Assembly: GCA_019636235.1 (NCBI GenBank)
Contig: JAHBXW010000003.1
Span: 64,001 to 128,000 of the forward strand
Source: Planctomyces sp.
Lineage (GTDB): Bacteria; Planctomycetota; Planctomycetia; Planctomycetales; Planctomycetaceae
Direction: 5' to 3'
DNA: 64,000 nt
The translations under genes and the position numbers were made by a program. The notes under the pieces are model-generated. The model was not told the DNA's origin and ran no database searches. It worked only from the letters and a program-made list of their open reading frames with translations. Below, piece after piece: positions 1 to 64,000 of this stretch. The stretch's first letter is position 1, and every line of letters starts with the position of its first letter.

Positions 1-341
1 TCTATCTCAAGGAGGTCGACGGTCCGCGGTCGTTTCCGATCGTGATCGGCATGTTCGAGGCCACGAGCATTGACCGCCGCATCCAGGGCAACGTCCCGCC
101 CCGGCCGCTGACCCACGATCTCCTCAAGGCCACCATCTCGGCCCTGGGCGGCGACCTCCAGGATGTGGTCATCACCAGCCTGCAGGAACACATCTATTAC
201 GCCGTGATCCGCATCCGCCGGGACGACGGCGAGCTCGTCGAGGTCGACTGCCGCCCCAGCGACGCGCTGGCGCTGGCCGTGCACTACGACCCGCCCGCCG
301 AAATCCACGTCCACGAGGACGTTCTCGGCGAAGTCGGCTGA
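1..341 (+). CDS. Bifunctional nuclease (DUF151/BFN) family protein, 5' end missing
   Basis: The reading frame is already open at the window edge (in-frame codons begin at base 3) and ends at TGA 339-341, so only the last 112 residues are seen. The fragment has the typical BFN core: a segment like RPLTHDLL, then a helix and strand ([15 protein letters not shown]), and the signature [12 protein letters not shown] near the C terminus. Members of this family (Pfam DNase-RNase type) are small proteins of about 130-170 residues, some described as having both DNase and RNase activity; their role in bacteria is uncertain. A GTG at 42 is inside the domain and is not the real start. The gene runs in the same direction as alaS, 167 bases downstream. 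Confidence 0.85.
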
Positions 342-410
342 GATCCGCAGCCCAGGGGGTTCGCAGCGCGGGCCTGACGCGCTTCGCGCTTTCACTCGCG
401 GCGCCTGCAA

Positions 411-438
411 TTGCCCGGCGGGGGCCATCAACTACACT
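411..438 (+). promoter_or_regulatory. Candidate promoter for alaS
   Basis: TTGCCC (411-416) and TACACT (433-438) are separated by 16 bases and lie 70 bases before the alaS start, in the only gap between the nuclease gene and alaS. The match to the sigma-70 consensus is partial. The same 16-base spacing recurs before gapA, dnaG and blaI in this window. Confidence 0.4.
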
Positions 439-508
439 TCCGAATTCCGATTCCCGCTCCCGGGCCAGCCATCCTAGATGTTGTCGCCGGACCGCTCCGG
501 CCCCGATC

Positions 509-3121
509 ATGAAAACCGACGACCTCCGTGAAGCCTACCTGGCGTTCTTCGAATCGAAGGGCTGCGTCCGTCGCCCCAGCGACGTCCTCGTCCCCCGCGA
601 CGACCCGACCGTTCTGTTCACCCCCGCCGGGATGAACCAGTTCAAGAACCAGTTTCTGGGGATTGGCCCGCTGGAGTTCACGAAGGCCACCACCTGCCAG
701 AAGTGCATCCGCACGGGCGACATCGACAACGTGGGGGTCACCGCGTACCACCACACGTTCTTTGAAATGCTGGGGAACTTCTCCTTCGGCGACTACTTCA
801 AGCGCGAGGCCATCAACTGGGCCTGGGAGTTCCTGACGGCGAAGGCCTGGCTGGGCCTCGATCCCGAGCGGCTGACCGTCACCGTGTACCTGGATGACGA
901 CGAGGCGGCCGGCATCTGGCAGAAGGACGTCGGCCTGTCGACGGACCGCATCTCCCGCTGCGATCAATACGAGAACTTCTGGCCGGCCGGGGCGCCGACG
1001 AACGGGCCTGACGGCGTCTGCGGCCCTTGCTCCGAGATTTACTATTTGCCCCCCGGCGGCTCGAAACCCGTCGAGATCTGGAACCTGGTGTTCACCCAGT
1101 TCAACCGCGTCGGCGAACCGCCCGACAATCTCCGCCCGCTGCCGAAGAAGAACATCGACACCGGCATGGGCCTGGAACGCTGCGCGTCCGTCCTGCAGGG
1201 GGTGCTCAGCAACTTCGAGATCGACATTCTGCGGCCGCTGTGCGTCGCCGCGGGGGATGCCGTCGGCCGCAGTTACGCGTTCGATGCCCCGGAAGGCCGC
1301 GCCCTGCGGAGAATCGCCGATCACATCCGCTGCGTCACGATGTGCGCCCACGAGGGGGTTGTGCCCGACAACGCCAAGCAGGGCTACGTCGTCCGCCAGC
1401 TGCTCCGCCGCGCGATGCTCGAGGGCTTCCTGCTCGGACGGCAGGAGCCGTTCCTGCACACGCTGGTGCCGATCGTCGCGGAGCTGATGCAACGCCCCTA
1501 TCCGGACGTTCTCAAGTCGGTGGCGGTCGTCGCTAGCATCGTGCGTGAAGAGGAAACCCAGTTCCTGGGCACGATCGAACGCGGGCTGTCCAAGTGGGAA
1601 TCGGTCGTCGAAAAAGCCAGGTCCGGCGGCGGCGTCGTCTCCGGTGAAGAGGCCTTCGGCCTGCATTCGCAGGACGGCTTCCTGATCGACCTGACCGTGC
1701 AGATGGCCGCGCGGAACGGGCTGACCGTCGACCGCGACCGCTTTGACGCCCTCGTCAAGGAGCACGAAGAACGCTCCGGGTCCGGCGCCTTCCTGAACAG
1801 CGTCATGGCCGAAGGCCCGCTGGACGCCATCCGCAAACAGCATGGCGGCACCAAGTTCATCGGCTATGACCAGGTTCAGGCGGCCGGGAAGGTCGTCGGC
1901 ATCATCGCCCACAAGCAACTCGCGAAGGAGCACTCCGGCGGCGAGACGATCGGCGTGCTGCTCGATCAGACCCCCTTCTATGGCGAGGCGGGGGGACAGG
2001 TTGGCGATACGGGCATCCTCAAGGGCCAGACGTTCGAATTCCAGGTCACCGACACCCAGCGCAACGCTGATCTGTTCATCCATATCGGCCGGCTGAAGCA
2101 GGGCACAATCCATGTCGGCGACGAGGCCGACGCGCGGATCGACGCCGAGCGCCGCGCCGGCATCCGCCGGGCGCACTCAGCGACGCACCTGCTGCATCAC
2201 GCGCTGCGACAGACGCTGGGGCCGAACGCGATGCAGCGGGGCTCGAAGGTCGAGAACGACATCCTGCGATTCGACTTCGCGCACGCCAAGCCGGTCACCG
2301 CGGACGAGCTGCGGCGGATCGAGGACGAGATCAATCTCCGCGTCTCGGAGGGTGCTGCGGTCGTCACCGAGGTCACCGATCAGAAGGTCGCCCGCGAGCG
2401 CGGCGCGATGATGCTGTTCGGCGAGAAGTACCCCGATCGTGTCCGCATGGTCACGATGGGGGACTTCAGCGTCGAACTCTGCGGCGGCACGCATCTCGCG
2501 AACACCGGGCAGGTCGGTCTTTGCCGATTGGTGTCCGAGGAGCCTGTCGCGAAAGGCGTTCGGCGGGTCACATGCGTGACGGGGCAGCGGGCGATCCAGC
2601 AGGTGCGCGAGGCCGAACGGCTGCTGCGCGAGGCGGCGACGCTGTTGCGGGCGCCGATGCCGGCGGAGATCCCGGAAAAGATCGCCGCGCTGCAGGATGA
2701 ACTGCAGGCTGCACGGCGGGAGCTGGCGGAGTTCACGAAGGCGTCGATCGCGGACGAGGCCGCGGCCATGCTGCGGGAGGCGGAGGTTGTCGGCGGCGTG
2801 AAGCTGATCGTCCGGGAGTTGAAGGGCGTGCCGCGGGACTCGCTGAAGGAGATGGTTGACCTGCTGCGGGCGGGGAAGGAGCCGGCAGCGGTGCTGTTGG
2901 GCCTCGTGGACGACGGCAAGGTGGCGTTGATCGCCGCGGTGTCGAAGGAGCTGGCGGGAAAGAAGCTGCATGCTGGCGAGTGCGTGAAGGCGGCGGCGAA
3001 GGTGGTGGGCGGCGGAGGCGGAGGGCGTCCGGACCTCGCGGAAGCAGGGGGCAAGGACCCCTCGCGGCTTGCCGAGGCGCTCGAAGCGGGCCAACAGGTG
3101 TTTCGCGCGAAGCTGGCCTGA
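509..3121 (+). CDS. alaS: Alanyl-tRNA synthetase
   Basis: Charges tRNA-Ala with alanine in the cytoplasm and edits mis-charged Ser/Gly. The 870-residue product is full length for the bacterial family (about 875). The class II catalytic domain opens the protein (the [17 protein letters not shown] segment near residue 90, then [11 protein letters not shown] near 170). The editing domain has the metal-binding pair HxxxH at H556/H560 (HSATH) and CxxxH at C658/H662 (CGGTH). The C-terminal C-Ala domain carries the glycine-rich signature [15 protein letters not shown] close to the end. ATG 509 is chosen because the family N terminus ([14 protein letters not shown]) begins a few codons later. Transcribed alone or with the nuclease gene upstream; gapA downstream has its own promoter. 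Confidence 0.98.
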
Positions 3122-3212
3122 GGCGCGCGATATTTTCCCGCGGGCGTGTGGCCGCTCGCGACGTTGATCCCGGCCCTGCCCCGGCCCATTCAGCATCCGG
3201 CGGCCCGCATGG

Positions 3213-3240
3213 TTGAGGATGCGCCACGGAACTCTATAAT
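3213..3240 (+). promoter_or_regulatory. Promoter of gapA
   Basis: TTGAGG (3213-3218), a 16-base spacer and a perfect TATAAT (3235-3240). Transcription would begin near 3247 and leave a leader of about 160 bases before the GTG start of gapA at 3409. The leader contains no open frame I would defend. Confidence 0.65.
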
Positions 3241-3408
3241 CGCCCGCACCAGGCGGCGTTGCGCACTCCGTGCGCCCCGCGTCGCCCGTCCTGCTCCCGG
3301 GGCGTGAGTGCGACTGCTGTGTCGGCCGTCGAGACTCACGGAGCGTCCGCGCCGGGCTCGGCCCCCTGTCTGTATCGTCCGCTTGCGAGCGACGTGGAGG
3401 AAAGTTTC

Positions 3409-4434
3409 GTGGCAGTTGCTGTTGGCATTAACGGTTTCGGACGGATCGGTCGCATCACCCTGAGGGCCATGGCCGCCCGAGGGAACGAATTCGAAGTGCT
3501 GGCCATCAACGACCTGGGCGACCCCAAGGCGCTGGCGATGCTGTTCAAGTACGACAGCATCCAGGGCCGGTTCCCGGGGACCTGCGAAGCCGACGGGGAT
3601 TCGCTGGTCATCAACGGCAAGAAGGTCAAGGTCACCGCCGAGCGGGATCCCAAGAACCTGCCCTGGAAGTCGCTGGGCGTGAAGGTCGCCCTCGAATCGA
3701 CCGGCCTGTTCACCAAGCGCGCCTCGGGCGACAAGCCCGGCTACGACAGCCACCTCGCCGCCGGCGCCGAACGCGTCGTCCTGTCCGCCCCGGCCGACAA
3801 GGACTCCCCCCCGGATCTGACCTGCGTCCTCGGCGTCAACGATCAGCAGATCAAGCCCGAGCACAAGACCATCTCGAACGCCAGTTGCACCACCAACTGC
3901 CTGGCGCCGATGGCCATGATCCTGAATGAGAAGTTCGGGATCGAAAAAGGGCTGATGACGACCGTGCACGCGTACACGAACGACCAGCGCGTGTCGGATC
4001 AGCTGCATAAGGACATGCGGCGGGCCCGCGCGGCCGCGCTGAACATCATTCCCACCTCCACCGGCGCCGCCAAGGCCGTCGGCGAGGTCCTTCCCGAACT
4101 GAACGGCAAGCTCACGGGCATCAGCCTGCGGGTGCCGGTCGCCGCGGGCAGCGTCACCGATCTCGTCGCCGTCCTCAAGAAGGACGTCAAGGCCGACGAC
4201 ATCAACGCCGCCATCCGGGAAGCCGCCGCCGGACGACTGAAGGGCATCCTCGAATACACCGAGGACCCCATCTGCTCCAGCGACGTCATCGGCAACCCGC
4301 ACTCCAGCATTTTTGACGGCAGCTGGACGCAGGTCATCGGCGGCAACCTGGTCAAGGTGCTGTCGTGGTACGACAACGAGTACGGTTACTCGAACCGCAC
4401 CGCGGACCTGATCGCAAAGATCGGCAAGCTCTGA
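3409..4434 (+). CDS. gapA: Glyceraldehyde-3-phosphate dehydrogenase, type I
   Basis: Oxidises and phosphorylates glyceraldehyde 3-phosphate to 1,3-bisphosphoglycerate with NAD in glycolysis. The 341-residue protein begins with the Rossmann motif [10 protein letters not shown], contains the catalytic cysteine in [12 protein letters not shown] (Cys160) and a downstream [10 protein letters not shown] histidine, and ends with the family signature [12 protein letters not shown]. The frame is open back to 3259, but I start at GTG 3409: it has a perfect GGAGG (3396-3400) eight bases upstream and puts the Rossmann motif at the expected place, whereas the extra N-terminal stretch is low-complexity Arg/Pro/Ser. 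Followed by a strong terminator, so probably a single-gene transcript. Confidence 0.97.
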
Positions 4435-4483
4435 GCCGGACAGTCGCCGACGGCACGTCGACGTCCCGATAGAACGCGAATCG

Positions 4484-4521
4484 GCCCCGGGGAAACATCC
4501 AACCCCGGGGCTGTTTCGTTT
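4484..4521 (+). terminator. Rho-independent terminator of gapA
   Basis: A perfect 9-bp stem, GCCCCGGGG (4484-4492) and CCCCGGGGC (4503-4511), closes a 10-base loop and is followed by the T-rich run TGTTTCGTTT. It lies 50 bases after the gapA stop. Confidence 0.85.
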
Positions 4522-4527
4522 CAGCCT

Positions 4528-4562
4528 TGGAAAGAACCCAACCGCCGGCGCTTCAGCGGCGG
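4528..4562 (-). terminator. Weak candidate terminator for the receiver-like gene
   Basis: Read on the minus strand, a 6-bp stem (CCGCCG 4562-4557, CGGCGG 4547-4542) overlaps the last codons of the gene and is followed by TTGGGTTCTTT. Short stem and imperfect T run, so only a suggestion. Confidence 0.35.
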
Positions 4563-5158
4563 CTGTGGCACCAGCGGCGGATCAACAGCACGACCCGCAC
4601 CAGAGTGTCCCGGTCGAACATCTCCAGTCGGTCCTTCCCGGCGAACGGGTAATCCAGGCCGCGGATGATGCGGATCAACTCGGCATCGGTCAGCTCGTTC
4701 CGGATGTCGTCCTCGTCGAGCTCCCCGACCAGCGATTCGTCGACGGCCGGCTCGGCGGGGCGCTCGGATGCGCGCTCCTGCGGGGGGCTGACTTTCTCCG
4801 CAGTCGCCAGCCACGGCACCAGCAGGTTCACGTCCAGCGGCCGGGACAGGACCTCGAGGCCCATCGACCGGGCCTTCCGGCAGGTCGGGGAATCGGTTTC
4901 GTTCGCGACCAGCACGCCCCGCAGGCTGGCGGACCGCTGACGCAGCTGGGTGAACAGCGCCACCCCGTCGCCACCGTCCTGGTCGCCCCCGTCCAGCGGG
5001 GTCCCGATCACGCTCCAGCTGTAATTCTGCCGTTCGTTCAGCACGCGCGCCTCCTCGGCCGAAAACGTGACATCCAGCCCGTAACCAAGTCCGGTCAGCA
5101 CACGCGCCAGTCGACCGCATGCGATGCGATCGCTATCGACGAGCAGCAGTCGCCGCAT
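4553..5158 (-). CDS. Degenerate response-regulator receiver protein
   Basis: A 201-residue cytoplasmic protein whose first 120 residues fold like a CheY receiver: MRRLLLVDSD supplies the acidic pair (D8, D10), and later strands GVLVAN and LSRPLD match receiver beta-4 and beta-5. The phosphoacceptor strand reads YSWSVIGTPLDGG, with Gly52 where the aspartate should be, and the conserved lysine is Arg107, so it probably cannot be phosphorylated normally. The remaining 80 residues are acidic then helical (DRDTLVRVVLLIRRW) with no DNA-binding motif I recognise. The start at 5158 is preferred over a longer frame (to 5263) because GGAGG lies seven bases upstream. No histidine kinase gene is adjacent. 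Function unknown; a phosphorylation-independent signalling or scaffold role is inference. Confidence 0.7.
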   Translation of the reverse strand: MRRLLLVDSDRIACGRLARVLTGLGYGLDVTFSAEEARVLNERQNYSWSVIGTPLDGGDQDGGDGVALFTQLRQRSASLRGVLVANETDSPTCRKARSMGLEVLSRPLDVNLLVPWLATAEKVSPPQERASERPAEPAVDESLVGELDEDDIRNELTDAELIRIIRGLDYPFAGKDRLEMFDRDTLVRVVLLIRRWCHSRR

Positions 5159-5438
5159 CGCTGGACCTCCGGCGCAATCGCGTCTGTTCTGCGACCGCCG
5201 CAACAAGCCCGAGCGCCGGGGGATGCGGAGTGGGAAATCGTCTGTCAGAATCACACAACGCAAGGCTCGTGCCGCCCGCCGCCGACTCCCGCAATCGTCT
5301 GGAATCGCTGAAATCCCAACGAATGGCAGGGTGTGCGACGTCGTGCGGGCCGCGCGCTCCCGTCCCGTCGACTCGCGGCGGCTGCCCAGCCATTCAGCAC
5401 CCTGCCCGAAACCTCAACTCCCGGACCACCGCCGTTTC

Positions 5439-6323
5439 ATGCCCGTCGTGACCTCCTGGATGCATCCGGTCTCCGATGGCGTGTCGCTCGCGTGCCGGCA
5501 TTTTCTCCCCCGGGGCCTGCCCCGCGGATACGTCGTCGGCATCCATGGCATTCAGAGCCATTCCGGCTGGTATGTGGAGTCTTCCAGCCGCCTGGCCGAG
5601 GCCGGGTTCGACGTCCGGTTCTTCGACCGGCGGGGGAGCGGGCTCAGCGGCGGCCCTCCCGGACACGCCCGCCACTGGGAACGGCTGGCGAACGACGTCG
5701 CCTCTCAGTTGATCGCCGTGCGGGCCGAACGCGATGACGCCAGCCCGGGGGCGCCGGTCGTCCTGCTGGGCCTGAGTTGGGGGGGCAAGCTGGCGGCCGC
5801 CGTCGCGCGGCTCCGTCCGGAACTTGTCGACGGACTGATCCTGCTGTACCCCGGCATCCACGCCCACATCCGCCCGAGCTGGCGGCAGTCGCTGCTGCTG
5901 CGGCTGGCCGAACTGGCCGGCGTTCGCGACCGGCAGGCGCGGATTCCACTGGAAGACCCGGCCCTGTTCACCAGCGATCCCGCCCGGCAGGCCGAGATTC
6001 AGCAGGACCCGCTGGCGCTGCGCGAGGCGACGACGGGGTTTCTGATCGCGGACCGGGAGTTGACGCGTCTCTCCCGGGGAGCCCCGGGCATGCTGAACCG
6101 CCCGACGCTGCTGATGCTGGCCGGGAGGGACCGGATCATCGACAACGCGGCGATGCGGCGATGGTTCGCACGGCTGGCGGCGGCCGACAAGGCGCTCCAG
6201 GAGTTCCCGGGCGCGGCCCACACGCTGGAATTCGAACCCTGCCGCGAGGAATTCATCGCGGGTCTGATCGACTGGCTGTCGGAACGCGCGCCGCGCCCCG
6301 AGGGACTGGCCCCCCGGGGCTGA
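5439..6323 (+). CDS. Alpha/beta hydrolase, monoacylglycerol lipase / serine aminopeptidase S33 type
   Basis: A 294-residue soluble hydrolase, likely cleaving an ester or lipid substrate. The oxyanion region is GIHGIQSHSGWY (residues 34-45). The nucleophile elbow is GLSWG with Ser113, and Asp231 (LAGRDRIID) and His261 (GAAHTLEFE) complete a plausible catalytic triad in the expected order. A FFDRRGSGLSGG strand-loop matches the family's FDxRGxGxS. The frame is open to 5124, overlapping the divergent receiver gene, but the domain begins just after ATG 5439, so I start there. It ends 16 bases from the convergent stop of the radical SAM gene. The true substrate cannot be told from sequence. Confidence 0.85.
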   Translation: MPVVTSWMHPVSDGVSLACRHFLPRGLPRGYVVGIHGIQSHSGWYVESSSRLAEAGFDVRFFDRRGSGLSGGPPGHARHWERLANDVASQLIAVRAERDDASPGAPVVLLGLSWGGKLAAAVARLRPELVDGLILLYPGIHAHIRPSWRQSLLLRLAELAGVRDRQARIPLEDPALFTSDPARQAEIQQDPLALREATTGFLIADRELTRLSRGAPGMLNRPTLLMLAGRDRIIDNAAMRRWFARLAAADKALQEFPGAAHTLEFEPCREEFIAGLIDWLSERAPRPEGLAPRG

Positions 6324-6339
6324 GGCCTTCGCAATTCGT

Positions 6340-7983
6340 TCAGGCGTCGACCGGATCGGGATACCGGTAGGTCTTCCCCTCGAAGTTCCGGAGCAGGACG
6401 TCATCGCCGTCCCGGCCGACAAGATAGTTCGGCTGCAGGGGAATCTTCCCGCCGCCGCCCGGGGCGTCGATCACGTAGTTCGGCACGCCGTAGCCAGTCG
6501 TGTGGCCGCGGAGCCCCTCGATGATCTCCAGCCCCTTCGCGACTGACGTCCGGAAGTGGGCCGAGCCCGAAATCGGATCGCACTGGTACAGGTAATACGG
6601 GCGGACGCGCATCAGCAGCAGCTTGTGGATGAGCTGCTTCATCGTGTCCACGCTGTCGTTGACGCCCTTCAAGAGCACGGTCTGCGCGCCGAGCGGGATG
6701 CCCGCGTCAGCCAGCCGGCCGCAGGCCCGCGCCGCCTCTGGCGTGCATTCGTCCGGGTGCAGAAAGTGCACGCTCATCCACAGCGGATGGTACTTCCGCA
6801 GCATCCGCGTCAACTGTGGGGTGATCCGCTGCGGCAAGACGGCCGGCATCTTGGTCCCGATCCGGATGAACTCGATATGCGGGATCGCCCGCAACCGGCC
6901 CAGGATCCAGTCCAGCTTGTCCTCGCTCAGCGACAGCGGGTCGCCGCCGGAGATCAGCACGTCGCGGACCTGGGGCGTCTTCCGAAGATAGTCGAACGCC
7001 AGTTCCAGCCGCTTCTCATTGGCGAACAGCTCGCCGTGTCCGACGACGCGCGACCGCGTGCAGTACCGGCAATACGTCGAGCAGAAGTCGAGCGCCAGCA
7101 GCAGCACCCGGTCCGGGTAGCGGTGCACCAGGCCCGGCACGGGGCTGTGGCCGTCCTCGCCGAGGGGATCGTCCGCCTCGCCGCGGGTCCGCAGGAACTC
7201 GTTGCGGGACGGGACGACCGTTCGCCGCAGCGGTTGCGCAGCGTCGTCCGGATCGAGCAGGCTCATGTAGTACGGCGTGATGCCGACCGGCAGCATCGAG
7301 CCCCCTTCAACGAGGGCCGCCCGCTCGTCGTCGTGGAGCGACAGCATCCGCTCCATCTGCTCGAGCGTGCGGATGCGATGCCGCGACTGCCAGCGCCAGT
7401 CGTTCCAATCCTTCTCGGAGGCGTCCGGGAAGAACTTCTTGCGGAATGCCCGGGTCCGGGGACTCGTCGAGGATCGCCGGGACGTCGTGCGGATGACGAA
7501 CGGCAGCCCGGTGGCGTCCGCTTCCCCGACGGGCGCCGCTTCGACCTGCTGCGGCGCCGCGGGCCGAGCCTCGAGCGCCGGCGGCTCAAACCGGGGAGCG
7601 ACCGGAAGTTCAACCTGCGTCGCAGTCTGGCGCGTCCGTCGGGCGGTTCCCGGCTGGGAATACCCGACGACGCCGGCCGTTTGTTTCGCGGGAGCCGCGG
7701 CGCGTCCCTTGCGGGCGCGGGGCGTCCGCGAGCGCGGCGTAGCGACGGGATCGGCCAGCGGCACGTCGAGATCGACGATCACCGGGCCGTGGTCGTCCGG
7801 CGGCGGACCGGCGGGGCTGCCACAGGCGCCAGTGGCCTGTGAGCCGCAGCCGGATTCGAGAATTGGGAGTGTGACGAGCGGTTGATCGGGCTGACGCCCA
7901 GGAGGCTCCTCGGAAGAATCAACGTCGACGTCCGTCCGGGAAACCGTCAGACCCCGCTGCCCGGGGTCACGAGAAGCGCCCAT
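6340..7983 (-). CDS. kamA: Lysine 2,3-aminomutase (KamA-family radical SAM enzyme)
   Basis: Interconverts L-alpha-lysine and L-beta-lysine using a [4Fe-4S] cluster, SAM and PLP. The cluster motif CxxxCxxC is Cys301, Cys305 and Cys308 (CSTYCRYC). ISGGDPL follows as the SAM-binding GGE-like motif, and PGGGGK near the C terminus contains the family's PLP-binding lysine. The 547-residue protein is about 130 longer than clostridial KamA (416): residues 1-170 are a Pro/Ala/Arg-rich, probably disordered extension with no recognised domain. Family members also include EF-P lysine mutases (EpmB), but those are shorter and lack the C-terminal oligomerisation segment present here. Nothing nearby indicates lysine fermentation, so beta-lysine may serve osmolyte or other synthesis (inference). 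Confidence 0.88.
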   Translation of the reverse strand: MGASRDPGQRGLTVSRTDVDVDSSEEPPGRQPDQPLVTLPILESGCGSQATGACGSPAGPPPDDHGPVIVDLDVPLADPVATPRSRTPRARKGRAAAPAKQTAGVVGYSQPGTARRTRQTATQVELPVAPRFEPPALEARPAAPQQVEAAPVGEADATGLPFVIRTTSRRSSTSPRTRAFRKKFFPDASEKDWNDWRWQSRHRIRTLEQMERMLSLHDDERAALVEGGSMLPVGITPYYMSLLDPDDAAQPLRRTVVPSRNEFLRTRGEADDPLGEDGHSPVPGLVHRYPDRVLLLALDFCSTYCRYCTRSRVVGHGELFANEKRLELAFDYLRKTPQVRDVLISGGDPLSLSEDKLDWILGRLRAIPHIEFIRIGTKMPAVLPQRITPQLTRMLRKYHPLWMSVHFLHPDECTPEAARACGRLADAGIPLGAQTVLLKGVNDSVDTMKQLIHKLLLMRVRPYYLYQCDPISGSAHFRTSVAKGLEIIEGLRGHTTGYGVPNYVIDAPGGGGKIPLQPNYLVGRDGDDVLLRNFEGKTYRYPDPVDA

Positions 7984-8297
7984 GGAGGGCTGTCCTGCAG
8001 GAGCAATGTCCTTTGGTGCGCGGGTCTGGCTGTCTCCGTGCCGACGCCGCGGCGGCTCCCAGCCCTGCCAATACTCGGCACGGCTGACGTGGGAACCCAG
8101 AGGCCTGTCGTCCGTTCTTCGGCCCGAGTGCAGACCTGCTGTTGGCGCGACGATTTAACGGCTGGCCACTGGGGAAATCAATCCCCGTTTTCCCGAAACC
8201 TGAAGAAATTTTTCCGTTTCGTCCGACTGCTGGCGGCCCAGTCGCCGTTTCCGCCGGTGTCCGAAGCGGCTCCCCGGGGCCGCCGCTCCGCTCGCCG
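7984..8297. other. Gene-free gap between kamA and the phosphatidyltransferase
   Basis: No convincing open frame or RNA gene. A small hairpin (GGGGA 8171-8175 with TCCCC 8182-8186) followed by GTTTT reads as a terminator only on the plus strand, where no gene ends. The kamA promoter presumably lies here, but I cannot pick one out. Confidence 0.5.
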
Positions 8298-8921
8298 TCA
8301 CTCCGCCGCGCGACGCAGCCGCGTCCGCAGCGCCGCATACCCCGAGAGCAACTTCGCCCCCAGCACCAGCGACAGCGCGCCGGTCAGCCAGGGCACGACC
8401 GACACGCCCCACGTCAACTGCAGCGGCAGCGCGGCGTACAGCACGAACCGTGGCCGGATCAGCCAGGAATACGGGATCGACAACGCGTTCCGCACCATCG
8501 CGAACGCCACCACCACCGTGTAAATGAACAGGAACAGCCCGCCGTTCCAGGCCCCCAGCCAGCCGCTCGCCATCAGCGCCGCCACGACCCCGGCCAGCAC
8601 ACATTGGTCGCTGAGCGTGTCGGTCAGAGAACCCGCCGCCCCCGCCCGCCGCTGGTGCCGCGCCAGCGGCCCATCGATCCCGTCCAGCACCGCGTGGGCC
8701 AGCAGCATCAGCACGGCCAGCCAGGGCCGGTCAGGCCACAATGCCGCGAAAGACAGGCCAGCCGCCAGCGAGGCGACCGTCACCCCATCCGGTCCGACGC
8801 GCCAGGCCGTCAGCCGGGGCAACAGCGGCGCGAGCGCCGCCGCCCGCCAGCGCTGCGTGGCCTCCATTGCCCGGCGTTCGCCGCCGGAATAGCAGTCCGC
8901 TGTCGGTTGGACGCCCGTCAT
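8298..8921 (-). CDS. CDP-alcohol phosphatidyltransferase family membrane protein
   Basis: Integral membrane enzyme that transfers a phosphatidyl (or similar) group from a CDP-alcohol in phospholipid synthesis. The complete family signature DGxxAR(x8)GxxxDxxxD is present, starting DGPLAR near residue 89 and ending TDTLSD. Several hydrophobic helices flank it. At 207 residues it is in the PgsA/PssA/CLS range, but sequence alone does not say which alcohol is used. ATG 8921 is chosen over a longer frame (to 9137) because GAGGGG lies five bases upstream and the extension is not hydrophobic. It is downstream of the membrane glycosyltransferase on the same strand, with a 136-base gap. Confidence 0.85.
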   Translation of the reverse strand: MTGVQPTADCYSGGERRAMEATQRWRAAALAPLLPRLTAWRVGPDGVTVASLAAGLSFAALWPDRPWLAVLMLLAHAVLDGIDGPLARHQRRAGAAGSLTDTLSDQCVLAGVVAALMASGWLGAWNGGLFLFIYTVVVAFAMVRNALSIPYSWLIRPRFVLYAALPLQLTWGVSVVPWLTGALSLVLGAKLLSGYAALRTRLRRAAE

Positions 8922-9057
8922 GCGATCCCCTCGGCTGAGTTGGTCTCCCGAGCCCCAAGGCGAGATTGGCCGCGGGACATCACGCGGAAAACCCCGGAAC
9001 CGGAATCCGTGCGGCAGACACCAGTCGCGGCCGGGGCGCTCCTGGACGCTGGCCCCG

Positions 9058-10533
9058 TTACGCAGCTGCGGACGATCGGCGACGACTTTTCCCGTCGCTG
9101 ACCAGTCGTTGCAACAGCACCAACCCGTTCGCCGCATGGGCCAGCACGGCCGGCAGCAGGGGGATCACGAACCGGTCCCCCGCCGCGATCGGCACGTACC
9201 AGGCGAACACGATCCAGCCCCCCAGCAGCCAGACAACCAGCAGACGATTCGCCCGCCGCGGGTCCTGCAGCAGACTGACGAGCGCGCAAGCCGCCAGCGG
9301 CAGCCCGAACAGAATCCGCGAATCGTCGATCCCCCAGGGCCCCAGAGCCCGGAGCATGATGTAGGCCTGCCAGCCCAGCCCTGAGAACTCCCGCTCCAGC
9401 ATGTCGCCGACTCCGTGACGTCGCACAAAGCTCCGCGCGGCATCCCCCGTCGACATTTGCTGCGCCAGCATATCGTCCAGGTCCTCGTAGCGGTCGGCGA
9501 ACAGCAGCAGCGAATTCACATTGTGAAAGGGGTTGCCGAACCGCACGACGTTCCGGGCGATCAGCGGATAGCTCACCGCCGCGAACGCCATCACGCAGGA
9601 CAGCAGGACGAGCGCCATCCGTCGTCCCCGCGCCGGCGCATCCCGGGGCAGCAGCGAGGGTTCCGGGTCCACGTCCGGTTCGAACCGCCGGGGAAAGAGT
9701 TCCCAGGCCAGCCAGCCCAGGAACAGACCGAAGTACATCAACCCGGTGGCCTTGGTGAGATAGGCCAGACTCAACAGTGCCGCGGCCGACAGAATCCGGC
9801 GGATCGACACGCACTCGCCCGAGGATCGGGCCGGAGGCAACAGTGCGAACCACGCCAGACCGATCAGCAGCGTCAACAGGCTCTCGCACACGACGCTGGT
9901 CGAATACTCCAGCCACGAGCGGTTCACGGCCAGCAACAGCGCGAACACCGCCGCCGTCGCCCACGAAAATGCCCGCGCCGTCAGCCATGTGAACACGGCG
10001 ATCGCCGCCAGACCGACAATCAGCGACAGGCGCCGACCGTGCTCTTCCGTCGGGTTCGCCGACAGCAGCATCGGATACAGCGGATGCCGGTTCGCGTCGT
10101 TGAATCGCCCCTTGGGCAACTGCACGAACAGCAGCACGCCGCCGCCTTCCCGACGGATCATGCGGGCCAGTTCGATATACGCCTGCTGGTCGTCGAGGTG
10201 GGGGTCCTTGCCGGAGTTCATCCAGACGACCGCGCCGCCCAGGAACAGCACTCCGGCGGCGACCAGCGCCAGCGCCACGCCGCCGACGCCCGCCGCGGCT
10301 TCCGGTGATGGGAGCGCACGCACGCGGGCCAGCCACGGGTCGAGGATCCGCGGCGGCGCGAGGCAGGCCGCCAGCGCGAGGAGCGCTCCCAGCGCGCAGA
10401 CCGGCTGCGCCAGAATCAACAGCAGCGAGGGGGCCGGCTGGCTGGCGGCGAGCCGCAGCACCTCCGATCCGCCGGCCGCGAGGCTCAGCGCGAAGCAGCC
10501 AGCGGCGATGCGGAACAGCGTGCTGCCGGACAT
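9058..10533 (-). CDS. Membrane glycosyltransferase (GT39/ArnT-like, GT-C fold)
   Basis: A 491-residue polytopic membrane protein with about ten or more hydrophobic helices. Between the first helices lies an acidic loop, DPHLDDQQAYIELARMIRR, followed by RHPLYPMLL. This matches the GT-C glycosyltransferases (dolichyl-phosphate mannose:protein mannosyltransferase and ArnT relatives), which use a lipid-linked sugar donor on the outer face of the membrane. The DD pair (about residues 114-115) would be the catalytic acid region. Acceptor and sugar are unknown. It follows rpoD by 61 bases on the same strand, with a large hairpin between them, so it may receive some read-through. Confidence 0.75.
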   Translation of the reverse strand: MSGSTLFRIAAGCFALSLAAGGSEVLRLAASQPAPSLLLILAQPVCALGALLALAACLAPPRILDPWLARVRALPSPEAAAGVGGVALALVAAGVLFLGGAVVWMNSGKDPHLDDQQAYIELARMIRREGGGVLLFVQLPKGRFNDANRHPLYPMLLSANPTEEHGRRLSLIVGLAAIAVFTWLTARAFSWATAAVFALLLAVNRSWLEYSTSVVCESLLTLLIGLAWFALLPPARSSGECVSIRRILSAAALLSLAYLTKATGLMYFGLFLGWLAWELFPRRFEPDVDPEPSLLPRDAPARGRRMALVLLSCVMAFAAVSYPLIARNVVRFGNPFHNVNSLLLFADRYEDLDDMLAQQMSTGDAARSFVRRHGVGDMLEREFSGLGWQAYIMLRALGPWGIDDSRILFGLPLAACALVSLLQDPRRANRLLVVWLLGGWIVFAWYVPIAAGDRFVIPLLPAVLAHAANGLVLLQRLVSDGKSRRRSSAAA

Positions 10534-10550
10534 GAGGGGCGATCAGGCGA

Positions 10551-10583
10551 ACCGGCCCGCGGGACGATTCCCGCGGGACCGGT
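10551..10583 (-). terminator. Large GC-rich hairpin between rpoD and the glycosyltransferase gene
   Basis: CCCGCGGGA (10556-10564) pairs perfectly with TCCCGCGGG (10569-10577) over a 4-base loop. With one bulged A (10578) the stem extends by ACCGG/CCGGT to 14 bp. It sits 11 bases after the rpoD stop. There is no T tract on the minus strand, so it may attenuate transcription or protect the 3' end rather than act as a full intrinsic terminator. Confidence 0.5.
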
Positions 10584-10594
10584 CCCGGTGCATG

Positions 10595-12262
10595 TCACAA
10601 CCCGACGCCCGCGGCGACGAGCTGGTCCAGGAACCCCTTGAGCTGCTTGCTGCGCACGGGGTGCTGCAGCTTGCGGACGGCCTTGGCCTCGATCTGTCGG
10701 ACGCGTTCTCGGGTGACCTTGAAGATCCGCCCGACCTCTTCGAGGGTGTAGGTGTATCCGTCCCCCAGGCCGTAGCGGAGCTTGATGATCTCGCGTTCGC
10801 GGTAGGTCAGAGTTTTGAGGACCTGGTCGATCTTCTCCTTCAGCATTTCGCTGGTGGCGGTCATCACGGGGCTGTCGCCGCCGACGTCCTCGATGAACTC
10901 GCCGAAGAAGCTGTCGTCCCCTTCGCCGACGGGTCGGTCGAGGCTGATCGGCGTGCGGGCGATCTTCATCACCCGGCGGGCCTCCTCGACGTTGACGCCG
11001 GCGATCTCCGCCATCTCTTCAATGGTCGGTTCGCGGCCGAGTTCGTGAAACAGCTGCTTGCCCGCGCGGCGGAGCTTGGTCATCGTCTCGATCATGTGGA
11101 CCGGGATGCGGATCGTCCGCGCCTGGTCGGCGATGGCCCGGGTGATGGCCTGCCGGATCCACCATGTGGCGTACGTCGAGAACTTGTAGCCCCGGCGGTA
11201 CTCGTACTTGTCGACCGCCCGCATGAGCCCCGTGTTGCCTTCCTGGATCAGGTCCAGGAACGTCAGGCCGCGGTTGCGGTACTTCTTGGCGATCGACACG
11301 ACCAGCCGCAGGTTGCCGGCCGACAGATCCTTCATGGCCTTGTCGTAGGCGTAGAACAGATGCCGCATCTCGTCGATCCGGGCCGCCAGCGACTCGGGCG
11401 TTTCCAGCGTCATCCGCATCAGGTCGTTGAGTTCCTGCTGCAGGTTCGAGCGTTCGTCGCGGGCCGACTTCAGTCGCTTGAGCTGGTCGATCTGCTGCTT
11501 GAGCTGCTGCATGCGGCGGCTGATCTGCTCAAGCCGCTGCATGATGGGCTGCAGCCGCTGGGTGCGGACCGACATTTCCTCGACGAGCAGGGCGATCTTC
11601 TTGCGTCCCTTGTCGAGAGCCGCGACGGCAGCGTCGCGCTCGGCCTTAGGGGTCGTCTCCTCGACGATCTTGGCGAAGAAGTGCCGGTTCTTCTCGAACA
11701 GGTACTGGACCGTCTTCAGGTTGTGCGGCATGCGGCCGAGGATCTGGTCCTTCTCCATGCCTTCGGTCAGCGAGACCTTGATGGTCCGGTCGAAGGGGAG
11801 TTCGCCCGCCTCGACCTGGCTGAGGACGTCGATGACCTGCTGGGCGACGAAATCGCTTTCCAGGAGCTGGCGGCGGAATCGCTTGCGGGTGATTTCGATC
11901 GTCTTGGCGAGGAAGATCTCCTGCTCGCGGGTGAGCAGGGGAATTTCGCCCATCTGGGTCAGGTACAGCCGGACGGGATCGTCGATGCGGCGGGCGCCGT
12001 CGACGTCGGCCAGCTCCACAATGGGCGCCTTGCCGGGCTTCGCGGCGCGCTTCTTCTTCGCGACCGGCTGTTCCCGCAGCGCGGGCTTCTGTTCGTCCCG
12101 GACCTCGAGGCCCCGCTCTGAGATCTCGATCAGCAGGGAATCGAGCGCATCCGGATTCGCCGCCTCATCCGGCAGGTAATTGTTGATCTGCGTGTAGGTC
12201 AGGTAGCCCTGGTCCTGGCCGATTTGAAGCAGAGCGCGCAGACCATCGTCGGTTGGATGCAC
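10595..12262 (-). CDS. rpoD: Primary RNA polymerase sigma factor (sigma-70, RpoD)
   Basis: Housekeeping sigma factor that directs RNA polymerase to -10/-35 promoters. The 555-residue protein has region 1.1 at the N terminus, region 1.2 ([18 protein letters not shown]) near residue 95, a non-conserved coiled spacer, region 2 ([46 protein letters not shown]), region 3 (PVHMIETM) and region 4 with the helix-turn-helix ([22 protein letters not shown]). Region 1.1 plus the intact spacer marks it as a primary sigma factor. GTG 12262 is chosen because GGAGG (12275-12271) lies eight bases upstream; a TTG at 12277 would overlap that site. It sits 126 bases after dnaG on the same strand, the classical dnaG-rpoD arrangement. 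Confidence 0.97.
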
Positions 12263-12388
12263 GACGTAAACCTCCAAAGGAATGTGGCAGTCTTCCCGGC
12301 CGATCAGCAGCCGCGTGGAGCGCCCCCGGCTCTCCCCCGGCGATGTTCGCCAGGGGCGCCGCGACGCCCGGACGTGGCTGGGTCTGAA

Positions 12389-14341
12389 TCAAACCGGTGC
12401 TTTTCGGGTTGCTCGTCTCTGGTGAAACTCAGCGGCCTGACGCAGCAGCGCCTCTGACGCCTCGTCCAGCCGGTGCGTTCCGTCGCCCGATTCGGATAGC
12501 TGCATTGCGATCCGTTGTTGCGACTGCTCTTCCCGGCGCCATTGGAGGTTCTCAATTGACCGCCGGAGGAGAAGAGGACAGCCGTCAGGAGAAGCCGCCA
12601 GGGCGGCCTCTCGTTCCGCGGGATCGGCGACTCCGGTCGGTCCGGACGTCGGCGCATCGCCGCGAAGTTCCAGTTCATTCAATTTGCGGACCAGGTCTTT
12701 CGCCCGGGCCCGATCGTCCAGCCACAGGGCCAGACGCTTCAAACTCTCATCCTCGATCGCCGACACCAGTCGGTCCGGCGACAGGACGCCTTCCAGTTCC
12801 AGAATGTCGTAACAGGCCGTCAACAGCAGCCGCAGCTGCGGATGACGGATCGCGTCGGCCCCGATCCGCATCCGGGCCGCCGGCAGCCACTGCGGCGCCA
12901 CGACCAGGATCTCCAGCAACTCGCATTCCAGCCGGTCGTCCCGGGTCCACTGCCCGTTGAACAGCCGGCCCAGCTCGTCGGCCGCCGGCTCGGGCGACTC
13001 CGACCGCACGACAGCCCGACCACCCTGCGTGCGCAGTTCCCGATACCGCTCGCGGATCTTTCCTTCCGCCGTCCCCAGCCGCTGCGACAGGTTCGCCAGA
13101 TACAGCCCTTCGCGCACGTTCGCCGACATCCGCGGGGCCGCGCTCAGCAGTTTCAGCATCTCGTCCAGCACATTCTGCCGGCCGTCGATCGTGTCCAGGC
13201 TGTAACGCTTACGCAGCGTTTGAAACTTGTACTCCCACGCCTCCGGGGCGGCGTCCGCCAGCCGGGTCCAGGCCTCGGCGCCGCGGGCCGACAGGAATTC
13301 ATCAGGGTCCATGCTGTCCGGCAGCGTCATGATCCGCAGGTCCACATCCTGAGCGACGAATCGCTCGACGGCGCGCTCCGCCGCACGCTGGCCCGCCGCG
13401 TCGCCGTCGTACACCAGCACAACCTTGCGCACGAACCGTTTGAGAGTCGACACGTGCTGGTCCGTGAGCGCCGTGCCCAGCGTCCCCACCACGTTCGACA
13501 GGCCGTGCTGATGGCACATGATGCAGTCGGTGTATCCCTCGGTGACGACGGCCGTGCCCGACTGCTTGAGGCCGTCGCGAGCAAAATCTAACCCGTAAAC
13601 CAGGCGGCTCTTGAAAAACACCGGGCTCTCCGGCGTGTTCCAGTACTTTCCGTGACTGTCGTCAGCGCCTGGAAGGATGCGTCCCCCAAAGCCAACAACC
13701 TGGCTGCGTTCGTTGCGAATTGGAAACACGACCCGATCCACGAAATGATCGTAGTTCCCGCGCCCGCCCTCACGTTCGCCCACCAGACGCACCGCCAGCA
13801 GCTCGTCCGTGGTGAACTTCCCCCGGGCCTGACGCTGCAGCCACTCCCAATCGTTCGGGTGGTAGCCGATTCGAAAACGGGACGTCGTTTCCGCGGTGAA
13901 TCCCCGCGACGCCAGGTACTCTCGCGCGCGGTCCGCAAAATCGGCCTCGCGCAGCGCCTGGTGAAACAGCCCCTCGGCCCACAGCAGCACCTCGAACAGC
14001 CGCGCCTTGTTCTCGCCGCCCCCCGAGCGCCCGCTGCCCGCCGGCAGTTCCAGCCCCGCCCGCCGCGCCAGAATCTCCAGCGCCTCGCGGAACCCGACCG
14101 CCTCGCGCTTCTGAATCCACGAGAAGACGTCGCCCCCTTCGTTGCACACCCAGCACCGGTACGACTGACGGTCGGGGTACACCCGCATCGACGGATCGTG
14201 ATCGTCGTGGAACGGGCAGAGGCCGGCGTATTCCCGCCCGCCGAACCGCGGCTGCAGCGACAGCGATTCGCCAATCAGCCCGACAATGTCCGTCTGGGAT
14301 CGGACCTGCTCGCGGAAGTCGGTCAACAGTTCCCCAGACAC
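12389..14341 (-). CDS. dnaG: DNA primase
   Basis: Makes the RNA primers for chromosome replication. The 650-residue protein starts with the CHC2-type zinc finger (CPFHDDHD near residue 42, then YRCWVC near 62). It continues into the catalytic core, with the toprim motifs VVTEGYTDCIM (catalytic Glu) and LVYDGDAAGQRAA (metal-binding DxD), and ends in a helical domain for helicase binding. GTG 14341 begins the usual LLTDFREQVRSQTDIV N terminus and has GAGG six bases upstream. Probably co-transcribed with rpoD. Confidence 0.97.
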   Translation of the reverse strand: MSGELLTDFREQVRSQTDIVGLIGESLSLQPRFGGREYAGLCPFHDDHDPSMRVYPDRQSYRCWVCNEGGDVFSWIQKREAVGFREALEILARRAGLELPAGSGRSGGGENKARLFEVLLWAEGLFHQALREADFADRAREYLASRGFTAETTSRFRIGYHPNDWEWLQRQARGKFTTDELLAVRLVGEREGGRGNYDHFVDRVVFPIRNERSQVVGFGGRILPGADDSHGKYWNTPESPVFFKSRLVYGLDFARDGLKQSGTAVVTEGYTDCIMCHQHGLSNVVGTLGTALTDQHVSTLKRFVRKVVLVYDGDAAGQRAAERAVERFVAQDVDLRIMTLPDSMDPDEFLSARGAEAWTRLADAAPEAWEYKFQTLRKRYSLDTIDGRQNVLDEMLKLLSAAPRMSANVREGLYLANLSQRLGTAEGKIRERYRELRTQGGRAVVRSESPEPAADELGRLFNGQWTRDDRLECELLEILVVAPQWLPAARMRIGADAIRHPQLRLLLTACYDILELEGVLSPDRLVSAIEDESLKRLALWLDDRARAKDLVRKLNELELRGDAPTSGPTGVADPAEREAALAASPDGCPLLLRRSIENLQWRREEQSQQRIAMQLSESGDGTHRLDEASEALLRQAAEFHQRRATRKAPV

Positions 14342-14661
14342 GTGTCACCTCGACGTTGCCGACACAGTCCGTGTGCAGTCGGGCCGCAATCCTGGTGCGG
14401 CGTCTCGATGTCCGCCGACAAGCGCGCAGGCTGCCGCCGGACAATCGGCAACGGAGGTTCCGGCGGAATGACGGAGTCGAAACCCCCTCAGACGCCTCCC
14501 TCGTTGCAAGGCAATTCTACTGGCGGACCCGGCCGAAGCAAGAAACGCGGACCAAGGTTGGTCCGACTTCCGGACCCGCAAACGCTTATCCAGCAGAGAG
14601 TTCATCCGCCCCGCAACACGCCCGGTCTGCCCCGGCCGCACAGCTTCCCAGCGCCCCGCCC
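14342..14661. other. Gap between dnaG and the UbiA-type gene, holding the dnaG promoter
   Basis: No open frame I can support. It contains the dnaG promoter described separately; the rest shows nothing recognisable. Confidence 0.5.
14514..14541 (-). promoter_or_regulatory. Promoter of the dnaG-rpoD operon
   Basis: On the minus strand TTGCTT (14541-14536), a 16-base spacer and TAGAAT (14519-14514) form a good sigma-70 promoter. Transcription would start near 14507, leaving a leader of about 165 bases before dnaG. Confidence 0.6.
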
Positions 14662-15549
14662 TCACGCCGCCGGAGAGGACGCCCACCACTGGCCCAGCCA
14701 CACATCCAGAATGCCGATCGCACACAACCCCACGCTGACCGCCGCGTTCACCTGAAAAAACGCCTGGTTCACACGGCTCAAATCGTCCTCACGCACCAGC
14801 GTGTGCTCATACGCCAGCAGCGCCGACACCAGCGCCAGCCCTGCCAGGTACAGCAGCCCCAGGTCGGCCACCCGCCACAGACCCGCCAGGCAGATCACCG
14901 CCGCCAGGTGGCTCAACGCGGCCAGTCGCAATGACCGCCGCACCCCCAGTCGCGCCGGCAGGCTGAACAACCCCCGCTCGCGGTCGAACGCCGCGTCCTG
15001 CGTCGCATAGATGATGTCGAACCCGCCCACCCAGAAAAACACCACCGCCGCCAGCATCACGGGGGGCCACGACAACTCCCCCCGGATCGCGATCCAGGCC
15101 GCGACAGGCGACAGCATCAACGCCGCGCTCAACCAGTAATGGCACGCCGCCGTGAACCGCTTCGCGTACGAATAGCCCAGCAGCACCCCCAGCACCGGCA
15201 GCGACAGCATCACCGGCCACCGGTTCGGAAGAAACAGCAGCGTCGTCAGGACAAACCCTGCGGAGCACACGACTGTGAAGGCCGTTACCGCGCGGACGCT
15301 CAGCAGCCCCGCCGGCAGATGCCGCGCCGCCGTCCGCGGATTGTCCGCATCGATGTCCCGATCGACCAGCCGGTTGAAGGCCATCGCCGCGGAGCGGGCG
15401 AAGACCATGCATAACAGGATGCCCAGCAGGTCCTGTGTCCGGAAGGGGGTCTCGCGCCAGGCCAGCACCGCGCTGAACAGCGCGAACGGCAGCGCGAAGA
15501 CAGTGTGGCTGAAGCGGATCAGCTCAAGAAACTTCTGAATGGTGCTCAT
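14662..15549 (-). CDS. UbiA-family prenyltransferase
   Basis: Polytopic membrane enzyme that attaches a polyprenyl chain to an aromatic ring, as in quinone synthesis. Both aspartate-rich motifs are present: NRLVDRDIDADNPRT near residue 61 and DIIYATQDAAFDRERG near residue 184. Family members of this type in bacteria without ubiquinone often belong to the futalosine menaquinone route (MqnP), which would suit a planctomycete, but no other mqn gene is in the window. ATG 15549 starts directly at the conserved amphipathic N terminus (IQKFLELIRFSHTVFALPFAL); a longer frame reaches 15630. 295 residues, normal family length. It follows the adaptor gene by 99 bases on the same strand. Confidence 0.85.
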   Translation of the reverse strand: MSTIQKFLELIRFSHTVFALPFALFSAVLAWRETPFRTQDLLGILLCMVFARSAAMAFNRLVDRDIDADNPRTAARHLPAGLLSVRAVTAFTVVCSAGFVLTTLLFLPNRWPVMLSLPVLGVLLGYSYAKRFTAACHYWLSAALMLSPVAAWIAIRGELSWPPVMLAAVVFFWVGGFDIIYATQDAAFDRERGLFSLPARLGVRRSLRLAALSHLAAVICLAGLWRVADLGLLYLAGLALVSALLAYEHTLVREDDLSRVNQAFFQVNAAVSVGLCAIGILDVWLGQWWASSPAA

Positions 15550-15648
15550 CGCGGGCGCGGCGGGTCGGGACGCCGCGAATAGACGCGGAATGCGCCGGGC
15601 TTGCAACCCCTGGGGCCGCGGATTCAGCACGTCCGTCGGAGGGCGACC

Positions 15649-17223
15649 TTAATCGGCGATCAGGTCGTTGCTCGCGAGAACATGCGGGGACCGCCGTTCC
15701 TGCCAGGCCAGCAACGCAGCTCCGCAAGTCTCGCGCGGCTTGAGCATCAGCCGCTCGCCGGCCGACAGGCCGCTGAGAATCTCCACCGCGTCCCGCGTCG
15801 ATGAACCCAGCAGAACCTCCCGGGCTTCGATGCGGTCGCCGGTCTTCACGAACGCCAGAAAGCAATCGTCGACCTCGGTGAACGCCTCCAGCGGAGCCTG
15901 CAGCGCATCGTCCTTCGAGGCCGCGATCAGGTTCACGCCCGCGGACAATCCCGGCGCCACGTCCTCCGGCGATTCGTCCAGCCGGACAACCGCCTCGTAT
16001 TCCCGCAGTTCCATGTTCGGCCACCGGCCGCTCAACGGGAACCGCGACACGCTGACCACGCTGCCCGTCAGAGATCGTTCCGGCATGGCGTCCAGCTGGA
16101 TGCGCGCCGGCAGGCCAACCGCCAGCAGCCGCTGCAGGCTTTCGTGCACGCGGACTTTGACCTGGAGCGCGGAGCGGTCCGGAATGCTCACCAGCGGCTG
16201 GAGAAAGCGGACCGTCATGCCCTCGCCGGTCTGATTCTGCCAGTCGCGGCTGTCGTTCACGTAGACGACCTGGCCGTCGTGCGGCGCCCGGAGTTCGCAG
16301 TAGCTCAGCATCCGCGTCGCCCAGGCGAGTTGTTCCTGCTGGCGCAGCAGTCGGCGCTGCTGCACGTCGACCTGCATTTCCCGACTGATTCGCCGGGTCT
16401 CGGCCAGCGAATGCTCGCGTTCAAGACGCCGCTGGCAATCCTCGGCCAGCCCTTCGAGTTCGCGGAGCGTTCGCGACCAGGTGTGGTCGCGAAGGACGCG
16501 GAGCTGCTCGACGAGGTCCTCATAGGCCCGTTGCCGCTGCATCAGGCCGACACGGGCGCGATCCAGATCGACGGCGGTCTGAAACCCTTTGGTGACCTGC
16601 CGGTCGACGAACGCCAGCGACTCCTGCGCGGTGTGCAGCGCGTCATCCGCCGCCGCGATCTGCCGTTCGAGTTCGTTCACCTGCTGCGGAAACTCGGCCG
16701 CCTGATACGCGTCGAGCTTCATCCGGGCGAGCTCCGCCGCCAGCATCGCCGCGGCGAGCGAGTTGCGGTTTTCGATTTCCTGAATCCGCTTCTCCTGGCG
16801 GGCCGTTTCCAGCGCCGCCTCGGCGGTCAGCACATCCACCAGTTCCTCGCCGTATTCCTCCAGCAGCTTGCTGACGTCCAGCGTGGCAATGATGTCGCCC
16901 GCCTTTACAAGCGTCCCTTCCGGAACGATCGACGTCAGGCGCGTCGACCATTCCACTTTGCTGGCCAGCACCGTCTCGCGCACGCACTCCACGTTCCCGC
17001 GCTGTTTGAGTTCCAGCGACAGCGGACCACGTCGGACGACAGCCGTCCCCGGCAGGTCCATCTGCGGCGAAAGCGCCTGCGGAGCATCCCCGGCCGTCAT
17101 CGCACGATCAATCACCAAGCCCAGCACGCCGCCAGCGGCGATCACCCCGACGACAACGGCCATAACGGCTCGCAGGCGGCGACGGCGAGGAGGACGGGAC
17201 AAGGGCAATCCAGCAACTGCCAT
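15649..17223 (-). CDS. HlyD/RND-type periplasmic adaptor (membrane fusion) protein
   Basis: A 524-residue adaptor likely linking an inner-membrane transporter to an outer-membrane channel. It has one N-terminal membrane helix (about residues 19-38), then a half lipoyl domain (SIVPEGTLVKAGDIIATLD near 105), a long coiled-coil hairpin (about residues 120-320, rich in Glu/Gln/Arg/Leu), the second lipoyl half (YCELRAPHDGQVVYV) and beta-barrel segments up to the C terminus. No ABC or RND permease and no outer-membrane factor gene is adjacent, so its partner must be encoded elsewhere. The coiled-coil is longer than in short RND adaptors. Start at ATG 17223 precedes the basic stretch before the membrane helix; no clear Shine-Dalgarno site. 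Confidence 0.82.
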   Translation of the reverse strand: MAVAGLPLSRPPRRRRLRAVMAVVVGVIAAGGVLGLVIDRAMTAGDAPQALSPQMDLPGTAVVRRGPLSLELKQRGNVECVRETVLASKVEWSTRLTSIVPEGTLVKAGDIIATLDVSKLLEEYGEELVDVLTAEAALETARQEKRIQEIENRNSLAAAMLAAELARMKLDAYQAAEFPQQVNELERQIAAADDALHTAQESLAFVDRQVTKGFQTAVDLDRARVGLMQRQRAYEDLVEQLRVLRDHTWSRTLRELEGLAEDCQRRLEREHSLAETRRISREMQVDVQQRRLLRQQEQLAWATRMLSYCELRAPHDGQVVYVNDSRDWQNQTGEGMTVRFLQPLVSIPDRSALQVKVRVHESLQRLLAVGLPARIQLDAMPERSLTGSVVSVSRFPLSGRWPNMELREYEAVVRLDESPEDVAPGLSAGVNLIAASKDDALQAPLEAFTEVDDCFLAFVKTGDRIEAREVLLGSSTRDAVEILSGLSAGERLMLKPRETCGAALLAWQERRSPHVLASNDLIAD

Positions 17224-17481
17224 GAGCGCAGGTGGGCTGAGGGTGGGCGTTCAACGGGGATTTCGTGCGGCCGGCGAGGACTCCTTTTCGGGAGAAGCGG
17301 CCATGGGTGGGAGAGGCGCCGCTGGGAGCGACGCATCAACAGGAGTGTATCTGTTATTCGGCCGCCTGGCCAGCACTAAACCTCGCCGAGCTTGCGCAAC
17401 CCGCAGCATCCGAGCATCAGAACCGCTGGTGGAAGCCGGTCAGTGGATGCGCGGTCCGCCGTGGTCATCCGTGCTTATCCC

Positions 17482-17531
17482 TTCGATCCGTGGTCAATTC
17501 ATTGGTTGCTTGAGGGGAACCACGGATCGAA
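17482..17531. repeat. Inverted repeat with ACCACGGATCGAA arms
   Basis: Arms 17482-17494 and 17519-17531 are perfect 13-bp reverse complements around a 24-base loop. Further partial copies of the core word (catccgtg, cggatcag, cggatag) flank it. It is intergenic and less G+C-rich than the genes. It looks like a dispersed non-coding repeat rather than a terminator, since no T tract follows on either strand. Confidence 0.6.
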
Positions 17532-17654
17532 CGGATCAGTCGGATAGCGTTCCCCACTGGTGGCCGCTGGATGGAGCTGGCCGGTCCACTTCAGGAGGTC
17601 TTTCGTTTCTTGCGTGCCTTTCGTGGTTGGAACCCTTCTCTGCCTGCCGCAGTC

Positions 17655-17697
17655 CCGAAACGACAAAACGCGGCGTTGAGAATTCTCAACGCCGCGT
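17655..17697 (-). terminator. Rho-independent terminator of the Cys-rich gene
   Basis: A perfect 13-bp stem (ACGCGGCGTTGAG 17668-17680, CTCAACGCCGCGT 17685-17697) with an AATT loop. On the minus strand it is followed by TTTGTCGTTTCG. It lies 46 bases past the stop codon. Confidence 0.85.
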
Positions 17698-17743
17698 CGA
17701 ACTCCGTCAGTGCATCGCCGACCGTCAGCCGGCGGATCAGACC

Positions 17744-18937
17744 TCAGTTCGTGAGCCCGAACAGGTTCTTCAGGCTCTTCCGGCTGCTGACCGGGCGGGC
17801 CGTCACCTGGGCCGGCGCGGGAGTTGGACGGCGGTAGAACGCGCCTTCCTCTTCCGGTTCGGCCGGGGCCGGGACGTCGTCTTCCGCAGCCGGCGCCGGT
17901 TCGCCAGCCGGCGCACAGGCCGGGGCGTACGGAGCGCAGTTGTTGCAGCCGTTGCTGTTGTCGCAGCAGGCGACCTGGGAAACCGGATTGACGATGTCAT
18001 ATCCGCAGGCGCACAGGGCCTTCTCCGCGGCACGGCGGACGCCGCGGTCGCAGTCGGCCAGAGCGTTCGTCAGGGCGTTGACGACGCAGGCCGAGCAGCA
18101 GCAGGGGTTCCGGCGAACCTGGACGGCGATCGCGTTGGCGGCCGCTTCCCGGACGCGCTCGTCGGCGTCGTTCAGGGCGTACGCGAAGGCGCTCATGATT
18201 TCCGGATGGCAGGCGCAGTCGTACTTCGACAGGCGGCGGATCGCGGCCCGGCGATCCTTCGCGTAGCAGGCCGTCTGCGACTGATAAATCAGCTTGGCGA
18301 TGCAGCACGCGTCATTGTCGACGTTGCAGCAGGTCGTGCCGGGAGCGGCGCAACCGGGATCGCACGGAGCGGCGCAGCCGGGATCACAGGCGTTGCCGTT
18401 GTGGCAGCAGGCGTCGTTTCCGCAGCCGTCGTTTCCGCAGCCGTTGCCGTTCGGGCAGCAGGCCGCATTGCCGCAGGCTCCGTTGCACGCCGCGCCGTTC
18501 GGGCAGCACGCGGCGTTGCCGCAGCCGTTCCCGCAGGCCCCATTGTCGCAGGCGCCGCAGGCATTGCCGCAGCCGTTCCCGCAGGCCCCGTTGTCGCAGG
18601 CGCCGCCGCCATTGCCGCAGGCCATCCCGCAACCATTGCCGCAGGCGTTGCCGCAGCCCAGACCGCAGCCGCGACGGCCGCAGGGGGAGCAGCCGCGGCG
18701 ACGGCCGCAGCCGTCATCGCAGCAGGGCGGCTTCAGGCAGGACAACTGCCGCTGATACGTGTACACATTGATGCAGCCGGGCCGCACGATCGTCGGCTTG
18801 CAGCAGGTCGGCTGGCACGTCGGTGCGCAATCGCAACACTTCGACGCGCCGCTGTGCCGGTTGGCGCGTGCCGCGTGAGCTGATTCGCTCACGCACAGCA
18901 CCGCCAGGATGGCAGCGCACGCCTTGAGGGACTTCAT
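17744..18937 (-). CDS. Exported Cys/Gly/Asn-rich protein with HEAT-like helices
   Basis: A 397-residue protein with a clear signal peptide (MKSLKACAAILAVLCVSESAHA). By hand count the mature part has about 58 cysteines (roughly 15%). It opens with CC-rich motifs (residues 33-75). Next comes a low-complexity stretch (about 80-200) of units such as CGNGCGNAC, CDNGACGNG, CCPNGAAC and CDPGCAAP. A helical HEAT-like part (about 205-315) includes DADERVREAAANAIAVQVRR and DCDRGVRRAAEKAL, and a Pro/Glu-rich tail ends the protein. ATG 18937 is supported by AAGGAG six bases upstream. The gene has its own terminator. Cysteine-rich surface proteins are known in planctomycetes; a cross-linked cell-wall or metal-binding role is inference. 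Confidence 0.8.
   Translation of the reverse strand: MKSLKACAAILAVLCVSESAHAARANRHSGASKCCDCAPTCQPTCCKPTIVRPGCINVYTYQRQLSCLKPPCCDDGCGRRRGCSPCGRRGCGLGCGNACGNGCGMACGNGGGACDNGACGNGCGNACGACDNGACGNGCGNAACCPNGAACNGACGNAACCPNGNGCGNDGCGNDACCHNGNACDPGCAAPCDPGCAAPGTTCCNVDNDACCIAKLIYQSQTACYAKDRRAAIRRLSKYDCACHPEIMSAFAYALNDADERVREAAANAIAVQVRRNPCCCSACVVNALTNALADCDRGVRRAAEKALCACGYDIVNPVSQVACCDNSNGCNNCAPYAPACAPAGEPAPAAEDDVPAPAEPEEEGAFYRRPTPAPAQVTARPVSSRKSLKNLFGLTN
18380..18665 (-). repeat. Degenerate tandem repeats inside the Cys-rich gene
   Basis: Short units encoding Cys-Gly-Asn-Gly/Ala and Cys-Asp-Asn-Gly-Ala are repeated many times. One block (about 18528-18560) recurs almost unchanged at about 18573-18605. 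Such tracts can expand or contract by slippage or recombination. Confidence 0.7.
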
Positions 18938-18992
18938 TTGCGTCTCCTTCCGATGGTTCATCCCTGAGCCGTCGTCCAACCGCGGGTTCCTT

Positions 18993-19009
18993 GAACGGTC
19001 TGACCGTTC
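18993..19009. promoter_or_regulatory. Perfect dyad upstream of the Cys-rich gene
   Basis: GAACGGTC (18993-19000), one central base and GACCGTTC (19002-19009). It lies 56-72 bases before the start codon of the Cys-rich gene, a suitable place for an operator or a leader hairpin. Function is inference. Confidence 0.45.
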
Positions 19010-19209
19010 CGCGATCCCGACGTTCCGCTGCGAGCCCCGATCGCACCTGACGACCGGCGCAGCGTTCCGTCGACCTGACGGCATCCTTCTGGCCGCATTC
19101 GGGCGACCCCCTGAGAGAATTCGAGCCGACGACGCAGGCCCGGCACTTCCACCGTCCCACCTTCCGCCTGGCGAATGCTCCTGACGAGTTCCAACTCAAT
19201 TCGGAACCA

Positions 19210-19395
19210 CTAAACGCATCGGCGGCGCACGTCCACGACCTTGAAGCCGTCGTCGACGTAAATCCAATCAATAAATGCCGTTCCGTTGATCAGCGTGTAG
19301 CGACGGAAGCGGTGATAACGGCTGGCGTCGAGTTTGCCGCCGGGCCTGCGCGTCACGGCCCCAACATCTGTACCACGCTGGGAAAGCCAGGGCAT
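19210..19395 (-). CDS. Doubtful small hypothetical protein
   Basis: A 61-residue open frame whose second half (RYTLINGTAFIDWIYVDDG, then FKVVDVRRRCV) looks protein-like, with alternating hydrophobic residues. It uses several A/T-ending codons unlike the neighbouring genes. There is no Shine-Dalgarno site before ATG 19395. It could be a real short gene, the remnant of a longer one, or chance. I recognise no family. Confidence 0.22.
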   Translation of the reverse strand: MPWLSQRGTDVGAVTRRPGGKLDASRYHRFRRYTLINGTAFIDWIYVDDGFKVVDVRRRCV

Positions 19396-19549
19396 TGGGG
19401 CGATTTACGGGCGAAGAATCGGCCGTTTCCTGCAAAGATTGCCGGCGCGGGCTGTGCCCGGAATGCTGTGTTCGACACGTGGCGCGAGGATACCAACGGC
19501 GATGCCGCCGCGCGACGCCCACTGCCCTGTCCAGCGGCCCGCGACGCCC

Positions 19550-20206
19550 TCACTCCTGGGAGACGACGCCCCGAATCTGCCCCGGCGTCGCGAGCTTCGC
19601 CGAACGATCCGAGTCCGGCACCGTCGTCGCCGGCCCGACCGCGGGCAGATCGACGAACTCCGATGCGGGCCCCAACCGGCCGCGGCGCGTCCGCACCGGA
19701 TCGCGCGGGTTGTCCTTCGTTTCGTCGTACACGGCCAGCAGTTTCTCGCGATCAAACGTCATCTGTTCGCGCGACAGGCCCGTCATGTCGTAGATGTGCG
19801 TCAGCTCGATGGCGTCCACGGGACAGGCTTCCTCGCACATGCCGCAGTAAATGCAGCGCAGCTCGTCCAGAACGAACGACTTGGGGAACTTGTCGCGATC
19901 CGGCCAGTCCTTGGGCGCCGCCTCCGCTTCGATTTCAATGCAGTTCGCCGGGCAGGCCGTCGCGCACAGCATGCAGGCGACGCACTTCACCCGCCCCTGC
20001 TCGTCCCGGTTCAACCGGTGCACGCCCCGGTAGTGGAGCGGCAATTCCGGTTTGACCTCGGGAAACTGAATGGTGGTGGGCCGGTAGTTCGTGACGTGCC
20101 CCAACGTCGTTCGGATGCCGGCCGCGATCGCCGGGAGAAACGTCGCCTCCCAGAAGCCGATCCGCGGCTCTTCAACCCAGTGGACGTCCTGTTCGGCAAT
20201 CGGCAT
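19550..20206 (-). CDS. nuoI: NADH-quinone oxidoreductase subunit I (complex I 8Fe-8S ferredoxin)
   Basis: Peripheral-arm subunit that carries clusters N6a and N6b and passes electrons toward quinone. The 218-residue product has two classical 4Fe-4S motifs, CVACMLCATACPANC (about residue 75) and CIYCGMCEEACPVDA (about residue 118). The N-terminal helix and the LHYRGVHRLNR segment before the first cluster are typical of NuoI. The C-terminal 50 residues, Pro/Arg-rich, are longer than in E. coli NuoI (180). No other nuo gene lies beside it: gyrB is divergent and the Cys-rich gene is downstream. It may complement a complex I operon elsewhere or serve another oxidoreductase. Confidence 0.9.
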   Translation of the reverse strand: MPIAEQDVHWVEEPRIGFWEATFLPAIAAGIRTTLGHVTNYRPTTIQFPEVKPELPLHYRGVHRLNRDEQGRVKCVACMLCATACPANCIEIEAEAAPKDWPDRDKFPKSFVLDELRCIYCGMCEEACPVDAIELTHIYDMTGLSREQMTFDREKLLAVYDETKDNPRDPVRTRRGRLGPASEFVDLPAVGPATTVPDSDRSAKLATPGQIRGVVSQE

Positions 20207-20540
20207 GGCGGATCAGTGGCGGTCTCAGCGTGACGTGGCGGTCGGTGCGCAGGTGCGCGCGAGGGCTCCTTCCGGCACCATAGGCGATCGCGGAAAGTTC
20301 GTCGAGAACCCTGCTGGCGATTGCGGCGTTTCGAGCGCGGATCGCGGCACGACCCGCCGCAGGACGCTCGCTGCAGCGGGTCCCGCGAACCGCCGCAAGA
20401 AAATCTGGGGCGGGCCGGGGACACGGGGCGCAAATCGAATTGTCCCAATGCCTTAAAAGCCGCTCGCCGGGACAGACGAACGGCCATGAAATCCCTATAA
20501 TTCGGCGCTTTCCACGAGGTCGTATCGGGAGTCGCGGACG
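20207..20540. other. Divergent promoter region between nuoI and gyrB
   Basis: A perfect TATAAT (20496-20501) sits 40 bases before the gyrB start, but no good -35 hexamer lies at the right distance. Nothing else is recognised. Confidence 0.45.
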
Positions 20541-23105
20541 GTGGCAGGAACTGACAGCGGAAGTGATGGATCGCATGGCACTTCCGGCGTTTACGGCGCC
20601 GAGCAGATCAAAGCGCTCGAGGGCATCGACGGCATCCGCCTGCGTCCCGACATGTACATCGGCGGGACGGATCAGCACGGGCTGCATCACCTCGTTTACG
20701 AGCTCGTCTCCAATTCGATCGACGAAGCCGTCAACGGCTACGCGACGTATGTCCTCGTGAACCTGCATGCGGACGGCTCGTGCACGGTTCAGGACGACGG
20801 CCGGGGGATTCCCGTCGGGCCGATGCCCGACATGGACAACCGTTCGGCGCTCGAGGTCGTGTTCACCGAGCTGCACGCGGGGGGCAAGTTTGACCGTCGC
20901 GGCGGCTACCAGGTGGGCACGGGCGGGCTGCACGGATTGGGCGTCAAGGCGGTCAACGCCTGCAGCGAGTGGGTGGAGGTCGAAGTCCGGCGCGAGGGCT
21001 TCGTGTGGACGATGGAGTTCGCCAAGGGACGGATGTCGGCGGCGCTGTCGAAGCTGGGGGCCACCGACTATGACGGCACGAAGATCACGTTCCGACCCGA
21101 TCCGGAGATCTTCAAGACGGCGACGTTTTCCTATGAGACGATTCACCGCGTGCTGCAGGACGCCGCCTTTCTGAACGCGCGGCTGCGGATCCGCATCGCA
21201 GACGACAGCTCGGGGCGCTCGGACGAGTTCTATTACGAGAACGGTCTGGAAGCGTTCGTGAAACACCTGAACCGCACGGAGAACGCGCTGTTCCCTCAGG
21301 TGATTCAACTGGAGGGCATGCAGCCTGCGGAGGGCGAAGGGGAAGTCGGCGTAAATGTCGCCCTGCAGTACAACGACGGGTTCACCGAAACCATCCGGTG
21401 CTATGCGAACGGCATCTACAACAGCGAGGGGGGCGCGCACCTCAGCGGATTCCGGTCGGCATTGACCCGCGTGCTCAACAGCTACGCGCGGAAAGCAGGG
21501 ATCATCAAAGAGAAGGACGTCAACGTTCAGGGAGAGGACTTCCGCGAGGGGCTGGCGGCGATCATCACGATTCGGCATCCGGATCCGAAGTTCGAGGCGC
21601 AGACGAAGATCCGCTGCCTGAACCCGGAGGTCGAAAGCGCGGTCTCGGTGGTCGTCGGCGAGCAACTCACGAAATTCCTCGAGGAGAATCCGGGGATCGC
21701 GAAGTCGATCTGCAGCAAGGGACTCAGGGCGGCGGAGGCGCGCGAGGCGGCCCGGCGGGCCCGCGATCTCGCCCGGGACAAGAACAAAGTGTCGGGGGGC
21801 GGGTTGCCGGAGAAACTCCGGGACTGCCGCAATCACAGCCTGGATGTCTCCGAGCTGTACCTGGTGGAGGGCGATTCGGCCGGCGGATCGGCCGATACCG
21901 GTCGAGATTCCGCGACGCAGGCGGTGCTCCCGCTGCGGGGGAAGATTCTGAACGTCGAGAAAGCCCAGTTGATCAAGGTGCTGGCGAACCAGGAGGTGGC
22001 GGCGCTGTTCAAGGCGATCGGGATTTCCCCGGTGGCCGAGGATCAGGACGTTTCGAAGCGACGTTACGGCAAGGTCATCCTGATGACCGACGCCGACGTG
22101 GACGGGTCGCACATCCGCACACTGCTGCTGACGTTCATGTTCCGGCACATGCGGGAACTCGTGAAACAGGGCTGCGTGTACATCGCGCGTCCGCCGCTGT
22201 ACCGGGTGCTGCAGAAGAACCGCCGCAACCAGAAGCCGCGCTACGTGCAAACGCACGAGGAGATGATGGCCGAGCTGCTGTCGCTCGGCCTGCATGGGTC
22301 GGAATTCGTGATTCGTCCGCGTCCCGACGCGAACGGCCGCAGCAGCGAACCGGAACGGCGGCTGGACGAGGCCGGATTGAAGCGGCTGGCGGAGATTCTG
22401 TCGCCGCTGGAGGAGCCGCTGAACACGCTCGAGCGGCGGGGCATCGACCTGTCGTTGTTTTCCCGGAAGCACGCGACGTCGGCCGGGCTGTTGCCGCGGT
22501 TTCGCGTTTCGACGCCTGCCGGCGAGAAGTGGTTCTTCAACAAGTCCGAACTCGATGCGTTTCTGACGGCCGAACAGGAACGGACCGGCACGGCCATGCA
22601 CGTCGCCGACGGTTCGCTGCCGGAAGGCGCGGCCAAGGCGACCGAAGGCGCCGCCGCCGATCCGGGAGCGACGTTCAGCGTCACCGACCTGCATGAAGTT
22701 CGCGCCATCAACGACGTGATCGCCAAGCTGCAGTCGGAGTTCCGCCTGGGACTGCTGGACCTGATTCCCCCGCCGATGGTGAACGCCGAGACGGTGTTCC
22801 CATACGAGATCCAGACGGAGGGCAGCACGCCGCGGCTGCAGACGATCCGCGAGGTCATTCCGCGGCTGCGAAAGCTGGGCGAGCGCGGCCTGAGCTGGAC
22901 CCGGTTCAAGGGACTGGGCGAAATGAACGCGGACGAGCTGTATTACACCAGCATGGATCCCAGCCAGCGGGTGCTGAAGAAAGTCACGCTGGAGGACGCG
23001 AATGCTGCGGAGGAGATTTTCCGCGTGCTGATGGGGGACCATGTCGAGCCGCGGCGGGAGTTCATCGAGAAGCACGCGCTCGAGGTCCGCGATCTCGACG
23101 TCTGA
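20541..23105 (+). CDS. gyrB: DNA gyrase subunit B (type IIA topoisomerase ATPase subunit)
   Basis: ATP-hydrolysing subunit that works with GyrA to supercoil DNA. The 854-residue protein has the GHKL ATPase motifs ELVSNSIDEA (about residue 54), DDGRGIPVG and GGLHGLGVKAVNA. It then has the transducer (QGEDFREGLAAIITI), the toprim motifs YLVEGDSAGGSA, PLRGKILNVEKA and MTDADVDGSHIRTLLLTFMFR, and the C-terminal KGLGEMNADELYYTSMDP. It is somewhat longer than E. coli GyrB (804), with an insertion after the toprim domain (about residues 590-720, including a low-complexity KATEGAAADPGA stretch). The toprim loop reads ADTGRDSATQ rather than the common AKQGRDRxxQ. GTG 20541 has GGGAG upstream. No gyrA, recF or dnaN is adjacent. 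ParE is the alternative. Confidence 0.92.
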   Translation: MAGTDSGSDGSHGTSGVYGAEQIKALEGIDGIRLRPDMYIGGTDQHGLHHLVYELVSNSIDEAVNGYATYVLVNLHADGSCTVQDDGRGIPVGPMPDMDNRSALEVVFTELHAGGKFDRRGGYQVGTGGLHGLGVKAVNACSEWVEVEVRREGFVWTMEFAKGRMSAALSKLGATDYDGTKITFRPDPEIFKTATFSYETIHRVLQDAAFLNARLRIRIADDSSGRSDEFYYENGLEAFVKHLNRTENALFPQVIQLEGMQPAEGEGEVGVNVALQYNDGFTETIRCYANGIYNSEGGAHLSGFRSALTRVLNSYARKAGIIKEKDVNVQGEDFREGLAAIITIRHPDPKFEAQTKIRCLNPEVESAVSVVVGEQLTKFLEENPGIAKSICSKGLRAAEAREAARRARDLARDKNKVSGGGLPEKLRDCRNHSLDVSELYLVEGDSAGGSADTGRDSATQAVLPLRGKILNVEKAQLIKVLANQEVAALFKAIGISPVAEDQDVSKRRYGKVILMTDADVDGSHIRTLLLTFMFRHMRELVKQGCVYIARPPLYRVLQKNRRNQKPRYVQTHEEMMAELLSLGLHGSEFVIRPRPDANGRSSEPERRLDEAGLKRLAEILSPLEEPLNTLERRGIDLSLFSRKHATSAGLLPRFRVSTPAGEKWFFNKSELDAFLTAEQERTGTAMHVADGSLPEGAAKATEGAAADPGATFSVTDLHEVRAINDVIAKLQSEFRLGLLDLIPPPMVNAETVFPYEIQTEGSTPRLQTIREVIPRLRKLGERGLSWTRFKGLGEMNADELYYTSMDPSQRVLKKVTLEDANAAEEIFRVLMGDHVEPRREFIEKHALEVRDLDV

Positions 23106-23200
23106 AGTTCGCTGGCGCGAACCCCCGGGCGGCCGGCCGAGTCGGTCCGCACAGGCCGCCCCAAGCCGACGGCATCGCAACCCCCTGGGAATGAGTCGAC

Positions 23201-24502
23201 ATGAGCGTCACGTTGAAGTCCCCCGGCGCCGGCGAAGTCCAGTTCGCCGGATTGTCGCAGCGCAGCCGCTGGGCCGCTGACCAGGCGATCAGCTTTCTGA
23301 TGCAGCAGGGGGTCGAGAATCCGGGGGTGATCTCGCTGGCCGCCGGGCTGGTCGATGAGTCCTCGCTGCCGGCCGACCTGCTCCGCGAGACGGCCGCGGA
23401 GCTGCTGCAGGAGCCGGCCATGGCCCGCTCCGCGCTGCAGTATGGAACGACCCAGGGGCGGCTCGACCTCAGGAATCAACTGGTCGGCTACCTCGCCGAG
23501 CAGGAGGGCGTCCCGCGCGAGGAGCTGGGCGTCGACTCGACCCGGCTGGTGGTGACGACGGGCTCACAGCAGCTGCTGTCGATTCTCTGCGAGACGCTGC
23601 TGGACCCGGGCGACATCTGCATCGTCGGCGCGCCGACCTACTTCGTATTTCTGGGCTGCCTCGCGGGCGTGGGGGCCGAGGCGGTCAGCGTGCCGTTGGA
23701 CGCGAACGGCATGCAGCCGGAGCGGCTGGAGGCGGCGTTGACCCGGTTGCAGTCGGAAGGGCGGCTGGAGCGGGTGAAGCTGATTTACGTGGTCAGCGAG
23801 TTCGACAATCCGAGCGGGGCGAGTCTGTCGGCGGAGCGGCGCCGGGCGGTGCTGGACATCGCCGAGAAATGGTCGATCCATCAGCCGCTGCTGGTGCTGG
23901 AGGATGCGGCGTACCGGGACCTGCGATACGCGGGGACCCCGCGGCCGAGCCTGCTGTTCGAGGACAAGTCGCGCGAGCGGGTGATTTATACGCAGACGTT
24001 TTCGAAGTCGCTGTCGCCCGGTCTGCGGGTGGGCTTTGGCGTGTTGCCGCGGTCGCTGCAGAAGGCCGTGCTGGACCGGAAGGGGAACGAGGACTTCGGG
24101 TCGGCGAACTTTCCACAGGCGATCGTGGCGCGGCTGCTGCGGAACGGGACCTTCCGGGGGCACGTGGAGCGGGTTCGCGGCGCGTATCGGGAGAAGCTGT
24201 CCGCGATGCTGTCCGCCGCCGAGCGGCATTTCTCAGACCTGCCGGGGGTTGCCTGGGGGCGTCCTCAGGGGGGCCTGTACGTGTGGATGTCGCTGCCCGA
24301 GACGATCGACACGGGTTTCGACAGTCCGCTGTTTCAGACGGCCGTCAAGGAATTCGGCGTGATGTACGTGCCGGGCGAGCTGTGTTTCGCGCCGGACGCC
24401 CGGGCGACGAACCACATGCGGCTCAGCTTTGGCGTGCAGACGCCGGAGGGCATCGCGGCGGGGATGGAACGGCTGGCCGGCGCGGTGGCGAAAACGCTGT
24501 GA
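23201..24502 (+). CDS. PLP-dependent class I aminotransferase (2-aminoadipate/LysN-like)
   Basis: A 433-residue fold-type I aminotransferase. It carries the substrate-loop region VISLAAGLVDESSLP, LQYGTTQGRLDLRNQL, the cofactor ring-stacking region near GSQQLLSILCETLLDPGD, and FDNPSGASLS. The Schiff-base lysine is Lys269 in TFSKSLSPGLRVG. This layout matches the subgroup that includes 2-aminoadipate and aromatic or branched-chain aminotransferases and the catalytic part of MocR regulators; the N terminus has no helix-turn-helix, so it is an enzyme, not a regulator. Substrate is not predictable from the motif alone. ATG 23201 starts 95 bases after gyrB. Confidence 0.85.
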   Translation: MSVTLKSPGAGEVQFAGLSQRSRWAADQAISFLMQQGVENPGVISLAAGLVDESSLPADLLRETAAELLQEPAMARSALQYGTTQGRLDLRNQLVGYLAEQEGVPREELGVDSTRLVVTTGSQQLLSILCETLLDPGDICIVGAPTYFVFLGCLAGVGAEAVSVPLDANGMQPERLEAALTRLQSEGRLERVKLIYVVSEFDNPSGASLSAERRRAVLDIAEKWSIHQPLLVLEDAAYRDLRYAGTPRPSLLFEDKSRERVIYTQTFSKSLSPGLRVGFGVLPRSLQKAVLDRKGNEDFGSANFPQAIVARLLRNGTFRGHVERVRGAYREKLSAMLSAAERHFSDLPGVAWGRPQGGLYVWMSLPETIDTGFDSPLFQTAVKEFGVMYVPGELCFAPDARATNHMRLSFGVQTPEGIAAGMERLAGAVAKTL

Positions 24503-24510
24503 GACGGACC

Positions 24511-24527
24511 AGCGGCTGGCGGCCGCT
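24511..24527. terminator. Weak hairpin between convergent genes
   Basis: AGCGGC (24511-24516) and GCCGCT (24522-24527) form a 6-bp stem between the aminotransferase and transporter stops, followed on the plus strand by CACTCTTT. Possibly a weak bidirectional terminator. Confidence 0.3.
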
Positions 24528-26158
24528 CACTCTTTGACGTTCACCATCAGCTTTTTCAGCAGCGGGGTCAGGGCGAACACCACGGCCGCGGCGCCGAAGC
24601 TCGTCACGACGAACAGGAAGAAGAAGTCGGCCCGGCCGCCGAAACTCCAGGGCAGCTTCGTCGCCCCGGACTCGATGTTTTCCACCTGAGCGGCGATCAG
24701 TCCGCCCCCCAGGTTGGCGATGAAGCTGGACACGAACCACAGCCCCATCAGCAGCGAAACGAACTGCTTCGGGGCGGCCTTGGTGACGTACGACAACCCG
24801 GTCGGCGAGAGGCACAGTTCGCCCACCGTGTGCCAGAAGTACGTCGCGAAAATCAGCCACATGCCCGCCTTCGCCCCGTCGGGCGCGGCATTGACGCCGG
24901 CCCACACCGTAAACACGTATCCGACGCCCAGAAAGAACAGCCCCAGGCCGATCTTCGATGGCTGACTCGGGTTCGCGCCCTTTTTGGCCAGCTGCGTCCA
25001 GATCCAGGAAAACAGCGGCGCCAGGAGAAAGATCAGCCCGGCATTAATCGACTGGAACCACGTCGCCGGGACCTCGAACGGCTTGCCGCCGAAGCTCAGC
25101 CAGGGAATCACCCGGTCCGTCTTCTCCAGAGTGAAGACGTTGATGCTGGACCCCGCCTGCTCGAACGCGATCCAGAAGAACGCGTTGAACAACATGAACA
25201 CGAGGATCGTGATGACGGCGCCCCGGTCCTCCGGACGGTTCTTCAAAACGAACAGCACCGACCAGGCCAGCACGATTCCCGTCAGCACGCCCGGAACGAG
25301 CCACTTCAAGAAGGCGTGCCCAGCGATGTAGGACATCAGCTCCTGCACCTTCGCCAGTTCGCCGACGTGGTACAGGCCCCCGAAGACGGCGGCCAGAACC
25401 AGCGACAACGCCAGGAAGCCGAAGGAATACAGCGTCGCGCGGGAGGCCGCCTCCGGCGGCGCTTCGCCCACGCCCTTCAGGAACAGGGGCCGGCCGAAGC
25501 TGTAGGCGATCATCCCCAGGATCATCCCGACGGCCGCCGCGCCGAACCCCCAGTGCCAGCCGAACCGCTCGCTTTCTCCCAGCGAACCGCAGACGAACGC
25601 CGACAGGAATGCGCCCAGGTTGATGCCCATGTAGAAGATCGTGAAGGCGCCGTCCCGACGGGGATCGCCCGCGGGATACAACTGGCCGACCATCACCGAA
25701 ACCGTCGGCTTGAAGTGGCCCGTTCCCAGCACGATCGTCGCCAGACCGACGACGAACAGCGACATGCCGGCGGCGTTTTCCGCCAGCGCGCCGATCCCCG
25801 ATAAACCCAGAATGATGTGCCCGATCGCGATCAGCGTGCCGCCCACCAGCATTGAGCGATGGGTGCCGATGAACTTGTCCGCGATCATCCCGCCGAAGAT
25901 CGGAAACAGATACGCCAGCCCCGTGTACCAGCCGTACAGCGTGGCGGCCTGCCCTTCCGTCCAGCCCCGGCCGGGGTTTTCGCCGTCGATCGCGGCCTTC
26001 AGATACAGCACCAGCAGCGCCCGCATCCCGTAGTAGCTGAACCGTTCCCACATCTCGACAAAGAACAGCAGGAACAGGCCGGCGGGATGGCCCAGAAACG
26101 TCTCGCCCTGGGGAAGTTCCGCGACTTCCGCGTCCGACGCCGCCGGGACATTCGCCAT
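24527..26158 (-). CDS. Proton-dependent oligopeptide transporter (POT/PTR family)
   Basis: A 543-residue major-facilitator-type symporter importing di- and tripeptides with protons. The first helix contains the ExxERFxYYG signature (EMWERFSYYGMRALLVLYL, about residues 35-53). About 14 hydrophobic segments follow, including GTGHFKPTVSVMVGQLY and FTIFYMGINLGAFLSAFVCG, both typical of the family. ATG 26158 is preferred to a start at 26212: it has GGAG eight bases upstream and removes a non-hydrophobic extension. It stands alone between convergent and divergent neighbours. Confidence 0.92.
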   Translation of the reverse strand: MANVPAASDAEVAELPQGETFLGHPAGLFLLFFVEMWERFSYYGMRALLVLYLKAAIDGENPGRGWTEGQAATLYGWYTGLAYLFPIFGGMIADKFIGTHRSMLVGGTLIAIGHIILGLSGIGALAENAAGMSLFVVGLATIVLGTGHFKPTVSVMVGQLYPAGDPRRDGAFTIFYMGINLGAFLSAFVCGSLGESERFGWHWGFGAAAVGMILGMIAYSFGRPLFLKGVGEAPPEAASRATLYSFGFLALSLVLAAVFGGLYHVGELAKVQELMSYIAGHAFLKWLVPGVLTGIVLAWSVLFVLKNRPEDRGAVITILVFMLFNAFFWIAFEQAGSSINVFTLEKTDRVIPWLSFGGKPFEVPATWFQSINAGLIFLLAPLFSWIWTQLAKKGANPSQPSKIGLGLFFLGVGYVFTVWAGVNAAPDGAKAGMWLIFATYFWHTVGELCLSPTGLSYVTKAAPKQFVSLLMGLWFVSSFIANLGGGLIAAQVENIESGATKLPWSFGGRADFFFLFVVTSFGAAAVVFALTPLLKKLMVNVKE

Positions 26159-26330
26159 CGTCTTCGCTCCGTAATCTCGCTCGGAACCAGCTGCCCCGGC
26201 CGACACGCGCACCGGCCAGGGCCCAGTTGCGGCGGACTATAGCGAACGCGGGGCGCGACTGACATTGACCGTGGGACCGATCCGCACCACAACTCGCGGA
26301 TCATCCTGCTTCCTGTCTGCCCGGGCCGCC

Positions 26331-26771
26331 ATGCTGCAGCATCCCGATCCCGACCTGATCGCTCTGGGCATTCGTCAGCCGTGGGCCGAACTGATTCTGC
26401 GCGGGATCAAGACGATTGAAGTGCGAACGGTTCCCACGGGCGTCCGCGGACCGATCTACCTGTACACGGGCAAGGTGTTGTCCACCGATGACGTCGCCCG
26501 CGCGGCCTGCCGGCGACATGACATCGACGCCGACTCGCTGCCGCTGGGACGCCTCGTGGGGGTTGTGGAGATTCTGGATTGCCGGGCCTGCGCCGCGGAA
26601 GACGCTTCGGCCGCCTGCGTCCCCGCGGACGTCCTCGACGGCAAACAGGGCTGGGTCCTGGGCCGGCCAGTGCGGCTGCCAGAGCCGATGGCCGTCCGGT
26701 TCCTGCCCTATGGCATCTGGTTCTATCCGTTCCGCCGCAAGGGCTCATCGCCCCGACGCCGGAACCGCTGA
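26331..26771 (+). CDS. ASCH domain protein
   Basis: A 146-residue soluble protein with an ASCH domain (PUA-like fold): the N-terminal ALGIRQPWAELILRGIKTIEVRT holds the family's GxKxxExR-like signature, followed by the strand IYLYTGK and GRLVGVVEILDC. Such domains bind RNA or modified nucleotides; one characterised member is an N4-acetylcytidine amidohydrolase. The exact activity here is unknown. ATG 26331 is chosen because the domain begins ten residues later; the frame is open to 26265. Its stop is four bases from the convergent stop of the WD40 gene. Confidence 0.8.
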   Translation: MLQHPDPDLIALGIRQPWAELILRGIKTIEVRTVPTGVRGPIYLYTGKVLSTDDVARAACRRHDIDADSLPLGRLVGVVEILDCRACAAEDASAACVPADVLDGKQGWVLGRPVRLPEPMAVRFLPYGIWFYPFRRKGSSPRRRNR

Positions 26772-26775
26772 CGGT

Positions 26776-28659
26776 TCAGTTGGCCGCCGAGGCGTTCGCG
26801 GGATAGCCCGGCGCGGCCAGCCAGCGGCCGGTCGTCTCGCCGTTTTCGATGTTCCAGACGCGGACCTCGCCGTCGTAGCTGCCCGACGCCATCCGACCCG
26901 TCGCGGGGTGCACGTCGACGCTGTAAACCCAGTCGGCGTGGCCGGCGAAGTCGCGAATCTGGCCTCCGTCCGCCGAGTTGTGCAGCCGGACATGATTGTC
27001 CCCGCCTCCGCTGGCGACGCGGCCATCGGCCAGGACGCGGATGTGAAGGACATCCCCCCCGAATCCGCCGATCTCGCGGACCTGCTTGGCCTCATCGGCC
27101 GTCCAGACGCGGAGCCGCTTGTCGCGTCCGGCCGAGACGATGTGCGCGCCGTCGGCCAGGAAGCCGGCCCCGTACACGACGTCGCCATGCGTGTTGAACG
27201 TGACGATCGCGTCGCCGCTCTCTGAATTGAACACTTTCGACGTCTTGTCGCGGCTGGCCGTGACGAGCTTCGAGCCATCGGGGGACCAGGCGACGTCGAG
27301 CACCCAGTCCGCATGGTCTTCGAGCCGCAGTTGCGGCTTCCAGCCATCGACGGCGAACACGCTCAGGCTGCGATCAGCGCCGCAGCCGGCGAGGCGCGAG
27401 CCGTCCGGGCTGAAGGCGACGCCGAACAGGGCGTCCTCGGCGACGACAAGATCGGCGACGAGCGCGCCATCGGCCGTCTGGAAGACCTTGAGTTCGCCCG
27501 TCTGTCCGGGCGTTCCGGAGGCGATCGCCACCAGCGAGCCGTCCGGATGGAAGTCGATGTCGAACACCCGCTCGGCGACGTTGCCGATCCGCCGCACCAG
27601 CGACTGGTCGGCCGGATTCCAGAGCAGCAGTTCGTGATAGCCGCCCGTCGCCAGCAGGCTTCCGTCCGGGCTGAAGGCGATGGCCGTGACGGGCATCGTC
27701 GAGGCGTAGGCTTCCGGAGCGGGGGGCTGCGGGAACCGAGGCATGACGCGCATCAGCGGCAGCGCGGCTTCAATGCCGGCGTCCAGCGGCGCGCCGAGCG
27801 CGATCCACTTGTCGATCAGGGCGGCCTGCTCCGGGGTCAACGGATCGGCGTCCTTGGGCATCAGCCCTTCGGCGATCTGCTGATGAATCGTGCTGTCGCT
27901 GAGTTCGCCGGCCTGGACGGCCGGCCCGCTTTCGCCTCCCTTGAGGAGCGCGGCATAGGACTCCATGTTGAGCCGTCCCTTGGATGAGCGGGAGTTGTGG
28001 CAGGCGACGCAGCGCTGATGGAAAATGGGCGCGATTTCCGCGGAGAAGGAAACCCACTGCCCGGCGTCCCGAAGCGCGGATTCGACGGACCTGGCATGGG
28101 TCAGCCATTCCGCAGAGGCCATCGCCGCGGCCTGCTGCGCCGCGGACAGGTTCGTCTGCACGGCGGCGAGCTGCTCGCCCGATTCGGCCAGGCCGGTCTG
28201 CAACGTCGCCAGCATGGCCTGCAGTCCGGTCAGCGCTTCGGTCTTTGCGGCCACTGCGGCTGTCGCCGCTTCCGCGGCCTGCGCGGCGGCTGCGGCGGCG
28301 GCGTTCGCTTCGTCCGCCTGCTTCTGGGCGTCGGCGAGCGCCTGGACAGCGACCGCAGCAGCCTTGGCGGATTCGTCGCGCGCGGCCGCGGTCTTGGCCT
28401 CTTCTTCCATCTGCGTCTTCAGGGCTGCTTCGCTTTCCGCGAGCCCCTTCTGCGTCTGTTCCAGGTCGCTCTTCAGCCGGGCGAGAGTCTGTTCCAGCGT
28501 TCGCGCCTGGGCTTCGACGTCGCTGAGCTGCGCGCGGGTTTCATCGCGACGCTGGGCGGCGGCCTCGGCCTGCTGCTTGAGGGCGTCGATTTCGGGCGAT
28601 TGCGCGTGCGCGACGACGGGCAGCAACAGGGCGGCGAGCAACAGCAGGCATCGCGGCAT
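26776..28659 (-). CDS. Exported WD40-repeat protein with coiled coil and c-type heme motif
   Basis: A 627-residue planctomycete-style protein. It has a signal peptide (MPRCLLLLAALLLPVVAHA), then an Ala/Glu/Gln-rich coiled coil (about residues 22-195). A planctomycete-type cytochrome c module (about 205-295) has the heme motif CVACH at Cys217, Cys220 and His221, and LMPKDADPLTPEQAALIDKWIALG as its distal part. The C-terminal half (about 315-620) is a seven-bladed propeller of WD40 repeats (AFSPDGSLLATGG; AWSPDGSKLVTASRDKTSKVF; GHADWVYSVDVHPATGRMASGSYDGEVRVW). Cytochrome plus WD40 proteins are common in this phylum but biochemically undefined. ATG 28659 starts at the signal peptide; the frame is open further upstream. 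Divergent from blaI. Confidence 0.85.
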   Translation of the reverse strand: MPRCLLLLAALLLPVVAHAQSPEIDALKQQAEAAAQRRDETRAQLSDVEAQARTLEQTLARLKSDLEQTQKGLAESEAALKTQMEEEAKTAAARDESAKAAAVAVQALADAQKQADEANAAAAAAAQAAEAATAAVAAKTEALTGLQAMLATLQTGLAESGEQLAAVQTNLSAAQQAAAMASAEWLTHARSVESALRDAGQWVSFSAEIAPIFHQRCVACHNSRSSKGRLNMESYAALLKGGESGPAVQAGELSDSTIHQQIAEGLMPKDADPLTPEQAALIDKWIALGAPLDAGIEAALPLMRVMPRFPQPPAPEAYASTMPVTAIAFSPDGSLLATGGYHELLLWNPADQSLVRRIGNVAERVFDIDFHPDGSLVAIASGTPGQTGELKVFQTADGALVADLVVAEDALFGVAFSPDGSRLAGCGADRSLSVFAVDGWKPQLRLEDHADWVLDVAWSPDGSKLVTASRDKTSKVFNSESGDAIVTFNTHGDVVYGAGFLADGAHIVSAGRDKRLRVWTADEAKQVREIGGFGGDVLHIRVLADGRVASGGGDNHVRLHNSADGGQIRDFAGHADWVYSVDVHPATGRMASGSYDGEVRVWNIENGETTGRWLAAPGYPANASAAN

Positions 28660-28873
28660 GGCGGAATCAGTCGGCAGGAGGACGCAGTTCGGCCGGTCGA
28701 AGGGATCGACAGCCGGGAGGGACGCATTCGCATCGGTTGATGTCAGCATGGGACACGCGCGCGGAGGTGTCAAGACGCCCGCGGCGCTGCGGCGCGGTCT
28801 GGTCGATCGGCCGATCGGATTGCGAGGGGGCTGGCGGGCGCCCGGCTTCCGGACGATTTCGAGAAACTGGGAC

Positions 28874-28918
28874 TTGCGGCAGCGAACGAATTCGCTATTC
28901 TGGCGAACGAATTCGCCA
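28874..28918 (+). promoter_or_regulatory. blaI promoter with tandem palindromic operators
   Basis: TTGCGG (28874-28879), 16 bases and TATTCT (28896-28901) form a promoter ending 38 bases before the regulator gene. Two near-identical palindromes with core GCGAAcgaaTTCGC cover it: 28881-28896 (arms AGCGAA/TTCGCT) and 28901-28918 (arms TGGCGAA/TTCGCCA). Their centres are 21 bp apart, two helical turns, so two repressor dimers would sit on the same face of the DNA. Autorepression by the adjacent BlaI-family protein is the natural reading (inference). Confidence 0.7.
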
Positions 28919-28939
28919 AATCGATGCTGAGGACTCTCG

Positions 28940-29332
28940 ATGCCGCGGCCGCCATCGCCCCAACCCACGGAAGTCGAACTGCAGATCCTCCGCGCGCTGT
29001 GGGACATCGGCCCCAGCCCGGTCCGGGAAATCCACCGTCGGCTGAACGCGGAAAAAGGCACCAGCTATTCGACGACGGTCAAGATGCTCAGCGTGATGCT
29101 CCAGAAGGGGCTTGTGCGCCGGGATGAGGACGCGCAGCCGCACGTCTACCGGCCCGCCGCTTCGCGGGAGCGGACCAGCCGCGACATGCTGAAGGACCTC
29201 ATCGACAAGGTTTACGAGGGCTCGGCGCTGAGCCTCGTGCTGCAGGCCCTGTCGACGGGACGAGCCACCCGCGCGGAGCGGGACGAGATCCGCCGGTTGC
29301 TCGACCAGCTCGAAACCAGGAGCGACCAATGA
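28940..29332 (+). CDS. BlaI/MecI/CopY-family transcriptional repressor
   Basis: A 130-residue winged-helix repressor. The N-terminal half (PTEVELQILRALWDIGPSPVREIHRRL, then YSTTVKMLSVMLQKGLVRRD, HVYRPAASRE) is the standard BlaI DNA-binding domain. The C-terminal helices (LKDLIDKVYEGSALSLVLQAL) give dimerisation and hold the region where proteolytic inactivation occurs in BlaI. GAGGA lies six to seven bases before ATG 28940. Its stop overlaps the start of the M56 protease-sensor gene by four bases (ATGA), so the two are translationally coupled, as expected for a repressor and its inactivating protease. In classical systems the pair controls beta-lactamase; the target here is unknown. Confidence 0.92.
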   Translation: MPRPPSPQPTEVELQILRALWDIGPSPVREIHRRLNAEKGTSYSTTVKMLSVMLQKGLVRRDEDAQPHVYRPAASRERTSRDMLKDLIDKVYEGSALSLVLQALSTGRATRAERDEIRRLLDQLETRSDQ

Positions 29333-32300
29333 CACTGTCCCAGTCTGCGATGGAGCTGGTTGTCCGGGGGGGCTGGACACTGTTGCATACGCTGTGGCAA
29401 TTCGCCGCCGTGGCATGCCTCAGCGGACTGGCGTTGAGCGCGCTGCCGCGCGCCCGTGCGACGACGCGGCACACCGTCGCTCTCGGCGGTCTGCTGGCGA
29501 TGGCGGTGTTGCCGGTCGTCACCTGGTTCGCCCTGCCCGGTCCGTCGACCACGGCGGACGCCGCCTACCGCGCGGAGCCGCCAATTGCAGCGGCCGAAAT
29601 TGTCAGTACGCCGCAATCGATGGGCACGGGCGGCGTCCCGGAACAGAGTGACTGGCAATCGCCTGTGGCAGCGACCGGCCCGGCCGCGGCCGCGCCAGCC
29701 GACGCGATGCATGAGCTGACGACGACTGCTGGCTCGACGACGCCGAACGACGTCGCAGCCGCGGCGATCTCCGCATCGCTACGCGCCCGCATCGAACCCT
29801 GGCTGCCGGAACTTGTCGTTCTGTGGTGCGTTGGCGTGCTCCTGTTCGCGCTGCGTCTCGTGGTGGGCTGGCTGGCGATCCGTCGGCTGCGGACGCTCGA
29901 TGTGCGGCCCGTTCCGAACTCGGTGCAGGCCCTGCTGAGGGAGACGGCCGGTCGCCTGGGCGTGTGGATGCCAGTCTCGGTGCTGGAGTCGGCCCGGGTG
30001 CACGCGCCGCTTGTGATCGGATTGCTCCGACCGCTGATCCTGCTTCCCGCGACGGCCATCACCGGCCTGCCCGCGTCGCAGCTGCAGGCGATTCTGGCTC
30101 ATGAGCTCGCGCATGTTCGGCGGCTGGATGGCGTCGTCAATCTGCTGCAGATTCTTCTGGAAACGCTGTTCTTCTATCACCCGGCAGTGTGGCGGCAGTC
30201 GCGTCGGCTGCGTTTTGAACGGGAGAACTGCTGCGACGATCTGGCGGTCGCCGTGCATGGAAACCGAGTGGAGTACGGGCGGGCGCTGTTGGCGATGGAG
30301 GAATTCCGCGGGGCCCGGCCGGTGCTTGCGCTGGGGGTCGCGGACGGTTCGCTGCTGGCGCGGATTCAACGCATCACTGGTCCGGACGTTCCCCGCTCGC
30401 CAATTGCGTTCGGCGGGCTGGCGATGCTGGTCCTGTTCGCCGCGACGGCGTCCCTGGGGATCTGGACGGCCACGCAGGCGGCTGATCCGGACACGCCGGA
30501 GCCCGCAGCGGCGACTGCAGCTGCAGCGGACCCCCCGGACGCGGTGGCATCGGACGACGAGCACTTCGTCTACCAGTGCGTCGTGGTCGATGAGTCATCG
30601 GGGGCGCCCATTCCGGGGGCTGAGGTCGCCTGGCGGATCCGTCATTACGAGCCGGACAGCGGCTACATCACGGACTGGGAGCAATCGTTCGTCGCGGACG
30701 CCACGGGCGGCTACACGGCGCGCGTGCCGCGAGCCCTGGCACAGCCCGAGCCGAACGACGCGACGCGACTGCGGATCGCCACGGGCTCGCCGGAAGAGCC
30801 GCGCGTGCGGCTGATCGTGTGGATCGAGGCGTCGCATCGCGATTATCTGCCGGTCAAGGACCGCGGTTATCCGTCCTATCTGCCGGACGAGGATGCCGGC
30901 ATTCAGCCCGACCATCGCCGGTTGAAGCTCCGCCGGGGCGTGGAGGTGACGGGCCGGTTCCTGCTCCCGAACGGGGCTCCCGCGAAAGGCCTGAGCGTCA
31001 TGGTCGCCCGGGATCGGGACGGCTTCGGGGACAGCACCGGGCACGGCTTCTACACGCGGACCGATGACGAGGGACGGTTTCGACTCGTCACGTTGAACAC
31101 CTGGCCACAGCGGCTGCACTGGCTGCCGGGCAATCATCAGAGCGATTCGAAGGCGTTAAGCCAGACCTTCGGCGACCAGGGGACGATCCGTCTGAAGCCT
31201 GGTCCCAGGATCGCCGGCCGCGTTGTCGATGAAGGCGGAGCGCCGCTGGCGGGACTGGCGATTCAGGCAAGCACGGGGACGCGCGTGCCCTATCGGCACG
31301 CCGTCAGCGATGCGGATGGGCGGTTCACATTTCCGCCGTTGCCACCCGGCGAATACCGACTGCTGCCCGTGGCTGGGTTCGTCGACCCGCAAACTGGCGA
31401 ATTCGAAAAGGCCGCATCCCCGCCGCCCTTCGACGCCCTTTTGTACACGCTGGCGGAGGGCGCCGCGCCAGCTCTGCTACAGGCGCCGGAAACCGTGGCG
31501 CTAAAGGTGAACGTGGTGGACGGCGATGGGAAGCCGCTGAGCAATCGCAGAATATTCGAGAGTTCGTGGCCGACGCATCTGGCGGGCGCGCCGGCGCCTG
31601 GAACTCCCGGCGCGTATGAAATCCGGTTCCCGAAGTCGAGGCAATGGCTGGGAGTCGCTGTGAACATCAGCGCCGGGGAAGCGCTGTTGTATCAGCGAAC
31701 GCCGGACGAGCCGGCTGTGCCGGGCACGGAACTTCGACTGGCCAATACGGGGAGCGCGTTGCGGCCCGTCACGGTGCAGGCGCTCAAGGCGGGCACGATC
31801 AAGATTCACGTGCGTTCCGAAGCGGACGAGCCGGTGAATCTCAGTGACATTCTGTTCGACGTCGAGTATGTCGGCGCGGAAACGTATCGGACCTATGGGA
31901 CCGACGGCCGGGGGTTCCAGCAGGTGTCCTACAGCAACGAGCCGCCGGGCCGGACGATCGAGCGCGTCGTCCCGGGATTGGATGTGTCGATTCGATTGTC
32001 GGGCGGGGGCTGGGAGCCTGTCGGGCGGATCGTCCAGGTCCAGCCCGGCGAGACGCAGACGGTTGAGATCGTGCTCAAGAAGCCCGGGGCGGCGGATGCG
32101 AATGACGGATCTGCGGACGCCAGCCCGGAATCGCACGCCGCTGAATCAACGGACGACGGAGATGCGGGAACGACGAACGCGGTCGACGTCACAACTCCCG
32201 CCGCGCCCCCCGAAAGCCCCGCCGTGGCGCCGACTGCTGAGACGGCTGAACCCGCCGCGGAGGACGCGGTGCGGAGGGCCATCACGGGGACGATCGTCGA

Positions 32301-33810
32301 CGACCAGGGGCTGCCCGTTCCGGATGCGGACGTCGCGCTGCAGGTGTGGGCATTCGGCCTGGATGGCCTTCCCGCGGGGCCGTTCCGCGCGACGACGACA
32401 TCCGGCGTCGACGGGGCATTCGCGCTGCCGATTCCCGCCGATGTTCAACCGGACCAGGCCTTGGGGACGGTGTGGGTGCTGGCCGAGGGCTACCTGCCGA
32501 CGCGCCCGCTGGGCTACGGCGTTCTGAACGGTCTCCTGCACGAACCAGTCCAGCTCCGGCTGGTGCGAGGCGCGAAGACGTCGATTCAGATCCTTGATGA
32601 GCGCGGCGCGCCCGTCGTGAATGCGCGCGTGACTGTCCGTTCCCAGCGGCTGCCGGAATCGATCTCGTGGCCCACGCCGGACGACTGGGCCTCCCGGCTG
32701 ACGGCCGTCACCGACGCGAACGGAATCGCGGAGACGCCGCATGCCCTGCCCGACGCGATCAGCGGCCTCGACCTGCAACCCGCGGGCGCGAGCGCACTGG
32801 TCCGGCTGGATCAGGACTTCTTCCTGAATGTGCGACCGGCGGAGTCAGCGCCTCAGTTCACGCTGCGTCTGCCGGATCCGGGACGCATCGCCGGGCGCCT
32901 GACCGGGCCCGCCGCATCGCGGCTGCCGGCCGGCCTCTCGATTGAAATTCAAACGGAGTCGCGGCTGCCGGAGAGCCCGTCCGTGGGAACGTGGGGCGTG
33001 TCGACGATTGCCGTCGATGGCGACGGAGAGTTCGCGGTCGAAGGGATCGCGCCAGGGATGATCCTGGCGCCGCCGTTCCTCGCGGAGGATCAGCCGCTGC
33101 GAGCCCTGATTCCCGATGCGCTGCAGGTGCGCGGCGGGGAGTCGACTGCGCTCGACATCGCGATCGTGGACGGGACGCCGATCCGGGGCCGGATCATCAA
33201 GCAGGATACCGGCGAAGGGGCGGCCGGAGTGCGACTGCTCCTGATATACGGGCAGTCCGCGCTGCGACATCGTTCGATGCGGGACGCGTTTCAGCTCGTC
33301 ACCGACGAGCGGGGCGAGTATTCGGCGATCGTGCCGCCAGGCCCCGTGGAGGTGCGGCTCCAATCGGGCGTCGACGGCTATCGATCGACGGAGTCGTGGG
33401 GGCCGCGGGTCGGCCACTGGGGCACGCGCTACGACGTTCCGGACGTACGCAACGCCCATGACCTCCCACCCATCGAACTCGCCCCCAGCGTGACGATCAC
33501 GGGGACGCTGGTGGACCAGGCCGGCCAGCCGCTGTCGGACTGGGTCGTCTACGGATACCCGGACTTGCCGGGCGTGCCGCGCGAGAGTTGGCGGATGAAC
33601 TCGTTCGCCGGCGTGCACTCGGACCGGCAGGGGCGGTTCGAGGGTCAGGCGCCGAACACGCATCGCCCCGCGTACTGGCGGGTCTCCCACCGGGACTGGC
33701 CGTCCCCGTACCGCTTCGACGACCAGCGATGGGACGCGACGATCCAATCGGAGAATCCGCTGGTCCTGCAGGTCGACCTGTCCCGGGCGCCGCGCGGAGA
33801 CGGCGACTGA
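29329..33810 (+). CDS. M56 (BlaR1/MecR1-like) membrane metalloprotease fused to carboxypeptidase-regulatory-like repeats
   Basis: A 1493-residue signalling protease. Residues 1-390 form the BlaR1-like membrane module: hydrophobic helices around 17-37, 45-68, 160-180 and 362-385, and the zinc motif HELAH (258-262) with Glu299 in ENCCDDLA as third ligand. After a last membrane helix the outer part (about 400-1490) lacks a penicillin-binding sensor. It contains about eight carboxypeptidase-regulatory/CnaB-like beta-sandwich repeats, recognisable by GRVVDEGGAPLAG...DADGRFTFPPLPPGEYRL-type strands near 540, 625, 725, 985, 1080, 1185, 1280 and 1385. An acidic Ala/Glu/Thr-rich linker lies around 920-980. 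By analogy, an external signal would activate cleavage of the upstream repressor. Ligand unknown. Start ATG 29329 overlaps the repressor stop. Confidence 0.88.
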   Translation: MTLSQSAMELVVRGGWTLLHTLWQFAAVACLSGLALSALPRARATTRHTVALGGLLAMAVLPVVTWFALPGPSTTADAAYRAEPPIAAAEIVSTPQSMGTGGVPEQSDWQSPVAATGPAAAAPADAMHELTTTAGSTTPNDVAAAAISASLRARIEPWLPELVVLWCVGVLLFALRLVVGWLAIRRLRTLDVRPVPNSVQALLRETAGRLGVWMPVSVLESARVHAPLVIGLLRPLILLPATAITGLPASQLQAILAHELAHVRRLDGVVNLLQILLETLFFYHPAVWRQSRRLRFERENCCDDLAVAVHGNRVEYGRALLAMEEFRGARPVLALGVADGSLLARIQRITGPDVPRSPIAFGGLAMLVLFAATASLGIWTATQAADPDTPEPAAATAAAADPPDAVASDDEHFVYQCVVVDESSGAPIPGAEVAWRIRHYEPDSGYITDWEQSFVADATGGYTARVPRALAQPEPNDATRLRIATGSPEEPRVRLIVWIEASHRDYLPVKDRGYPSYLPDEDAGIQPDHRRLKLRRGVEVTGRFLLPNGAPAKGLSVMVARDRDGFGDSTGHGFYTRTDDEGRFRLVTLNTWPQRLHWLPGNHQSDSKALSQTFGDQGTIRLKPGPRIAGRVVDEGGAPLAGLAIQASTGTRVPYRHAVSDADGRFTFPPLPPGEYRLLPVAGFVDPQTGEFEKAASPPPFDALLYTLAEGAAPALLQAPETVALKVNVVDGDGKPLSNRRIFESSWPTHLAGAPAPGTPGAYEIRFPKSRQWLGVAVNISAGEALLYQRTPDEPAVPGTELRLANTGSALRPVTVQALKAGTIKIHVRSEADEPVNLSDILFDVEYVGAETYRTYGTDGRGFQQVSYSNEPPGRTIERVVPGLDVSIRLSGGGWEPVGRIVQVQPGETQTVEIVLKKPGAADANDGSADASPESHAAESTDDGDAGTTNAVDVTTPAAPPESPAVAPTAETAEPAAEDAVRRAITGTIVDDQGLPVPDADVALQVWAFGLDGLPAGPFRATTTSGVDGAFALPIPADVQPDQALGTVWVLAEGYLPTRPLGYGVLNGLLHEPVQLRLVRGAKTSIQILDERGAPVVNARVTVRSQRLPESISWPTPDDWASRLTAVTDANGIAETPHALPDAISGLDLQPAGASALVRLDQDFFLNVRPAESAPQFTLRLPDPGRIAGRLTGPAASRLPAGLSIEIQTESRLPESPSVGTWGVSTIAVDGDGEFAVEGIAPGMILAPPFLAEDQPLRALIPDALQVRGGESTALDIAIVDGTPIRGRIIKQDTGEGAAGVRLLLIYGQSALRHRSMRDAFQLVTDERGEYSAIVPPGPVEVRLQSGVDGYRSTESWGPRVGHWGTRYDVPDVRNAHDLPPIELAPSVTITGTLVDQAGQPLSDWVVYGYPDLPGVPRESWRMNSFAGVHSDRQGRFEGQAPNTHRPAYWRVSHRDWPSPYRFDDQRWDATIQSENPLVLQVDLSRAPRGDGD

Positions 33811-33954
33811 CGCTGGCGGAGGGCCGCCCGCTGCGGCCCCCGGGAACGGCTGTGCGGAGGCGCGGACGGTCTGATACAACACGCGATGAATGCGATGTCG
33901 GCGCGGGATCGGCCGCGCCGCCGATCGTCCCCGAGTCCTCCGCAGCGTGCGTGT

Positions 33955-34269
33955 ATGTTCCTCGCGAAAGTCACCGGCTCCGTGATCTCGACGCAGAAAG
34001 TCGACCTGATGGTCGGCCAGAAGCTGTTCGTGGTTGAACCGCTGCGGATCAACGAGCAGACGAAGGACGGCCTGTCGGGCACGGGGCGGACGTTCATCTG
34101 CGTGGATACCGTGGGCTGCGGCGAAGGGGAAACGGTGCTGATCGTCCAGGGATCGAGCGCGCGATTCACAGAGTCGACGAAGAAGCTGCCAGTCGACGCC
34201 ACGATCATCGGCATTGTGGACCAGGTGCAGGTGGGTCCGCGGACGGTGTTCAAGGCGAACGGCGCGTAG
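33955..34269 (+). CDS. EutN/CcmL-family bacterial microcompartment vertex protein (BMC-P)
   Basis: A 104-residue pentamer-forming shell protein. It begins MFLAKVTGSVISTQKVDLMVGQKL, continues through LFVVEPLR, FICVDTVGCGEGETVLIVQGSSAR and ends DATIIGIVDQVQV, covering the whole EutN/CcmL fold. These proteins cap the vertices of carboxysomes and metabolosomes. No BMC-H shell gene, aldehyde dehydrogenase or other microcompartment enzyme is within this window, so the gene is isolated. ATG 33955 gives the normal family length; the frame is open to 33886 with a low-complexity Arg/Pro prefix. Flanked by the M56 gene (144 bases upstream) and a PQQ-type propeller gene, all on the same strand. Confidence 0.85.
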   Translation: MFLAKVTGSVISTQKVDLMVGQKLFVVEPLRINEQTKDGLSGTGRTFICVDTVGCGEGETVLIVQGSSARFTESTKKLPVDATIIGIVDQVQVGPRTVFKANGA

Positions 34270-34381
34270 CTCGGGACTCGCGGCGTCGCGCACGGTCGCA
34301 TAAACTTCGACGCATGCAATCTCTGGGCCGGATCGCCCTTTCCAGCGGCGCCGCCGGCCGGCAGTTCAAGCAGGAATCACT

Positions 34382-35677
34382 ATGTCGTCCGGACGTCGAT
34401 CGAGCCTTTCCGCGACCCTCGTGGCCGCTCTGTTCTGCACCGCGACGCTGTCCGTGATCGCCGCGGACTGGCCGCAATGGCGGGGGCTGGAACGGGACGG
34501 CCGATCCACCGAAGCGATCCGCCGGGACTGGGACGCGAATCCGCCGGCGCACCTCTGGACGGTCGAGGGCATGGGCCGGGGATACGCGTCCGTGGCCGTC
34601 GTCGACGGGCGGCTGTACACCGTCGGCAATCGCGACAACGCCCAGTGCATCATCTGCGTGGACGCGGAGTCCGGCCGGCCGATCTGGTCGTCGAAGATCA
34701 CCGATTCCGTCCCGCGGCACGATTACGAAGGCTCGCGCAGCACGCCGACGGTCGACGGCGACAAGATCTACGCCGTGTCGTCCGATGGAGGCATCGCCTG
34801 CCTGAACCTCGCCGATGGCAGTCCCGTCTGGCGGCGGAGCTTTCGAGATTTTGGCGGCCAACTGATGTCCGGCTGGGGCTTCAGCGAGGGTCCGCTGGTC
34901 GACGGCGACAACGTGATCTGCACGCCGGGGGGGCCGAACGCGGTGATGGTCGCCCTGAACAAGGCGACGGGGAAAGACGTGTGGCGGTGCGCGATGCCGC
35001 GGGCCGAGGCACGGGGAAGGGACGGCGCGGGTTACTCGTCGATCGTCGTGTCCAACGCCGGGGGCGTGAAACAGTATGTGCAGACAGTCGGCCACGGGGT
35101 CATCGGCGTGCGGGCCAGGGACGGCAAGTTTCTATGGGGCTACGACAAAGTCGCCAATGACGTCGCCAACATTCCGACGCCGCTGGTGAGCGGAGACCAC
35201 GTGTTCGCCTCGACCGGCTATGGGGCCGGGGCCGCCCTGCTGAAATTGAACAAGGCCGGCGACGGCATCCGCCCCGAGGAGGTGTACTTCCTGCAGGCGA
35301 ACGTGTTCCAGAACCATCACGGGGGCATGGTCCTCGACGGCGACGTCGTGTATGCCGGCCACGGCCACGGCCAGGGCTTCCCGACCTGCCTCAACTGGCG
35401 GACGGGCAAGGTCGTCTGGGGGGGCAGCCGGCAGCGCGGCCCTGGCGAGGGATCGGCGGCCTTGACGCAGGTCGGCGACGGGTTGCTGTTCCGATATCAG
35501 AACGGCGTGTTGGCGCTGATCGACGCCAGTCCGCAGGGCTACAAGCTGCTGGGGACGCTGACGCCCGACTATCAGGAAGGGGACAGCTGGTCGCACCCGG
35601 TGGTGGTGAATGGCAAAATGTACCTTCGCGAGCAGGACCGGCTGATGTGCTACGACGTCTCCGCGAGCGGGAACTGA
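34382..35677 (+). CDS. Exported PQQ-type beta-propeller protein
   Basis: A 431-residue protein with an N-terminal signal peptide (about residues 1-27) followed by an eight-bladed PQQ-like propeller. The mature start DWPQWRGLERDGRS is characteristic of the planctomycete outer-membrane-assembly-like PQQ repeat proteins. Blades repeat patterns such as YASVAVVDGRLYTVG, STPTVDGDKIYAVSSDGGIACLNLADGSPVW and GGMVLDGDVVYAGHGHGQGFPTCLNWRTGKVVW. There is no dehydrogenase-specific Cys-Cys or calcium site that I can see, so it is probably a BamB-like scaffold or binding protein rather than a quinoprotein enzyme. AGGAAT precedes ATG 34382. Confidence 0.85.
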   Translation: MSSGRRSSLSATLVAALFCTATLSVIAADWPQWRGLERDGRSTEAIRRDWDANPPAHLWTVEGMGRGYASVAVVDGRLYTVGNRDNAQCIICVDAESGRPIWSSKITDSVPRHDYEGSRSTPTVDGDKIYAVSSDGGIACLNLADGSPVWRRSFRDFGGQLMSGWGFSEGPLVDGDNVICTPGGPNAVMVALNKATGKDVWRCAMPRAEARGRDGAGYSSIVVSNAGGVKQYVQTVGHGVIGVRARDGKFLWGYDKVANDVANIPTPLVSGDHVFASTGYGAGAALLKLNKAGDGIRPEEVYFLQANVFQNHHGGMVLDGDVVYAGHGHGQGFPTCLNWRTGKVVWGGSRQRGPGEGSAALTQVGDGLLFRYQNGVLALIDASPQGYKLLGTLTPDYQEGDSWSHPVVVNGKMYLREQDRLMCYDVSASGN

Positions 35678-35858
35678 GGTTGCCCGCCTTGCGTCGCGAA
35701 TGCCGTCGCGGCCAGAGCCTGCGTGTTCGCGGGAGGCGCGGACCGATGTGAATTCGCCCGCGGGCCCCGGACTCGAAGTGGCTTCCGGCACGCCGTCTGC
35801 ACCGTGAACTCGCGTTGGCAGTTTCCCGGCTTACGACATTTTCTGAAGGACAGCACTG

Positions 35859-36539
35859 ATGAACCTCCTCCGCACGCTGGTCTTGTCCGCCGTCGGCCTG
35901 GCGAGCGCCGCTTCGATTCCTCCCGCCGCGGAGGACGCGTCCGTCGAAGTCGTTTCCGAAGCCGCGCAGGGCGTCAGCCCGGAAATCGCTGCGCTGCTGG
36001 CGGACAAAGCCGTGCGGGTGTCCGAGGGGGGGACGCCGGTCTGCGATCTCTGGCTGGTCAAGTCCGCAACGGCGGCTGCGGATTTCAAGCCGACGCTGGC
36101 GGTGAAGTACCCGTTCAAGTCAGGGCAATTGCTGGGGGCGCTGACCGTCCCCAGCGGGGCGCGCTTCACCGATTTCCGCGGCCAGGAACTGGCGCCGGGA
36201 ACGTACACGCTGCGATACGGCCGCCAGCCGCAGGACGGCAATCATCTGGGGACGAGCGACGTCGAGGATTTCCTGGTGGCCCTGCCGGCGAAGGACGACA
36301 AGACCGCCGCGACGATTTCCGACGTCAAGGTGCTGTTCCGCAAAAGCGGCGAGGCGGCGGGGTCGAACCATCCCGCGATCTTCTCGCTGCTGCCGGCTGA
36401 CGAGTCGCCGGAGTCGCCGAAGCTGACGCACGAAGAGCAGCGTCACCTGTGGGTGCTGGAGACCGGCCTGCCGACGGGGGCTGAAGGGACGGCGGCGCTG
36501 CCGATGCGGCTGGTGGTGATTGGCAAGGCGGAGGCCTGA
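35859..36539 (+). CDS. Conserved hypothetical exported protein
   Basis: A 226-residue protein with a plausible signal peptide (MNLLRTLVLSAVGLASAASIPPA). The body is beta-rich: VCDLWLVKSATAAADFKPTL, YPFKSGQLLGALTV and LAPGTYTLRYGRQPQDGN, then a loop region DESPESPKLTHEEQRHLWVLETGLP and a final strand AALPMRLVVIGKAEA. I cannot assign a family with confidence. GAAGGA lies about ten bases upstream of ATG 35859. It may be co-transcribed with the propeller gene (181-base gap). Confidence 0.65.
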   Translation: MNLLRTLVLSAVGLASAASIPPAAEDASVEVVSEAAQGVSPEIAALLADKAVRVSEGGTPVCDLWLVKSATAAADFKPTLAVKYPFKSGQLLGALTVPSGARFTDFRGQELAPGTYTLRYGRQPQDGNHLGTSDVEDFLVALPAKDDKTAATISDVKVLFRKSGEAAGSNHPAIFSLLPADESPESPKLTHEEQRHLWVLETGLPTGAEGTAALPMRLVVIGKAEA

Positions 36540-36842
36540 GGCGGCCGTGTGAAGCGGGCTTCAGGATCGCGTCTGAACATCGCGCAGATTCTGCGCCGCA
36601 GGGCCGCCGACCGGCGTCTTCGAGCCATTCGGGTTGACTCCGGAATGCGCCGCATTTTACGACGGACCGCCACGGATTGCGCGGCGCATTCGGCACGACC
36701 GGCCCCGCGAAAGTCCTGCAGCGGCAGATTCTGCGGAACCCGCTGTCGTGCGGGCCGACGCGAAAGGACGACTCGACTTTCGTGCGGTCTGCTCGTTCAG
36801 CGATGGCCGTTCCGCCTGGTATCAGTTTCCGGGAGCCCCGCC
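36540..36842. other. Gap before the zinc-ribbon gene
   Basis: No gene recognised. TTGACT (36634-36639) with TTTTAC (36655-36660) 15 bases later is a weak promoter candidate for the zinc-ribbon gene. Confidence 0.35.
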
Positions 36843-37055
36843 ATGCACTGCCCTCGTTGCCAGTCGCGGCACGTCCGCCGCAGCAAGTCCCTCGATTCCG
36901 CCTGGCGCCGAATCCTGCTGCAGCAGCAGGTCCGCTGCCACCGGTGCTCGCACGTGTTCGCCGCGCCGATCTGGGCGACGCCCGAAGAAGCGCCGCCCGA
37001 GCGAGGCCGCGCCGGCGCTCGTTCCGCGATGCTCCTGCAGGAAGTCGCGGACTGA
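36843..37055 (+). CDS. Small zinc-ribbon protein
   Basis: A 70-residue protein with two CxxC knuckles, MHCPRCQSRHVRRSK and VRCHRCSHVF, about 27 residues apart, suggesting one zinc site. A Pro/Glu/Arg-rich tail follows. GGGAG lies seven bases before ATG 36843, which decides the start within a longer frame. Similar short zinc-ribbon proteins of unknown role are common in planctomycetes; binding to nucleic acid or protein is a guess. Confidence 0.65.
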   Translation: MHCPRCQSRHVRRSKSLDSAWRRILLQQQVRCHRCSHVFAAPIWATPEEAPPERGRAGARSAMLLQEVAD

Positions 37056-37101
37056 GACGATTCGCCGACGCGCGAACCCGACCGACGATCGGCGGTCCCG
37101 A

Positions 37102-38082
37102 TCAGACGATCGGCGTCTGCAGCAGCGTCGCGCCCGCCGGATCGATCGGGCGCACCGACCAGCCGTCCGGGCTCGGCGGCAACAGGCAGGTCGCGCCGAG
37201 CGGCAGCGCGACGGCCCCCGCAGCGGACTCCACTTCCGCGGCGCCCGCCAACGTCATCAGGATCGACACGCCCTCGCCCGAGAGCCGCTGCGCGCGGGAC
37301 CGCAACCGCACGGCCCGGAACGCGAAGTACGGGCACTCAAGCAGCGTTTGAGGTTCGGCGTCCGCCGGGGCATCGAGGTCCAGTCTGGCGACCGGATCGA
37401 CGGGCCCCCGCGACCAGTCAATGCAGGCGAGCGCTTCGCGAAGATGCAGCGGCCGCGGCTGGCCGTCCGGACCGGGGCGCTGCCAGTCATACAGGCGGAA
37501 CGTCGCATCGCTGGTCTGCTGAATTTCCGCCATCACGATGCCGCCGCCCGCGGCATGCACGGTTCCCGCGGGAATGAACACGACGTCCCCCCGCTGGGGC
37601 TGGAAGGCGTGCAGATGCCGGGCGACCGTGCCGTCGTCAATCGCCGCACAAAGCAGCGAGGCATCGACCCCCGGCTGGAGGCCCGCGTAAATCCGCGCGT
37701 CCGGCTCGGCGTGAATGACGACCCAGGCCTCGGTTTTTCCACAGCGGTCGCCCAGCAGCCGCCCGGCCGCGGCGTCGTCCGGATGCACCTGCACGGAAAG
37801 CTGATCGTGGCAGTCCAGCCATTTGACGAGCAGCGGAAAGGGCTGCCCGGAGACGGCGTCGGCGCCGCGCCATTCCGGCGCGAGGCGACTCCAGAGTTCC
37901 GCCAGCGTTTGACCAGCCAGCGGCCCGGCAGCGACGCGGCTGATGTGCAGCGGCTGGCTGCTGAGGTCCCACGCCTCGCCGAACCGGCCTTCCGGGGGCA
38001 GCGGCTTGCCGAGCACGGCCTGCAGCCGTCGGCCTCCCCAGACCTGCGGGCGGAACCAGGACGTGAACTGCAGCGGCGACAT
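37102..38082 (-). CDS. manA: Mannose-6-phosphate isomerase, class I
   Basis: Interconverts mannose 6-phosphate and fructose 6-phosphate, linking hexose metabolism with GDP-mannose synthesis. The zinc site is recognisable: QVHPDDAAA (about residue 99), GKTEAWVV (Glu, about 118) and IPAGTVHA (His, about 173). The cupin strand FRPQVWGGRRL near the N terminus is typical. The 326-residue protein is the short form found in Bacillus and planctomycetes. ATG 38082 is chosen over 38157 because the conserved MSPLQFTSWFRPQVWGG is the natural N terminus. It stands alone, convergent with the zinc-ribbon gene. Confidence 0.92.
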   Translation of the reverse strand: MSPLQFTSWFRPQVWGGRRLQAVLGKPLPPEGRFGEAWDLSSQPLHISRVAAGPLAGQTLAELWSRLAPEWRGADAVSGQPFPLLVKWLDCHDQLSVQVHPDDAAAGRLLGDRCGKTEAWVVIHAEPDARIYAGLQPGVDASLLCAAIDDGTVARHLHAFQPQRGDVVFIPAGTVHAAGGGIVMAEIQQTSDATFRLYDWQRPGPDGQPRPLHLREALACIDWSRGPVDPVARLDLDAPADAEPQTLLECPYFAFRAVRLRSRAQRLSGEGVSILMTLAGAAEVESAAGAVALPLGATCLLPPSPDGWSVRPIDPAGATLLQTPIV

Positions 38083-38278
38083 ACGGCGATCCGGAACTGA
38101 GGGGGCGGCGAACTCCGGCCCCCCAGCATCTTGAAACCGCCAGCCAAGCGACGTCAATCGCGCGTGCGCGGACCGCGGCCGGGCGGCTGTCGCCGGAAGT
38201 CACCCGCGCGGAACAACCGGTCGCCGCGCCCCGGCCGGATCGGATCGAGGACGCCCGGGCCGGCAGGCCGCGTCGCGG

Positions 38279-41200
38279 TCAGTCCCCCGTTGCGACCGGT
38301 TCCGCCTCCCGCAGCGACGCCATGTACTCCACGATGTCGACCAGTTCCTGTTCCGTCAGCACCTTCTGCAGATCGGACGGCATCAGCGACGTGTCGGACT
38401 TCTTCCGTTCCTCAATGTCCGATTTGCGGACCGTGCGGACGATCGCCTTGGCGTCCTTGAGCGTCAGCTCATCGGGCGTTTCCGACGTGATCAGCCCGAC
38501 GAGGACTTCGCCATCGGTCGTGGCCACGATCCACGATTCGTAGCTGTGGCTGATGCCGGCCGAGGGATACAGCACCGATTCATACAGCGCCTGGCGGGTC
38601 AGCTTCTTGCCGATCTCGGACAGGTTCGGACCGACTTCGCGCCCCAGCCCGTTGACGACGTGGCACGTCGCGCACGTCCCGGTGGTGTGGAACACGACCC
38701 GCCCGTTGGCCAGCGATCCCTCGCGCGTGGCGAGTTCCGACAGCGTCGGCAGCGGGCGGTTGTCCTTCGATTCGGACGACGGGAACAAACGGCTGGCCGT
38801 TTCCCGGACATCGGGCCACTGCGCGCCATGCAAAGCCGCGGCGATGGCTTCCTTCAGCAACGGATCGTACTCCCCGGACGATGACAGCTCCTCGAGCCGC
38901 CGCGCGCCGCGGCGCGTCGCGCTCAGCGCCCGGGCCGCCTCGCGCCGCGCGTCGAGCGGCATCTCGCGATCCGCCATGACGTCCGTGAGCAGCGGCAGCG
39001 AACGGTTGTCGCCCGCGATGCCCAGCGCCTTCACAGCGGCGGCGGACACCGCCGGGTCGTCCCCCTGAATGGCTTCCCGCAGCAACGGGCGCTGATCGCG
39101 CTCGAGCAGGATCCGCACCGATTCCGCGGCCAGTTGCGATTCGGGCTCGGCGAGCGCCTGCCGCAACAGATCGGGATAACGATCCTCCAGACCGAACCGG
39201 CCCACCAGCTTCACGTAGTCGGGCGTACCCTGGACAGCGTTCAGCACGCGTTCCAGCGCCTGCGCATACTCGGGTCGGTCGGCGACGCTGAAGTTCTCCA
39301 GACGGTTGATTGCCTCCTGGGTGATCAGCGTCTTGCGGGCCGCATCGCCGCGGGGCTCCTTGAGGACCAGCGCGGCCAGCACTTCCTGCTTGTTCTGCTG
39401 CGGCTGGAAATCGAAGGCCCGGAAGTAGCGCGGCAGCTCGCTGGCCGACCGCTGTTCGCTGGAGATGATGTCCGCCAGCAACTGGGGGGTGCGCGCGGCG
39501 CGCGACCGCCAGATGATGTCCCGCCCTTCGGGCGTGTCCCAGCGGCCGCCAACGCGCTCCAGCCACGCCGACAGGCATGCCTCCCAACGGCCATGCGCGC
39601 CGATGCCCAGGGCTTCGAGATACCAGCGATCCTGGCCGTCATACTGAGCCGCCAGTTGCGCCCAGCCTTCGTGGGCATCAGGCAGCTTGACCTCCCGGAG
39701 CCCGATCAACAGCTCGCGGCGGACTTCCGGCGCGGGATCGTCGAGGCGAATCGCATCGGTCAGGTCGCTGACGTTGATCTGGTTCAACAGTTGGCGAGTC
39801 AGCCGGATCGCGGTGCAGCGGATGTCCGAATTGGCATCCTCCAGCCCCTGCCGGATGTATTCGATCTTCCTGGCGGCCGGGAGATCGAGCTTGCCCAGCA
39901 GCCACAGCGCGCGGGCGCGGTGCGGCGGCAGGCCCGAGCGGAGCATATTGGCAAGCGCGGGTTCTGCGCCGGCGCCCATGCCGGCCAGCGCCGTCCAGCC
40001 GAGATACCGCCAGGCGGCATTGCCGCTCTGCAGCGCCGCCGCGGCGCCGTTGGGGTTCCCCAGGTCATAGCTGGGGACCGAGTACGGCGTGCCAGGAGGG
40101 GCGACGCGGAACAGGCGCCCGTGTTCGACATCCTGCATGCGGTGGCCGCCGACCCCGGGGTCGTACCAGTCGGACACGATCAACGAGCCATCCGGCGCCA
40201 CGCAGACGTCGGTCGGCCGGAACCATTGATTCCTCGCCCCGTCCAGGATGGGGACGATCTCCGCCGTGTAGCCCGCGCCGGACTTCTTCACGGGATAGGC
40301 CCGGACGATGTTCGGCCCGGCATCGCAGTGGATCGGCGCGCCGCGGAACACCGCCGGCAGCAGCGTCCCCTCGTACACGCAGATGCCCGTCGGCGAACCC
40401 GCGCCGGTGTGCAGCAGGTTCGGGACGACGCCCGGATCGTTGAGATGCCAGTGACGGTTGGGAATCTCTTCTTCCCAGCCCGTCCGGGGCGTGCCCCAGC
40501 CCGCGCCCGTCATCTCGTCCTGGTAGCCGTAGTTCCCGTACTCCATGACGTAGTTGATCCGGACCCCGCGGTTGCCGTCATCGTCGTTGTCCGACTGCCA
40601 CATCGTCCCGAACGAGTCGACGGCCACCTCCCAGTTGTTGCGGAAGTTCCAGCCCAGGGTTTCGAACTCCGAGCCGTCGAGGTTGCAGCGGAACACCATG
40701 CCCTGGCGGTAGGGCCGGCCATGGTCGCGAACCTCGTTGCCGGCCTTGTCGATGATCGGCTCGCCGTTGCGGTCGCGGATCTGATGCCCTTCGTTGCCGA
40801 AGTTGAAATACAGCTTGCCGTCGGGGCCGAACACCGCGGCATGGATGCCGTGGTCGTGATCGACGCCGCCGATCCCGGTGAACAGGACTTCCTTGCGATC
40901 GGCCTTCAGATCGCCGTCGTCGTCGATCAGCCAGAACACGCTGTCACGCGCGGAAATCAGCGCCTTCGTGCCCGGCCCGGCCAGCGTCGGGAACAGCAGG
41001 ATGCCGTGCGCGGAGTCGACATCCCGCCCCTGGTAGAACGTGAACGTCTGGTCCGCGCGGCCGTCGCCGTCGGTGTCCTGCAGGACCAGAATGCGATCCC
41101 CTTCAGGGCGATCGGCTTTGTCGCCGTTGGCGAACCGCCGGTAATTGATGACTTCGCAGATCCAGACGCGCCCCAGGTGGTCGATTTCGATGTTCGTCGG

Positions 41201-43420
41201 GTTGAACAGCATCGGCTCGGCGGCGAACAGCGTGCATTCCAGCTCGGGATGCACCGTCAGTTGCGCGACGGCGTCGGCCGCATCGTGACTGTCGCCCCCC
41301 GGGCCGGAGTTGAACAGGCTGGCGGGCGGCCGCTGGGTGAAGACATGAAACTGGACGCTGGCGCCTCCTCCGCCGGCCTGATCGGCGCCGCCGTTGTCGA
41401 GACCGCCGCGGGCGAGAAACCGCGTGGCGCCCTCGGGCAAATCGAACTCGATGACGCTGTTGGCGTGCGTGCCGATCCCATTTTCCATGGCCTGCCCGTT
41501 CACGCGCAGCGGCCCGCCTTCGGCGTTCCGGTTCTTGCGGACCTCGCCCCAGTCTGTCCGCGCGGCCTTCCATTCCAGCGACGTCAGCAGAATTTCCCCG
41601 TTCGGAGCGACGATGCGCGGATTGATCCAGTCCGCCCAGTCGCAGGAGAAGCCATTGCCGCCGTCCGTCACGACCAGAAACAGCGAGGAAGATCCGGCGA
41701 TGTCGGCGTCGATGTCGACAGCGTGGCCGGGGGTCTGCGTCGTGACGACGGGGGAGCTGAACCTGGGACGCGCGGGGGGGCCGGCGGCCGGTCGGTTCTG
41801 GGCGACGGCGCGCGTCTCGGCCCCGGGACCGCCGCGCCCGCGGCGCCGCGGCTGCCGCTCACGATCGCGGGCCTGCCCCTTGGGGTCGAGGTTCTCCAGC
41901 ATCTCTTCATCGGTCGGCGCGGTCGTCTCGATGCCCGACTCGGGGACGTCGAGGCCCGCCGTCCACACGATCGCGTTCAGAATCACCTTGCGGCAGCCGT
42001 CGTTCTGCCAGTTCCGATGAAAGTGGCCGCCGGTGTAGCCAAAGCCGCGGCCCTTGCCGTCGGGGCGCTCGAACGCCCAGGCGACGTGCTGCGGCTCCTG
42101 CCGTTCGATGACGGCGGCGCGGACGGCGGGATTGCCGCTGTGTGGTCCGTCCTCGCGGGTGGTGAGCGTTTCACGCGGCGGGAGGTCGCTGAGGATGGGC
42201 GTGACGTGCTCCATCCCATCGCGGAAACGCATGTGGTAGTACCACTCGTCGTTCACCTCGAACGGCTCGACGCCCCGCGCGACGGGGTGATCGGGCAGCG
42301 ACTGGAAGTTCGCCGTCCAGTGCGGATTCACGGACCAGTGCGTCTCGAAGTAGCCGCCGATCCAGTCGAGGAACCGGTCGCCGCTGGGGCCCTGCGGGAC
42401 CTCGACCGCATAGTGGATGCAGACGAGCCCCACGCCGCGGCCAGCGAGCCGCTCGAACTCTTCGAGCCGGTTGTTGACGAAATGACCGCCCCCACCGTCG
42501 CAGTAGAAGACGACCGTGTCGGCGTTGTCGAGCGCGGTCGGATCCTGCGGCCAGCCGCTGCGGTACACGGTCGTCAGCACGGGCAGACCGCGGGCAGCGG
42601 CCTCGTCCAGCTTCGAGGCCAGCAACAGGCAGCCGGCGTTGTGTTCGTGCTCGCGCGGCCCGTGGCTGGGTCTGCCGGCGAAGAACACGACCTTTTTGCG
42701 GCCCTCGTCGAGCGGCAGCCGCTTGAGGCGGATGTTGCGGAACTCGATCTTCTGCGGCGGTCCGGAGTGCAGCTGCAGAGCCAACAGACCGGACAGATCG
42801 CGTTCTCCCGACTGGCGGTCGTCGACCTCGGCCGTCGTCGCGCCGTTGATCTTCAGCGTGATCCGCGAGCCCTGCGCGGAGATCTCGTATTCGTTCCAGT
42901 CGTCCGGCTTGAAAGCCTGCAGCAGCGCCGCGGGATCGCCGATGGACGTCGTCTCGCGCCGACCGCCTTCGTTGATCGCCGTCTTCTGGCCGCGCGTCGC
43001 CAGCATGCCGCGTCCCAGCTCATCGTACAGGGCGCCGATCCAGTTGCCGGCGAGGTCGATGTCGGCCTGGTAGCCGAACACGTGCCCGTCCTCGCGGACG
43101 TCGCTGCGGAACTGGATGCCGCTGTTGGCCGCTTCGCGGTTGTCGCTCGTCAGTTTGAATTGCAGGCGGAGCGTGAAGTCGTCGAGTTCGCCCTGGTCCC
43201 AGATCAGAAACGTGTTGTGATTCAGCGGTCGCTCGGCTGTTGATTCGCCGACGATCGACTCCTGTTCGACGCGCCAGAATTGTTCGTCCCCTTTCCAGCC
43301 GGACAGCGACTGTCCGTCGAAAATCGGCCGGAATCCCGCGTCGTCCGCGCCGACCGCGACCGCGCGAATCGACAGGCACCAGAGGGGGACGATCGCCAGC
43401 AGGCACATCCGGAAGCGCAT
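38279..43420 (-). CDS. Giant PVC-type heme protein: DUF1080, ThuA, NPCBM-like, propeller, HEAT and cytochrome c
   Basis: A 1713-residue exported protein with a signal peptide (1-24). In order: a DUF1080/3-keto-glycoside-hydrolase-like jelly roll (about 28-235; FRPIFDGQSLSGWKG, NSGIQFRSDV); a ThuA-like domain (about 240-500; VVFFAGRPSHGPREHEH, GVGLVCIHYAVEVPQG, FGYTGGHFHRNW); an Arg/Pro linker; an NPCBM-like carbohydrate-binding module (about 575-715; WKAARTDWGEVRKN, NGIGTHANSVIEFDLP); a PVC-type membrane-bound-dehydrogenase propeller (about 725-1130); HEAT repeats (about 1140-1560); and a Pirellula/Verrucomicrobium-type cytochrome c with CATCH at 1583-1587. It probably binds and oxidises or hydrolyses polysaccharide-derived sugars at the cell surface. 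The combination is inference from domains; no enzyme assay exists that I know of for this architecture. Confidence 0.85.
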   Translation of the reverse strand: MRFRMCLLAIVPLWCLSIRAVAVGADDAGFRPIFDGQSLSGWKGDEQFWRVEQESIVGESTAERPLNHNTFLIWDQGELDDFTLRLQFKLTSDNREAANSGIQFRSDVREDGHVFGYQADIDLAGNWIGALYDELGRGMLATRGQKTAINEGGRRETTSIGDPAALLQAFKPDDWNEYEISAQGSRITLKINGATTAEVDDRQSGERDLSGLLALQLHSGPPQKIEFRNIRLKRLPLDEGRKKVVFFAGRPSHGPREHEHNAGCLLLASKLDEAAARGLPVLTTVYRSGWPQDPTALDNADTVVFYCDGGGGHFVNNRLEEFERLAGRGVGLVCIHYAVEVPQGPSGDRFLDWIGGYFETHWSVNPHWTANFQSLPDHPVARGVEPFEVNDEWYYHMRFRDGMEHVTPILSDLPPRETLTTREDGPHSGNPAVRAAVIERQEPQHVAWAFERPDGKGRGFGYTGGHFHRNWQNDGCRKVILNAIVWTAGLDVPESGIETTAPTDEEMLENLDPKGQARDRERQPRRRGRGGPGAETRAVAQNRPAAGPPARPRFSSPVVTTQTPGHAVDIDADIAGSSSLFLVVTDGGNGFSCDWADWINPRIVAPNGEILLTSLEWKAARTDWGEVRKNRNAEGGPLRVNGQAMENGIGTHANSVIEFDLPEGATRFLARGGLDNGGADQAGGGGASVQFHVFTQRPPASLFNSGPGGDSHDAADAVAQLTVHPELECTLFAAEPMLFNPTNIEIDHLGRVWICEVINYRRFANGDKADRPEGDRILVLQDTDGDGRADQTFTFYQGRDVDSAHGILLFPTLAGPGTKALISARDSVFWLIDDDGDLKADRKEVLFTGIGGVDHDHGIHAAVFGPDGKLYFNFGNEGHQIRDRNGEPIIDKAGNEVRDHGRPYRQGMVFRCNLDGSEFETLGWNFRNNWEVAVDSFGTMWQSDNDDDGNRGVRINYVMEYGNYGYQDEMTGAGWGTPRTGWEEEIPNRHWHLNDPGVVPNLLHTGAGSPTGICVYEGTLLPAVFRGAPIHCDAGPNIVRAYPVKKSGAGYTAEIVPILDGARNQWFRPTDVCVAPDGSLIVSDWYDPGVGGHRMQDVEHGRLFRVAPPGTPYSVPSYDLGNPNGAAAALQSGNAAWRYLGWTALAGMGAGAEPALANMLRSGLPPHRARALWLLGKLDLPAARKIEYIRQGLEDANSDIRCTAIRLTRQLLNQINVSDLTDAIRLDDPAPEVRRELLIGLREVKLPDAHEGWAQLAAQYDGQDRWYLEALGIGAHGRWEACLSAWLERVGGRWDTPEGRDIIWRSRAARTPQLLADIISSEQRSASELPRYFRAFDFQPQQNKQEVLAALVLKEPRGDAARKTLITQEAINRLENFSVADRPEYAQALERVLNAVQGTPDYVKLVGRFGLEDRYPDLLRQALAEPESQLAAESVRILLERDQRPLLREAIQGDDPAVSAAAVKALGIAGDNRSLPLLTDVMADREMPLDARREAARALSATRRGARRLEELSSSGEYDPLLKEAIAAALHGAQWPDVRETASRLFPSSESKDNRPLPTLSELATREGSLANGRVVFHTTGTCATCHVVNGLGREVGPNLSEIGKKLTRQALYESVLYPSAGISHSYESWIVATTDGEVLVGLITSETPDELTLKDAKAIVRTVRKSDIEERKKSDTSLMPSDLQKVLTEQELVDIVEYMASLREAEPVATGD

Positions 43421-43668
43421 AATGGAAGCCTTCGATCAGACGTCGGGAGGAAGCGCGCGCGGCGCGGCACGTGTCCGACCGAACGCATCCATTGGAATTG
43501 AAACATCCCCGCGCGCGGCAAGCAACGCAGCGGCGATGATTCGCCGGTCGAAGCACGGGCGGCCGCGGACCGGCAATCGCTCCGCCGCGGAGTTTCGATC
43601 ATCCGGCGCGCGGATTAGACTGCGTCAACGGCAAAGCCACGTCCCCGAACCCGGTGCAGGTGCCAGTG

Positions 43669-45396
43669 ATGCGCGGAGCAGCAATTCGAACAGGTTGGGC
43701 AGCGGTTCTGTGCGCGGCCGCCCTCAGCGGCTGGACGGCGCGCGACGCAGCGGCCGCGGAAGCACCGCCGACCGATCAACTGCTGCCGCCGGAAACCTAC
43801 GTGTTCGTCACGTGTCCGAGCGTCGAGACGCTTAAGGAGCGATTCAACGAATCGTCGACCGGACGACTGTGGCAGGACCGCTCGATGGCCGCGTTCCGCG
43901 AGCACATCGAAGCGCAGAAGGAGACGCTGGAGAAGGAGTTTCAGGACCGCGTGGGTCTGCCGTTGATGCAGGTCCTCGCGCTGCCCAAGGGAGAAACGAC
44001 GTTCGCCGTGGCGCGGGGCGACGCCAACCAGCTGGGATCGATCCTGATCGCGGACGTCGGCGAGGAGCACGACGGGCTGGAGGCGGTCCTGGACCGGATC
44101 GACGAGGCCCTCAAGGACGCCGGCGGCGAACATTCGACGGAGAACGTCAACGGCGTCGAGCTGCAGTTGTTCACGCGGCGGCCGACCGAAGGCGAGCCCG
44201 ACACGATGGGCTATTACACCCGCGAAACGCTGGTCGTGTTCTCCACGAGCGTGGCGCTGCTGAAGGGCTCGCTGTCGCGGTGGGACGACACCTCGGCGGC
44301 GACGTTCTCCCAGAATGAAGTTTACCGGACGATCGTCGGCAGCACCCGCGAAAGCGACTCGGAGGAATCCGACCTGTATTACTTCGCCGATCCGGTGAAC
44401 CTCATCCAGGCCACCCTGCAGTCGAACCCCAGCACCACCATGCAGTCGGTGCTGTTCAGCGCGAACCTGGCCAAGACGGGCCTCGACAAACTGAAAGGGA
44501 TCGGCGGCGCCGCGACGCTGTCCAGCGAGAGCTTCGATTCGGTTTCCCGGACCATGGTCTACGTCGACCAGCCACTGACGGGCCTGCTGCGCTTCTTCCG
44601 CATGCCGGCCCGCGAGCAGTCGCCGCCGGCCTGGGTCAGCCGGAACATCGACCAGTACACCGGCCTGTCCTGGGACCCGGAAGGCGCCTATCAGGGAATC
44701 GCCAGCGTGTACGACGAAGTCATGGGGCAGCCCGGTGGGTTCGATGCCTTCATCGAACAGGCCGCCGTCCATCCCAGCAACCCCGGCATCCACCCGAAAA
44801 AGGATGTGTTCGACCAGATGACCGGCCAGGCGCACGTTTTGGGAGATTTTGAGAATTCCGGCGGGACGCCCACGCAGCGGATGGTGTTCGCGATCGGCAT
44901 CAAGAATGACGTGCACATGCAGAGCCTGCTGGAGAAGCTCGTGGCGCGGGCCGGCGCCATTCAGAAACGCGCGTTCGAAGGCACGACGGTCTACGAGTTC
45001 GATCTGTCCCTGCCGGATCCGGAGGCCCCCTCGCCCGCCTTCGCCGTCAACCGCAACTTCCTGCTGGTGAGCACGCACGCCGCGGCGCTGGAAAACGTGC
45101 TGCGGAACGCCGCGTCCGGCAGCGATCCGTTGTCCGGGGCGGAGGACTACCAGGCGGTGGCCCGGCATTTCCCGCGGCAGACGTCCTCCATCGGATTCGC
45201 CCGCGCCAGCGCGCAGATCGGCCAGATCTGGGAACAGGCCCGCGGCGGCGAGTTTGAAAACCAGATCGAAGGCATCGACTTCCGAAAGTTGCCGGAGTTC
45301 AAGTCGGTCGAGCGGTTCTTCTCCGCATCCGGGACGTACATCGTGCCGGTGGAGAAGGGAGCGATCTTCGTCCAATTTTCACTGCCGGTGGAATGA
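43669..45396 (+). CDS. Exported protein of unknown function (DUF3352-like)
   Basis: A 575-residue protein with an N-terminal signal peptide ending near AAAAEAPP. The mature part opens LLPPETYVFVTCPSVETLKERFNESSTGRLWQD, a pattern shared by large planctomycete exported proteins loosely related to DUF3352. Repeated segments such as GLPLMQVLALPKGETTFAVAR, FAIGIKNDVHMQSLLEKL and FAVNRNFLLVSTHAAALENVL suggest two or three copies of an alpha/beta module that scores values against thresholds. No catalytic motif is visible. A GTG at 43654 would add five residues; ATG 43669 gives a more compact signal peptide. Its stop overlaps the next gene by four bases (ATGA), so the two are translationally coupled. 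Confidence 0.6.
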   Translation: MRGAAIRTGWAAVLCAAALSGWTARDAAAAEAPPTDQLLPPETYVFVTCPSVETLKERFNESSTGRLWQDRSMAAFREHIEAQKETLEKEFQDRVGLPLMQVLALPKGETTFAVARGDANQLGSILIADVGEEHDGLEAVLDRIDEALKDAGGEHSTENVNGVELQLFTRRPTEGEPDTMGYYTRETLVVFSTSVALLKGSLSRWDDTSAATFSQNEVYRTIVGSTRESDSEESDLYYFADPVNLIQATLQSNPSTTMQSVLFSANLAKTGLDKLKGIGGAATLSSESFDSVSRTMVYVDQPLTGLLRFFRMPAREQSPPAWVSRNIDQYTGLSWDPEGAYQGIASVYDEVMGQPGGFDAFIEQAAVHPSNPGIHPKKDVFDQMTGQAHVLGDFENSGGTPTQRMVFAIGIKNDVHMQSLLEKLVARAGAIQKRAFEGTTVYEFDLSLPDPEAPSPAFAVNRNFLLVSTHAAALENVLRNAASGSDPLSGAEDYQAVARHFPRQTSSIGFARASAQIGQIWEQARGGEFENQIEGIDFRKLPEFKSVERFFSASGTYIVPVEKGAIFVQFSLPVE

Positions 45397-46052
45397 CGGC
45401 GGCGATGTCCGCGCGACACGGCGGCGCGCCGTCGACCGGCCGGGTCGTGAAGATCGGCGGCAGCCTGATCGACCTGCCGGATCTTCGCGAACGGCTCGGG
45501 GCGCTTTGCGAGCGCCTGCAGGGGCGGCCGCTGGCAATTGTCGCCGGCGGCGGAGCGTCAGCCGATCTGGTTCGCGATTGGGACCGCCGCTTTCAGCTGC
45601 ACGAGGAGGCGGCGCACTGGCTGGCGCTGCGGGCGATGCGGCTCAACGAACACCTGCTCGCGGCGCTCCTGCCGGGCGCGCGGGTCGTGGAACGCTGGGA
45701 GGCGCTCGCCGACGCCTGGAGTTCGCAAGCGACCGTCATTCTGGGGGTCGCGCCGTTGCTGCGCGCCGCGGAGGCCCGCGGAGAGCCGACGCCGCCGCAT
45801 GCCTGGGACGTGACGAGCGATTCGCTGGCGGCGTGGTTCGCCGGGCGGCTGGGCGCGCGGCTGGTCCTCGTGAAATCGATCGACTGTCCGGACGGGTCGG
45901 CGGAGGCCGCGTCGGCCAGCGGAGCCGTCGACCGCGCATTCCCCGATACCGCTTCAGCCGGACTGGCCGTCGATTGGGTCAACCTGCGTGCGGCCACACC
46001 CGCGCCTCGGGAATGGCTGGCCGGCGGTCGGGGTCCGCTCAGCGGGAGCTGA
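45393..46052 (+). CDS. Amino-acid-kinase-family protein, possibly MfnE-like
   Basis: A 219-residue small kinase of the aspartate/glutamate/uridylate kinase fold. It has VVKIGGSLIDLPDLRERLG near the N terminus (phosphate-binding Lys and GGS), LAIVAGGGASADLVRDWD, and DVTSDSLAAWFAGRLGARLVLVKS for the nucleotide site. The short length and AHWLALRAMRLNEHLLAALLP resemble the kinases linked to methanofuran/tetrahydromethanopterin C1 metabolism in archaea, methylotrophs and planctomycetes (MfnE and relatives). No other C1-pathway gene is in the window, so this is a family-level suggestion. Its start is ATGA-coupled to the exported protein upstream and its last 14 bases overlap the convergent hemE. 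Confidence 0.7.
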   Translation: MTAAMSARHGGAPSTGRVVKIGGSLIDLPDLRERLGALCERLQGRPLAIVAGGGASADLVRDWDRRFQLHEEAAHWLALRAMRLNEHLLAALLPGARVVERWEALADAWSSQATVILGVAPLLRAAEARGEPTPPHAWDVTSDSLAAWFAGRLGARLVLVKSIDCPDGSAEAASASGAVDRAFPDTASAGLAVDWVNLRAATPAPREWLAGGRGPLSGS

Positions 46053-47076
46053 GTTCCCGGACCATCTCGACGATCGCCTTGACGTTCGCCTCGGGGGTTT
46101 CCGGCAGCACGCCATGGCCGAGGTTGAAGATGTGCCCCGGGCCCCGGCCGGCATCCAGAACCTGCCGCACGTGTTCGCGAATTGTCGCCTGATCGGCGAA
46201 CAGGATCACCGGGTCGAGGTTCCCCTGCACGGCCCGGGACGGCCCCAGGCTGCGTCGCACGTCCGCCAGGTCGGCCCGCCAGTCGACGCCGAGCACCTGG
46301 CCGCCCGCCTGAGCCTGCAGCGGCAGCAGCGCCGGATTGCCAGTCACGAAGTTGATGACGGGGGCGAGGTCCGTCACCCCCGCGATGAGCCGCCGCGTGT
46401 AGGGTTGCACGAATGTCGCGTAATCCGCCGGAGACAGGCACCCCGCCCAACTGTCGAACACCTGCACTGCCTGGCAGCCGGCTTCGATCTGCGCCCGGAG
46501 ATACCCGATCAGCGAATCGACGAACCGGTCCATCAGCGTTCGCCAGGCGCCTGAATCCGTGTGCATCAGCGTTTTGGTGCGGATGTAATTGCGGGAGCTG
46601 CCCCCTTCCAGCACGTACGATGCGAGCGTGAACGGAGCTCCCGCGAATCCCAGCAGGGGGATGTCCGCCGGCAGGGCCGCCCGGCATTGCCGGACCGTGT
46701 CGAACACAAAGTGCAAAGTCGACAGATCGTCCAGCGGACGCACCCGATCGACGTCCGCGGCCGTCCGCAATGGATTGTGGATCACGGGGCCTTCGCCGGC
46801 GGCGTACTCCAGCTCGAACCCCATCGGTTCCAGGATCGGCAGCAGGTCCGCGAACAGAATCGCGGCGTCGACGCCCAGCACGCGCTGCGCGGTGACGGTG
46901 ACTTCCGTCGCCAGGTCCGGGCTCTTGCAGAGTTCGATGAACGACACTCGGCTGCGGACATCCCGGTATTCCCGCAGGTATCGCCCCGCCTGCCGCATGA
47001 TCCACATCGGCACGCGCGGCGTGGGCTCGCAGCGGGCAGCCTTCAGGAACAGACAATCAGCAAGCGGATTCGACAT
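46039..47076 (-). CDS. hemE: Uroporphyrinogen decarboxylase
   Basis: Removes four carboxyl groups from uroporphyrinogen III to give coproporphyrinogen III in heme synthesis. The 345-residue protein has the substrate-binding RQAGRYLREYR near residue 28, the catalytic-site strand AAILFADLLPIL (about residue 91, including the conserved Asp), GFAGAPFTLASYVLEGG, and the C-terminal IFNLGHGVLPETP. All are hallmarks of HemE, and the length is normal. Its product feeds the heme pathway that supplies the many c-type cytochromes and heme A oxidase encoded further right, though it is not in that operon. Confidence 0.97.
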   Translation of the reverse strand: MSNPLADCLFLKAARCEPTPRVPMWIMRQAGRYLREYRDVRSRVSFIELCKSPDLATEVTVTAQRVLGVDAAILFADLLPILEPMGFELEYAAGEGPVIHNPLRTAADVDRVRPLDDLSTLHFVFDTVRQCRAALPADIPLLGFAGAPFTLASYVLEGGSSRNYIRTKTLMHTDSGAWRTLMDRFVDSLIGYLRAQIEAGCQAVQVFDSWAGCLSPADYATFVQPYTRRLIAGVTDLAPVINFVTGNPALLPLQAQAGGQVLGVDWRADLADVRRSLGPSRAVQGNLDPVILFADQATIREHVRQVLDAGRGPGHIFNLGHGVLPETPEANVKAIVEMVRELSSR

Positions 47077-47212
47077 GGACGGACGCGCCGGCGAGCGACG
47101 CGATTCGGGAACCGGATACAGGCAGCCTTACGATGTGTACCGTTCCCCCGGAGAACGGCAAGCCCGCCGCAGGGGCGATCACCGGGGATTGCGACGCCGC
47201 AGGCCGCCCCGT

Positions 47213-49753
47213 CTACAGGATCGCCAGCGGATCGCGACGCGTTTCCAGCGTGCCGCGCGTGACGCCGACGCGATTCAGCGCGTTCAACTCCGTCCACACC
47301 CGCCGCGCGGGCAGCCGCCCCTCCAGGAGCCCGCGATACAGCGGCACGATGGTCCGCACGTCGTCGGGAGCGTCGTCCAACAGTTCGATCCGGAAATGCC
47401 GCACGCCGCGCTCGAGCAGTTCCGGAATGGCTTCGGCGCCGCTCTGGGCCTGCGAATTGAACAGCGTGTTGCGGCAGCCGATGTCCGCCTTCAATGGATG
47501 CTCGACGCCGACGCGGTCCCGCAGCCGCACCTCGTGCACATCGCAGGGCCGGCCGCAGTTCGTCTTGTTCGTTCCAGGAGACAGCACCGCGCAAAACACG
47601 CAATGCTCCATATGGAACATCGGCATGTGCTGATGGACGACGACCTCCAGCCAGCCAGTCGGCACGCAGCCAGCCAGTCGCAGAAGCTGATCGCGATTCA
47701 TGTCGTAAGATGCGGCGACGCGCTGCGCGCCGCGGCGCATCAGCCAGTCGGCGGTCAGCTCGTTCGCGGAGTTCAAGGAGTAATCCGCGACGCAGGGAAT
47801 GTTCCGCTCGACGAAGAACGCCAGCGCCGCGAGATTCCGGACCAGCACGCCGGCCGGTTCGTCCTTCGCCATCCGGCGAAACAGACCCATCTCGCCGGGC
47901 TTCTGAATGCGGGGCGTCGCCGGCCAGACCTCAGCCCCCCGTTCGCGTCCCAGGCGGATCGCCTCGGAATGGTCCCGCGGGTCCTGGAAATCGACAGTCA
48001 GCCGCCGCTCGCCCAGCTCCAGCGCGGCTTCGAGTTGTGGCCGCGTCCGGCAGAGCACCCGCAGTTCCAGCCCTGGCTCGCTGGACGGCCCGTCCGCTCG
48101 GCCCTGTGATTTCGACGGGATGCCCGCCCTGAGGTCGGGCAGCGCGCTGCCGTCGGCCAGCCTGCGGGATGGCGCCGCGGATCCGGCCGCATCGAGCGCC
48201 GCGACAAGCTCATGCCGCAGCCGCCCCAGGACGCTGAGCGGAGCCATCGGTTCGCCGACGATCTCGCAGACAAGCTCGCGAAGTTCGTAGCCGGTTCCGC
48301 CCAGCCGGCTGAGCTGTTCGCGCAGCAACGTTTCCGTCAGCGGATGTCGTCGAGCCGCTTCCAGCGGGGCGGCCGTCGCCGCCGCGGCCTGAACGCCGGT
48401 TTCGGTGGTCGCCGCCACGCGCAGCGGCTGACCCACGGCCGCGGTGACGGTCAGGTCCACCGGCAGCCGGCGCTGAGGATCGGGTCCGCTGAACGTCGCC
48501 CGCAGCCGGGCCGTCAGTCGCGGGTCATCGGTCGTCCAGATGCGCTGGCCGGGCACGAGTCGGTCGACGTCGATCGAGCCCCGCGCGAACGAAAGATCCC
48601 ACACGCCGTCGCTGACCGGTCCCGGGGCGGGACGCCCGTGGCGACGCACCGCGAACACGCGGCCCCCCTGCTCATCGCCCGCCGCGCGATCGCCGTCAAA
48701 GACGATTCCGTCCCCGGCCGCGACCCGGCCGCACAACCGCACCTCCACGCTGTCGCGCAGCGCGCGGACGACCGTTCCCAGAAGCACGCCCCGCTTGCTG
48801 GAACTGAGCCCCGGCACGAGCCGCTTGTGATCATTCCCCTCCAGCCAGCCGGGCGAGAAGCCCCGCGAGAAGGAGAGCTCCATGTCGCGCACATCGTCCG
48901 GGCTGAACTCAGCGGCCCGTCCTGAGACGGCGGCGTCGATCGCGCGGCGGTAATGCCGGGTGATGTTCGCAACGTACTCGGGCGTCTTCAGCCGGCCTTC
49001 GATCTTGAAGGAGACGACGCCCGCATCGATCAGGTCGCCGGCCAGCGCGTATGCCGCGAGATCCTGCGGGCTGAGCAGATAGCGCACCGCGCCGAGGTCG
49101 ACGTCCGCGCCGTCGCAGACGACCTCATACGGCAGCCGGCAGGCCTGGGCGCACTGGCCGCGGTTGGCGCTGCGGCCTCCCAGCGATTCGCTCGTCAGGC
49201 ATTGTCCGGAATAGGCGACGCACAGCGCGCCGTGCACGAAGGCCTCCAGCGGCACATCCGTGCCACGGGCGATCGCCGCGATCTCCGCGACGGACAGCTC
49301 GCGCGGCAGAACCACGCGTTCGATGCCCAGATCCCGGGCCGCCTCGATGCACTCCGCGCTCGTCAGCGTCATCTGCGTCGACGCGTGCAGCGGCAGATCG
49401 GGACAGATCGCGCGGACCAGCCGAGCAAGCCCCAGATCCTGCACCAGCAGCGCGTCGGTCCCCGCCGCCGCGATCTCCCGGACCAGCGGCTCGATGCCGT
49501 CGAGTTCGTCCGAAAAGACCAGCGTGTTCAGTGCGACATGCGCCCTGACCCCGCGGCGATGCAACTCGGCGACAATCGCGGGCAGCTCCCCGGGATCGAA
49601 GTTCGCCGCCCGGGCGCGGGCGTTCCAACCGGAGTTCAGTCCGAAGTAAACGGCGTCGGCGCCGTTCTCGACGGCGGCGAGGAGGCATTCCCGGTCGCCC
49701 GCCGGCGCAAGGAGTTCAGGGCGCCGGCGAGGCCGGACAGGTTCCGATGACAC
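47213..49753 (-). CDS. Peptidase U32 family protein (RlhA/YdcP-like RNA hydroxylation factor)
   Basis: An 846-residue protein of the U32 family, formerly called collagenase-like but now mostly linked with tRNA or rRNA hydroxylation. The N-terminal TIM-barrel part begins PELLAPAGDRECLLAAVENGADAVYFGL and contains the signature EAFVHGALCVAYSGQCL with downstream cysteines (NRGQCAQACRLPY) that would bind an iron-sulfur cluster. The C-terminal part (from about residue 380) includes the DUF3656-type region and a second Cys-rich patch (HMEHCVFCAVLSPG and TNCGRPCDVHE). The two-part length matches RlhA, which modifies 23S rRNA C2501 in E. coli, but TrhP-type tRNA hydroxylases are relatives, so the target is not certain. 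GTG 49753 is the probable start. Confidence 0.85.
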   Translation of the reverse strand: MSSEPVRPRRRPELLAPAGDRECLLAAVENGADAVYFGLNSGWNARARAANFDPGELPAIVAELHRRGVRAHVALNTLVFSDELDGIEPLVREIAAAGTDALLVQDLGLARLVRAICPDLPLHASTQMTLTSAECIEAARDLGIERVVLPRELSVAEIAAIARGTDVPLEAFVHGALCVAYSGQCLTSESLGGRSANRGQCAQACRLPYEVVCDGADVDLGAVRYLLSPQDLAAYALAGDLIDAGVVSFKIEGRLKTPEYVANITRHYRRAIDAAVSGRAAEFSPDDVRDMELSFSRGFSPGWLEGNDHKRLVPGLSSSKRGVLLGTVVRALRDSVEVRLCGRVAAGDGIVFDGDRAAGDEQGGRVFAVRRHGRPAPGPVSDGVWDLSFARGSIDVDRLVPGQRIWTTDDPRLTARLRATFSGPDPQRRLPVDLTVTAAVGQPLRVAATTETGVQAAAATAAPLEAARRHPLTETLLREQLSRLGGTGYELRELVCEIVGEPMAPLSVLGRLRHELVAALDAAGSAAPSRRLADGSALPDLRAGIPSKSQGRADGPSSEPGLELRVLCRTRPQLEAALELGERRLTVDFQDPRDHSEAIRLGRERGAEVWPATPRIQKPGEMGLFRRMAKDEPAGVLVRNLAALAFFVERNIPCVADYSLNSANELTADWLMRRGAQRVAASYDMNRDQLLRLAGCVPTGWLEVVVHQHMPMFHMEHCVFCAVLSPGTNKTNCGRPCDVHEVRLRDRVGVEHPLKADIGCRNTLFNSQAQSGAEAIPELLERGVRHFRIELLDDAPDDVRTIVPLYRGLLEGRLPARRVWTELNALNRVGVTRGTLETRRDPLAIL

Positions 49754-49840
49754 GACTGGACCGTTTCCTTCCGCGGGGATGGCAAGCGATTCATTCTAGC
49801 CGGAAGGGGCTCGGCGTGCGTGGCCGGGCCGCAGATGGCG

Positions 49841-49875
49841 GTTGGGCGGCACGTCCGGATGAGCAGCAACGGGCG
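49841..49875. repeat. 35-base direct repeat, copy 1
   Basis: Begins GTTGGGCGGCACGTCCGGAT and recurs at 50230-50264 with one mismatch. Confidence 0.8.
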
Positions 49876-49919
49876 CGACCGATGACCAGGATTGGTCATT
49901 GGCCATCAGCAATGGCTCA

Positions 49920-49957
49920 TGCAAATCGCAAAACGGCAATTGAAAAGTGCAAATTGC
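49920..49957. repeat. A+T-rich patch like the four-helix-bundle flanking repeats
   Basis: Contains GCAATTGAAAAGTGCAAATTGCC-like words (49935-49957) in an otherwise GC-rich setting. The words TGCAAATTG and AATTGAAAA are shared with the repeats at 54118-54157 and 54599-54637. Confidence 0.55.
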
Positions 49958-49999
49958 CGGGCAGCACGTCCGGGGCGCGGCGATGGCGATGGTCCGGCG

Positions 50000-50097
50000 T
50001 GCGGCTTCACACCGCGTCAGTCGGTCGCTCCGTCCATGACAAATGACCATTCCGCGATGACCATTGACCAATTCACCTGAGTGTGAGCCTGCACCAC
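50000..50097. repeat. 98-base direct repeat, copy 1
   Basis: Starts TGCGGCTTCACACCGCGTCA and ends GCACCAC. It differs from the copy at 50275-50372 at only three positions by eye. Confidence 0.85.
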
Positions 50098-50126
50098 AAG
50101 CCGGCCGTGGCGCCCACGCGCTTGAG

Positions 50127-50147
50127 CCGAGGGGTTGATCCCCTCGG
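50127..50147. repeat. GC-rich hairpin between the 98-base repeats
   Basis: CCGAGGGG (50127-50134) pairs with CCCCTCGG (50140-50147) around a 5-base loop. No T tract follows. Confidence 0.5.
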
Positions 50148-50229
50148 GCGCGATGCGACGTGGTTGGTGGGTCATCGCCGCTGCGCCCTGACGGGCTCAC
50201 GGCTCGACGCCACCCTACGGCGAGCCCGG

Positions 50230-50264
50230 GTTGGGCGGCACGTCCGGATGAGCACCAACGGGCG
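50230..50264. repeat. 35-base direct repeat, copy 2
   Basis: Second copy of the unit at 49841-49875. Here it lies ten bases before the 98-base copy, whereas in the first occurrence 124 bases separate them. Confidence 0.8.
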
Positions 50265-50274
50265 TGGCCCGGCC

Positions 50275-50372
50275 TGCGGCTTCACACCGCGTCAGTCGGT
50301 CGCTCCGTCCATGACACATGACCATTCCGCGATGACCATTGACCAATTCCCCTGAGCGTGAGCCTGCACCAC
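50275..50372. repeat. 98-base direct repeat, copy 2
   Basis: Nearly identical to 50000-50097, in the same orientation, and ends 45 bases before the stop codon of the subunit IV gene (50417), on its downstream side. Confidence 0.85.
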
Positions 50373-50416
50373 GCCCTTCCTGCGTCAGGGCGTTGCGCAC
50401 GTACCGCGTTGTCCCG

Positions 50417-50875
50417 TCATTGCACCGTCGCGGGGAGGCCTTCTTCCGCATGCGATTGATGAGGCGAACCGGAATGCATGTCCGTGTCGACCTGGTGGTC
50501 GGCCGCCGTCGGCGTGTGTTGAAACTGCGGCGACGTCGGCGTGTAGTAGTGCAGTGCGAAGTCCGGAGCCAGCGCGACCATCAACCCGATCGCCAGAATC
50601 GTCGTCGGCGCCAGAATGATGTACTTCCAGTTCCCTTCAAATTTCAGGTGCATGAAGTACATCATCACGCACAGCGCCTTGGCGCTGGCCACCAACAGCA
50701 CCAGCACGGTGACCGTCTCTTTCGAGAAGGCGTCGACGACATCCAGAGCGACAGAAATGAGCGTGAACCCGCACAGCGCCACGAACACGTACAAGTAGTT
50801 CACGTGGCCGTGCGAGTGATCCGCGTGCGGGTCGTGGGACGCGGCGTGGCTGGGCGATTCGGGTGCGGGAATCAT
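50417..50875 (-). CDS. Cytochrome c oxidase subunit IV (prokaryotic type)
   Basis: A 152-residue accessory subunit of the heme-copper oxidase. It has three membrane helices (about residues 27-47, 53-75 and 85-105) with the family's TVTVLVLLVASAKALCVMMYFMHLK pattern. Both ends are extended and His-rich: HAASHDPHADHSHGHVNY at the N terminus and HQVDTDMHSGSPHQSHAEE at the C terminus. It is the last gene of the oxidase cluster, 37 bases after coxC. Confidence 0.82.
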   Translation of the reverse strand: MIPAPESPSHAASHDPHADHSHGHVNYLYVFVALCGFTLISVALDVVDAFSKETVTVLVLLVASAKALCVMMYFMHLKFEGNWKYIILAPTTILAIGLMVALAPDFALHYYTPTSPQFQHTPTAADHQVDTDMHSGSPHQSHAEEGLPATVQ

Positions 50876-50912
50876 GACCGATTCGGGGCTGAGCAGGGAA
50901 CGAACAGGGGAA

Positions 50913-52082
<1,170 letters not shown>

Positions 52083-52154
52083 GGGACGAAGGTCTGCGGG
52101 AACGAGGTTCTCAGGAATTCGATTTCGGGGCGGCGGGCGGGAGCCCGGGCGTCC

Positions 52155-53114
52155 TCATTGCAGCAGGCGAACGTGGTCGATGGTCAGAGCCGCGAGCAGC
52201 ATTGGCAGGTAGGCCAGCGACGTCCACAGCAGTCGCCGCGCCGTCGCCTGACCCGGCTCGACGGCGAACTTCACGGACGCCAGCAGATACCAGCAGCCAA
52301 GGATGACCGCGCACAACGCGTAAGGATCGCCCGCCAGGCCCACGCTGCGGGCCCACAGGCTGACCGGCAGCAGCACCGCCGCATGCGCCGCGGCCGACAG
52401 GCCGACCAGCGCGGGACGACGTCCGTCGGCGGGCAGCATTCGCAGGCCAGCCTCGCGGTACTGGTCCTGGTAGATCCATGCGATCGCCAGGAAATGCGGA
52501 AACTGCCAGACGTACAGAATCGCGAACAGGACCGCCGGCTCCCACGTCAGCCCGCCCCCCGCGGCCGTCCAGCCCAGGACCAGCGGCATGGCGCCCGGCG
52601 CGGCGCCGATCGCCGTGCACAGGGACGTTCTGGACTTCAGCGGCGTGTACACGCCGACATACAGAACCAGCGTCGCCAGCGTCAGCGCCGCCGTCAGTCC
52701 GTTGACCGTCGCCGCCAGCCAGGCGGTGGACGCCAGCGACAGCAGCACTCCCGCCCACAACGCTTCCGCGTCCGCGATCCGCCCCGAGGGGAGCGGCCGG
52801 TTCCGCGTCCGCAGCATCCGGGCGTCGCTGCCCCGTTCGTACCATTGATTCAGAATGCTCGATGCGACCGCCGAACCGCCGATGCCCACGAGCGCCGCCA
52901 GGAGCAGCCCCAGCGGCAGCGGACCCTGCGACGCCAACGTGAACGAGACGCCGACGCTGATCAGCACCATCACGGCGATTCGCGGCTTGGACAGAGCCGC
53001 ATACTCCGCGAGGCTTTCGCGCAGCGTGCGGTTGAACAGGGTCGCCGGGGGAACCGCGGCCGCCACGGCCTCCGCCGCGAGGACCGGCGTAACGGGAGTC
53101 GGGACCGATTTCAT
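52155..53114 (-). CDS. ctaB: Protoheme IX farnesyltransferase (heme O synthase)
   Basis: Attaches a farnesyl group to heme B, giving heme O, the precursor of heme A. The 319-residue UbiA-superfamily membrane protein contains NQWYERGSDARMLRTRNRPLPSGRI (Asp-rich motif with MxRTRxRPLP) and the second-loop segment YTPLKSRTSLCTAIGAAPGAMPLVLGW, both diagnostic for CtaB/CyoE. ATG 53114 overlaps the ctaA stop by four bases (ATGA). The open frame continues upstream through ctaA but that extension is not real. Followed by coxC. Confidence 0.95.
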   Translation of the reverse strand: MKSVPTPVTPVLAAEAVAAAVPPATLFNRTLRESLAEYAALSKPRIAVMVLISVGVSFTLASQGPLPLGLLLAALVGIGGSAVASSILNQWYERGSDARMLRTRNRPLPSGRIADAEALWAGVLLSLASTAWLAATVNGLTAALTLATLVLYVGVYTPLKSRTSLCTAIGAAPGAMPLVLGWTAAGGGLTWEPAVLFAILYVWQFPHFLAIAWIYQDQYREAGLRMLPADGRRPALVGLSAAAHAAVLLPVSLWARSVGLAGDPYALCAVILGCWYLLASVKFAVEPGQATARRLLWTSLAYLPMLLAALTIDHVRLLQ

Positions 53115-54094
53115 GACGCGCCTCCCCGCGGCGCGGCGCTCAGCGGCCCCGCGGGCAGCGGCTCCAGCCCGCCCCACGTCGCCCCGCGCACGACGCACGT
53201 GCGACCGGTCCGCAACGCATGCACCACCGCAGTCATCACCAGCAGCACCCCCACAACTGTGTGCGCGGACCGCAGGCTGACCTGCAGAATCGAATCCGCG
53301 ACCGCCACGTAACCCCAGGTCGCGAAGCCGAACTTCGTCAACCACGAACCAATGCCCAACAGGATCTGCAGACCGCCGGCGAAGAGCACCGCGACCGCCG
53401 AACGGCGCAGCCAGGGCTCCCGCGTGCGGCAGGCGATGACCACGTTGGCGATGATCGCCACGCCCGCCAGAATCCCCAGACCCAGGTGCTCGAACAGCGC
53501 CATCCCCTGATGCCGGATCAGCCCGCCCACGACGAACTGCGCCGCCAGCAGCGCCAGAACCAGCAAACTGCTGACGCGGGCCAGCACCAGCCGCGACGAG
53601 GACGTTTCCGGATCGAGCGGACGTTTCGGAGGCGGCGGCTGCTCCCAGCGCGGGCTGAGCAGCGTCGCACAGGCGCCCATCAGCGACAGGACCACCGCGG
53701 CGAACGCGCCATGCAGCATGGCCAGCCCCCGGGCGTCGAGCTGCACGCGGAATCCGCCCAGCAGCCCCTGCAGGATGACTCCCAGCAGCACGCCGCGGGC
53801 CAGCCAGCGGACGACCGGCCGACAGCCGGCCCGCTCGACCAGCACGACCAATCCGATGGACCACAGGCCGATCAGCACGCCGGCCAGCCGGTGACCGTGC
53901 TCGAGAAACTTGTTCCAGTCACGGGCGAAGTCGGCCAGCCAGGGATAGGTCAGCATGAACTGGCCATCGGAAGTGGGCCAGTCGCGGAACGCCATGCCGG
54001 CGTTTTTGGACGTGACGAGCGCACCGGCAACCAGCGTCACTGTCGCTACGGCGACGGTGGACCAGGCGAATCGGTGCAGGCTCGAAGTGGTCAC
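53111..54094 (-). CDS. ctaA: Heme A synthase (COX15/CtaA family)
   Basis: Oxidises the heme O methyl group to formyl, producing heme A for CoxA. The protein has eight membrane helices. The conserved histidines sit in FLEHGHRLAGVLIG (about residue 65), MLHGAFAAVVLS (about 124), LFEHLGLGILAGVA and LRSAHTVVGVLLV, the usual two pairs of heme-binding histidines. The frame stays open to ATG 54154, but those 20 extra residues (MQFSFFNLQFAKAP...) are encoded by the A+T-rich repeat next to the four-helix-bundle gene. I therefore start at GTG 54094, giving 327 residues. No Shine-Dalgarno site decides between them. Confidence 0.9.
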   Translation of the reverse strand: MTTSSLHRFAWSTVAVATVTLVAGALVTSKNAGMAFRDWPTSDGQFMLTYPWLADFARDWNKFLEHGHRLAGVLIGLWSIGLVVLVERAGCRPVVRWLARGVLLGVILQGLLGGFRVQLDARGLAMLHGAFAAVVLSLMGACATLLSPRWEQPPPPKRPLDPETSSSRLVLARVSSLLVLALLAAQFVVGGLIRHQGMALFEHLGLGILAGVAIIANVVIACRTREPWLRRSAVAVLFAGGLQILLGIGSWLTKFGFATWGYVAVADSILQVSLRSAHTVVGVLLVMTAVVHALRTGRTCVVRGATWGGLEPLPAGPLSAAPRGGAS

Positions 54095-54117
54095 GAATTG
54101 CCGATCGGGTCGTGGTG

Positions 54118-54157
54118 CTTTTGCAAACTGCAAATTGAAAAATGAAAACTGCAAACT
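54118..54157. repeat. Left A+T-rich inverted repeat of the four-helix-bundle element
   Basis: TGCAAACTG and TGCAAATTGAAAAATG words in a G+C-rich genome. The 14-mer ACTGCAAATTGAAA (54127-54140) is an exact inverted match of 54623-54636 on the other side of the gene. Confidence 0.7.
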
Positions 54158-54158
54158 G

Positions 54159-54560
54159 TCAGGGACGCTCGTCGCCGCCGGTCGGGCGTTCCGATTTTTG
54201 CACGCCGTTTCGCCGTGCGGTCACAATGGATTTCGCGGTGATGTTTTGAAGCTGGACGCACTCATCGAGAAGCTCGGTCAGCTGCGCCTCCTTGAGGATC
54301 CCGGATCGGATGGAAAGTCGCAGCCAATAACCGGTTTCGCGCAGCTCCTTGAGGGCGATTTGAAGTTTGTGGACGAAGTCGCGGCGACTCTCGGCCGCAC
54401 GGGCCTCCTCATAGTTTGGTGCTGCCGATGTGCCGCAGCGGATCAGCTGCCCTGCGATGTGACGTCCGAGTCGGGTTTCGGGCAGGTTTTCGACGACATT
54501 GCCAACTCTGACCGCAAGGACCAGGAGCCGCTCGGAAAGTTCGTCGGACGTCATTCGCAT
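54159..54560 (-). CDS. Four-helix-bundle protein (23S rRNA intervening-sequence protein family)
   Basis: A 133-residue all-helical protein. The signature runs LAVRVGNVVENLP, GRHIAGQLIRCGTSAAPNYEEARAAESRRDFVHKLQIALKELRETGYWLRL and LLDECVQLQNITAKSI. This is the S23/TIGR02436 family, first seen inside 23S rRNA intervening sequences and present in many genomes as scattered short genes; related folds act as accessory proteins in diversity-generating retroelements. No function in respiration is known. It sits between coxA (93 bases) and ctaA, flanked on both sides by A+T-rich inverted repeats, as if inserted in the operon. A reverse transcriptase or transposase is not present nearby. Confidence 0.88.
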   Translation of the reverse strand: MRMTSDELSERLLVLAVRVGNVVENLPETRLGRHIAGQLIRCGTSAAPNYEEARAAESRRDFVHKLQIALKELRETGYWLRLSIRSGILKEAQLTELLDECVQLQNITAKSIVTARRNGVQKSERPTGGDERP

Positions 54561-54598
54561 TGCGCGCGCCGCTCACGCCCTCCGCGTCACACTTGCCA

Positions 54599-54637
54599 GC
54601 TTTTCAATTTGCATTTTTCAACTTTCAATTTGCAGTT
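54599..54637. repeat. Right A+T-rich inverted repeat of the four-helix-bundle element
   Basis: Contains TTTTCAATTTGCA (54601-54613) and TTTCAATTTGCAGT (54623-54636). The second is the reverse complement of 54127-54140. Ends 16 bases before the coxA stop codon. Confidence 0.7.
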
Positions 54638-54653
54638 ACCCCCTTTCTCGCGA

Positions 54654-56501
<1,848 letters not shown>

Positions 56502-56580
56502 ACAGCAACTCCCTTTCGGGACGAATGACTTTCTTTGAACTCAGGGAACTCCGCCAACGCGGCAAGTCGGCCGGGCGGGG

Positions 56581-57426
56581 TCATTCCTCGTCGGCAGCGT
56601 CCGGGACGCCGTCGTAATCCTGCTGCGCCTGCAGGTCCCTCAGGTACTGCAGGAAGTCGGGCTCGCGCAGCGCCACGAACCGGGCGCGCATCTTGTAGTG
56701 TCCCCAGCCGCACAGCTCGGCGCACAGCAGCGTGAACTCGTCCGCCCGGTCGGCCTCGAACCACACGGGAATCGTGAGTCCGGGCACGGCGTCCTGCTTG
56801 ACCCGCAGTTCGGGCAGGAAGAACGCGTGCTGCACGTCATCCGTCCGCAGGTTGATCATCACGGGCTGCGCCGCCGGCAGCCGCAGGTCGTTGACGGCGT
56901 ACAGGTCGGTCGGCTGCGGGTCGGCCATCAGCGGCAGCAGGTTGCCGTTGGCGTCGAACCCGGGATACCGGATCCGCCACTCGAACTGGCGGGCGGTGAC
57001 TTCGGCCAGCGGACGGTTCTGCACCTGCTCCGGGAATTCGCTTTTGAAGCGGATCGCCGCGACCACGTCCATCTGGTACAGGGCGATGAACAGCAGAATG
57101 CCGGCCGGAACGATCGACCAGATGACCTCCAGGTTGTGGCTGCCGTGGGAGAACCAGGCCTTCTCGCCGCTGCCCGCATCGCCGCGGCGGGCGCCCGTCC
57201 ACAGCACATAGCCCAGGGCCAACTGCGTGCCGATGAACGTGACCGTCGTGATCGCCAGGATCATGTAGAACAGGTCGTCGATGCGGCGGCCCATCGGCGA
57301 GGCCGCCTCGCCTCCGTACGGCCCGGTGGTCCCCGGAAACCACCAGCCCCGTTCCGGCGCGACGTAACACGACCACAGCGCCAGGATCGGCACCAGCATG
57401 AACAACGCTATCCAGAACTTCTTCAC
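56581..57426 (-). CDS. coxB: Cytochrome c oxidase subunit II
   Basis: Accepts electrons from cytochrome c through the binuclear CuA centre. The 281-residue protein has two N-terminal membrane helices (about residues 4-22 and 53-78). A cupredoxin domain follows, with His200 (VQHAFFLPELRVKQDAVPG) and Cys235, Glu237, Cys239, His243 and Met246 in CAELCGWGHYKM, a complete CuA set. There is no fused C-terminal cytochrome c, consistent with separate cytochrome genes upstream. GTG 57426 has AGGAG eight bases before it and begins directly with the basic MKKFW start. Confidence 0.95.
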   Translation of the reverse strand: MKKFWIALFMLVPILALWSCYVAPERGWWFPGTTGPYGGEAASPMGRRIDDLFYMILAITTVTFIGTQLALGYVLWTGARRGDAGSGEKAWFSHGSHNLEVIWSIVPAGILLFIALYQMDVVAAIRFKSEFPEQVQNRPLAEVTARQFEWRIRYPGFDANGNLLPLMADPQPTDLYAVNDLRLPAAQPVMINLRTDDVQHAFFLPELRVKQDAVPGLTIPVWFEADRADEFTLLCAELCGWGHYKMRARFVALREPDFLQYLRDLQAQQDYDGVPDAADEE

Positions 57427-57477
57427 CGAACTGTCTCCTGCCTCAACCGACCACTCGACCGCCGACGCCGGATCGGG

Positions 57478-58914
57478 CTAGCGCGTCGCCACCTGCTCGA
57501 CGTCCTCGACGACGGGACGCGCCTCTTTCAGCCCGTCGCCGGGATGACGCACCTCGAACGGCACGCTGAGGATGTAATTCACCAGGTCCCACAACTCCTC
57601 GTCCGTCTTCTTGCCGCCGAACGCCGGCATGGGCGTGCCCTTGATGCCGCCATGCAGCCGCGCGAACAGGTCGATCGGCCGTCGTCCGCCGCGGTAAATG
57701 CCCTGCGTCAGGTTCCGGGGCTTCACCAGGTTGCCCCACTCGTCGTACAGGCCGGGGGTGGGATTGTCCTCGCCTGCGGCGTTCTTCGTGATGGAGTACG
57801 ACTGCGGCCCGTCCCCCAGCGCCGCCTCTCCGTGACAGGCCACGCAGTTGAGGTCCTGCGACAAGTACAGCATCCGGCCGCGGGCGATGGATTCCGGCGT
57901 CGCCGGCGGACGCTTCGCCCCCGGCACAATGATGGCCTCCGGCTCGTTGGCCTCGACCCACCGCGTCACGATCGACTCGACCGTCTCGTTGAACTGCTCC
58001 TGCATGTCCCCGCCATTTACCATGCCGGTAAATTCGTCGAGAATGCCCTTCCTGGTTTCCCCGCCGTCGATGCGATCCTTCACCGCCTGATTCGAATAAT
58101 CGTTCCCCAGCTGGGTCACGAGCTGGTATTCCACCTCGCCGCGCATCGACAGGAACAGCACGTATTCGATGATGGCCATGCTCTCCGCGTCGCTGAGCAG
58201 CTTGAACGACGGCATGTACGTGCCGGGGACGCCGTTCTCGATGACGCGGGCCAGGTCTGCGCGGGACGCTCGGTTCGAGGCGGTCGTCGTCGTGAACTTG
58301 AAAATGCCGCGGCGGAAATCACGAGGCCGCGGATTCAGGTACGACGCCGTCGGCCCCTGCGCGTCCCCGCTCACGCCATGGCAGTGCTGGCAGTGTTCGG
58401 CGTACAGCACCCGGCCGTAGCGCAATACCTCGCCCGGTCCGATCGCCACGCGATCCCCTTCCGCGGGGACGCTGGCCAGCGGCTGTTCGAACATGATGCG
58501 GCCGGCCACATCCACGGCTTCGACCCATGCCGGGTCGCCCTGCGATTGCAGCAGCGGTCCGGACAGCCAGGCCGTCTGCAGGCCGGGTTCGATGGGCAGA
58601 TTCTGCTGCGAGTAATTCACCGCGATCGACCGCGCGTCGGGGGCGGCGCCCACGGCGCCCGCCGCGGCGTGCAGCTTGATCGGCAACTGCTCCCAGGCGA
58701 CGACCTGCGTCGGCGTGCCGAAGTGCTGCTCGAGCGCCTCATGCACGTAGGACTGGGCCTCGGGCATGAGGTTTTCGAAACCGGCGCGATGCGTGAACTG
58801 GGCTTCCTGCCGGCCGCAGCCCTGCGCGGCGCCGCACAGCACGAGGGCCGCCAGCGCGGCAGCAGGCCGGCCGGAGACGGCCGTGAGAAGTCGATGAAAA
58901 ACGGACCTGATCAT
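57478..58914 (-). CDS. Diheme cytochrome c lipoprotein
   Basis: A 478-residue exported electron carrier. The signal sequence ends in a lipobox-like LCGAAQGC, so it is probably lipid-anchored. Two c-type heme motifs lie in separate domains: CQHCH (Cys175, Cys178, His179) and CVACH (Cys357, Cys360, His361). Candidate methionine ligands are in GVPGTYMPSF and GGIKGTPMPAFGG. It is 51 bases before coxB on the same strand and is the obvious donor to CuA (inference). A shorter relative is the cytochrome of alternative complex III operons, but no other ActABC subunit is seen. Confidence 0.85.
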   Translation of the reverse strand: MIRSVFHRLLTAVSGRPAAALAALVLCGAAQGCGRQEAQFTHRAGFENLMPEAQSYVHEALEQHFGTPTQVVAWEQLPIKLHAAAGAVGAAPDARSIAVNYSQQNLPIEPGLQTAWLSGPLLQSQGDPAWVEAVDVAGRIMFEQPLASVPAEGDRVAIGPGEVLRYGRVLYAEHCQHCHGVSGDAQGPTASYLNPRPRDFRRGIFKFTTTTASNRASRADLARVIENGVPGTYMPSFKLLSDAESMAIIEYVLFLSMRGEVEYQLVTQLGNDYSNQAVKDRIDGGETRKGILDEFTGMVNGGDMQEQFNETVESIVTRWVEANEPEAIIVPGAKRPPATPESIARGRMLYLSQDLNCVACHGEAALGDGPQSYSITKNAAGEDNPTPGLYDEWGNLVKPRNLTQGIYRGGRRPIDLFARLHGGIKGTPMPAFGGKKTDEELWDLVNYILSVPFEVRHPGDGLKEARPVVEDVEQVATR

Positions 58915-58968
58915 GATTGACTCTGCATTTCCCGTCGCGGGAGGACATCACGGCTGTGAGCCGCCGCT

Positions 58969-59235
58969 TCAGTTCGTCGCTTCCGGCGGGGCCTCGGGAG
59001 GACTGGAAGGAACCTCCTCGGCCGAGGCCTCGGGGATGCGTTCCATGGGGCTGCCGGCCTTGGGCGTTTCGGACTCCGGCGCGGCGGCCGGCGGCTCTTT
59101 CCCAAGTGTGATTTTGACTTCATCCGCGCGGCGCACGACCGCCGGCTGTCGCCCGTCGTCGCGGTCGCCGGAGCATCCCGTCGCCAGGCTGGCGCCAGCC
59201 GCGAGGGCCAGCCATGTGCATCGAACCCTGTTCAT
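58969..59235 (-). CDS. Small hypothetical lipoprotein
   Basis: An 88-residue protein with a basic start, a hydrophobic stretch and the lipobox LATGC (mature Cys about residue 21). The rest is Pro/Glu/Ala-rich and probably disordered. It lies between the cupredoxin-like lipoprotein and the diheme cytochrome, 33 and 54 bases from them, so it belongs to the cluster. No family recognised. Confidence 0.6.
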   Translation of the reverse strand: MNRVRCTWLALAAGASLATGCSGDRDDGRQPAVVRRADEVKITLGKEPPAAAPESETPKAGSPMERIPEASAEEVPSSPPEAPPEATN

Positions 59236-59268
59236 CTCGTCCCGTCCCCGGGGCGCTCGCGCGCCCGT

Positions 59269-60129
59269 TCAACCTCCGGCCAGCTTGGCCCCGTCCACCG
59301 TCAGCTCCTGTTCGACTTCGCCGTCGACAGGGATCGTGACTTTCAGCCCTCGGCTGATGTATCCCGCCCGTTCATGCCAGACGACGAACTCGACCTGCGT
59401 GCCCGGCACGCCGGTGATCTCAAACGTCCCGTCCGGCGCGGTGACCGTGCCCCAGGGATGGCTGAGCGGCAGATGGTACGCGCCCATCCAGGCGTGATAG
59501 TCGCACTTCGCCCTGACCGGCACCGCCTCCGGACGGCCGTACACGAAGTCCACGCCGCGACGGTCGTTGGCGACGATCGTCTGGTTGAAGCTCGCGGAAC
59601 CCTGCGGGGCGAAGGCCGTGTTGTGAGCCACCGGATCGCCGTTCTTGAAGTTCAAGGGCTGGCCGACCCGCACCACGGCCGCCCGCGGCACGAAACGGCA
59701 CCCCTGCTGGTCGACGACGATCGCCTCTTCCGGGGGAGGAGGGATCTCGCCTCCCGGAACTCGCTTGAGGTACACGAACACGTTCCCCAGTCCATTGCCG
59801 TCCCCAACGACCAGCGAGTCGTCCGGAATCTCGTTCGCCGCGCAGATGGCGTCCTTCGTCGGCGCGCCCTTGGCCATCAGCACCGGCAGCGTGGGAACTG
59901 TTCCGGTCACGACGACCCGGCCCTTGAAGGTGCCATAGCCGTCCACCGTCGCCCCGCCTCCGGCATCGGCTGTCGTCGCCTCGCCCTCAGGCGCCTTGTC
60001 CGACAGCAGAACCGTCACCGACGGACGCGTCGAACCGCCGCCGCCCAGCGCGTGCACCGGCGAGTCGCAGCCGCTCTGCAACAGGCCTCCGGCGACGAGC
60101 GCCGCCAGCGCGAGCCATTGTGTCTTCAT
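59269..60129 (-). CDS. Cupredoxin-like lipoprotein (plastocyanin/methylamine-utilisation-like)
   Basis: A 286-residue lipoprotein with the lipobox LLQSGC. After a Gly/Thr-rich spacer it has a beta-sandwich: GTFKGRVVVTGTVPTLPVL, NVFVYLKRVPGGEIPPPPEEAIVVDQQGCRFVPRAAVVRVGQPLNFKNGDPVAHNTAF, then AKCDYHAWMGAYHLPLSHPWGTVTAPDGTFEITGVP. The N-x-D-x-V-x-H-N histidine and the CDYH motif resemble blue-copper ligands; a carboxypeptidase-regulatory-like strand set follows. It may carry copper or electrons to the oxidase (inference). ATG 60129 is chosen because GGGGGAG lies six bases upstream; the frame is open to 60189. Confidence 0.75.
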   Translation of the reverse strand: MKTQWLALAALVAGGLLQSGCDSPVHALGGGGSTRPSVTVLLSDKAPEGEATTADAGGGATVDGYGTFKGRVVVTGTVPTLPVLMAKGAPTKDAICAANEIPDDSLVVGDGNGLGNVFVYLKRVPGGEIPPPPEEAIVVDQQGCRFVPRAAVVRVGQPLNFKNGDPVAHNTAFAPQGSASFNQTIVANDRRGVDFVYGRPEAVPVRAKCDYHAWMGAYHLPLSHPWGTVTAPDGTFEITGVPGTQVEFVVWHERAGYISRGLKVTIPVDGEVEQELTVDGAKLAGG

Positions 60130-60178
60130 CGCCATCTCCCCCTGTTCCGCGGTTCGGGTCGTCGCCGCACCGCACACA

Positions 60179-63100
60179 TCAGACTCCATCGGGATCCGCC
60201 GCCGCCGGCGCGCCGGTCGAGGCTTCCGTAGCCGCGGGCGCTCCGTCCGTCGCTTCGCCCTCCGGCGGCAAGTCCCCCGCCGGCGGCGTGTACGTGATCA
60301 CTCCCAGCCCCTCGAGCATCCGGCTGTAATTCATCAGACTGTAGACGACCGCCTCCACCTGGGCCGCCGAATTGGCGCCGAACAGCTCGGAGAACGGCGG
60401 CTTGTCGGCCGGGAAGTTCACCGGCATCGACGTGTAAGGCGTGATCCACGTCGGACGGTAAATCCACGTCCGCGTCCAGTCGTTCTGCAGCCGCTTCTCG
60501 ACGCGATCCAGGTTCGGACCCCGAATGTCCGTCCGCGGATCCGACGCCTGGTAGGGATGCCCCCCCACCTGGTGGCACTTCACGCACAGCGGGCCGTTCA
60601 GCACTTTCCAGGCGTGCCCTTCGTACCGCTCCTCGAGTTCCGGATGCGCCTCGCGGAACATCTGGTCGACGAGGCTGACGTAATCCGGCTCCTGGACCGT
60701 AATCGACTGATACGGGTAATCCACGCCGTCGATCGCCGCGAAATAGTTCGCCAGGATCTGGGCCTCTTCATCGGTCATGTTGAACCGCGGCATCCGCAGC
60801 ACAGTCGTGTACCGCAGCTGCTCCGGATTCTTCAGGAACCGGAACAGCCAGGGGGTCTGAACCTTGATGCCTTCCTTGTACAGCGGCGGCGGCGCGGCCT
60901 GCCACGACTTGTTGATGTCGCCCAGTTCGTCCACCAGTCGCGGAGTCAGCCAGAGCGCGAGTTCCCCGCCCCGGCCGTTCGACTGCGACACCAGGTCCGC
61001 TTCTGTCAGCGTCACCTTGGCGCTCGGCAGACGAATACGACCCGCGATGTCCAGGGTCTCCCAGACGTCCATGCCGTACTCACGGAACTCCGGATCCTCT
61101 TCCTCCGGATCGGGCGTGTTCGTCACCAGGCCATGAGCCGTGATCAGCGCCCGGCCGTCGTCTGCCGCATGCGGCGACAACCCGCTGACCGCCGGTTTGA
61201 GCTTCAGCAGCAGCCGCAGCGCTTCGGGATGGTCGGCCGGCGAAAAGACGTCCGACAACATCGACTCCGGATGCTCCGCGAACCACTTGCGCAGCGCATC
61301 GCCGCGATTGCTCCGTGCCAGCGACGCGAACAGCTTCGCCAGCTCCGACTGCAGGTCGAGCGACGGATCCAGCCGTCCCTTAAGCGTCAGCTCGCAGTTC
61401 GTCATGAACGTCCGCAGCGGTTCCTGCATCGCCTCCGGCTGAATCAGTGCGTCGTCGCCCCGGCCCGCGATGTCGTCCTGGCTGATCTCGCCGCTGTCGA
61501 TCCTGCGACCGTTGTCGACGAACCACTTGACCAGTTCATCCCGCGTCGCGCCGATGGCTGACCCCAGCGACGCTTTGTACGTCAGGCTGGGCATTTCCAG
61601 CAGGTGGCAGCCGGTGCAGTTGTACTTCTCCAGCAGGCGTTCGCCGTGGATGATGTCGCGTTCGGCGCCGGTCGGCCGGTACTGGTAGGCCGGTGGCGGC
61701 GGATCGTTGACGAGGCCCAGCACGAACGTGGCCACCGCCTCGATCTGCCGCTCGTCAAAGGGGAATTTCGGCATCCGCAGCCGCTCGTCCCAGCCCTTGG
61801 CTTCGATCTTCTTGTAGTCGTAGCTGCGGGGAGCGCGAAGTTTCTGCCAGATGAAGCCGTCGCGGCCATGATGCTCGAGACTGTTGTAGAAGTAGGCCGC
61901 GCTGCGGTCTTCATCCGTCAACTCGCCGCCACGGGCGCCGCGCCGGACGATTTCACTGATCCGCGCGTGCGTGCTGCTGCCGTCGGGTTCGCCATGATGG
62001 TGCAGGAACTCGGCGATGTGCTCCGGCGCCAGCTTGGACGTGTCCTTGCGGCCCCAGTCCTGCAGGGCCGTGCCGATCGGCTTGGCGGTCTCGAAGCCAG
62101 GGATGTCGTGACAGGCGTAACAGCCATACTGCGAGATCGTCCGCCTGCCGACATACTGCAACTGGCGTTCAACCCACTCGGCCTCGCTGACCTCCTCGTC
62201 GGCCGAGGTGGCGACGAGTTCCACCTCGTCGCCCTTGATCAGGTCCCGGACGTCGATGTGCTCGCCATCGGGGCCCGGCTTGAGAGCGCTGGGCGGCACT
62301 GGATAACGACGATCGTCAAGCGCCTTCTGCACGGCGGCGGCGGAGCCCAGCGGCGACTTGCTGAGGTGCAGCCGCGTCAGGTCTTCCAGCGGCGTGCTGA
62401 TCCACAGCTCGACCATCCGCTCGAGACCGCCGCTGAACAGTTTCAACACGGCCCGCGCGCCGTTGCCGGCCTCGCGCGTCAGTTGCGCGAGTTGCTCGCG
62501 AGAACCAACCGCCGTGCCGTTGAACTCAAGAATCACATCGTCCATGCGGATCGGCGCCAGCCGTTCGGCGACCGACAGTTCCTGACCCCGGGAGTTCTTC
62601 AGCGGACGGCCGTCCACATCGACCGCCAGAGCCCGCGACGCGGGTCCCGTCGGCAGCACCTCTTCCACCCGCACGCCGGCGTGCCGTGCCCGAAGCTGCC
62701 GAGCCTCCTCGGCCGTGAAGTCCGCATCCAGCACCAGTCCCAGCGACGGACCGCCCAGCGTCGGCGCCGGGAATTCCTTCGGCCCGCCCTGCAGCAGGTA
62801 GGCCGCGATGTCCGCGGCCGGATCGACAACCTCGCCGCCCACTGTTTCCGCGTTCAGGAACAGGTTCGGCATCCGGGTTTTCGTGTGGTACAGCTCCGGA
62901 TTCTTCAGCCAGGTGTACAGCCACGCGAAGCCCTCGGGGCCCGGCTTCACCTTCTCGTGAATGTTCGTGATGTTCGGCCCGAAGTCCGCGTCGACGCCGG
63001 CGAACTCGGGGTCGTCGTGGCTGTGGCAGGCCAGGCAACCGCGGCGCTCGAACGCGATCTTGCCGCGCCCGGCGTCAGGCTCGTACCCCGTGGGGGGCGC

Positions 63101-64000
63101 GAGTTCCTGCATCGGCTGCGACTTCGCCATCAGGTACGCGGAGATTCCCGCCAGCTCGACGGGCTGCAGCACGCCCGCCAGGGCGTCGTGCTGGTTGTCC
63201 AGATTGAAGAACTTCGGCATCTTCGTCGACGGCCGGAACCGTTGCGGGTCTTCGGTCCAGTACGAGATGAATTCCGGAGTGACCTTCGAACTGATGTGCC
63301 GCAGCGACGGGCCGACCTTCCGCAGATTGCCTGGCACTGCGTTGGGATCGGCGGCGATCGCGGCGGCCTCCTCGGGCGTCTGCGGCTCGAGCCGCATGTC
63401 CGGGCCGATGGGACGCGTGCCGTCGTAGCCGTTGATCTCGTGGCAGCCGAAGCAGCCATAGTTCCTGATCAGTTCATAGCCTTCGTAGACCTTCGGGGCC
63501 GACGCGCCGAACTTCCGGTTCACGCCGAGTTCCACGACGTTGTGATGGCAGCGGAGGCAACTCGACTCGACCAGATGACTGGGATACATCGGGTATTCCC
63601 AGAAGTGATTCGAGTGCCAGTGGTGGTCGCGGTCCCACTGCGCGGCCTGGCTCGGATCGCGCGGAGAATGCTCGGCGTTCTGGAAGCTGGTGCCCGAGCC
63701 ATCTCCCTCGTGGCAGATCGTGCAGCCGAACGACTCGATCGGGTGCGGGCTCGTCGAGGTCAGATACAGGTCGGGATGCGGATGCGCCGAGTAGGGCTGC
63801 GGGACGTCATCCGCAGGAAAGGCGGGCACATTGCCAGCGCCGAAATCGTTGATGTTGTAGTGGCAGGTGCGGCAGCGGTCGACGCGCTCGACGCGGGCCA
63901 TGCCGAGCTGGATCTCCAGGTCCCTGGGCCAGTCGTATTCGATCTTGTGATGCGGGTTGAACCCGTTGATGATCGGCCATTCCTTGAACGACCGCTTCAG
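60179..64000 (-). CDS. Multiheme cytochrome c with PDZ-like domain, 5' end beyond the window
   Basis: The visible part is 1273 residues and continues past base 64000; a methionine at 63901 is internal because the coding frame stays open and protein-like beyond it (NPHHKIEYDWPRDLEIQLG). It contains eight c-type heme motifs: CRTCH, CTICH, CLRCH, CFGCH, CLACH, CYACH, CTGCH and CVKCH. In the middle (about residues 440-560 of the visible part) a PDZ-like segment (VILEFNGTAVGSREQLAQL) interrupts the cytochrome modules. It is the first visible gene of the oxidase cluster and probably passes electrons toward the small cytochrome and CoxB (inference). Confidence 0.85.
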   Translation of the reverse strand: MKRSFKEWPIINGFNPHHKIEYDWPRDLEIQLGMARVERVDRCRTCHYNINDFGAGNVPAFPADDVPQPYSAHPHPDLYLTSTSPHPIESFGCTICHEGDGSGTSFQNAEHSPRDPSQAAQWDRDHHWHSNHFWEYPMYPSHLVESSCLRCHHNVVELGVNRKFGASAPKVYEGYELIRNYGCFGCHEINGYDGTRPIGPDMRLEPQTPEEAAAIAADPNAVPGNLRKVGPSLRHISSKVTPEFISYWTEDPQRFRPSTKMPKFFNLDNQHDALAGVLQPVELAGISAYLMAKSQPMQELAPPTGYEPDAGRGKIAFERRGCLACHSHDDPEFAGVDADFGPNITNIHEKVKPGPEGFAWLYTWLKNPELYHTKTRMPNLFLNAETVGGEVVDPAADIAAYLLQGGPKEFPAPTLGGPSLGLVLDADFTAEEARQLRARHAGVRVEEVLPTGPASRALAVDVDGRPLKNSRGQELSVAERLAPIRMDDVILEFNGTAVGSREQLAQLTREAGNGARAVLKLFSGGLERMVELWISTPLEDLTRLHLSKSPLGSAAAVQKALDDRRYPVPPSALKPGPDGEHIDVRDLIKGDEVELVATSADEEVSEAEWVERQLQYVGRRTISQYGCYACHDIPGFETAKPIGTALQDWGRKDTSKLAPEHIAEFLHHHGEPDGSSTHARISEIVRRGARGGELTDEDRSAAYFYNSLEHHGRDGFIWQKLRAPRSYDYKKIEAKGWDERLRMPKFPFDERQIEAVATFVLGLVNDPPPPAYQYRPTGAERDIIHGERLLEKYNCTGCHLLEMPSLTYKASLGSAIGATRDELVKWFVDNGRRIDSGEISQDDIAGRGDDALIQPEAMQEPLRTFMTNCELTLKGRLDPSLDLQSELAKLFASLARSNRGDALRKWFAEHPESMLSDVFSPADHPEALRLLLKLKPAVSGLSPHAADDGRALITAHGLVTNTPDPEEEDPEFREYGMDVWETLDIAGRIRLPSAKVTLTEADLVSQSNGRGGELALWLTPRLVDELGDINKSWQAAPPPLYKEGIKVQTPWLFRFLKNPEQLRYTTVLRMPRFNMTDEEAQILANYFAAIDGVDYPYQSITVQEPDYVSLVDQMFREAHPELEERYEGHAWKVLNGPLCVKCHQVGGHPYQASDPRTDIRGPNLDRVEKRLQNDWTRTWIYRPTWITPYTSMPVNFPADKPPFSELFGANSAAQVEAVVYSLMNYSRMLEGLGVITYTPPAGDLPPEGEATDGAPAATEASTGAPAAADPDGV

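Follow-up and report, generated by a model that had tools for sequence, protein, structure and literature searches.

The 64,000-nucleotide stretch of Planctomyces sp. DNA analyzed here (the window) encodes an exported Cys-rich protein that, judging from its sequence and from those of its homologs, is probably a structural component of the planctomycete cell envelope that acts by disulfide cross-linking. The protein has 397 residues, 60 of them Cys; 58 Cys lie in residues 23-397 (15.5%), which puts exact figures on the original prediction of about 58 Cys making up about 15% of the mature protein. Measured from stop to stop, the gene frame has 12.6% Cys, compared to a median of 1.2% for 30 window ORFs that reach 200 codons or more, a set that contains this frame. 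The CGNGC, CDNGAC, CCPNGAAC, and CDPGCAAP units that were described earlier are all found in the translation. The HEAT helices were also predicted correctly, as the protein matches the Pfam families HEAT_2 (PF13646; residues 215-308, E = 5e-7) and HEAT (PF02985; residues 247-271, E = 8e-6), with both scores over the gathering threshold, and six helices are present in a predicted structural model. With profile matches and helix pairs, the protein belongs to the HEAT repeat family. The parts of the gene and its flanking signals are given in Table 1.

Table 1. Positions in the window of the Cys-rich gene, the parts of its product, and adjacent sequence signals
Feature	Position	Strand	Remarks
Cys-rich gene, whole	17744..18937	-	397 aa plus stop; matches in 144/170 family genomes
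Putative signal peptide, residues 1-22 (MKSLKACAAILAVLCVSESAHA, AxA site)	18872..18937	-	judged by eye; A22 found in all 24 aligned homologs
N-terminal Cys module, residues 23-75, with CQPTCCKPTIVRPGCINVYTYQR	18713..18871	-	C37, C45, C46, P48, I50, P53, Q62, R63 invariant in 24 homologs; altered form persists in HEAT-less homologs
Cys tract, residues 76-208, with GNGC, CDNGAC, CCPNGAAC, and CDPGCAAP units	18314..18712	-	repeat units vary among homologs; model pLDDT below 50
HEAT module, residues 209-318, six helices	17984..18313	-	Cys 224, 241, 243, 279, 280, 281, 296, 311 found in all 24 homologs
C-terminal Cys patch, Pro/Ala/Glu linker, and terminal SLKNLFGLTN peptide, residues 319-397	17747..17983	-	L389 invariant; P358, P361, L392, G394 at least 90% conserved in alignment
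Ribosome binding site GAAGGAGAC	18942..18950	-	AAGGAG in 22/23 homologs
Intrinsic-terminator-like hairpin, 14 bp stem	17667..17698	-	terminator-like site in 22/23 homologs versus 8/230 shuffles
Upstream dyad GAACGGTC-T-GACCGTTC	18993..19009	.	within a larger inverted pair (I1); no counterpart seen in homologs

An artefact of antisense reading in GC-rich DNA is ruled out by the GC3 of 0.82 in the gene frame and by conservation at the protein level. The simplest explanation of the overlapping plus-strand ORF (16868-18883; 671 residues) is an antisense shadow of the Cys gene with its GC-rich frame; it is an example of an annotation trap in such DNA.

We find that the protein is widespread in its own GTDB family, Planctomycetaceae. 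A homolog search with the window protein hit 144 of the 170 family genomes searched. Counting only high-quality genomes the figure is 117 of 130, and by genus it is 53 of 58, so the gene is no lone oddity of a single genome. Similarly, a profile built from 24 homologs matches 120 of the 134 family genomes that are at least 90% complete (the 134 genomes drawn at the level of the order are all Planctomycetaceae), and there is no match in the other 14, including four of genus g55. Copy number can be higher than one: one genome (G150) has three copies of the gene, two with approximately 20% Cys, and two other genomes (G151 and G152) have six profile matches each. When the profile search was extended to 397 genomes of the class, we recovered the same 120 family genomes and 10 of 263 genomes from other families (best E from 2e-11 to 7e-6), with the proviso that four candidates per genome were scored and weak or distant homologs elsewhere may be missed. 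The matching frames from nine of these ten genomes (all but G244), 123 to 934 codons long, encode HEAT proteins with between 0 and 18 Cys, and the Cys tract is absent from all of them. As the search turned up the full architecture in no other family, this is not a general planctomycete wall protein; rather, the architecture looks like a signature of Planctomycetaceae. A literature search found no paper recognizable as describing the protein and no proteome in which it is named, with supplementary tables outside its coverage. This is therefore a real, conserved protein family that has apparently gone without a description so far.

To describe the anatomy of the family, we used the top-ranked full-length loci, for a total of 24 aligned homologs with the window protein included. 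Five loci were left out by a motif filter (L015, L022, L023, L026, and L030), one as partial (L040), and L005-L009 as copies of omitted loci or partial. A second sample has 20 loci, of which 6 are genes of the first sample and 14 are new. Each of the aligned proteins begins with a signal-like segment, followed by an N-terminal motif (consensus TCQPxCCKPTIARPCCxNVYTYQR), the Cys tract, the HEAT module, and a Pro/Ala linker; most end in an SLxxLFGL-like peptide. The Cys tract is likewise present in all 20 loci of the second sample, thus homologs do not lack the feature on which the structural prediction was based. Cys makes up 12.1-17.4% of the residues after position 22 in the aligned homologs and 10.8-20.2% in the second sample. 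Every homolog measured combines a Cys-rich composition with a signal-like N terminus, which is the sequence pattern of disulfide-cross-linked envelope proteins (export signal and Cys-richness, conserved in relatives), the signal being read by eye. Cys is invariant in 13 alignment columns, namely the N-terminal and HEAT positions in Table 1 and C83 and C196 in the tract, where invariance hinges on the alignment.

The tract itself changes rapidly. Its repeat unit differs by lineage (GNGC, CAPACAAP, or DPGCAAP) while the Cys content persists, suggesting selection on Cys and its spacing rather than on an active site. The two homologs from genus g3 (L069 and L070, in genomes G003 and G004) retain the signal, the Cys tract, and an AYFPSRF..NLYGM end and have no HEAT module; the tract is therefore the more constant part of the protein. 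A 203-codon frame in a third genome (L081 in G043; weak match, E = 0.0014) combines 30 Cys with a changed N-terminal motif and has no HEAT module.

The sequences flanking the gene support strong translation. AAGGAG is located at most 18 nt from the start in the 22 homologs counted in Table 1 (one of the 24, L032, has no upstream flank) and is extended to GAAGGAGAC in 18 of them. In the second sample AAGGAG is found at 16 of 20 loci, including 10 of the 14 genes new to that sample, and is missing from the other four. Among 32 window ORFs, the Cys gene is the only one with AAGGAG before any in-frame start in the first 110 codons. The strong ribosome site of the original prediction is thus present and conserved. 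The predicted terminator is also present as a sequence pattern. Shuffling of the window's terminator region gives 1.5 such sites on average; the single window site is therefore weak by itself, and the case for a terminator rests on the homologs. In the second sample, a terminator is seen at four of the eight loci that pass a strict C-terminal filter. The earlier claim of high, regulated expression is therefore supported for strong translation, yet four of the new loci lack AAGGAG, and it is not supported for regulation. The upstream dyad exists, however we saw no counterpart by eye in the printed upstream regions of homologs and discarded the dyad as a conserved operator. A sigma-70-like promoter was not found either.

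We also discarded the idea of an operon partner, because flanking genes are little shared beyond the genus. In a comparison with 18 other regions, whose listing omitted neighbors common to just two or three regions, flanking genes are common only to the region from the same genus (L099). Two of the flanking ORFs, one topoisomerase-like and one for a sigma factor, are also matched more weakly (at 382 and 99 bits, respectively) in a region from genome G090 (L098).

Many of these observations would fit a disulfide-linked component of a surface appendage or matrix, such as a stalk, holdfast, fiber, or crateriform pit, equally well as a component of the wall itself. Export, the abundance signals, and the Cys tract do not distinguish between the two, fast-changing repeats suit an exposed matrix, and crateriform structures, fimbriae, and a stalk are reported for members of Planctomycetaceae. 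However, neither the sequence nor the neighborhood points to an appendage or to a dedicated secretion system, and we consider this explanation unlikely.

The original prediction left open whether the Cys residues bind metal or form disulfides in a structural protein. An extracytoplasmic protein that binds or stores metal through thiolate ligands would account for the 58 Cys, and the clusters at the HEAT turns (C241/C243, C279-C281, and C311) could hold metal. The hallmark of metallothioneins is CxC spacing, with CxC ligands throughout a short chain. Among the 630 Cys-Cys gaps in the tracts of the 24 homologs, we find 222 CxxxC, 119 CC, and only 4 CxC, with 101 gaps of spacing 6, 71 of spacing 5, 67 of spacing 7, and the remainder of other spacings; the tract of the window protein has no CxC. 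The near absence of CxC makes metal storage less likely. In addition, all Pfam matches of the window protein at E up to 1 are to HEAT-type or other helical-repeat families, and NCBIfam gives no match at the same threshold. Lastly, the genome encodes a VKOR domain (E = 4.6e-21 in a 459-codon frame), and export together with this VKOR-type domain favors disulfides. The metal-binding alternative is therefore weakened to the point of being very doubtful, and a structural protein linked by disulfides has the better support.

The HEAT module is the one part of the protein with a confidently predicted fold. In a model built on an alignment of four sequences, the six helices fall within residues 210-310, with block pLDDT of 66-90 over residues 211-310 and 72-90 over 221-310, and there is no confident fold outside this region. 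Among solved structures, synthetic HEAT-type proteins come closest by sequence (a synthetic fusion at E = 1e-16 and a protein named alphaRep at 1e-12), and a fold search of solved structures was weak (best E = 9e-3). By our reading of the invariant Cys against the helix boundaries of the model, C241/C243, C279-C281, and C311 would lie at successive turns along one edge of the solenoid, and C224 and C296 at turns of the other edge.

Cys residues at HEAT turns are not restricted to the window family. Six of eight HEAT relatives from other families have Cys at all three successive turns, in a sample that is biased because these proteins were found with a Cys-rich profile. Using one of them (L077) as a query, we found matches in 47 of 198 genomes of the class, 36 of them outside Planctomycetaceae, and a weak match (E = 2e-6) on contig C15 of the window's own genome. 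The C15 protein (L157; frame start 1218) has a signal-like N terminus and carries GCGCY, KCCDEEV, and CACC at the corresponding turns. Proteins of this kind (L157, L077, L075, and L074) span several planctomycete families. Like the window protein, L077, L075, and L157 start with a signal-like segment and carry Cys at each of the three equivalent turns; unlike it, they have neither the N-terminal Cys motif nor the Cys tract, with 10 Cys in 437 codons, 17 in 698, and 14 in 422, respectively. Based on these comparisons, an exported HEAT module with Cys at its turns seems to predate Planctomycetaceae, and the Cys tract seems to have been added later. In one of these proteins (L075; frame 1192-3285, family f7), a long C-terminal extension follows the HEAT module. 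Pfam gives no match over the extension, and it is only an impression that it resembles an outer-membrane barrel. That the window protein serves mainly as a HEAT adaptor for a protein or peptide partner, and that its Cys tract is a stabilized spacer or redox sensor, would agree with the concentration of within-family invariant positions in the HEAT module and with the exported relatives of this module in other families, but HEAT-less homologs retain the Cys tract and the N-terminal Cys module is also strongly conserved, so we regard this role as improbable.

We therefore favor a structural envelope protein and propose the following way of working. The conserved ribosome site and terminator-like hairpin are what one might expect of a standalone gene whose product is made at a high rate. 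The protein would be exported through its putative signal peptide and oxidized outside the cytoplasm, possibly by the VKOR-type system for which the genome carries a gene. The N-terminal Cys module and the low-complexity Cys tract may form a flexible, cross-linkable rope, and the HEAT solenoid, with invariant Cys at its turns, a rigid node, stapled by disulfides, that keeps chains or partners together. Positioning in the envelope may fall to the Pro/Ala linker and the C-terminal peptide, and the protein would work there beside the YTV wall proteins of the same genome. A more ambitious version, which we put forward as speculation and think rather unlikely, is that the protein is a main load-bearing subunit of a disulfide-linked protein sacculus, in which the Cys tract polymerizes and the Cys-lined HEAT node sets the mesh, and that the Cys-turn HEAT domain is an older exported planctomycete module that Planctomycetaceae fused to a Cys rope. 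If this were true, local reduction or oxidation could control the sites at which the wall opens for budding.

The YTV proteins are the natural point of comparison. According to two reports, planctomycete walls have been suggested to consist mostly of protein, and the highest scores in wall preparations are those of Cys-rich YTV proteins (PMC8567305, PMC5287468); a YTV protein is also listed among the essential genes of P. limnophila (PMC10632474), and YTV proteins are reported to be restricted to planctomycetes (PMC8567305, PMC10632474). Peptidoglycan is reported to have been detected later in planctomycetes (PMC5287468, PMC10632474), thus a purely proteinaceous wall is disputed. The window protein is not a YTV protein, as PF07639 is not among its Pfam matches at E up to 1. 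It resembles YTV proteins in being exported, Cys-rich, and encoded in the same genome, and differs in having a HEAT module and a Gly/Asn/Cys tract in place of the YTV domain. In the window's own genome, a YTV search gave 14 matches above the cut-off, spread over three frames, and a fourth frame with one match under it, all at other loci. AAGGAG does not precede the likely start of any of the three YTV genes, one of which has GGAGG. The ranges also differ: the window family is found in 120 of the 134 genomes of a single family, whereas YTV is found in 131 of these (it is absent at E = 1e-5 from G167, G168, and G169) and by report in other families. Two genomes of genus g58 (G167 and G169) have the Cys-rich HEAT protein and no YTV match. 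Conversely, six near-complete genomes (G156, G157, G160, and G161 of genus g55, as well as G149 and G162) have YTV and no recognizable homolog of the window protein. Given g58 on the one hand and g55 on the other, there is no strict co-occurrence of the two families.

The repeat units provide a further connection within the window's genome. A YTV-type frame on contig C42 (L044; start 994) has 74 Cys in 484 codons (15.3%), and its C-terminal tail carries DPGCAAPC. Across the 5.6 Mb genome there are 10 occurrences of the PGCAAP codon pattern, compared to 1 for a reversed-pattern control. Two of the 10 are in the window gene, two in a 137-residue ORF on contig C18, and one in the C42 YTV-type ORF; of the other five, three are in frames of 1.6-2.6% Cys and two are in no 100-codon frame. 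The C18 ORF (L158, frame start 913; also L119) has a signal-like start, 30 Cys, CDPGCAAPC and CCAPA units, and no HEAT module, and it probably encodes another exported Cys-rich protein of this genome. A general link between the CAAP unit and YTV proteins was not borne out, as CAAP occurs in 1 of 18 YTV-type ORFs of other genomes, against a background of 1 in 532 ORFs (all below 5% Cys and including non-coding frames). The DPGCAAPC common to the window protein and its own genome's YTV protein is therefore suggestive of a local link only.

These findings bear on how the planctomycete wall is put together. The wall has long been said to be protein-rich and resistant to SDS, and in the literature consulted only the YTV proteins are named as its Cys-rich components. 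We identify a second exported Cys-rich family, without the YTV domain, that is present in most near-complete genomes of Planctomycetaceae and mostly carries strong-translation signals. A homolog of 436 residues and 59 Cys, with GGAAGGAGATT before its start, is encoded on the minus strand of contig 1 of genome G092 (4,537,468-4,538,778). This genome is very probably that of Planctopirus limnophila, a genetic model for which gene deletions and a transposon library covering the whole genome exist (PMC10632474), and the homolog makes wall composition and cross-linking directly testable there.

Structural proteins held together by disulfides are known from other systems. The chlamydial proteins OmcA and OmcB, from a related phylum, are exported and Cys-rich and are cross-linked by disulfides in the outer membrane complex. 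The likeness to the window protein is in the way of working only, as the architecture differs and the window protein has no Pfam match to an OmcB-type family at E up to 1. In hair, the keratin-associated ultra-high-sulfur proteins form a cross-linking matrix and have CC and CxxxC repeats; they are animal proteins and have no HEAT module, and we note the likeness without any claim of homology. The protein described here is thus new as a family and as an architecture, and the cross-linking principle is one that is already known.
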